Virus record (IMG/VR): IMGVR_UViG_3300023176_003920
Location: 1-23,741 of that record
Source: a virus
Length of the DNA stretch: 23,741 nt
Reading direction: 5' to 3' (one strand)
Shown: positions 1-23,741 of the stretch, one piece after another
How positions within the stretch are numbered: the stretch's first letter is position 1
Layout: each line of letters begins with the position of its first letter
The notes under the pieces: model-generated
What the model saw: only the letters and a program-made list of their open reading frames with translations
The model's database searches: none
Told to the model about the DNA's origin: nothing
Made by a program: the position numbers and the translations under genes

Positions 1-1
1 C

Positions 2-157
2 AGAATCTATATGACAGGCTCATGCCGTTCATGGATCCATTACATCAATCTGCGTTCTGCAAATGGAACTCAGAAGGAACACATGGATATTGCTCTCGCT
101 TGTAAGGAAGTATTTAAAGAACAATTCCCCACTGTATCAGAAGCCTTGGAGTGGTGA
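2..157 (+). CDS. thyX: Flavin-dependent thymidylate synthase ThyX, C-terminal fragment
   Basis: This is the last 51 codons of a gene that begins before the window. The reading frame starting at base 2 runs [18 protein letters not shown] and then [11 protein letters not shown] before a TGA stop. The SxRSWIHxxxLR stretch followed by a GTQKEHxxIA helix is typical of the C-terminal substrate/FAD-binding end of ThyX. ThyX methylates dUMP to dTMP using methylene-tetrahydrofolate, FAD and NADPH, and is common in T4-like cyanophages, where it supports phage DNA synthesis. The catalytic RHR motif would lie upstream and cannot be seen. The identification is by recognised motif from the fragment only. 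Confidence 0.85.
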
Positions 158-187
158 TATATACAGTGTCCCCTAAAAAGGTGTAAC

Positions 188-367
188 ATGTATTACCAAA
201 CTGAATCACTTTCTAAGGACAATGCTCCGACAGTTTGTACCATTGTTGATGTCAAGAACGAAAAATATATTGTAGAATATATGAAAGACGGACAATTTGT
301 AACTACAGAATTGTCCCCAGATGATATCAAAAAGTTAGACTATTCTGAACAAGATATTAGTCAATAA
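188..367 (+). CDS. Small hypothetical protein (59 aa)
   Basis: A short ORF, MYYQTESLSKDNAP to SEQDISQ, starts 30 bases after thyX. An AAAGG Shine-Dalgarno sequence lies at 177-181, six bases before the ATG. The middle (CTIVDVKNEKYIVEYMKDG) alternates beta-strand-like segments and turns, and the end is acidic. There is no membrane segment or recognisable motif. It fills an otherwise empty gap in a tightly packed cluster and has a good ribosome site, so it is probably real. I do not recognise the family and propose no function. Confidence 0.6.
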   Translation: MYYQTESLSKDNAPTVCTIVDVKNEKYIVEYMKDGQFVTTELSPDDIKKLDYSEQDISQ

Positions 368-370
368 ATA
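363..370 (+). promoter_or_regulatory. Putative T4-type late promoter before the phoH pair
   Basis: AATAAATA differs at one base from the T4 late consensus TATAAATA. It overlaps the stop of the 59-residue ORF and lies 22 bases before the ATG at 393, so the start would fall just before that gene. T4-like late promoters are read by the gp55 sigma factor with gp33 and the sliding clamp. Such short A/T strings also arise by chance in this AT-rich sequence, so only the position supports it. Confidence 0.4.
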
Positions 371-392
371 AATTTGTAGTCTAATAATTATC

Positions 393-632
393 ATGCCCAC
401 ATATAGATTCGAAAACACTGAGACTGGTGAAATTTTTGAGAAGTGGATGCTGATGGATGAGAAGGCACCTTATCTAGAAGCAAATCCACAATTGAAACCA
501 CTTATTCCGACACAAATGAATGTCGGTGAAGTTGGCGATTGGCAAAATAGACTTGTTTCAAGAAATCCAGGCTGGAACGATGTTTTGAAAAAGGCATCGA
601 AAGCACCTGGTTCAAACGTAAAACCCATTTAA
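393..632 (+). CDS. Conserved small protein upstream of phoH, FmdB-like N-terminus (79 aa)
   Basis: The product begins MPTYRFENTETGEIFEKWM, which resembles the start of FmdB-type zinc-ribbon proteins (MPTYEYRC...) but has no cysteines, so any ribbon fold would be metal-free. The C-terminal half is basic and ends in a flexible K/P/S-rich tail. It lies six bases upstream of phoH and likely shares its transcript. No clear Shine-Dalgarno sequence precedes the ATG, and the late-type promoter at 363-370 would give a very short leader. I infer a cyanophage-specific protein of unknown role; the FmdB resemblance is limited to the first twenty residues. Confidence 0.7.
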   Translation: MPTYRFENTETGEIFEKWMLMDEKAPYLEANPQLKPLIPTQMNVGEVGDWQNRLVSRNPGWNDVLKKASKAPGSNVKPI

Positions 633-638
633 TCAAAT

Positions 639-1397
639 ATGGCAAGACAAAGAAAAACCTCAAACGGCAACATCGGTATCGGGATGAGTGCAAAACAGAT
701 GAGACGTAAGAAACCAATCAACTCTGATCTTATGGTTGGTATCGACCCGTTGACTGATAATCAAACTAAATTCTTTGATGAGTACAAAAAAGGCAAAAAC
801 TTATTTGCTTATGGTGCTGCTGGTACAGGTAAAACTTTCATTGCTTTATATCATGCTCTCAAGGATGTTCTCGATGAGAGAACTCCATATGAAAAAGTTT
901 ACATTGTAAGGTCACTTGTATCTACTCGTGAAATTGGTTTCCTTCCTGGAGATCATGAAGATAAAGCCGCACTTTATCAAATTCCTTACAAGAATATGGT
1001 AAAGTATATGTTTGAACTTGCTTCTGATTCAGATTTCGAGATGCTTTATGGTAATCTCAAAGCTCAAGAAACAATCTCGTTCTGGTCCACTAGTTTTATT
1101 CGTGGAACTACACTAGACAATGCAATTGTTCTGGTCGATGAAATGCAAAACTTGAATTTCCACGAACTTGATAGTATAATTACACGTATTGGGGAAAATA
1201 GTAAGATCATTTTCTGTGGTGATGCCACACAAACGGACTTACAAAAAACCCATGAGAAAAATGGTATTCTAGATTTCATGAAAATTATTAATGCAATGGA
1301 ATATGATTTTTCTTCAGTAGAATTTGGAGTTGATGATATTGTTCGTTCTGGCCTTGTCAAGAACTATATCGTAACTAAGTTGGCGATGGGTATGTAA
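639..1397 (+). CDS. phoH: PhoH family P-loop ATPase
   Basis: A 252-residue PhoH-like protein. Walker A is GAAGTGKT at residues 59-66, Walker B is IVLVDEMQ near 163-170, and the family motif FCGDATQTD is at 192-200. The DNQ at 40-42 just before the nucleotide-binding core is also typical. PhoH proteins are cytoplasmic NTPases, often proposed to act on RNA; the gene is very widespread in marine phages and is used as a diversity marker. Although named for phosphate regulation in E. coli, its phage role is unproven. The length and complete motifs suggest an intact gene. It is followed two bases later by the oxygenase gene, so the two are probably co-transcribed. Confidence 0.95.
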   Translation: MARQRKTSNGNIGIGMSAKQMRRKKPINSDLMVGIDPLTDNQTKFFDEYKKGKNLFAYGAAGTGKTFIALYHALKDVLDERTPYEKVYIVRSLVSTREIGFLPGDHEDKAALYQIPYKNMVKYMFELASDSDFEMLYGNLKAQETISFWSTSFIRGTTLDNAIVLVDEMQNLNFHELDSIITRIGENSKIIFCGDATQTDLQKTHEKNGILDFMKIINAMEYDFSSVEFGVDDIVRSGLVKNYIVTKLAMGM

Positions 1398-1399
1398 TA

Positions 1400-2104
1400 A
1401 TGTTTCCTGTTACACTTTATGATGGATTCTATGAAAATCCAGATGAAATAAGAGAGTTTGCGCTCTCTTTAGATTATGGAAAACAAACAGGAAACTTCCC
1501 AGGAGAGAGGACACAACCTTTAGAAGAAATTGATCTGGAATTTAGTTCTAAATTTTTTCTAAGGATCCTCTCTCTTTTTTATAATTTGGATAAAGAAAGA
1601 GTTGGATTTGGAATTAATTCTTATTTCCAAAAAATATATCCATACTCCGAAGACTTAAATGATCCACTAAACAATGGGTGGTATCATTCTGATGACGATG
1701 ACAATTTAGCTGCTGGTATTGTATACTTAAACCCCATTCCAAATCCAAATGCTGGAACAGTATTCGGAATAGAGACTGGAGGATTCAATCCAGAATCTCA
1801 TCCAGGTTATTCCATTAGAGATGATCTATACAGGAATAATAATTTGGGAGATATTGATGTTGATCTTTACCGAAAATCTGTAATCAAACATAACTCTTTA
1901 TTTGAAACTACAATCGAAGTAAAAAATCAATACAATAGATTAGTTTTTTATGACAGTAGAATACCTCACAGAGAAAACAATTTTTTCTGTAATTATGATG
2001 AACCAAGATTGACACATGTATTCTTCGTAAAATACTTCGAATCTGACACTAAACCACTCAATAGAATGTTTAATAATGAAATTCAAACACCTAGATTATC
2101 TTAA
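1400..2104 (+). CDS. 2OG-Fe(II) oxygenase-like protein
   Basis: This 234-residue protein has the layout of a 2-oxoglutarate/Fe(II) dioxygenase with a jelly-roll fold. An HxD pair is at H96/D98 (WYHSDDDDN), a strand AAGIVYLNP follows, the distal histidine is H190 (YDSRIPHREN), and R203 (EPRLTHVFF) could bind the 2-oxoglutarate carboxylate. The architecture resembles DUF6445-type oxygenases found in cyanophages. The substrate is unknown; suggestions for phage relatives include nucleic acid or protein hydroxylation, but nothing here decides. The gene follows phoH after two bases and its 3' end overlaps the exonuclease start by 29 bases. Confidence 0.75.
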   Translation: MFPVTLYDGFYENPDEIREFALSLDYGKQTGNFPGERTQPLEEIDLEFSSKFFLRILSLFYNLDKERVGFGINSYFQKIYPYSEDLNDPLNNGWYHSDDDDNLAAGIVYLNPIPNPNAGTVFGIETGGFNPESHPGYSIRDDLYRNNNLGDIDVDLYRKSVIKHNSLFETTIEVKNQYNRLVFYDSRIPHRENNFFCNYDEPRLTHVFFVKYFESDTKPLNRMFNNEIQTPRLS

Positions 2105-2750
2105 AGAAGAAGTTGACCTGGAGGCCCAAAATATTGAAGGAACACGTTTCTACAAAGTTCCTTCAGGTAAACTGTACCCATCCATCACTTCCGTAACTAG
2201 TTTTTACGGTAGAGAAAAGTTTATTGAGTGGCGTAGAAAGGTTGGTGAGGAAGAAGCTAATCGTGTAACTCGTATCGCCACTGATAGGGGAACTAAGTTT
2301 CACGATCTTGTTGAGAAATATATGCTCAATGAGAATGTGGATGACTACAATCCACTACCTGCAACAAAGTTCCTTTTCCTTGCGGCTAAACCTTATTTGG
2401 ACCGTATAAATAATATACATGCTTTAGAAAAATCACTTTACAGTGATTACCTAGGACTTGCGGGCCGAGTAGATTGTATTGCGGAATACGAAGGAGAACT
2501 CGCAGTCATTGACTTCAAGACCTCAAAGAAGATTAAACCAGAAGAGTGGATTGAAAACTACTTTGTTCAAGAAGTAGCCTATGCTTGCATGTATTATGAA
2601 ATGACCGGTATTACGGTTGACAAATTGATTACCATCATGGTAGCTGATAATGGAGAATGTCATGTTTATGAAAAAAGAAACAAGGGTCACTATATTAAAC
2701 TTCTTACCAAGTACATCCGAGAGTTCGTCTCTCATCACACACAAGACTAA
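2076..2750 (+). CDS. PD-(D/E)XK exonuclease (MGME1/RecB-like)
   Basis: A 224-residue nuclease of the PD-(D/E)XK superfamily. The motifs are in order: RGTKFHDLVE at 71-80 with H76 and E80, LAGRVDCIAEY at 128-138 with D132, AVIDFKTSKK at 143-152 with D146 and K148, and Q165 in QEVAYACMY. This arrangement matches the Cas4/RecB/MGME1 exonuclease group, which usually degrades single-stranded or flap DNA. The N-terminus (PSITSVTSFYG) also fits MGME1-like phage proteins. Its position between phoH and gp33/gp59 suggests DNA processing during replication or recombination, or host DNA breakdown. The ATG lies inside the oxygenase gene with no clear Shine-Dalgarno sequence, suggesting translational coupling; the next ATG would remove conserved residues. 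Confidence 0.85.
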   Translation: MKFKHLDYLKEEVDLEAQNIEGTRFYKVPSGKLYPSITSVTSFYGREKFIEWRRKVGEEEANRVTRIATDRGTKFHDLVEKYMLNENVDDYNPLPATKFLFLAAKPYLDRINNIHALEKSLYSDYLGLAGRVDCIAEYEGELAVIDFKTSKKIKPEEWIENYFVQEVAYACMYYEMTGITVDKLITIMVADNGECHVYEKRNKGHYIKLLTKYIREFVSHHTQD

Positions 2751-2754
2751 ACCT

Positions 2755-3018
2755 ATGCAGAACAACACTGAAGATGTAAACAATCTAATAAAGGAGAAGT
2801 TTCTCTGTCAGTCCAAGTTCGCTCAAGACATTGAATATCTTGTAATGACTTCCAAGATTAATTACATCGAAGCCATCGTCACATATTGTGAAGAGAATGG
2901 TATTGAGTTCGAGTCCGTGTCCAAACTTATTTCAAAACCATTGAAAGAGAAACTAAAACACGAAGCAACTCAACTAAACTTTTTGAAAAAAACAAGTCGT
3001 GCTAAACTAGTATTCTAA
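2755..3018 (+). CDS. 33: Late transcription coactivator gp33
   Basis: The frame is open from 2650, but ATG 2755 gives an 87-residue protein starting after the exonuclease stop, and the earlier codons read antigenic-looking out-of-frame exonuclease sequence. The chosen product is helical, with a core around DIEYLVMTSKINYIEAI and CEENGIEFESVSKLIS, and a basic C-terminus ending RAKLVF. This matches gp33-like proteins of T4-like cyanophages in size, helical pattern and neighbourhood. T4 gp33 binds the RNA polymerase flap and the gp45 sliding clamp, enabling gp55-directed late transcription. The assignment rests on pattern and synteny (next to gp59), since the family has weak motifs. The stop overlaps the gp59 start by one base. 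Confidence 0.7.
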   Translation: MQNNTEDVNNLIKEKFLCQSKFAQDIEYLVMTSKINYIEAIVTYCEENGIEFESVSKLISKPLKEKLKHEATQLNFLKKTSRAKLVF

Positions 3019-3608
3019 TGACGCCAATCGAGGTATACAAAACGTACCTGGCATTCAAGAATCATTTCACTAAACCAAACTACGACTACTTTCAATATTG
3101 CGGGAAGTCTAGAGCTTCAAAAGAATCGTTCAACAAGAGGAAAGATCGTTACTTCTTTGAACGAATGTCTCGTCAGAAATCTGATAACGAAATCAAACAA
3201 TACTTCCTTGCCAACTTTGTAGAATGTGATGATCCATCTAAACTTTGGATCGGTGAAATTATTCAGTCGGGTGAACAAAATTATTCTAACTGGCTAAAGA
3301 GATCCCAAAGTCTCTCATATCTTTTTAAAACAGAATCTGAAGTATTTTTACATAAAGATACTTTTGATTCTTTATTTGAGGTAAACGGATCTTCTCATCC
3401 AGAAATTTTAAAAAAGTATTTGCAAAATGCAATATCCATAGAGACTTTTGTAATTATGGATATGATTTTAAATTTTTCCAAAAAATTTGATAAAAATTTA
3501 ATAGATCCGGTGTGGGAATCCGTCAGTCTTCGTATAAAGAAATACAAGTCGTTCCTAAATATTGATAAGGAAAAATACACCAAAACCCTGAAGGAGATTG
3601 TATTGTGA
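3018..3608 (+). CDS. 59: Loader of DNA helicase, gp59
   Basis: A 196-residue protein, close to the 217 residues of T4 gp59. The N-terminus (VYKTYLAFKNHFTKPNYDYF, then RASKESFNKRKDRYFFERMS and YFLANFV) is characteristic of the gp59 DNA-binding domain. A mostly helical C-terminal half follows. T4 gp59 recognises forks and recombination intermediates, displaces gp32 and loads the gp41 replicative helicase. Its presence with gp32 and gp33 makes this a replication/late-switch cluster. The ATG overlaps the gp33 stop by one base (TAATG), suggesting translational coupling. The second half of the gene is notably A/T-rich. Confidence 0.88.
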   Translation: MTPIEVYKTYLAFKNHFTKPNYDYFQYCGKSRASKESFNKRKDRYFFERMSRQKSDNEIKQYFLANFVECDDPSKLWIGEIIQSGEQNYSNWLKRSQSLSYLFKTESEVFLHKDTFDSLFEVNGSSHPEILKKYLQNAISIETFVIMDMILNFSKKFDKNLIDPVWESVSLRIKKYKSFLNIDKEKYTKTLKEIVL

Positions 3609-3976
3609 ATATTTACTCTGAAATGGAGGAACTCAAAGAGATTGTAGAAAATCTCAGAGAGTTTGTATATACTAATGATTCCGATATGGAAACAACATTA
3701 TATTATACTTCTACTGGTGACCAAACTTTTCTTGAACTTTTTGAACAAGTTGTTATTAACCATGAAGATAAGGAAAAGTATGTAATTATACTAAAAAATC
3801 TTTTTATCAAAGCTAAAGATTTTTATTCTAGACTACTGGAAAATGAATATGATCCAACATGCATAGAATTTTCTATGGCTATGGAGGATTCTGCTAGGTT
3901 CTTGGGATTTTCTGATGATAGTGGAAAAAATTTGTTTTCGAAATTAGAAACTACTATAGAACATTTAGAAAAATAG
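3605..3976 (+). CDS. DUF1825-related small protein, paralogue 1 (123 aa)
   Basis: The GTG start at 3605 overlaps the gp59 stop by four bases and has a strong AAGGAG ribosome site at 3591-3596, which decides the start. The protein is acidic and helical. Its C-terminus, DSARFLGFSDD...LFSKLETTIEHLEK, aligns with the next gene's DAAEFLGFEGN...LFSEMEETLNRLDK, so the two look like diverged paralogues. The downstream copy resembles DUF1825, a family of short helical proteins in cyanobacteria and cyanophages; this one is more diverged and has a different N-terminal half. Base composition is extremely A/T-rich (the 60 bases from 3781 are 22% GC by count). Function unknown. Confidence 0.7.
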   Translation: MNIYSEMEELKEIVENLREFVYTNDSDMETTLYYTSTGDQTFLELFEQVVINHEDKEKYVIILKNLFIKAKDFYSRLLENEYDPTCIEFSMAMEDSARFLGFSDDSGKNLFSKLETTIEHLEK

Positions 3977-3987
3977 GAGATTAAGTT

Positions 3988-4323
3988 GTGAGTGGATTTT
4001 TTCAATCCGAAATAGTAAGAGAAGCCATCAAAGAGATGGAACAACTGCAACAACAAATCATAGAAGAAACTTTCAAAGCTCCTATGATGAACAAGGAACA
4101 GAAAAAAGAACATGTTGAGTTGATGAGAACTTTTCTTGAGAAACAAAAAAACTTATACTTCCGTGTTTCACTTTCCGATGATCCCGAAGCACAAGAAATG
4201 AAACAAAGAATCCAAGATGCTGCAGAGTTTCTTGGATTCGAAGGAAACGACATTAACGAGTTGTTTTCAGAAATGGAAGAAACTTTAAATCGTCTAGACA
4301 AAATTGCAGGAATAGAGGATTAG
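3988..4323 (+). CDS. DUF1825-like protein, paralogue 2 (111 aa)
   Basis: The GTG start follows an AGGAG site about eight bases upstream. The N-terminus (MSGFFQSEIVREAIKEMEQL) matches the FFxSEIVxE opening of DUF1825 proteins. The rest is helical, with a LYFRVSLSDDPEAQEMKQR segment and a C-terminal FLGF...LFSEMEETL motif. DUF1825 proteins are about 100 residues long and conserved in cyanobacteria, and have no established function. A homologue in a phage suggests capture from, or interplay with, the host. It lies between the replication genes and gp32 and is related to the preceding gene. Confidence 0.75.
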   Translation: MSGFFQSEIVREAIKEMEQLQQQIIEETFKAPMMNKEQKKEHVELMRTFLEKQKNLYFRVSLSDDPEAQEMKQRIQDAAEFLGFEGNDINELFSEMEETLNRLDKIAGIED

Positions 4324-4326
4324 ACA

Positions 4327-4596
4327 ATGACACCACACTACAAGATCACTTCACAGTATTGTTACCACAATGGTGAGATTGTAGATATGTATTTTATAAA
4401 TGGAATTCCCTTTACATTTGATGATATTCCTGTAATAATGCAAGACGACCCATATGTCCAATGCGAAGCAAACAATAATTATTCTTATACATCGGATGAT
4501 ATGTATCGTTGGTCAAACTATCTGATCATGGAAGAGTGTCATCCACTTTTATTCGAGATGGAACTGGCAAATCCAGAGGAAATGCCACGAGACTAG
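4327..4596 (+). CDS. Hypothetical protein (89 aa)
   Basis: An acidic ORF starts three bases after the DUF1825-like gene and ends just before the gp32 promoter. It has a compact, beta-rich N-terminal part (KITSQYCYHNGEIVDMYFIN, IPFTFDDIPVIM) followed by a Tyr/Asp/Asn-rich segment and the ending LANPEEMPRD. There are three cysteines without metal-binding spacing and no membrane segment. Base usage matches the genes upstream rather than gp32. I do not recognise it. It is probably real because it fills the operon with minimal spacing. Confidence 0.65.
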   Translation: MTPHYKITSQYCYHNGEIVDMYFINGIPFTFDDIPVIMQDDPYVQCEANNNYSYTSDDMYRWSNYLIMEECHPLLFEMELANPEEMPRD

Positions 4597-4599
4597 GGC

Positions 4600-4628
4600 T
4601 TGACATCCCTTCTTGCACCTTGTAAGAT
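4600..4628 (+). promoter_or_regulatory. Sigma70-like promoter for gp32
   Basis: A perfect -35 box TTGACA (4600-4605) is followed by a 17-base spacer and TAAGAT (4623-4628), which keeps the key T, A, A and T positions of TATAAT. It lies in the only sizeable gap of this cluster, 47 bases before the gp32 ATG, giving a leader of about 40 bases with GGAG at 4663-4666. It resembles the promoters that T4-like cyanophages use with the unmodified host polymerase, so gp32 is probably transcribed separately and early. Confidence 0.7.
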
Positions 4629-4675
4629 AAAGTCGTCCCAAAGGCCAAATCCCAACAAATACGGAGAATACAAAC

Positions 4676-5605
4676 ATGTCTTTTGCTGATCTTAAGAAAC
4701 AGTCCCGTGCTGGTTCGTTGACTGATAAACTGATCAAGAAAGTCGAAAAACTGAATAGTGGAGAAGGTGGTGCTGATGACCGCTTCTGGAAGCCTGAAGT
4801 CGATAAGGCTGGTAACGGTTATGCAGTGATCCGATTCCTTCCTGCGCCTGAAGGATGTGAACTTCCCTGGGCACAAGTCTGGAGCCATGCGTTCCAAGGC
4901 CCTGGTGGTTGGTATATTGAGAACTCCCTGACCACGATGGGTCAGAAGGATCCTGTGTCCGAACACAACCGTGTTCTGTGGAACAGTGGTTCTGATCGTG
5001 ATAAGGAGACTGCTCGTAAACAGAAACGTAAACTGTCTTACTACGCAAACATCTACGTTGTTGCTGATCCTGCACACCCCGAGAATGAGGGTCGTGTGTT
5101 CCTCTACAAGTTCGGTAAGAAGATCTTTGACAAGATCACCGAAGCGATGCAACCTCAGTTTGCAGATGAAGAAGCCATCAACCCCTTTGACTTCTGGCAA
5201 GGTGCGAACTTCAAACTGAAGATTCGTAAGGTTGAAGGTTACTGGAACTATGACAAGTCTGAGTTCGATCGTGTCGAACCTCTGATGGATGATGATGATA
5301 AACTGGAGAAGATCTATAACAACCTGAACGATCTCAATGAGTTCAGTGACGCTAAGAACTTCAAGACCTATGAGGAACTGAAGAAGCGTCTAGACTACGT
5401 TCTGGGAGTCCGTGGCACGCCTAAGACTCAAGACCCTGAGGTAGTAGAAGAAGAACAACAATGGGAAGCCGAACGTCGTGGAGACTACTCTGAGAAGCGT
5501 TCTGCTCCTTCCTTTGAGATCTCTAAACCTTCTGCTCGTGTTGAGGAAGATGATGAGGATGCAGATGATGCACTGAGTTACTTCCAGAAACTCGCGGAGA
5601 GTTGA
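4676..5605 (+). CDS. 32: Single-stranded DNA-binding protein gp32
   Basis: This 309-residue protein aligns along its length with T4 gp32. It has a basic N-terminal segment for cooperative binding (residues 5-26). The OB-fold core includes DKAGNGYAVIRFLPAPEG (43-60), WYIENSLTTMG (79-89), KRKLSYYANIYVVADPAHP (117-135), NEGRVFLYKFGKKIFDKI (137-154) and FWQGANFKLKIRKVEGYWNY (173-192). A linker and an acidic C-tail (EEDDEDADD near 290-298) follow, which in T4 recruits replication partners. It coats ssDNA in replication, repair and recombination and protects it from nucleases. H71 matches T4's zinc-ligand histidine, but the three Zn cysteines of T4 have no equivalents here. Composition is much richer in G+C than its neighbours, with cgt/ctg/aac-type codons, consistent with very high expression. 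Confidence 0.96.
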   Translation: MSFADLKKQSRAGSLTDKLIKKVEKLNSGEGGADDRFWKPEVDKAGNGYAVIRFLPAPEGCELPWAQVWSHAFQGPGGWYIENSLTTMGQKDPVSEHNRVLWNSGSDRDKETARKQKRKLSYYANIYVVADPAHPENEGRVFLYKFGKKIFDKITEAMQPQFADEEAINPFDFWQGANFKLKIRKVEGYWNYDKSEFDRVEPLMDDDDKLEKIYNNLNDLNEFSDAKNFKTYEELKKRLDYVLGVRGTPKTQDPEVVEEEQQWEAERRGDYSEKRSAPSFEISKPSARVEEDDEDADDALSYFQKLAES

Positions 5606-5607
5606 TT

Positions 5608-5724
5608 GTGGGGGATGCACTTGACGCTTGGATGAATCTAAGTTACGGAGAAGGGTTTCTCTTCTCTCTCTGGATCATCGGGATGTACTACATTAAACTT
5701 AGGATGGACAAATACATCCGATAA
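5608..5724 (+). CDS. Small putative single-pass membrane protein (38 aa)
   Basis: An ORF too short for most gene finders starts at GTG 5608, two bases after the gp32 stop, with GGAG at 5596-5599 as ribosome site inside the gp32 end. It ends four bases before the terminator hairpin. The sequence (GDALDAWMNLSYGEGFLFS, then LWIIGMYYIKLRMDKYIR) contains a hydrophobic stretch of about 14-16 residues followed by a basic tail, suggesting one inner-membrane segment with a cytoplasmic C-terminus. ATG 5632 is an alternative start that keeps the hydrophobic part. It is coupled to the strongly expressed gp32. Function unknown. Confidence 0.55.
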   Translation: MGDALDAWMNLSYGEGFLFSLWIIGMYYIKLRMDKYIR

Positions 5725-5727
5725 ACC

Positions 5728-5756
5728 AAAAGGAGGGGTTTTGCCCCTCCTTTTTT
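5728..5756. terminator. Bidirectional intrinsic terminator between gp32 and gp53
   Basis: GGAGGGG (5732-5738) pairs with CCCCTCC (5744-5750) around the loop TTTTG, extended by AAAA/TTTT. On the plus strand it is followed by six T residues; on the minus strand the other arm gives four T residues. The gp53 stop codon (TAA, bases 5757-5755) abuts it. It therefore probably ends both the gp32 transcript and the minus-strand gp4-gp53 transcript. Confidence 0.9.
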
Positions 5757-8088
5757 ATATTCTAGCTATTTTTTCGTTATAAGTCTTTTTAAGTTTATCA
5801 GTAATATAATTTGGATCATCAACACTATATCTCATAATATTTCTTAGATCATCGATTACTACTGGCAAATAGTTTGGTTTTAAAATATACAGAAGTCTTT
5901 TATCTTCGTTTAATCTATTTTCAAATTCAAAATTGGTTATTGGTTTTGATAACACATTTCCCGGGACTTTAATTATACTACTTGTAGTTGGGTCTAAGTA
6001 TTGAAATTCTTCTGTTATTTTCTCTTGCCATGATGTTCCATTCCATCTCCAAGTAGTTTGATTTTGCGTGTATAGATCATTTTGTTCTACACTCAGAACA
6101 TCGTCTGGAGCACTAACAGTTACTGTTGGAGGTGTAACATAATTTGATCCATTTGTTACTACTCTTATACTAGATATTCCACTGTTAGCAACACTAACTT
6201 CTATAATTGCTGCCACTGATGTTGGAGCACTTTCAATGGTTACTGTAGGTGCAACTGTATATCCAAATCCAGCATTAGTGATATCAATTGAGGTAACTAT
6301 TCCACTTGTTATAGATGCAATTCCAGTTGCAGTAACTGCTGTAAATGGAGCACCGATAGTAACTGTTGGTGGTAGTGTGTAACCTGCACCGACTTGGGTC
6401 ACAGTAACACTGGTTACGGATCCGTTCGTAATTTGAGTAGTTCCCTTTGCAGTTGCATTAAGATTGTACTCAAAAACTTTGTCTATAGAACCACCAGATA
6501 CAATCAATTTTTCTCTGTCTGACCTTATGAATACATCAGATGGAGATGAAAGACGATCACCAACGAAGAAAGATTTTACGAAAGATGCTGTACTTATATC
6601 CCATGCATCTAGATCAAATTCATATATACTCGAACTACCTTCACTTGTAGCGAACAATTTAGTACCATCGGAGTTAAAACCAAACCCTAAAATATCATTA
6701 TCTCCAGTAGGTGATGTTACATTAAATGTATTAACTGGAGTTACGTTGATTGTACTTATATCCCAATTAGTTCCCAAAGAGTATTCGTTTATTATGTCTG
6801 GATCTGAAAAATCTAAGACAAACAATCTACTTCCATCATCTTTAAATCTTAATCCACCAGGAGTTGCAAGGGTAATTTCATTTAGTTTGGATGCAGTAGA
6901 TAAGTCCCAACTTGTGGATAGAGAATAACTAATAATTTTATAGTTTACTCCAGCACCACCACTAACATACATTCTTGTACCATCTGGCTTAAACTCAACT
7001 CCCGTTGTGTAGTTAAAGTCTGCACTTACATCTAATTCATAAGTTAAAGATAGTGATGTCACATCCCAACCAGTGCTTAAAGTGTACTGTTTAATTTGAT
7101 TTATTCCAGTAAAACTTGCTGTATATAATTCTGTTCCATCCGATTTAACGTAAAATCCTTCTACATCGTTTCCCACAGTTCCAGAAGATTCTGCGGCATA
7201 TAAACCGAAAAGAACTACTGGAGATTGTTCAAAAGTTACAGAAGGTGCTGTTAGACCATAACCTATTCCTCCTACTAAATTTTCCAGACCATCTACCTTA
7301 TCGATGTTTATACCTTGACCTAGAATGGAATCAACAGTTGCTTGTACAGATTGAATAGGGTCAGAAAATGTTACTGTAGGTGCAGTGAGATATCCTTCTC
7401 CACCAGATAAATTGGTAACACTAGTTACTGCAAAATCACTTATTGTAGAATCTGCGGAAGCATTAGATGAAGGATCTGGTGGACTTAGTGTTACTGTAGG
7501 TTTTGTATCATATCCTAATCCAGCTTCACTTATAAGAATTGCAGAAATTGAGTTATTTACCCCACCCACTATTGGAGTTAATACAGCTTGAGTTCCTGGA
7601 ACAAAGATTGGTGGGAATGTAATACCTGGGGGATTTTCTGTTATAGTCTGAAACTCTGGTGCATTATAGAAGGCTTCGTCTACTATTAACCCACCAGGAA
7701 AAACTATTCTACCAAAACTATCTTTTGTAGTTATTGTTTCGTAATGATGTATTTCCGTATATCTATCTTCGGATTCATACTTGTCTTCTAGGTATCTATT
7801 AAAACTATCTAAGTTTAATGGCCATTCATCCTGAAGATTTAAAATATTATTCGTTAATAAAATCACCCAGTCTAGTTCTGGATCTCCATATATTTTTTCC
7901 GCAACATCATCTGGACGTTCGTTTTCAGTTATAGAATAAAATTCAAATGCACCAGATATTGATGCAATGTCCTCTCTAATCTTAGCTCTTTTGAAGAGAT
8001 TTTTTACAATGACCGTTTCATCGGTTGCTGTGTTATTTGTTGTTCTGTTTAGAACTTGTAAGTTTGGTAGTTGTGAGAAGTAAGTCAT
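5755..8088 (-). CDS. 53: Baseplate wedge protein gp53 with large repeat/beta-propeller insertion (777 aa)
   Basis: Residues 1-145 match gp53 of T4-like phages: LFKRAKI, then FEFYSITENERPDDVAEKIY and DWVILLTNNI followed by WPL, the LysM-like core that clamps the (gp6)2-gp7 wedge in T4. Residues 691-777 (FQYLDPTT, ITNFEFENRLNEDK, RLLYILKPNYL, VVIDDLRNIMRY) look like the C-terminal end of cyanophage gp53. Between them lie some 500 extra residues: three GxGYxxxPTVT repeats (about 181-289), a beta-propeller-like region with five SDGTxLY blades (308-548), three more repeats (555-662) and a W-rich linker (TTWRWNGTSW). T4 gp53 has 196 residues, so this is a much enlarged wedge protein probably exposing an adhesive or decorative domain. 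It is the last gene of the minus-strand operon and ends in the shared terminator. Confidence 0.85.
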   Translation of the reverse strand: MTYFSQLPNLQVLNRTTNNTATDETVIVKNLFKRAKIREDIASISGAFEFYSITENERPDDVAEKIYGDPELDWVILLTNNILNLQDEWPLNLDSFNRYLEDKYESEDRYTEIHHYETITTKDSFGRIVFPGGLIVDEAFYNAPEFQTITENPPGITFPPIFVPGTQAVLTPIVGGVNNSISAILISEAGLGYDTKPTVTLSPPDPSSNASADSTISDFAVTSVTNLSGGEGYLTAPTVTFSDPIQSVQATVDSILGQGINIDKVDGLENLVGGIGYGLTAPSVTFEQSPVVLFGLYAAESSGTVGNDVEGFYVKSDGTELYTASFTGINQIKQYTLSTGWDVTSLSLTYELDVSADFNYTTGVEFKPDGTRMYVSGGAGVNYKIISYSLSTSWDLSTASKLNEITLATPGGLRFKDDGSRLFVLDFSDPDIINEYSLGTNWDISTINVTPVNTFNVTSPTGDNDILGFGFNSDGTKLFATSEGSSSIYEFDLDAWDISTASFVKSFFVGDRLSSPSDVFIRSDREKLIVSGGSIDKVFEYNLNATAKGTTQITNGSVTSVTVTQVGAGYTLPPTVTIGAPFTAVTATGIASITSGIVTSIDITNAGFGYTVAPTVTIESAPTSVAAIIEVSVANSGISSIRVVTNGSNYVTPPTVTVSAPDDVLSVEQNDLYTQNQTTWRWNGTSWQEKITEEFQYLDPTTSSIIKVPGNVLSKPITNFEFENRLNEDKRLLYILKPNYLPVVIDDLRNIMRYSVDDPNYITDKLKKTYNEKIARI
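6103..6426 (-). repeat. GxGYxxxPTVT protein repeats, distal set of gp53
   Basis: Three units at gp53 residues 568-577, 608-617 and 648-657: GAGYTLPPTVTIGAP, GFGYTVAPTVTIESAP and GSNYVTPPTVTVSAP. They are spaced 40 residues apart and each is preceded by a strand of the type SGIVTSIDITN. The regular 40-residue spacing implies tandem small beta domains. The units are clear at protein level and only weakly conserved in DNA. Confidence 0.85.
6445..7167 (-). repeat. Beta-propeller-like blade repeats inside gp53
   Basis: Residues 308-548 contain five related units, each with a core of the type GFxxxSDGTxLYxxS followed by IxxYxLSTxWDxSTAS. Examples are VKSDGTELYTAS, FKPDGTRMYVSG, FKDDGSRLFVLD, FNSDGTKLFATS and IRSDREKLIVSG. 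The pattern resembles YVTN/NHL/lactonase-type propeller blades. The last unit lacks the Gly-Thr of the turn. Five visible blades is low for a closed propeller; one or two diverged blades may be hidden or the strands may close in another way. Confidence 0.75.
7222..7548 (-). repeat. GxGYxxxPTVT protein repeats, proximal set of gp53
   Basis: Three units at residues 189-200, 230-240 and 275-285: GLGYDTKPTVTLSPP, GEGYLTAPTVTFSDP and GIGYGLTAPSVTFEQSP. They are the same family as the distal set, so the propeller region appears to interrupt one array of about six units. In gp53 they follow directly on the wedge domain. Confidence 0.85.
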
Positions 8089-8089
8089 A

Positions 8090-9523
8090 TCAATATCCTA
8101 CTGCGTTGTTACTGACAGAACTGAGATCATCTCGACCTTCAAAGATGTTATCTGCTTGATAATCAGTATCATAGATTGGTTCAAGTTCATCAAAAGACAT
8201 TTGGAAAACGGTGGAAACTGGTTGACCTTTATCATATGCTGACCAGAAACCATCTGGAGTATAATTACAGTTGAAAGAAGTCAATGCACATGTCTTAAAC
8301 TTATTTACACCATCAATGCCTGTTCGTCCACTCTTGTATTCCAACTTAAAGACGTTTGGAGTTCCCAAGAAGAAAGATGATTGTCCAGATTTTCCTTTTA
8401 CTTTTTTAGCTGCCATTCCTTGTTTGAAGAATCTAATAATTCTTCGAACTGTTTTAGCTTCCGTATCACTTCTTGGAGACAACCTGTAGTTGAAACTAAA
8501 CTTTCTCAAAGTTGGTGAATTAAACAATAGTTCTAAGTTAGAGTTGGGAACAATTCCTGCGCCTCTAGCAAGGATTGATTCCGCTTCAACTCCAAATCCT
8601 TGCAGCTTCAATAGTTTTGAAGTTATATCTCCACCTAATAGTGTAGCCATTTCATCGCCAATGGCGCCAGAGCTGGCGAGCTTAATAAGATTCGCAATCT
8701 GAAGAGTAGTACCACCTTGACCCAAAAGACTACCGAAAGCCGCCAGAGCTGCCCGAGATCCTAAATTTGCCATAGTATTAGCAGTTGCTGCAGCAGCAAG
8801 ATTTCCCATGGCATCTTCACCCCATGAAATATTATTACTATCTGCAACGCTATTGGGCATTGGTAAAAATACTGTTCCTATCGGACTCTGCAAATTGCTG
8901 CCTGGTTGCAATCCATTTAATAAAATTCTTTTGACTGCATCATTTCCACCAAAGATATCATCTCCCTTTGATGGTTTATATGTAAATTGAGAAATAGCAA
9001 AATAATCTTGTTGACTTGACATCAAATCATTTGGATAAACCATTCCTCCGCCGAACAATTCTTTCTCATTTCCAACCCCAAATCTACCACCATTTACAGC
9101 GAGTTTTTCATAAGATGATTTAGGATCTGCTAAGAATGCAAACAATTGTCCAATACCTCCACCACTGTTACTGGTTGTTGTTGAAGGTTGATTTTGTTGT
9201 GGTTGTGATGATTTTTGTCCCGGTTGGTTATTACTATAATTTTGGTTAGCCCATTGAGGTAATACGTAACCTTTAGTTGAACCACCAGAAGCTGTATATG
9301 CTGATTGAATTGCTAATACTGCTTGTTGATGATATTGTTGTTGTTCTGCAGAGTTTAATACTAAACTTGAAGCTGATGTCCAATCACCATCTTTATAAAC
9401 TAGAGTATTAGTAGAGCCATCAGTGGAAATAATATTTGCAGCACCAGTTACTGGATCGTATTGCAAGTCATAATTTACATTATTTTTTGTAAATAATGGT
9501 TTTTTTACTGTTGTTAACGCCAC
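8090..9523 (-). CDS. 48: Baseplate tail tube cap gp48
   Basis: A 477-residue protein whose C-terminal third carries the gp48 signature: SPTLRKFSFNYRLSPRSDTE, AKTVRRIIRFFKQGMAAKK, FLGTPNVFKLEYKSG and INKFKTCALTSFNCNYTPDG-like strands, ending FQMSFDELEPIYDTDY. This is the tail-tube-like fold that caps the central hub and starts the tube in T4 (gp48, 364 residues). The N-terminal region holds a Q/N/S/P-rich linker near residues 93-122 and an Ala-rich helical stretch (NLAAAATANTMANLGSRAAL), and is longer than in T4. It lies directly between the unknown 175-residue protein and gp53 in one minus-strand operon. gp54 is the related alternative, but a separate gp54-like gene is divergent at 10520. Confidence 0.8.
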   Translation of the reverse strand: MALTTVKKPLFTKNNVNYDLQYDPVTGAANIISTDGSTNTLVYKDGDWTSASSLVLNSAEQQQYHQQAVLAIQSAYTASGGSTKGYVLPQWANQNYSNNQPGQKSSQPQQNQPSTTTSNSGGGIGQLFAFLADPKSSYEKLAVNGGRFGVGNEKELFGGGMVYPNDLMSSQQDYFAISQFTYKPSKGDDIFGGNDAVKRILLNGLQPGSNLQSPIGTVFLPMPNSVADSNNISWGEDAMGNLAAAATANTMANLGSRAALAAFGSLLGQGGTTLQIANLIKLASSGAIGDEMATLLGGDITSKLLKLQGFGVEAESILARGAGIVPNSNLELLFNSPTLRKFSFNYRLSPRSDTEAKTVRRIIRFFKQGMAAKKVKGKSGQSSFFLGTPNVFKLEYKSGRTGIDGVNKFKTCALTSFNCNYTPDGFWSAYDKGQPVSTVFQMSFDELEPIYDTDYQADNIFEGRDDLSSVSNNAVGY

Positions 9524-10051
9524 TTATGGTTTACTCCAGGCTTTGTGATTTGGATAGGGTTGTCCTCTTTCATCAACAAATTTTTCAGTGGGTAATAATG
9601 CAACGGAGGGCCAATCTTTTTCTGGAACTCTTAAGAATCCTCCACTGACTCCAGAAAACATGTAACGATGTATAGTATTTCGAGGTATACCTATAGTACT
9701 GCCATTATTTATTAGGCCTTTTGCAACTCCTTCACGATATTTTCTATTAAGATAGTGTAAATTTGTACCAATAAAATATCCTTGACGGAAATTCACTTCA
9801 GTAATATATGCCAATGGTTGGGTATCATGAAACTTTAGTCCTGGAGTTGATGCTCCATAAATGAAGAAATATAATCTACCAACTTCTATACCACCAGTGT
9901 CAATTTCGTTAATATTAAACTGTTCAAGTTCACCAAGATACTGTCTAAGTTCTCCAGTATAGGTGTCACTCTTGACATTCTTTCCTTTGAATTTTTTGAT
10001 TAGATCATATCCAAAACCTTCTCCAGGTTGAAATATACCATCGAAACTCAT
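9524..10051 (-). CDS. Conserved phage protein of unknown function, next to gp4 (175 aa)
   Basis: The product starts MSFDGIFQPGEGFGYDLI and contains a central beta-rich core: GRLYFFIYGAST, KFHDTQPLAYITEV and GYFIGTNLHYLNRKYREG. The pattern of an aromatic-rich strand, a D-x-x-P-L strand and FIGxNLHYL is one I associate with conserved proteins of large myoviruses, but I cannot name a T4 counterpart with confidence. The C-terminus is Pro-rich (DERGQPYPNHKAWSKP). Its ATG overlaps the gp4 stop by four bases and gp48 follows immediately, so a virion assembly or head/tail structural role is likely by context only. Confidence 0.7.
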   Translation of the reverse strand: MSFDGIFQPGEGFGYDLIKKFKGKNVKSDTYTGELRQYLGELEQFNINEIDTGGIEVGRLYFFIYGASTPGLKFHDTQPLAYITEVNFRQGYFIGTNLHYLNRKYREGVAKGLINNGSTIGIPRNTIHRYMFSGVSGGFLRVPEKDWPSVALLPTEKFVDERGQPYPNHKAWSKP

Positions 10052-10491
10052 ATACCTAGATCCTCCTCAGTCATGATCTTGAACTCATAGTTATGATCTG
10101 CACAATATTCTTTTGCGGCTTCCCACTTTGCTTGATTGACAACCCATGTCTGAACTTTATATGCCCAAGCCTTTGTTCTTCTTTTGGGATTTTGTTCTGG
10201 CATTACTACTTCTTTTTTTGGTTTAATTTCTATTACCATAACTCGTGTTTTGCCAGATTTATCTTTGTACTTAACAAAGAAGTCGGGAAAGTATCTATGA
10301 ACTCTATTATCAAGGGGAGAACGATATGGAATCCAAAATTCTTCAGATTGCCACTGGTTTACATTTTCATTTAGGTCACAATATCTCATGAACTTACGTT
10401 CCCAGAGTGAACGATAAATGATGTTTGTTGGATCACCTTTATACTTTCTAGGGTTCTCTGGTCGATATTTGCCCTTATAACTCATATACAT
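10048..10491 (-). CDS. 4: Head completion protein gp4, PD-(D/E)XK fold
   Basis: 147 residues, close to T4 gp4 (150). The opening SYKGKYRPENPRKYKGDPTN, then YRSLWERKFMRYCD and SEEFWIPYRSPLDNRVHRYF, are hallmark gp4 sequence. Residues D70 (YFPDF) and E88-x-K90 (VIEIKPK), with E31 in LWERK, form a TnsA-like nuclease signature, and the C-terminal helix plus strand (YCADHNYEFKIMTEEDL) completes the fold. T4 gp4 is needed to complete filled heads before tail joining; its nuclease activity is not established. ATG 10491 or ATG 10485 (MSYKG, which matches T4 better) may be the start. It is the first gene of the minus-strand operon, just after the TATAAATA promoter. Confidence 0.92.
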   Translation of the reverse strand: MYMSYKGKYRPENPRKYKGDPTNIIYRSLWERKFMRYCDLNENVNQWQSEEFWIPYRSPLDNRVHRYFPDFFVKYKDKSGKTRVMVIEIKPKKEVVMPEQNPKRRTKAWAYKVQTWVVNQAKWEAAKEYCADHNYEFKIMTEEDLGI

Positions 10492-10510
10492 ACTATAGAT
10501 ACCTAAGAAA

Positions 10511-10518
10511 TATTTATA
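10511..10518 (-). promoter_or_regulatory. T4-type late promoter TATAAATA for the gp4-gp53 operon
   Basis: On the minus strand the sequence reads TATAAATA, identical to the T4 late consensus, 19 bases before the gp4 ATG at 10491. It lies in the only gap between divergent operons. Transcription would start about 10500-10505, giving a very short leader, as is usual for late genes of this group. A single 8-mer match could be chance; the position makes it persuasive. Confidence 0.7.
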
Positions 10519-10519
10519 G

Positions 10520-11416
10520 ATGGCTGAACCATTTAGGCCCGACTATCCTGCTAATGAATTTCGAGTAGATCCAATCTACGCAAGGATGACCTTGGCTAGG
10601 AATACAAATGATGGAAGGTCTGGACTCCCTGGAGTTCAACAATTGTTCGGTGAACTATCAGTAACCAGCCAATTTAAAGTTACACTATTTTTGGGAGATA
10701 CTTATCCAACTATAACTTCAGATTCTGACATTAACGCTTGGTTAGTTACTTGTGGTGTATTGGGATCTAATCTTTTCAATGGAAATAATTCTAACCTAAA
10801 TTCTCTTCGTTATGAATTTATGTGTAACGAAACTTTCTTGCCTGGTGCTACGATGACTATGGCTGAGGAAGTCGGTAGTAGACAAGGAGTTGTGGAAAGA
10901 TTTCCAATCAGAAGGGAATTTCCAGAAATTACAATGACTTTCTATGTTGATGCAGAATATGGAATCATTCGTTTATTTGAAGAATGGATGAACTTTATAA
11001 ATCCACTATACAATACTAGAGGGAGATTAACTTCTGGAAATCCTAGAGGAGGAGTTGGTCAAGATCAAGACAATCAATTCTTTAGATTTAGATATCCAGA
11101 TACTTATAAAAGAAATATAGCTATTACAAAATTTGAAAGGGACATGTATATTGATTCCAATACAAGAAATGTAGAAAGAACTCCTTCTATGATGACTTAT
11201 AAGTTCATCAATGCATTTCCAACAAATTTAACTGCATTACCAGTAACTTATCAAGGAAGTACAGTTACAAAAACTACGGTAAGTTTTACATATGAACGTT
11301 ATGTGATTCTTAATCACCAATCTACGGGATCAAATAATTTCGAGGAAAGAGAGACCAATGCTGGTGATCCATTTGTTGTTTTTGCAAATCCAAAAGTTGC
11401 TTACGATAACGAATAA
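10520..11416 (+). CDS. 54: Tail-tube-fold protein, gp54-like tube initiator
   Basis: A 298-residue protein with the strand pattern of the gp19/gp48/gp54 tube family: FKVTLFLGD, YEFMCNETFLPGATM, EFPEITMTFYVDAEYGIIRLFEEWMN-like core, then RNIAITKFERD, MMTYKFINAFPTNLTALPV and TKTTVSFTYERYVI. The T4 gp54 core has the same order (an arginine/aspartate strand, a residue pattern MDSE..AMQDWVN, and a final GCHPISVS...VTFAYRV). T4 gp54 (320 residues) sits on gp48 and starts tube polymerisation. Being next to the hub genes rather than gp18/gp20 favours gp54 over the gp19 tube monomer, but I cannot exclude another tube-fold baseplate protein. It is the first plus-strand gene after the divergent promoter region. 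Confidence 0.65.
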   Translation: MAEPFRPDYPANEFRVDPIYARMTLARNTNDGRSGLPGVQQLFGELSVTSQFKVTLFLGDTYPTITSDSDINAWLVTCGVLGSNLFNGNNSNLNSLRYEFMCNETFLPGATMTMAEEVGSRQGVVERFPIRREFPEITMTFYVDAEYGIIRLFEEWMNFINPLYNTRGRLTSGNPRGGVGQDQDNQFFRFRYPDTYKRNIAITKFERDMYIDSNTRNVERTPSMMTYKFINAFPTNLTALPVTYQGSTVTKTTVSFTYERYVILNHQSTGSNNFEERETNAGDPFVVFANPKVAYDNE

Positions 11417-11426
11417 TTTTAGCGCT

Positions 11427-11433
11427 CTAAATA
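11427..11433 (+). promoter_or_regulatory. Putative late promoter before gp26
   Basis: CTAAATA (within CTAAATAAAT) resembles the late promoter motif of T4-like phages and lies 26 bases before the gp26 ATG in a 43-base gap. The gp26 start has no Shine-Dalgarno sequence (TTAATTTTTT precedes the ATG). It would make the gp26-to-coiled-coil block a separate late unit. Confidence 0.5.
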
Positions 11434-11459
11434 AATTTATCTGACTATATTAATTTTTT

Positions 11460-12188
11460 ATGCCATTACCCAAAATTGCGACTCCAACTTATGAACTTGA
11501 GTTGCCATCTACAGGAAGATTTATAAAATATAGACCATTCCTAGTTAAAGAAGAAAAAGTTCTAATTTTAGCCTTAGAAAGTCAAGACGTAAAACAAATT
11601 ACTCTCGCTATCAAATCAGTTTTAAAAGACTGCATCCTTACAAGAGGAGTTAAAGTAGAAGAGTTACCCTCTTTTGACATCGAATATATTTTCTTAAACG
11701 TTCGTGGAAAATCTGTCGGAGAAGCTATCGATCTAATTGTAACTTGTTCCGATGACGGTGAAACTCAAGTTCCTGTAAAAGTTTATGTTGATGAAATTAA
11801 AGTACAGAAAGACGAAGATCACTCTACTGAGATAAAACTTGATGATCAAATTGTTATCAAAATGAAGTATCCTTCATTAGAACAATTCATCAAAAACAAT
11901 TTCGATTTTACTACCCAAGAGTCATTATCAACTATTGAAAGATCTTTTGAGATTATTTCTTCCTGTATTGATTCTATTTTCACAGAAGAAAAAGCGTGGG
12001 CAGCCGGAGATTGTACCAAGAAAGAACTTATAGAGTTCATTGAAAGTATGAATACAGAACAATTCAAGAAGATTGAAAAGTTCTTTGAGACTATGCCTAA
12101 ACTTTCACATACATTCTCTGTTACAAATCCAAAGACTAAACAAAAAAATGAAGTAACTTTGGAGGGATTATCTAGTTTTTTCGGCTAA
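11460..12188 (+). CDS. 26: Baseplate hub/tail assembly protein gp26
   Basis: A 242-residue protein of the T4 gp26 family (208 residues in T4; T4 base plate protein family). It opens LPKIATPTYELELPSTG, RFIKYRPFLVKEEKVLILAL and KQITLAIKSVLKDCIL, continues with an IEYIFLNVRGKSVGE strand-helix and beta strands, and ends in a helical region (TEQFKKIEKFFETMPKLSH). T4 gp26 acts in hub assembly. Its position directly before a small ORF and the tape-measure gene parallels gpG-type tail chaperones. Near its end lies an in-frame T TTT TTC slippery heptamer (12176-12182), after which a -1 shift continues into the next ORF, predicting a 305-residue longer form. Confidence 0.85.
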   Translation: MPLPKIATPTYELELPSTGRFIKYRPFLVKEEKVLILALESQDVKQITLAIKSVLKDCILTRGVKVEELPSFDIEYIFLNVRGKSVGEAIDLIVTCSDDGETQVPVKVYVDEIKVQKDEDHSTEIKLDDQIVIKMKYPSLEQFIKNNFDFTTQESLSTIERSFEIISSCIDSIFTEEKAWAAGDCTKKELIEFIESMNTEQFKKIEKFFETMPKLSHTFSVTNPKTKQKNEVTLEGLSSFFG

Positions 12189-12216
12189 TTATGGCTCATA
12201 TTGATCTTGAGTCATA
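12161..12216 (+). promoter_or_regulatory. Putative programmed -1 ribosomal frameshift cassette
   Basis: In order: a Shine-Dalgarno-like GGAGGG (12161-12166) ending nine bases before the slippery heptamer; T TTT TTC (12176-12182), in the proper X XXY YYZ phase of gp26 (codons AGT TTT TTC); a 7-base spacer; and a stem-loop in which 12190-12198 pairs with 12208-12216 (nine pairs, one G-U, nine-base loop). The -1 frame has a TAG at 12173-12175 and opens exactly at 12176, while the zero frame stops at 12186-12188, so only 13 bases allow the shift. The cassette layout is like that of bacterial dnaX. Confidence 0.75.
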
Positions 12217-12376
12217 TTTCCGAATAAATTTCGCTCTCATGCAGTTCCATAAATATTCATTAAGTGAGATAGAAGATATGATGCCTTGGGAGAGAGATAT
12301 CTATCTTGCCCTATTGAAACAACATATAGAAGATGAGAATTTAAAAGCACAACAGGCAGCAAATCGTGGCAGTTAG
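12191..12376 (+). CDS. Small gp51-position ORF, likely C-terminal extension of gp26 by -1 frameshift (61 aa)
   Basis: The product MAHIDLESYFRINFALMQF ... MPWERDIYLALLKQHIEDE is helical with a PWERDxYLxLLxxHIEDEN segment, which is typical of the T part of G/GT tail chaperones (a short helix with a tryptophan-containing PWE motif). In T4 the gene after 26 is 51, the hub assembly catalyst, and cyanophage annotations often use gp51 for this small gene. The ATG at 12191 is inside the predicted stem-loop, and the nearest GGAGGG is 24 bases away, too far for normal initiation. The frame is joined to gp26 by a -1 shift, reading through CGG CTA ATT into this ATG. It overlaps the next gene by 11 bases. 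Confidence 0.75.
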   Translation: MAHIDLESYFRINFALMQFHKYSLSEIEDMMPWERDIYLALLKQHIEDENLKAQQAANRGS

Positions 12377-14156
12377 TTCCCCACTTAATCCTAGTTCAAT
12401 TGCATCAGAAAGGTCAACATCGGCTTCATCTGCTCAGAATTTTATTAGTGGTGGACAAACTTTAGGTGAAGGCGTTGTTTCTGCAGCTGCTAATAAGATT
12501 GTAGGTTTTCAAAGAGGAGGAGCTGCTGGAGTTGCTGCTCCTCCACCAAATCTTTCTAATATTATTCAAACCCTATCTTCGAACATTTTAAATAATGTTC
12601 AGGGTCAAGTACAGTCAATAAATCAAAATGTAACCAACATAGTCAACCAAACCACTGGAAGACTGGAAGAAGATTATAAACAAAGAATATCCAAAACTGA
12701 TTCTGCAACACCCAATTCAATCTTACAAAACTTCTTAAATTCATATAGGGAAGCGATTGGTTACATTCAGTTTTTGGGTAATAAAAACAACATAAAAACT
12801 TTAGGTGCAAACTTAAAACTTTTAATCAAAAATTTTAGTGAGTCTTTTGAAGTTGCAAAGATAATAAGACAAACTATCAATAGAATAGTAAAACAACTTT
12901 CCAGTTTACCAAAGGCTACTGGTGGTCCTGGTGGAATAAACATGGACATCAATGTTCCCGGTGGAAGATTGAAAAAGGGCGCCCCTAGGGGATTGATGAG
13001 AATGATGAGAAGACGCCCTGGAATGATGTTAGGTGGAGCTGCTTTACTTGGAGCTGGAGGTGGTGCAGTAGTAAATGCAATGTCAAGTCCAGATACTTCT
13101 GCAATGCAAACCATTTCCAGTGGTGATCCGTTATCAGGGCCAGTATTAGATAGATTTAATGCAATATTGGATGCTTTCTCCAAAGCAATAGATGCATTTG
13201 CAGGGGGCAGTAAATCATCTTCATCTTCTTCATCTTCTAGTTCATCTGGATCTAGAACTTCACCAGATCTTAGTGGGGATCTTGACGATGTTTCCGGAGC
13301 GGGACAGACACCTGGAAGTTCAAATATTGAACCAGGAAGTGAAGAAGAAGCAAGAATTGCTGCTGCTTTAGTTACAGAAGGTGCTGGAGGCACAGCAGCT
13401 ACAGACATTTTACAAGTCGCAGCAAACAGAATGGCGACAGGAAAATATAAAGATTATACTGATGTCTTTGCAGCAGAAAGACAATTTCAGGGAGTTTTTG
13501 ATAATCCTCGCGGTGGAACTGAAGGATACAGAAAGATTAAAACCGTCGCTGATGCTGCAGCTTGGGCTGGAGTCTCTGAAGAGGTAATAAAATCAAGAAT
13601 TGCCGATATGCGAAATCCAGAACTAAGAGCGGATTCTGCAAAATTTATTAAAGGAGCACAACAATTTAGAGCTGCTCCTAGATATTATTTAGAAAAGGGT
13701 TTAGTTCCTGGTGAAATGGGGTCTGATGGAAGATTTTATGATTCTTCTTGGAGAGGTGGTTCGGGGGATAATCAATTTTTTACAACACCTGGGGATATGG
13801 GTGCTGGAACCGAGGCTGCTCCGATAAATTACGATGGATCAAAATTAGTTGCAGCAGCAAAACCAACAGAACCAGAAAAACCAACGGTAACTCCTGCACA
13901 AACATCTCAAGAAGTTCAACAACAAATTGCAAAAACAGTTTCTCAATCTCCTGCAACTCAACAATCTAAGGTAACTGTTCTTCCTATGGATATGAGCAGT
14001 CCTCAAGTTCAATCCCAACCTAAAGATGGAGGTAGTCAAATTTCTCCACCAGTTATGAATAAAGGTGGTGTTTCTGTACCATTTTTAAACTCATCCAATG
14101 GTGATAACTACCTTTCGTTATATTCAAAAATAGTATATAACATCGTAGACGGATAA
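12366..14156 (+). CDS. 29: Tape-measure-like hub protein with SleB-type cell wall hydrolase domain (596 aa)
   Basis: The gene starts at GTG 12366; no earlier start is available without entering the previous gene deeply. Residues 60-183 are long amphipathic helices (IIQTLSSNILNNVQGQVQSI and so on), as in tape-measure proteins. A Gly/Ala-rich hydrophobic segment follows at 217-238 (MMLGGAALLGAGGGAVV), and 284-294 is a run of 11 serines. Residues about 325-475 resemble SleB/CwlJ hydrolases: AALVTEGAGG with E338, LQVAANRM, ERQFQGV and a final GDNQFF. The C-tail (SKVTVLPMDMSS, YLSLYSKIV) is like that of the next protein. The length equals T4 gp29 (590), the tail-length and hub protein, but the sequence match is by architecture and position only. 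It probably helps open peptidoglycan as the tube enters. Confidence 0.7.
   Translation: MAVSSPLNPSSIASERSTSASSAQNFISGGQTLGEGVVSAAANKIVGFQRGGAAGVAAPPPNLSNIIQTLSSNILNNVQGQVQSINQNVTNIVNQTTGRLEEDYKQRISKTDSATPNSILQNFLNSYREAIGYIQFLGNKNNIKTLGANLKLLIKNFSESFEVAKIIRQTINRIVKQLSSLPKATGGPGGINMDINVPGGRLKKGAPRGLMRMMRRRPGMMLGGAALLGAGGGAVVNAMSSPDTSAMQTISSGDPLSGPVLDRFNAILDAFSKAIDAFAGGSKSSSSSSSSSSSGSRTSPDLSGDLDDVSGAGQTPGSSNIEPGSEEEARIAAALVTEGAGGTAATDILQVAANRMATGKYKDYTDVFAAERQFQGVFDNPRGGTEGYRKIKTVADAAAWAGVSEEVIKSRIADMRNPELRADSAKFIKGAQQFRAAPRYYLEKGLVPGEMGSDGRFYDSSWRGGSGDNQFFTTPGDMGAGTEAAPINYDGSKLVAAAKPTEPEKPTVTPAQTSQEVQQQIAKTVSQSPATQQSKVTVLPMDMSSPQVQSQPKDGGSQISPPVMNKGGVSVPFLNSSNGDNYLSLYSKIVYNIVDG
13215..13247 (+). 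repeat. TCA/TCT tract encoding 11 consecutive serines
   Basis: A low-complexity run of serine codons (TCA, TCT, AGT) within the tape-measure-like gene, between its hydrophobic segment and the SleB-like domain. It encodes a flexible linker and may vary in length between relatives through slippage. Confidence 0.85.
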
Positions 14157-14160
14157 TATA

Positions 14161-16095
14161 ATGGCAAAAGATACACCAGTACAATCTCCACTTCTGCAAG
14201 CTTTTAATACTATTGTAAAAGTCGATAGAAGTAGAGCCGCTATAAACAACAGTAAACGAGAGTATACTGATTTTTTGAGGTTTATGACTACCGAGACGAG
14301 AAATCTCGGGTCAATAAGATTACCGAAAGAAAAAAAGATTAAAGAATTAAAAACACTGAATATCGCTACAACTTTTGGTAGACCAGGAAGTTTACTTAGT
14401 GGATTGTTCAGTGGAGCTCTTGATTTGGGCGGTTTCCTTGGTGATATGTTTAGTAATAAAAAACCAAACCCAAAGGCAGGAAAACCAATACCAAAAGGGA
14501 AAGGTATTAGACTTGGTGGTGTGAAAGCTTATGGTATTGCAAATGCGCTATTTGCTGGACTAGATTTTGCTACTGGTCTTGCAGAAGGTGAAAGTGTATC
14601 AAAAGCTGCTGCGGGTGCAGGTGGATCTCTTGCTGGATCTTTACTTGGAGGAGCAATTGGTCAAACACTGATTCCTGTTCCAGGCTTAGGTTTTATGGTT
14701 GGTAGTGCATTAGGTGGAATGGCTGGAGGATGGTTAGGTGATCGAGCTCATGAGGGTATAACTGGGGAAGGTTCCGTAGAACAAAAAACTAAACAAAGAC
14801 TAAAAGAACAAGAAGCAAAACAAAAATCACAAGCAGAGGCTGTAACAAGTCTAAGTTTTCCACAAGTTCTGGACACATTTGAAGGTGTGGTGTTTAAATT
14901 CCAAAGACTTGCTTATGGATCAATTAATGGAGTTGTAAAAGCTGCAGAAGTAGCCACTGAAGACGGCGAAAAGACCCATGCAGAGATTGATCCAAGAAAA
15001 CCAGGATCACCTTCTGGTGATGATCCCGTAAACAATAAGTATATGGCTGAGGGTGGAGAAAAACCCAGTAAATATGTTAATACGGTAGACTATAATGAAT
15101 TTAGACAATATTATAACAGTGGAAAGGGGGGAAGACATGCTGGAGAAGATTTGCCTATAAGCCAAGGAACTCCGATTAGTGTAATTGTACCTGGTAAAGT
15201 TGTTACTGCTGGATATGGTGGTGCAGCTGGAGGAAATATACTAATAACTCATGAAGATGGTAAACAAACAAGATACCTACATATGAGTGACATATCAGTT
15301 TCTCCTGGACAAAAGGTTGAAGCTGGACAAGTAATTGGAAAAAGTGGTGGAGCCCCAGGCACAAGAGGTGCGGGAAGATCCACTGGACCACACTTACACT
15401 TTGAATATTATCCATCAGAGACTGCTGCAATGGCAGATCCCAATCCAGTTATGGATAATTACTTTAGATTTGGCGGAAACGTAAAGGTAACTTCTAAAGG
15501 TCCTGCAACACCTCCAGCTGGACAACCAACAGCTACCCCACCACCACCTAAAAAACTAACAGAAGATGAATTTCATTCTGTGAGAACAGAACGTGATATT
15601 ACTGACACGGCTGATATTAGGGTAGGAAGTACAGATACTTATGAAGATTATCTAAAATATTTTGAAGAGAATAAAGCTCAAATTGCAGCCGCAGCTGTTT
15701 CAACTGTAGAACCAGGAACTTCTACGCCTGAAGTACCAACAACTACAACACCTTCTAGGAGACCAGATAGAAGATCCCAAGCCGCAGCGAGAAGAAGAGA
15801 ATCACAATTACAACCACAAGTTGAAGCTGATCCACAGCCACAAGTTGAAGCTGTTCCACAACAACAAGTAATGACTAAGGAACTAGAACAATATCCATCA
15901 TACAATACATCATCATCTGAAGTTGTGGTAATACCAATGATGATGAATAGTGGTCCACAAAGTTCTTCTCAAAAACCGATAGTTATTTCTAATGGAGGTC
16001 AATCAAAAACGATTACTCCTCCTAGAGTTTCGGAAAGATCACTGTTAAATAGTTTATTTAATACTATGCTTCTCACGAACTTATCGGGAACGTAA
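14161..16095 (+). CDS. Tape-measure-like tail protein with M23 peptidase domain (644 aa)
   Basis: Residues 1-100 are helical and basic. Residues 145-193 are long Gly/Ala-rich hydrophobic stretches (AGGSLAGSLLGGAIG, GLGFMVGSALGGMAGGWLG) that could insert in a membrane. Residues about 315-430 form a complete M23/LytM domain: H326-x3-D330 (GGRHAGED), GNILITHEDG, H374 in RYLHMSD and H411-x-H413 in GPHLHFEYY, so zinc ligands H326, D330 and H413 and both catalytic histidines are present. This family cuts peptide bridges in peptidoglycan. A P/Q/R-rich linker (with a repeated QPQVEA) leads to a C-tail VVVIPMMMNSG...SLLNSLFNTML similar to that of the preceding protein. It lies between the SleB-like protein and gp27, so a tail-tip or hub location is inferred. 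Its T4 counterpart is uncertain. Confidence 0.75.
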   Translation: MAKDTPVQSPLLQAFNTIVKVDRSRAAINNSKREYTDFLRFMTTETRNLGSIRLPKEKKIKELKTLNIATTFGRPGSLLSGLFSGALDLGGFLGDMFSNKKPNPKAGKPIPKGKGIRLGGVKAYGIANALFAGLDFATGLAEGESVSKAAAGAGGSLAGSLLGGAIGQTLIPVPGLGFMVGSALGGMAGGWLGDRAHEGITGEGSVEQKTKQRLKEQEAKQKSQAEAVTSLSFPQVLDTFEGVVFKFQRLAYGSINGVVKAAEVATEDGEKTHAEIDPRKPGSPSGDDPVNNKYMAEGGEKPSKYVNTVDYNEFRQYYNSGKGGRHAGEDLPISQGTPISVIVPGKVVTAGYGGAAGGNILITHEDGKQTRYLHMSDISVSPGQKVEAGQVIGKSGGAPGTRGAGRSTGPHLHFEYYPSETAAMADPNPVMDNYFRFGGNVKVTSKGPATPPAGQPTATPPPPKKLTEDEFHSVRTERDITDTADIRVGSTDTYEDYLKYFEENKAQIAAAAVSTVEPGTSTPEVPTTTTPSRRPDRRSQAAARRRESQLQPQVEADPQPQVEAVPQQQVMTKELEQYPSYNTSSSEVVVIPMMMNSGPQSSSQKPIVISNGGQSKTITPPRVSERSLLNSLFNTMLLTNLSGT

Positions 16096-16096
16096 T

Positions 16097-17395
16097 ATGT
16101 CAGGAAATGCCGTAGAAAATTTAAAAATTAATTCCATTACCATACAGGCTACAGATAGTGGAAATCAAATTGACCTGTCAAGTTCCGTTATGTATTGTGA
16201 TTACTATGAGGATCTTTTGTCCCCATGTGTGATGATGACAATCCAAATTGCTTCATCGTATTCAATTTTCAATTCATTACCTGTTCGTGGGGGAGAAAAA
16301 GTGGAACTGAATATGGACACTTTGAGTGGAAATTTCGGTCTCTCAGGTGATTATGCAATGTATGTCTACAAGGTAAGTGGAATAACAAATGATGGTGCAA
16401 AAGAATTTTGCACTTTACACTTATGTTCTAGAGAAGGTTTGACTAACGAAACTGCAAGAGTTCAGAAAAAGTATGATAAAAAACCACTTAATGAACATGT
16501 AGAATCTATTCTAAAAAATGTACTATTAACAAATAAGTTCAAAAAAGAAAATATAGAAAGAACTTCAAATTCTTATAGTTTTATTGGCACACTCAAAAAA
16601 CCATTTCATGTCCTCACTTGGTTAGGCCCCAAAGGAATACCACCTAATCAATCTTCAGGAAATAGTGGAAAAATTGCAAAGGGTGTTGCAGGATTTGTTT
16701 TTTATGAGAATAAAGATGGTTTTAATTTTAGAAGTATTGAAACTTTAGTATCTGCAACAAAAAGTCAGATTGCTTCTACAGAAAAAGAATCTATTGCAAA
16801 ATATACATACCAACCTGGTGCGGTGGAATCTAACAATCCTAATAATAACTTTTCAATAATAAATTACAACTTTGAGAAAAATATTGATTTGATGAAATCG
16901 TTGCGAGTTGGTATGTATTCAAACATAACTTATGTTTATGACCTATATCAAAATAAAGTTGATGGTGTAGTTTATTCATTAAATTCTGAACTAAAATCTT
17001 CTCTGGGTGAAGATAAACCATATCCAAAAGACTTTGGTAATAGACCATCAAGAATAATATCGCGGAGTGCCGATGTTGGAATTCTTGATGCTTCTGGAAA
17101 TACAGATGATTCGGGTAGAGATAGTGCTGACATGGCTAAATCATTTGCTCGTTATAATTTGCTGTTCACACAAGCACTAAATATCTTAGTACCGATGAAT
17201 ATTAATTTGCAAGTAGGTAACATACTTTATGCAGATTTTCAAAAAATAGATGCATCACAGTCTGGTGAAGTAGATCCATCTCAGAGTGGATATTACTTAA
17301 TCAAAGAAGTAAGGCACCACTTTGAAGGAGGTCAAATGTTATCTTCTTTAAAACTTGTAAGAGATTCTTACGGATTATATGGAGCAAACAAATGA
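16097..17395 (+). CDS. 27: Baseplate hub protein gp27
   Basis: A 432-residue protein (T4 gp27 has 391). The N-terminal strands (IDLSSSVMYCDYYEDLLSPC, VMMTIQIASSYSIFNSLPV, GGEKVELNMDTLSG) form the gp27/gpD-type tube-like domain. KKPLNEHVESILKNVL and GFVFYENKDGFNFRSIETLV are typical of central-hub proteins, and the C-terminal LQVGNILYADFQK ... GYYLIKEVRHHFEGGQMLSSLKLVRD is diagnostic for this superfamily. Three gp27 subunits form the cup above the gp5 spike and link it to the tube. The gene precedes the CP12-like ORF and gp5 and overlaps the former by four bases (ATGA). Confidence 0.88.
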   Translation: MSGNAVENLKINSITIQATDSGNQIDLSSSVMYCDYYEDLLSPCVMMTIQIASSYSIFNSLPVRGGEKVELNMDTLSGNFGLSGDYAMYVYKVSGITNDGAKEFCTLHLCSREGLTNETARVQKKYDKKPLNEHVESILKNVLLTNKFKKENIERTSNSYSFIGTLKKPFHVLTWLGPKGIPPNQSSGNSGKIAKGVAGFVFYENKDGFNFRSIETLVSATKSQIASTEKESIAKYTYQPGAVESNNPNNNFSIINYNFEKNIDLMKSLRVGMYSNITYVYDLYQNKVDGVVYSLNSELKSSLGEDKPYPKDFGNRPSRIISRSADVGILDASGNTDDSGRDSADMAKSFARYNLLFTQALNILVPMNINLQVGNILYADFQKIDASQSGEVDPSQSGYYLIKEVRHHFEGGQMLSSLKLVRDSYGLYGANK

Positions 17396-17619
17396 AAGAC
17401 ATCGAAACACACATCCAAAAAGACAAAGAGATTCTTCAAGATCCTACAATTTCTCCACAACAACGTAGACATATTGAAGGAGAATTGCATGATCTAGAAG
17501 CATACGCAGAGAACCATAAAGAAGAGATTGCAGCTGGAGATCATCATGATCCAACTCCATTGGAACTTTATTGCGATGCCAATCCAGAATCCCCAGAGTG
17601 TTTAGTTTACGACGATTGA
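17392..17619 (+). CDS. cp12: CP12-like protein (75 aa), Calvin-cycle inhibitor domain
   Basis: The C-terminal half reads PLELYCDANPESPECLVYDD. This matches the C-terminal loop of CP12, in which two cysteines (here C61 and C70, nine apart) form a redox disulfide before a Y-D/E-D end that binds GAPDH. The preceding helix (GELHDLEAYAENHKEE) occupies the place of the AWDxVEELxAE motif, but that motif is not well kept, and the N-terminal cysteine pair is absent. CP12 holds GAPDH and PRK inactive; cyanophages carry cp12 genes that are thought to shift carbon from the Calvin cycle to the pentose phosphate pathway. GGAG at 17381-17384 is a good ribosome site. It lies between gp27 and gp5, within four bases of overlap and a seven-base gap. 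Confidence 0.75.
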   Translation: MKDIETHIQKDKEILQDPTISPQQRRHIEGELHDLEAYAENHKEEIAAGDHHDPTPLELYCDANPESPECLVYDD

Positions 17620-17625
17620 TAACTA

Positions 17626-19887
17626 ATGATTGATGAATCCCTTTTAAAATCTAATTTTCTAGGCAGAGATGGATTCATCTGGTGGATCGGTCAGGTCGCC
17701 GATCCCTCCGTTTGGCGTAATGAAAAAACTCGCATTGATAATGGAACTGATGCATGGAGTTATAGATGTAAAGTAAGAATCATTGGATATCATAGTTTTG
17801 ATAGAAATGAGTTATCCGACGATTCATTGCCTTGGGCTCATGTATTAACGAGTGCATCTGATGGTGCTCCTGGCCAAGGTGGTTTTGGTAAACTTCCTCT
17901 ATTAGTTGGTGGGGAATCTGTTGTAGGATTTTTCTTAGATGGAGAAGAAGCACAACAACCTGTAGTAATGGGTTGTTTTCATAGAAGCCCAGTAGTAGAA
18001 AATGTAGAAAATCCAAATCCATTTGAACCCTTTACTGGAAGTAAAGCTGAACCCCTGAGAACTGGAGTACAACTAACAAGAAACAAAGCGCAACAGACTG
18101 GAGAGACAAAAGAAGTAGAAGAAAAAACAGGAAGTGGATCCCAATTTCAAATCTCCTCAAACCCAGAATTTGGCACAGATTCTCTTGGTAGTTTAGAATT
18201 AGATCCTGGATTTACACCTCTAGGTCCCAATTCATTTAATGCTGCTGGTTCTATTTTTTCATCTACACCATTACCAAAAGACACATTATTTTATGATGAT
18301 GTTGCAGAACTTGCTTTCCTAAGTGAATTCAAGAAGGCAGGAAAAGTAGAGGGAGACAATGGATGCGGCAGTAATATAATCGCTCAGATAACAACTGCTC
18401 TACAAACATTCATACAAACAGTAAATGGACTTCAACGTACTGCACTTGGTTTTATAGATCCAGTCAGAAATAAGATAGTTGATGTACAACAAACTATCAG
18501 AACTGTTGCTAGACTAGTGGCTTCCATTATGAAATTTGTTATTAATGGAATGCGAGATAACATATTTAAATTGATAGGAAAATTATTTAAACTTCTTGGT
18601 ATTACCATTCCATCTCCATTACAACTACCAATTTCTGAAGCAACTAAACAGATTATGAATATCATTTTCTGTCTGTTTGAAAAATTATTCGGACCTCTTG
18701 TTGACTTTGTTGATGGTATGTTACAGGGAGTTATAGGCAGAAGTCCTAACATCCCAGCATGTGCAGCAGAAGAAATGACAAGTTCGTTGGTAAACAAACT
18801 TGCTGACATGGTTGATGATGCTCTAGCAACTGTAATGTCGGGACTAGATTGGTTAGCCGAGGGAATTAGTAGTATCACTGGAGCTTTAAGTGGTGCATTA
18901 AATATTGTTTCTCAAATTCTAAGTTTCTTAAGTTGTGATTCATTATCTTGCAGAACTACAACTTCTTGGGATCCATTCAGTGGCTTAGTAGCTCAGTCAT
19001 TAGATAATTGGAATAATATTTTAGGCAATATGGATATATTATCTGGACTTGGAAATCCAGATTTTGCCATTGGTTATTTGTCAATGTATGGATCCTCAAA
19101 TACTCCATTTAAAGATTGCAGAAAGGCAATTATAAATCCACAAACTCAAAATGATTTAGCACCAATGCCTTTAGGTGTTAGATTTTATTCCTGCATACCA
19201 CCAGAAGTTATAATATATGGTGATGGTATTGATGGAAGAGCAAAAGCAGTTGTGTCCGAAGTTGATGGTTCCATATTAACATTTTTAATCTGCGATCCTG
19301 GTAGAGGATATACTTTCCCACCAGAGGTCAGAATTGTTGATAATTCAAACTATGGTAAAGGTGCTCAAGCCAAAGCTACTATTGTTGACGGAAGAATAGA
19401 TTCAATTTATATTTTGAATTCTGGAAGTGGTTATTGTCAAACTAATCTAACAGAAGAAACTGTTGGATCAACAAATGGAATTGGAACTGATACTGAAACA
19501 GGAAATACAACTGCAACAAATCCATGTTTGGATATTGGTGATAATACATTATCCACGAGTGTAGTTGGAATAGTGACTAATTTTGTAGTAGAAAGACCTG
19601 GAGTAGGATATACCTCTGGAGACACCATTCAAGTTGGTGATGATTGTTTCTATCAACCAGTTTTAACTGAAAATGGATCTATTATTAGTTTTGAATCAAA
19701 TGGTGGGTGTGATCAAGAATTCAAAACTCCACCAATAGTCAGCATAAATACAAAGACAGGTGAAGGAGCTGTACTTTATCCAGTTCTACAATTTGTTCCA
19801 CAATTCGTTGTAGATAATCCCGATTTAAGACCTCCACTGACTGGAATAGGTTCAACTGTTATTGTAAATGTTGTAGATTGTGTGTAA
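17626..19887 (+). CDS. 5: Baseplate hub spike protein gp5, lysozyme domain not seen (753 aa)
   Basis: Residues 1-130 form the gp5 OB-fold (FIWWIGQVADPSVW, YRCKVRIIGYHSFDRNE, PWAHVLTSASDGAPG, GFFLDGEEAQQPVVMGCFHR). The FLDGEEAQQPVVMG pattern is typical of gp5/VgrG OB domains, which dock on gp27. A low-complexity linker follows (131-225). Residues about 250-470 are long amphipathic and hydrophobic helices (IIAQITTALQTFIQTV, LVASIMKFVINGM, LNIVSQILSFLS), where T4 gp5 has its lysozyme; I see no lysozyme motif. From 535 to 722 there are GxGY-type beta repeats (GRGYTFPPEVRI, GSGYCQT, GVGYTSGDTI). No C-terminal beta-helix is present; a separate gene downstream encodes one. It is co-transcribed with gp27 and the CP12-like gene. 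Confidence 0.8.
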   Translation: MIDESLLKSNFLGRDGFIWWIGQVADPSVWRNEKTRIDNGTDAWSYRCKVRIIGYHSFDRNELSDDSLPWAHVLTSASDGAPGQGGFGKLPLLVGGESVVGFFLDGEEAQQPVVMGCFHRSPVVENVENPNPFEPFTGSKAEPLRTGVQLTRNKAQQTGETKEVEEKTGSGSQFQISSNPEFGTDSLGSLELDPGFTPLGPNSFNAAGSIFSSTPLPKDTLFYDDVAELAFLSEFKKAGKVEGDNGCGSNIIAQITTALQTFIQTVNGLQRTALGFIDPVRNKIVDVQQTIRTVARLVASIMKFVINGMRDNIFKLIGKLFKLLGITIPSPLQLPISEATKQIMNIIFCLFEKLFGPLVDFVDGMLQGVIGRSPNIPACAAEEMTSSLVNKLADMVDDALATVMSGLDWLAEGISSITGALSGALNIVSQILSFLSCDSLSCRTTTSWDPFSGLVAQSLDNWNNILGNMDILSGLGNPDFAIGYLSMYGSSNTPFKDCRKAIINPQTQNDLAPMPLGVRFYSCIPPEVIIYGDGIDGRAKAVVSEVDGSILTFLICDPGRGYTFPPEVRIVDNSNYGKGAQAKATIVDGRIDSIYILNSGSGYCQTNLTEETVGSTNGIGTDTETGNTTATNPCLDIGDNTLSTSVVGIVTNFVVERPGVGYTSGDTIQVGDDCFYQPVLTENGSIISFESNGGCDQEFKTPPIVSINTKTGEGAVLYPVLQFVPQFVVDNPDLRPPLTGIGSTVIVNVVDCV
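18373..19035 (+). other. Helical hydrophobic region in gp5 in place of lysozyme
   Basis: Residues 250-470 of gp5 consist of successive amphipathic helices with strong hydrophobic faces and several Gly-containing breaks (for example FKLIGKLFKLLGITIPSPL and LFGPLVDFVDGMLQGVIG). This composition is reminiscent of membrane-active or tape-like segments, not of a soluble enzyme. It is noted separately because it occupies the position of the T4 tail lysozyme. Confidence 0.55.
19231..19791 (+). repeat. GxGY-type beta repeats at the gp5 C-terminus
   Basis: Protein repeats at residues 559-570, 600-604 and 659-670 of gp5 (DPGRGYTFPPEVRI, NSGSGYCQT, RPGVGYTSGDTIQV), with a likely fourth near 700 (FKTPPIVSI). 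Each is preceded by a strand of type DGSILTFLI or GIVTNFVVE. They belong to the same repeat type as the six units in gp53. Confidence 0.75.
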
Positions 19888-19890
19888 AAA

Positions 19891-20439
19891 ATGGCAGATC
19901 AACCAAAAGAGTTTTATGACAAAAAACCTGGTTTTGTAGTAAAATCTGGTACGGTAGATGCTGCGGGAAAGGTAACCGATTATGCTGTCTTTACTGACAA
20001 CGGTCAGGGAATGCAGTGGACTACTGATGGCGAACATAAGATGCAGTGCAGAAAAACATCTTATGAACTTTGCGGAATAGATGGTAAAGATGGGGAACCA
20101 GGAAAAGTAATAAGAGCAAAGAAAGGTGACATCGTTATCGAAGCACTTGATGGAGATATTATCATTAGAGGAAAGAACATAAGACTGGTCGGCCTAGATG
20201 GAGCTGGAGAAGTTACAGTAACCTGTGGAAAACAGTTTAATGTTAATGCTCCAATACAAAGTTTTAAAGGTGGAGTGTCAAATACAGTAATGTCAAATAG
20301 TTGTTCCATAGCTGCTCAGTCAGTTGAATCAACTGGAAATATACAAAATGCTGCTAATTCTGGAGTAGAACAAGCACAATCTTCGATTCTGAGTCAGATA
20401 TTGGGTGTTGTTACTAAATTTACACAATTCTTTAGTTAA
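19891..20439 (+). CDS. Beta-helical spike protein, separated gp5 C-terminal part (182 aa)
   Basis: Residues 20-60 contain strands (YAVFTDNGQGMQWTTDG) and 72-145 form a run of short alternating strands with turns at Gly/Asp/Asn: KGDIVIEALDGDIIIRGKNI, RLVGLDG, VTVTCGKQFNVNA. This resembles the triple-stranded beta-helix of gp5C and VgrG needles (repeating VxGxxxxx). The C-terminus is a helix (SSILSQILGVVTKFTQFF). In T4 the helix is part of gp5; here gp5 has no such end and this gene follows four bases after it, so it likely trimerises below gp5 to form the membrane-piercing spike. No lysozyme or PAAR motif is present in it. Confidence 0.7.
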   Translation: MADQPKEFYDKKPGFVVKSGTVDAAGKVTDYAVFTDNGQGMQWTTDGEHKMQCRKTSYELCGIDGKDGEPGKVIRAKKGDIVIEALDGDIIIRGKNIRLVGLDGAGEVTVTCGKQFNVNAPIQSFKGGVSNTVMSNSCSIAAQSVESTGNIQNAANSGVEQAQSSILSQILGVVTKFTQFFS

Positions 20440-20454
20440 TTATAGGAGTGAGAT

Positions 20455-21351
20455 ATGCCTGCACAACCAATAGCATATGTTGGAGATAAGTTTGTTCTTG
20501 GTCCACTAGATTATTCATTTTTACCAGCGGTTCCAGCTATTCCTGGTACAGGTGTTTTGAATGGACCGGTATGGATTGGTCTCGGTGGTGCGCCAGGTAT
20601 TCCTCAAGCTAACTGCATGATAGGTCCTGGAGTTACTCAGCCAATATCATTACAAATTTTGGGGATTTGTAATCACTATGGAGTCTATAATAGATTTGCA
20701 ATTTCTAATGTTACAGGTCTAACTACAAAAGTTGGTGCAACTCTTAGAGCTGCATTGAGTGGAACTACGGGAGTAAATATCAAATCTGCTTTGAATGCTG
20801 GATCAGCATTGAATGTATTCACAACTGTAAATGTGGATACAGTGTGTAGAGCGGCCACATTTGTTGGTGATATTACGGCTACTACTGGGATTAACGCACA
20901 AGCAGCAGCTGCTATTGCCAAGGCAGCTGCATCACCACCAAAAGGATTTGATATGCATCACCCAACCAAGAAAGGTTGGAGACTGACCCATATTTGTATT
21001 GAAGGTCCAGAAGCTGCAGTATATTATCGTGGAAAACTACAAGGATCTAATTACATTGAATTACCAGAATATTGGAGAGGATTAGTCGATTCGGAGACAA
21101 TAACAGTACAATTAACTCCTATTGGAAATTATCAAGAGTTATACTATGAAATTTCTGATTGGGGAACAAAGATAAAGGTTCTAAATAACGCAGGTAGTGC
21201 AGTAAACTGTAGTTTTGTAGTATTTGGTGAAAGAAAAGACGTTGACAAAATAGTCGTAGAATATGAAGGAAAAATAGAAGATTATCCAGGAAGAGATCAA
21301 AGATCAATTGTAGGATATCATTATGATTATAGAAAAGGAGTGAATGGATAA
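20455..21351 (+). CDS. Probable spike-tip protein: PAAR-like N-terminus plus IEGPE domain (298 aa)
   Basis: Preceded by a TAGGAG ribosome site. Residues 1-75 are Gly/Pro-rich with hydrophobic turns (PIAYVGDKFVLGPLDYS, GTGVLNGPVWIGLGGAPGIP, MIGPGVTQP), which resembles PAAR tip proteins (T4 gp5.4 lies just after gp5). No clear PAAR metal ligands can be confirmed. Residues 85-160 are Ala/Thr/Val-rich. Residues 164-270 hold the domain known from cyanophage tail and fibre proteins: HHPTKKGWRLTHICIEGPEA, VYYRGKL, IELPEYWRGLVD and a beta end NCSFVVFGERKDV. The function of that domain is unknown. The protein could instead be a fibre or tail-tip protein; the tip role is inferred from gene order. Confidence 0.55.
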   Translation: MPAQPIAYVGDKFVLGPLDYSFLPAVPAIPGTGVLNGPVWIGLGGAPGIPQANCMIGPGVTQPISLQILGICNHYGVYNRFAISNVTGLTTKVGATLRAALSGTTGVNIKSALNAGSALNVFTTVNVDTVCRAATFVGDITATTGINAQAAAAIAKAAASPPKGFDMHHPTKKGWRLTHICIEGPEAAVYYRGKLQGSNYIELPEYWRGLVDSETITVQLTPIGNYQELYYEISDWGTKIKVLNNAGSAVNCSFVVFGERKDVDKIVVEYEGKIEDYPGRDQRSIVGYHYDYRKGVNG

Positions 21352-23063
21352 TGCCAACAGGAATAGGAACAACTGCTAGAGTATCTAAAGAAACAAGTGA
21401 ACAACAGACTTATATTCAAAGTGCTTTAGGACTAAGCACATCAAATTCCCCAAAGAAATCTAATAGAATTAAGGATTCTTTGAGGGCAGATATTGAGTCA
21501 AAGTCAACACAAGCAGAGCAAGTTAATGATATTCTATTACTTCTGGACATTGATCTTGATCAATACGATGAATTGATAGTTAATATTGATGAAAAAATAC
21601 CATCACCCATAACAGAAATAAACACAAAAATTACTGCGGTACAGGATGCTTATAGGAATAGGGTTTCTATAGGGTGCAAAAGTGACCTTGAGTGGGTATT
21701 CCAATCGAGTAAAACTGTTACCGGTTTTGGTAGTGATGGAAGTCCATTCACTCAAACATATTCCACATATAAGGTGGAGAAAGATTCTTCAGAATATAGA
21801 ACAATAAACTATTATGGTGCAAAATATTTCAAAAGACCGAAAGATCGTGACTATGGATCTAGTGCAGTAAAAGAAATTCCCAGTGCCTCTGTAGGTATTG
21901 GTAGCACATATATGATAATCAATGATTCCACTGAAGATTCTAATGGATTTACTGTCTTATCTGGTATTCAAACTAACGATACAATAACTGACTCTATTGA
22001 ACAACCAACAATTTTTGTTATTGGAGAATTGCCAGAAGTAGTTGGATTTGGGTCAACATCTTTATTGGGAGTAAGTACTACTTTTGGTGGAAGTATATCA
22101 TTTGGATCAACAATACTTGCCTATACAGGAATAAACACAACAGCAGGTATAACAACTGGAGATACTATATGGAGGACAGGGATTACATCGAGTGATAGTG
22201 TTGTAGTTGGATTCGGTACAACGTCGATAGAAGTTGTTGGAGTCAATACTTTGGGCGTAACTACAACTTTTGAACTTGATACCACTTCTATAATTTTAAG
22301 TCAACCAGCTATTGCATCAACATCACAATCAATCTTCAACGTTGGAATTTTCACTTCATATCCAACAATATTCATTAGTACAACTTCTGAAGTAGGGACA
22401 GAAGATGATAATTTCTTTGTTATTAGGCAGACTGGAAGTGATGAAAATTTTGATCCTGCTACAAGTGGAGAAAATCCAGTAGAGGTGGGACTAATAAAAA
22501 ATAGTTCTAAGACTGGATATGGTCACAAATTAAATTTAATTAACAATGGAAATCCAGACGTAACTAGAACTTATATCGAACAAGTTGACCCAGAACCATC
22601 TGTAGGCGCTGGATTTGCGTCTTACTATGAAGGGACGGAACAATGGCCTGGAATAAGAATTCCTATTTTGGGTGGACCTGGTGGAACTACTGTTATTGGA
22701 TATAATTTCTCTTATGCTTCAGAAGGACAAACTCTAACGGTGTTAGCCGGAGTTGGTACAATTGCATCTTCAGGTATTGGATATTCTGGTGTAAGTGCTG
22801 CAAATCCAAGTGTTGCTACTTGTAATGCAGCCGATGCAGCAATCTCTACAGCAGAATCAGAATTGAATAGTATAAAAACTCAAAATTTACCGATAGTAAA
22901 TGATTATATCTCAAAAACTTCTACACTGCGAAGAATAAGAGACACAAAACAAAGTCAAGCTTGGAATTATAGAAGAGGGAGAGGATCATTAAACAATGAA
23001 GTAAAACAGTTAAGATTGGATCTCAAGACTCTCCAAGGCATAGATTTTGATGATTTTGAATGA
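21351..23063 (+). CDS. Cyanophage virion structural protein with terminal coiled coils (570 aa)
   Basis: The ATG overlaps the previous stop by one base. The N-terminus (KSTQAEQVNDILLLLDID ... ITEINTKITAVQDAYRNRV) and the C-terminus (DAAISTAESELNSIK ... SLNNEVKQLRLDLKTLQGI) have heptad-like helices, so the two ends probably form coiled coils. The middle (120-480) is Thr/Ser/Gly-rich and beta-like, with many G-[FIV]-G-[ST]-[ST] units (VGIGSTYM, VGFGSTSLLG, VGFGTTSIEVVGV). Proteins of this composition are common in cyanophage virions. It is the last gene of the hub operon, and I infer a tail-associated structural role, possibly a whisker- or fibre-like part. No enzyme motifs are seen. Confidence 0.7.
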   Translation: MPTGIGTTARVSKETSEQQTYIQSALGLSTSNSPKKSNRIKDSLRADIESKSTQAEQVNDILLLLDIDLDQYDELIVNIDEKIPSPITEINTKITAVQDAYRNRVSIGCKSDLEWVFQSSKTVTGFGSDGSPFTQTYSTYKVEKDSSEYRTINYYGAKYFKRPKDRDYGSSAVKEIPSASVGIGSTYMIINDSTEDSNGFTVLSGIQTNDTITDSIEQPTIFVIGELPEVVGFGSTSLLGVSTTFGGSISFGSTILAYTGINTTAGITTGDTIWRTGITSSDSVVVGFGTTSIEVVGVNTLGVTTTFELDTTSIILSQPAIASTSQSIFNVGIFTSYPTIFISTTSEVGTEDDNFFVIRQTGSDENFDPATSGENPVEVGLIKNSSKTGYGHKLNLINNGNPDVTRTYIEQVDPEPSVGAGFASYYEGTEQWPGIRIPILGGPGGTTVIGYNFSYASEGQTLTVLAGVGTIASSGIGYSGVSAANPSVATCNAADAAISTAESELNSIKTQNLPIVNDYISKTSTLRRIRDTKQSQAWNYRRGRGSLNNEVKQLRLDLKTLQGIDFDDFE

Positions 23064-23068
23064 AGCCC

Positions 23069-23097
23069 TTGACACGGGAACTCGGTTAGTCTACTAT
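23069..23097 (+). promoter_or_regulatory. Sigma70-like promoter for the right-hand small-gene cluster
   Basis: TTGACA (23069-23074), a 17-base spacer and TACTAT (23092-23097) lie in the 59-base gap after the structural operon. The flanking sequence (cccTTGACA) resembles the gp32 promoter (ggcTTGACA), suggesting a shared early/middle class served by host sigma factor. Transcription would begin about 23104, just before the ATG at 23123. Confidence 0.7.
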
Positions 23098-23122
23098 GGA
23101 TCCGTAAACAAAAAGTTTTCAA

Positions 23123-23299
23123 ATGATCACTGACCGCGAAACCATCAAGTCTCTCTGGGAACTCCATGAAGACACCGCAGAGTATTTTTGTGATGAGAAT
23201 TTTCCCATGAGCGGTGAACTCTACTGGACTATGGTAGAGTGTTTTGCAACTGCAAAACTTGCAGAAATTCGCGGGGAGATTGATTCTGATGATGTTTGA
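23123..23299 (+). CDS. Hypothetical protein (58 aa)
   Basis: An acidic helical ORF starts 26 bases after the promoter: MITDRETIKSLWELHEDTAE ... SGELYWTMVECFATAKLAEIR, ending EIDSDDV. No strong Shine-Dalgarno sequence is seen (AAAAGTTTTCAA precedes it), so the leader is short. Two cysteines occur (YFCDENF and VECFA). The higher G+C and cgc/ctc codons contrast with the structural genes to the left and resemble gp32, consistent with an early-expressed gene. I do not recognise it. Confidence 0.65.
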   Translation: MITDRETIKSLWELHEDTAEYFCDENFPMSGELYWTMVECFATAKLAEIRGEIDSDDV

Positions 23300-23477
23300 T
23301 GAACCTCTACTAAATTCCCTTCAGGGTACAATGGCTACTATTGACCCATACTCAGTTAAACGCCAAGCCATTGGAGAATATCGTATGGATTTGATTGAAG
23401 AACGATTGTCCAAGATTGAACAACGATTCAACGATCTTATCTGGCAACTTAAAATCGAATTTTACGAGGGAAAATGA
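23289..23477 (+). CDS. Hypothetical protein with C-terminal helix (62 aa)
   Basis: The frame is open from ATG 23244, but starts at 23289 or 23292 (MMFDEPLL) follow a GGGGAG site at 23272-23277 and overlap the preceding stop, the usual arrangement here. ATG 23331 (MATIDPYSVKRQ) with a nearby AGGG is another option. The product has a long charged helix, YRMDLIEERLSKIEQRFNDL, probably a coiled coil, followed by WQLKIEFYEGK. Function unknown; it is part of the small-gene cluster. Confidence 0.6.
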   Translation: MMFDEPLLNSLQGTMATIDPYSVKRQAIGEYRMDLIEERLSKIEQRFNDLIWQLKIEFYEGK

Positions 23478-23741
23478 CCTACGAAGCAGAAGTTCAATTC
23501 AAGTTTGATGCTACGTTCACTCCTAAATTTGGGACATCATCCTGGACTGATGATGATTACATTCCTGAAGAGCATTACCTGATCACTGCACCAGCAGCAG
23601 ATCTCAATGCCAAACAGTATTTCAAGTTATTTGAGAAGTTCATGCTATGTGTAGGCATGGATCCCAAATCTATTCGCAGTGGTGCTATGTCGTTGGTATT
23701 CAATGAGTATGTGAATGAAGAAGAGCAGCGTAAGGTCTGTA
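23474..23741 (+). CDS. Hypothetical protein, partial at window end
   Basis: The ATG overlaps the preceding stop by four bases (ATGA), with GAGGG upstream at 23466-23470. The 89 visible codons (MTYEAEVQFKFDATFTPK, DDDYIPEEHYLITAPAADLN, FEKFMLCVGMDPKSIRSGAM, NEYVNEEEQRKVC) show an acidic mixed alpha/beta protein with no motif I recognise. The reading frame is open to the edge of the window, so the C-terminus is missing. It continues the small-gene cluster. Confidence 0.65.
   Translation, partial: MTYEAEVQFKFDATFTPKFGTSSWTDDDYIPEEHYLITAPAADLNAKQYFKLFEKFMLCVGMDPKSIRSGAMSLVFNEYVNEEEQRKVC

Follow-up and report, generated by a model that had tools for sequence, protein, structure and literature searches.

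A −1 ribosomal frameshift signal at the end of gp26 in a T4-like cyanophage, and the short and long assembly helpers it would encode

How is the small open reading frame (ORF) that follows gp26 in a marine cyanobacterial virus expressed: as a gene of its own, or as the end of a longer gp26 product? We examined this question in the tail module of a T4-like cyanophage carried by a 23.7-kb viral fragment (IMG/VR record IMGVR_UViG_3300023176_003920), the whole stretch of which (23,741 nucleotides) is referred to as the window. Besides gp26 and the small ORF, the module includes a gp48-like tube cap, a tail-tube family protein, two large ORFs and a phrog_350 tail protein. Among named phages, Synechococcus phage S-SCSM2R is the closest, with a gp26 that is 77% identical. 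GenBank lists gp26 and the small ORF as separate genes or omits the small ORF, and we found no joined gp26/small-ORF gene in the GenBank regions of the relatives examined. From comparison of these sequences, ribosomes almost certainly slip into the −1 frame at the end of gp26 in this virus, giving a short and a long form of an assembly helper.

A candidate shift cassette at the end of gp26

The gp26-like gene (11460..12188, + strand) encodes 242 residues, the putative short form (G-like, TAC-N), and matches PF12322 (T4_baseplate; E=1e-70, 238 bits against a cut-off of 24.5) and phrog_150 (E=5e-78). It ends in ...AGT TTT TTC GGC TAA, where the TAA (12186..12188, + strand) is the zero-frame stop. 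Within this end lies the heptamer T_TTT_TTC (12176..12182, + strand), in phase with gp26, at which a −1 ribosomal frameshift would take place; in the window the −1 frame carries a TAG directly upstream of it (12173-12175). Nine bases separate the heptamer from an upstream GGAGGG (12161..12166, + strand), a Shine-Dalgarno-like candidate stimulator. Downstream, after a 7-base spacer, comes a stem-loop (12190..12216, + strand) of 9 bp with one G-U pair and a 9-base loop, its arms being TATGGCTCA and TGAGTCATA (12190-12198 paired with 12208-12216). This stem-loop is a second, probable stimulator, and the ATG of the small ORF (12191) sits within the stem.

A shift at the heptamer would re-read base 12182 in the −1 frame and continue through 12182..12376 (+ strand), an extension made up of R-L-I and the 61-codon ORF (12191-12376) and corresponding to a T-like domain. 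The predicted fusion has 305 residues (241 from gp26, then R-L-I, then 61), with ...LSSFFRLIMAH... at its junction, and we infer that the extension is made as the C-terminus of this gp26-T fusion. A first-pass annotation of the window had already placed the heptamer, both stops, the GGAGGG, the stem and the 305-residue fusion, all of them correctly according to our base-by-base check. The heptamer motif alone means little, because the window is A+T-rich and in-phase canonical heptamers are frequent in it, with 68 among its 7,414 codon positions; the one at 12176-12182 is the only one that lies within 10 codons of a gene end.

The gene that follows (12366..14156, + strand; a 596-residue ORF) shares 11 bases with the end of the small ORF and is a tape-measure candidate by position only. 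The first-pass annotation had called it tape-measure-like; searches of its product against PHROG and Pfam returned no family match. Its counterpart in S-SCSM2R is annotated as 'cell wall hydrolase SleB'. The ORF at 14161-16095 (644 residues) contains an M23 peptidase domain (PF01551, E=2e-23) and likely encodes a protein of the tape-measure region or a tail-associated lytic protein. The small ORF of syn9 is followed by a gene for 1112 residues, which could be a fusion of these two large ORFs.

Conservation of the slippery site and its stimulators

We assembled 208 distinct sequences, comprising the closest relatives together with syn9-like cyanophages, Methylophilales-phage relatives, and vibriophage, Aeromonas, Stenotrophomonas, Caulobacter, Agrobacterium, Sinorhizobium and Pseudomonas phages. 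An in-phase T_TTT_TTN was present near the end of gp26 in 193 of them, spanning several phage groups, and the closest environmental relatives all had TTTTTTC just before the last gp26 codon with the small ORF in the −1 frame (80/80). The small ORF was in −1 phase in every relative examined; among the distinct relatives the −1 ORF extended 49-67 codons beyond the gp26 stop and was homologous throughout. The −1 frame of the relatives opens 7-109 bases before the gp26 stop, and the −1 stop adjoining the heptamer, part of the cassette as first annotated, is present in the window and absent in many relatives.

These relatives share ancestry, so that the counts are not independent trials, and we used neighbouring codons in the same genes as the control. 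The six Ts of the heptamer were invariant and its seventh base was free (C in 153, A in 20, T in 19 and G in 1 of the 193 relatives); where that base is A, a Leu replaces the Phe of gp26 and the six Ts are still kept. Elsewhere in gp26 of the relatives, in-phase TTTTTT occurred at 17 of 44,938 codon positions, and among 218 further Phe-Phe pairs of these genes the T_TTT_TTY form was found in only 3. The codon preceding the TTT of the heptamer ended in T in 193/193 relatives, whereas Ser, Asn and Asp codons of the gene body do so in 62-83% of cases; TTT was the only codon used for the first Phe, compared with 70%. Codon entropy at positions −2, −3 and −4 was 0.12, 0.00 and 0.80, against 1.02, 0.86 and 1.90 expected, and codon variation was near normal at −1 and for most codons from −6 upstream. 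This conservation and the codon variation lost at the site rule out the heptamer as a chance occurrence. Two groups of relatives of Methylophilales-phage Melnitz-3 vary the site: in one the slippery run merges with the gp26 stop (TTTTTTTTAA), and the other has TTTTTTA, with an altered gp26 residue and all six Ts.

Upstream of the heptamer, GGAGG, GAGG, AGGA or AGG ended 8-10 bases away in nearly all of the 193 relatives. The Glu codon within this Shine-Dalgarno-like run was GAG in 123 and GAA in 41; the nearby Glu codons at −12 and −14 show the opposite preference. On the other side, the 36 bases downstream of the heptamer had a minimum free energy of −6.65 kcal/mol, versus −3.05 for synonymous versions (186 relatives), and folding energy peaked downstream of the heptamer. 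Of 183 sequences, 40 had the long stem type of the window, and among them were compensated changes (G-U/U-G, T-A/A-T and T-A/G-C). Another clade (about 40 sequences) had a second, compact type, GGUCC-AUAU-GGACC, with the compensated variants AATCC/GGATT, AGTCC/GGACT and GGTTC/GAACC. Arms of the two types paired fully in 27% and 18% of cases, respectively, versus 8% and 4% with dealt-out arms. Neither main type was present in 104/183 sequences, many of which fold another hairpin there, and this led us to reject a universal downstream stem; predicted structure was weak in several syn9-like and Methylophilales-phage relatives. We take the downstream stem to be genuine in the clade of the window, and to be clade-specific rather than universal.

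The first-pass annotation had asked whether heptamer, phase and stem are conserved together with suppressed synonymous variation. In the relatives the heptamer and phase were kept (193/208) and synonymous variation was suppressed at the site; the stem was kept in the window's clade, with the second compensated type in another, and was not general.

gp26, gp51 and alternative readings of the junction

We then considered the identity of the two parts. Besides its match to phrog_634 (E=2e-26), the small ORF matches the end of phrog_150, and it aligns with residues 209-246 of T4 gp51 (hhalign E=2e-7). In T4, both gp26 (208 residues) and gp51 (249 residues) belong to PF12322, and their genes are separate and divergently transcribed. 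By these matches T4 gp26 and gp51 are paralogues, gp26 corresponding to the short form and gp51 to the short form plus the small-ORF domain. Since the similarity of the small ORF is confined to the C-terminal ~45-60 residues of T4 gp51, 'gp51' is a misleading name for it. A 2010 comparison found no counterpart in cyanophage gp51 of the first ~200 residues of T4 gp51 (PMC3037559); if what is called 'gp51' in cyanophages forms the end of a gp26-gp51 fusion, these 'missing' residues are explained, as gp26 would supply them. Homology of both parts to T4 gp26 and gp51 was thus directly observed, and the first-pass proposal that gp26 and gp51 of T4-like cyanophages are equivalents of the G and GT chaperones gains from it, T4 gp51 being an unbroken chain with both parts and gp26 its short paralogue.

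Predicted structures of gp26 (pLDDT 85) and gp51 (pLDDT 91) had a similar order of elements, with additional C-terminal helices in gp51. Among predicted viral structures, the gp26 model matched other T4-type hub proteins. Against the PDB, the HK97 tail assembly chaperone 2ob9 ranked 2 and 9 for the gp26 model at non-significant values (E=1.4 and 3.2), and it was not among the matches listed for the gp51 model. Membership of the HK97/lambda chaperone fold, examined by PDB sequence search and Foldseek, was not significant. The window proteins have no detectable sequence similarity and no significant fold similarity to the solved HK97 chaperone. In the window's record, which is a 23.7-kb fragment only, a second PF12322 gene was not found.

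Two other readings of the junction were weighed against a ribosomal shift. Ribosomes that have terminated on gp26 could initiate anew at the ATG at 12191, releasing a free 61-residue gp51-like protein, as in GenBank. Most records do annotate a separate small gene, and in the window and 75/193 relatives the ATG lies 5 bases downstream of the first base of the gp26 stop. That ATG is not conserved, however: in 30/193 relatives the initial 20 codons of the small ORF are free of ATG, GTG and TTG, and the window's own ATG is enclosed in the stem. Nor is a ribosome site conserved at any usable distance. Within the first 23 small-ORF codons, 188/193 relatives lack any start codon that is accompanied by a 4-base ribosome site and 5 have one, in agreement with the first-pass observation that the small ORF has no suitable site of its own. 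Termination-reinitiation would also leave the invariant six-T run and the lost synonymous variation unexplained, and T4 has both parts in one chain. We therefore consider reinitiation very improbable.

A fusion could also arise from edited transcripts, if RNA polymerase gained or lost bases on the T run. The run is a homopolymer and reaches eight Ts in the Methylophilales-phage group, but six Ts are short for polymerase slippage, which usually needs a run of about nine or more bases. The kept phase of the run, its free seventh base, the Shine-Dalgarno-like run upstream and the stem downstream are all signatures of a ribosomal shift, and we regard transcriptional slippage as less probable still. 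Conservation of the heptamer, its phase and its position, the loss of synonymous variation and the absence of a conserved small-ORF start all support −1 frameshifting. Taken at the level of sequence, the frameshift signal is real and very strongly conserved.

Two probable tail assembly chaperones from one gene

Our results point to a gp26 gene that very probably makes two tail assembly chaperones through a −1 shift at T_TTT_TTC. Most ribosomes would terminate at 12186, yielding the short gp26 protein (G-like, TAC-N). A smaller share would be held by pairing of the upstream GGAGGG with 16S rRNA and by the downstream hairpin, and would slip one base back on U_UUU_UUC, where the Phe-tRNAs can re-pair with UUU UUU; reading on in the −1 frame, they would produce the 305-residue gp26-T fusion (GT-like, TAC-NC). 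The sequence features and their conservation are observed here; the shift, its efficiency and the chaperone function are inferred. By analogy with lambda G/GT, coating of the tape measure would fall to the short form and recruitment of the tube protein or the initiator to the rare long form, and neither would remain in the virion.

The slippery site of the window is U_UUU_UUC, and that of lambda is G_GGA_AAG. The two systems are alike in that a short protein and a rarer −1 extension come from one gene just upstream of the tape-measure position, with the slippery site near the end of the short frame (Xu, Hendrix and Duda, 2004; PMC5009743). T4 gp51, the full-length counterpart of the frameshift fusion, is needed for assembly and is absent from the particle (PMC3004832). 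Unlike the window, T4 appears from its genes to do the same job with two of them, gp26 as the short form and gp51 as the in-frame long form, with no frameshift needed; cyanophages and many others would use one gene and a shift.

Tail assembly chaperone genes of T4-like phages were reportedly identified by Vladimirov, Gautam and Davidson, Virology 2022, 566:9-15, in a study whose title argues for a non-frameshift mechanism, at least in T4 itself. Those chaperones are reportedly the same gp26/gp51-family proteins, in short and long forms. A 2016 review describes the G-T frameshift as conserved in long-tailed phages 'except T4' (PMC5009743). Later papers describe a short gene and a fused long gene in place of a frameshift in some T4-like phages (PMC10885494), and poly-T slippery sites in T4-like TAC-N genes (PMC12846349). 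The latter paper also presents the Vandenendeviridae/Andersonviridae chaperone locus of phage Adele, where TAC-N likewise ends in a −1 shift site, a conserved poly-T motif that reads GTTTTT; its phage lineage and motif differ from those of the window (PMC12846349). Our finding is a well-supported further case of an arrangement already described for T4-like phages, and the principle is not new. The first-pass remark that the arrangement is not generally annotated agrees with the GenBank regions examined, and is tempered by the identification of the chaperone genes in 2022.

Ackermannviridae and Vibrio phage K475 have a gp26 homologue followed by a −1 frame relative of the T domain (phrog_9633/phrog_634), in which we found no conserved start codon and no canonical heptamer. 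Because this −1 T ORF is kept without a canonical heptamer, −1 phase alone does not prove the mechanism everywhere. Immediately ahead of the gp26 stop, Ackermannviridae carry an invariant ATTTTCAT, which may be a non-canonical shift site. Salmonella phage Marshall has the small ORF without annotation. A viral-contig scan with a Vibrio K571 query gave no match. A broader reading, which we hold only tentatively and judge somewhat unlikely as a whole, is that single-gene U_UUU_UUN frameshifting is widespread and perhaps ancestral in T4-related myoviruses, that the T4 pair arose by duplication and in-frame fusion, and that Ackermannviridae use a non-canonical −1 site at ATTTTCAT. If true, and if these groups are absent from the 2022 study, it would fill the 'except T4' gap in the frameshift literature.

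Genome records currently either omit cyanophage gp51 or describe it as a free 'baseplate hub assembly catalyst' of ~60 residues, and one joined, corrected annotation would be needed in hundreds of cyanophage, vibriophage and other T4-like records. The proteins gp26 and gp51, called hub subunit and catalyst, should probably be read as tail assembly chaperones.

Follow-up and report, generated by a model that had tools for sequence, protein, structure and literature searches.

The open reading frame that lies between two tail-hub genes of the window (the whole 23,741-nt stretch of viral DNA analysed here) is a real, conserved CP12 gene. Both its phage gene family and its location in the genome are already known, and it is an ordinary representative. 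We estimate a probability of about 75% that it is a cyanomyovirus cp12 that came from a marine picocyanobacterium long ago, acts as the host protein does, and is co-transcribed with the hub genes. The features discussed below are listed in Table 1.

Table 1. Features of the hub block and of cp12 in the window.
Feature	Position	Strand	Basis or remark
CTAAATA, candidate late promoter of the gp26-gp51-gp27-cp12-gp5 block	11427..11433	+	33 nt before gp26
gp26-like baseplate hub, first gene of the block	11460..12188	+	phrog_150, E=4.9e-78
gp51-like hub assembly catalyst	12191..12376	+	phrog_634, E=1.6e-26
596-aa protein of the hub block, family unknown	12366..14156	+	no Pfam match at 0.01; no PHROG better than 0.48
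Hub-block protein with peptidase M23 domain	14161..16095	+	Pfam PF01551, E=1.6e-23
gp27-like tail protein (T4-GC 15 type)	16097..17395	+	phrog_350 tail protein, E=3.6e-96
CTAAATA, candidate late-type promoter motif within gp27	17177..17183	+	215 nt before cp12; packed/spaced contrast, synonymous shuffles
Shine-Dalgarno-like GGAG within the end of gp27	17381..17384	+	7 nt before cp12 start; sequence read
cp12 (75-aa CP12 protein, picocyanobacterial type)	17392..17619	+	Pfam PF02672, phrog_627, phage homologues, dN/dS
Region of the phage-typical five-residue insert (EIAAGD) before HHDP	17524..17541	+	alignment of phage and host CP12s
C61-to-C70 codons, predicted C-terminal disulfide loop	17572..17601	+	C-X8-C-X5-end conserved; aligns with PDB CP12 chains
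gp5-like baseplate hub subunit	17626..19887	+	phrog_1922, E=2.5e-107

Identity and conservation of cp12

The cp12 gene encodes the protein MKDIETH...CDANPESPECLVYDD. The Pfam CP12 profile (PF02672) matches residues 3-74 with E=1.6e-12 and 48.4 bits, the curated cut-off being 22.7; a profile search was one of the checks that the first-pass annotation had proposed. PHROG 627, which carries no function name there, matches at E 1.1e-42, and CP12 chains of the PDB align with its C-terminal part (E about 0.003). A first protein scan of the genome contigs with the cp12 protein gave no relative. Among 50,697 phage records, homologues were found in 374 at E up to 10, nearly all of them cyanophages; 363 of the 374 cover 80% or more of the query, and the weakest, such as Stenotrophomonas at E=2, are noise. 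Two metagenomic contigs (L007, L008) carry a gene identical to that of the window.

The median dN/dS is about 0.06 (108 pairs with 0.1<dS<1), with similar values for the N- and C-terminal parts, i.e. the gene is under strong purifying selection. The Pfam match and this low dN/dS rule out a chance open reading frame.

The structural comparison adds less. AlphaFold2, run with 24 window and viral-contig sequences as input, gave a model with a mean pLDDT of 91.6 and helices at residues 4-15, 22-41, 43-47 and 56-63. The best PDB match by Foldseek is the CP12 of 6kez, the Arabidopsis GAPDH/CP12/PRK complex (probability 0.90, E 0.036, rmsd 13.3), which is not significant by E-value alone. VIA-align ranked the CP12 of 6ghr only 33rd (Z 2.9), with unrelated helical hairpins above it. 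The CP12 identity proposed by the first-pass annotation is thus borne out by the Pfam profile, the PDB CP12 chains and the Foldseek match; for family membership the support from sequence is strong and that from structure is weak.

The protein has the layout of picocyanobacterial CP12

The window CP12 has only two cysteines, C61 and C70, in the stretch CDANPESPEC, and ends in VYDD. When its sequence was read for the N-terminal cysteine pair and for the AWD motif or AWD_VEE core, neither was present. The pattern C-X8-C-X5-end is found in all phage (105/105) and all picocyanobacterial CP12s (43/43), and each of the 105 phage proteins read has exactly two cysteines, with the C-terminal spacing. 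The picocyanobacterial hosts have the same layout: AWD occurs in none of the 43, and 42 have no cysteine within the first 45 residues, the lone exception (L209) having an N-terminal extension and a doubtful start. AWD is found in nine out of ten CP12 sequences from five other, non-picocyanobacterial cyanobacterial genomes. The host CP12s were taken from host genomes; L187, L203, L204, L205, L212, L213 and L215, all non-picocyanobacterial, yielded no CP12 reading frame and were omitted.

The identity of the window CP12 has a median of 54% to 42 distinct picocyanobacterial sequences and is 24-31% to five canonical cyanobacterial ones; within residues 51-75 alone, median identity is 76% to the former and 52% to the latter. 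The N-terminal half contains I[DE]xHIxKD in 89/105 phage and 39/43 picocyanobacterial CP12s. With a C-terminal pair only, no AWD and a host-like N-terminal sequence, the window protein has the picocyanobacterial layout. What sets the phage proteins apart is a five-residue insert before HHDP, present in 101/105 of them and in 0/43 picocyanobacterial CP12s.

The first-pass annotation had read the missing N-terminal motifs as a possible sign of a truncated inhibitor or a repurposed protein. This is not supported, because the absence of N-terminal cysteines and AWD is the normal state of picocyanobacterial CP12, and we reject truncation or repurposing on these grounds. According to PMC3906501, the marine picoplanktonic group lacks the classical CP12, and the cyanophage proteins resemble its carboxy-terminal region. 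The puzzle of a "truncated" CP12 is gone: the phage form is simply the form of the hosts.

Some variation within the family was seen on the way. In the CP12s of L070, L083, L171, L180, L181 and L246 the ending HDN replaces YDD while both cysteines are kept, possibly changing the contact with GAPDH. Some picocyanobacteria (L207, L208, L209) have a second, divergent CP12-like gene (APSPFEVFCDLNPS...), and 9 out of 201 genomes of the picocyanobacterial family have no CP12 match.

Protein phylogeny places the picocyanobacterial CP12s on one side of a branch with SH-aLRT 99, beside the phage CP12s, and a topology with all phage proteins in one clade is not rejected (p-AU 0.71). The alignment, which omits the divergent second form (L207-L209), has 77 columns and leaves many forks open. 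The gene would thus have been acquired from a marine picocyanobacterium long ago.

Genomic location of cp12

The window block is tightly packed, with no intergenic gap longer than 15 nt from 11460 to 23063. The cp12 start codon and the stop codon of the gp27-like gene share the 4 nt ATGA. The first-pass annotation was right about this overlap, while the gap of seven bases that it gave between cp12 and gp5 is in fact six. An M23 peptidase domain is found in the protein encoded two genes before cp12, while Pfam gives nothing for the gp5-like protein; a different hub protein may have taken over the cutting of peptidoglycan by the tail from gp5.

Judged by gp5, the isolates closest to the window are S-SCSM2R and S-SSM7. 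In both, as in the window, gp4 is followed by the tail tube, gp26, gp51, two large proteins, a tail protein, CP12 and gp5, and CP12 is already annotated in their records. Since the same order is found in these isolates and in other phage stretches, hub placement is rejected as a unique feature. We examined 24 phage stretches around cp12. The direct order tail protein-cp12-gp5 occurs in seven, and in 14 cpeT, tRNA or other genes separate cp12 from gp5. For the other three the gene is elsewhere (S-SKS1, S-SRM01, and P-HM1, where it is beside talC). Among the best 80 of 465 viral-contig loci, 55 have cp12 at the hub and the other 25 have it at a second address. The 55 hub loci consist of 28 with the direct order, 21 with an insert, five with gp27 but ending before gp5, and one with gp5 only; the 25 without gp27 or gp5 all have S-SKS1-related neighbours. 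The first-pass annotation had singled out the insertion between hub genes as an oddity, but the hub is the commonest cp12 address among these best 80 loci.

When 87 distinct cp12 genes are placed on a tree built from their DNA, at least seven changes of address are required, six of which are forced by well supported branches; therefore the gene has moved repeatedly. CP12 has been reported in 15 of 16 T4-like cyanophages, at variable places including near gp5, a region listed as a hot spot (PMC3037559).

At the second address (L005, L009-L013 and similar loci) cp12 lies in a cluster of small unknown ORFs of the S-SKS1 type, nearly always with a late-type motif of its own. Many phages have cpeT and tRNA-Val between cp12 and gp5 (L004, L170, L184 and other insert loci). 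The window has neither, and no tRNA was found anywhere in it; its site between cp12 and gp5 is either a closed form or one that has lost cpeT and tRNA-Val.

Late-type promoter motifs

The late promoter motif of cyanomyoviruses is NATAAATA (PMC2984593). We scored [ACT]TAAATA at 20-45 nt before the start, a variant chosen after seeing the gap/motif table, and divided the genes into packed (upstream gap <=11 nt) and spaced (>11 nt), a threshold also chosen after seeing the data table. Upstream of cp12 the motif is found in 58 out of 59 distinct spaced loci, in 2 out of 31 packed loci, and in 47 out of 295 control ORFs with a gap >11 nt. For the stricter ATAAATA the numbers are 47/59, 1/31 and 30/295. 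The count includes 90 distinct loci of 107 rows, after dropping loci with less than 60 nt upstream. The cp12 tree offers 12 independent pairs that differ in packing; in 10-11 of them the motif changes in the opposite direction, and in none in the same direction (p about 0.001). The motif occurs at both addresses: 31/36 hub loci with an insert, 21/22 at the other address and 8/32 with the direct hub order. In packed loci this stretch is coding, and lack of room would be enough to explain the loss. In the literature found on cyanophages, CP12 and late promoters, seen in part, no link of the motif to cp12 was made, and within that literature the pattern appears to be new.

The cp12 of the window is packed (-4) and has no late-type motif within 45 nt upstream. 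There are two other candidates, one before gp26 and one inside gp27, see Table 1. Of the 15 loci with an identified gp26, 13 have a motif at the place of the former (L023 is cut by the locus edge and L070 has no start), as do L246 and L247. For the latter, a motif at 190-235 nt from the gp27 stop is present in 16 out of 28 packed and 0 out of 39 spaced loci, counted over 67 hub loci with a readable and distinct gp27 end; these sequences are related, and the motif had been seen in them before the test. Across 500 synonymous-codon shuffles of the packed set, the number of loci with the motif averages 5.0 and never exceeds 12, versus 16 observed. At this site L044 and L180 read ATA-AAT, versus CTA-AAT in the kin of the window, so that the residue changes and the motif stays. 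The other 12 of the 28 packed loci have no internal motif in this range, and the gp27 tree offers only four independent pairs and no support (p=1). A promoter inside gp27 is therefore put forward as a suggestion from the sequence.

Exact T4 late motifs and sigma-70-like sites are not enriched in the window. There are 11 plus-strand copies of [ACT]TAAATA in the 23.7-kb window, and exact TATAAATA and ATAAATA are not above chance in it. Between 10000 and 23741 we found 42 sigma-70-like sites (46.7 expected) and eight terminator-like sites (7.7 expected). One copy of TATAAATA, at 10511-10518 on the minus strand, lies about 20 nt before a gp4-like gene (10048-10491), a good position for a candidate late promoter of the minus-strand gp4/gp2-like/gp48/gp53 block.

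Expression timing

Judging from these motifs, late, hub-linked expression of cp12 is plausible in the window phage. The gene, having no intergenic room, would be translated from the ribosome site inside gp27, and would be transcribed with the hub genes from the late-type motif before gp26, perhaps also from one inside gp27. The first-pass annotation had suggested late or hub-coordinated expression, with which the late-type motifs are consistent, but the window cp12 itself lacks a proximal one. It had also set the gene apart from typical early-expressed metabolic genes, which is not established. The cp12 of P-HM2 belongs to the middle genes and is highly expressed in light (PMC5082946), and it has ATAAATA at -31, directly after TTGAC. 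Middle expression is thought to arise from overlapping early and late promoters (PMC2984593). A middle gene with such a motif, together with this view, means that the motif alone does not fix the expression class. For hub-embedded cp12, no report on expression was found in the literature searched.

Proposed function and alternative explanations

Blocking of GAPDH by the oxidised loop is the general action of CP12 (PMC3906501). By analogy, the most likely function of the window protein is inhibition of the host GAPDH through its C-terminal disulfide loop. We infer redox switching of C61 and C70: the oxidised loop would bind and block GAPDH, the Calvin cycle would slow down, reducing power would be spared from CO2, and carbon would be free to enter the pentose phosphate pathway. 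Both cysteines for a reversible disulfide, of the kind reduced by thioredoxin, are present. A Calvin-cycle role of phage CP12 has been proposed (PMC3037559, PMC5082946, PMC3906501). Formation of the canonical complex is said to need both cysteine pairs (PMC3906501), whereas the window CP12 has one. Action on GAPDH only, raised by the first-pass annotation for a truncated protein, is possible for the whole picocyanobacterial-type class, hosts included.

An active CP12 could also bind both GAPDH and PRK, with the host-type N-terminal half substituting for the cysteine/AWD module in the PRK contact. That this half is common to phages and hosts (I[DE]xHIxKD, as above) and is predicted to form confident helices speaks for such a role, but the protein has neither AWD_VEE nor the N-terminal cysteine pair, which PMC3906501 ties to complex formation, and we regard it as rather unlikely. 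It is very improbable that this CP12 has degenerated or been repurposed and survives as a remnant, in the role of a small protein of the hub or virion. Such a role would explain the place between gp27 and gp5. It would account for the overlap with a hub gene, and for the loss of the YDD end in some phage copies (HDN in L070, L083, L171, L180, L181). A remnant is hard to reconcile with a dN/dS of about 0.06 that is similar in the N- and C-parts, with both cysteines kept in 105/105, with the second, non-structural address of 25 among the best 80 of 465 loci, and with the position beside talC in P-HM1 and P-HM2.

As regards expression, the promoter-like motifs may be chance or by-products of coding, cp12 being transcribed by read-through from upstream and having no late control of its own. 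The 11 plus-strand copies in 23.7 kb fit this, as does the gp27 tree, where the internal motif is not significant with only four independent pairs; against it stand the difference between spaced cp12 genes (58/59) and control ORFs (47/295), and an internal gp27 motif count above all 500 synonymous shuffles. On balance we doubt that the motifs are accidental. Likewise rather unlikely is a bolder proposal that goes beyond co-transcription with the hub genes: in cyanomyoviruses cp12 would move between addresses with its own late-type promoter, and in the window lineage, where gp27, cp12 and gp5 have closed up, this would have been replaced by one in gp27 codons (CTA-AAT-A, 215 nt upstream). If a promoter is indeed written into gp27, the shut-off of the Calvin cycle would be timed with virion assembly and not with DNA replication, contrary to the usual view of a role in nucleotide synthesis. 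The timing of CP12 production decides between nucleotide synthesis (middle) and something later, and the motif pattern gives concrete, mappable promoter positions, so that timing can be tested in cultured phages.

Comparison with known systems

The closest known systems are the CP12s of S-SSM7 (YP_004324068.1) and S-SCSM2R (XQU49942.1), with which the window shares the tail protein-CP12-gp5 order and the upstream gp4/tail tube/gp26/gp51 block. Both are packed like the window and have the internal gp27 motif, but they have a spacing (9 and 4 nt) instead of an overlap, and the CP12 of S-SCSM2R ends in HDN where that of the window ends in YDD. The cp12 of the Prochlorococcus phages P-HM1 and P-HM2 belongs to the same family, with the C-terminal loop and a late-type motif at -31. 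Unlike the window protein it is 70 aa long without the insert, and the gene adjoins talC and not hub genes; in P-HM2 it is expressed in the middle cluster (PMC5082946).

Among host proteins, the CP12 of marine picocyanobacteria, e.g. Synechococcus WH7803 (L194), also lacks the N-terminal cysteine pair and AWD, and has the same MxxIDEHIxKD start and HDP-LELYC-NP-EC-YDD end, but no five-residue insert, and the median identity is 54%. The canonical CP12 of freshwater cyanobacteria and plants (PDB 6ghr, 6kez, 3qv1) has the C-terminal loop in common with the window, and differs in having the N-terminal cysteine pair and AWD_VEE, with an identity of 24-31% for the five cyanobacterial sequences.
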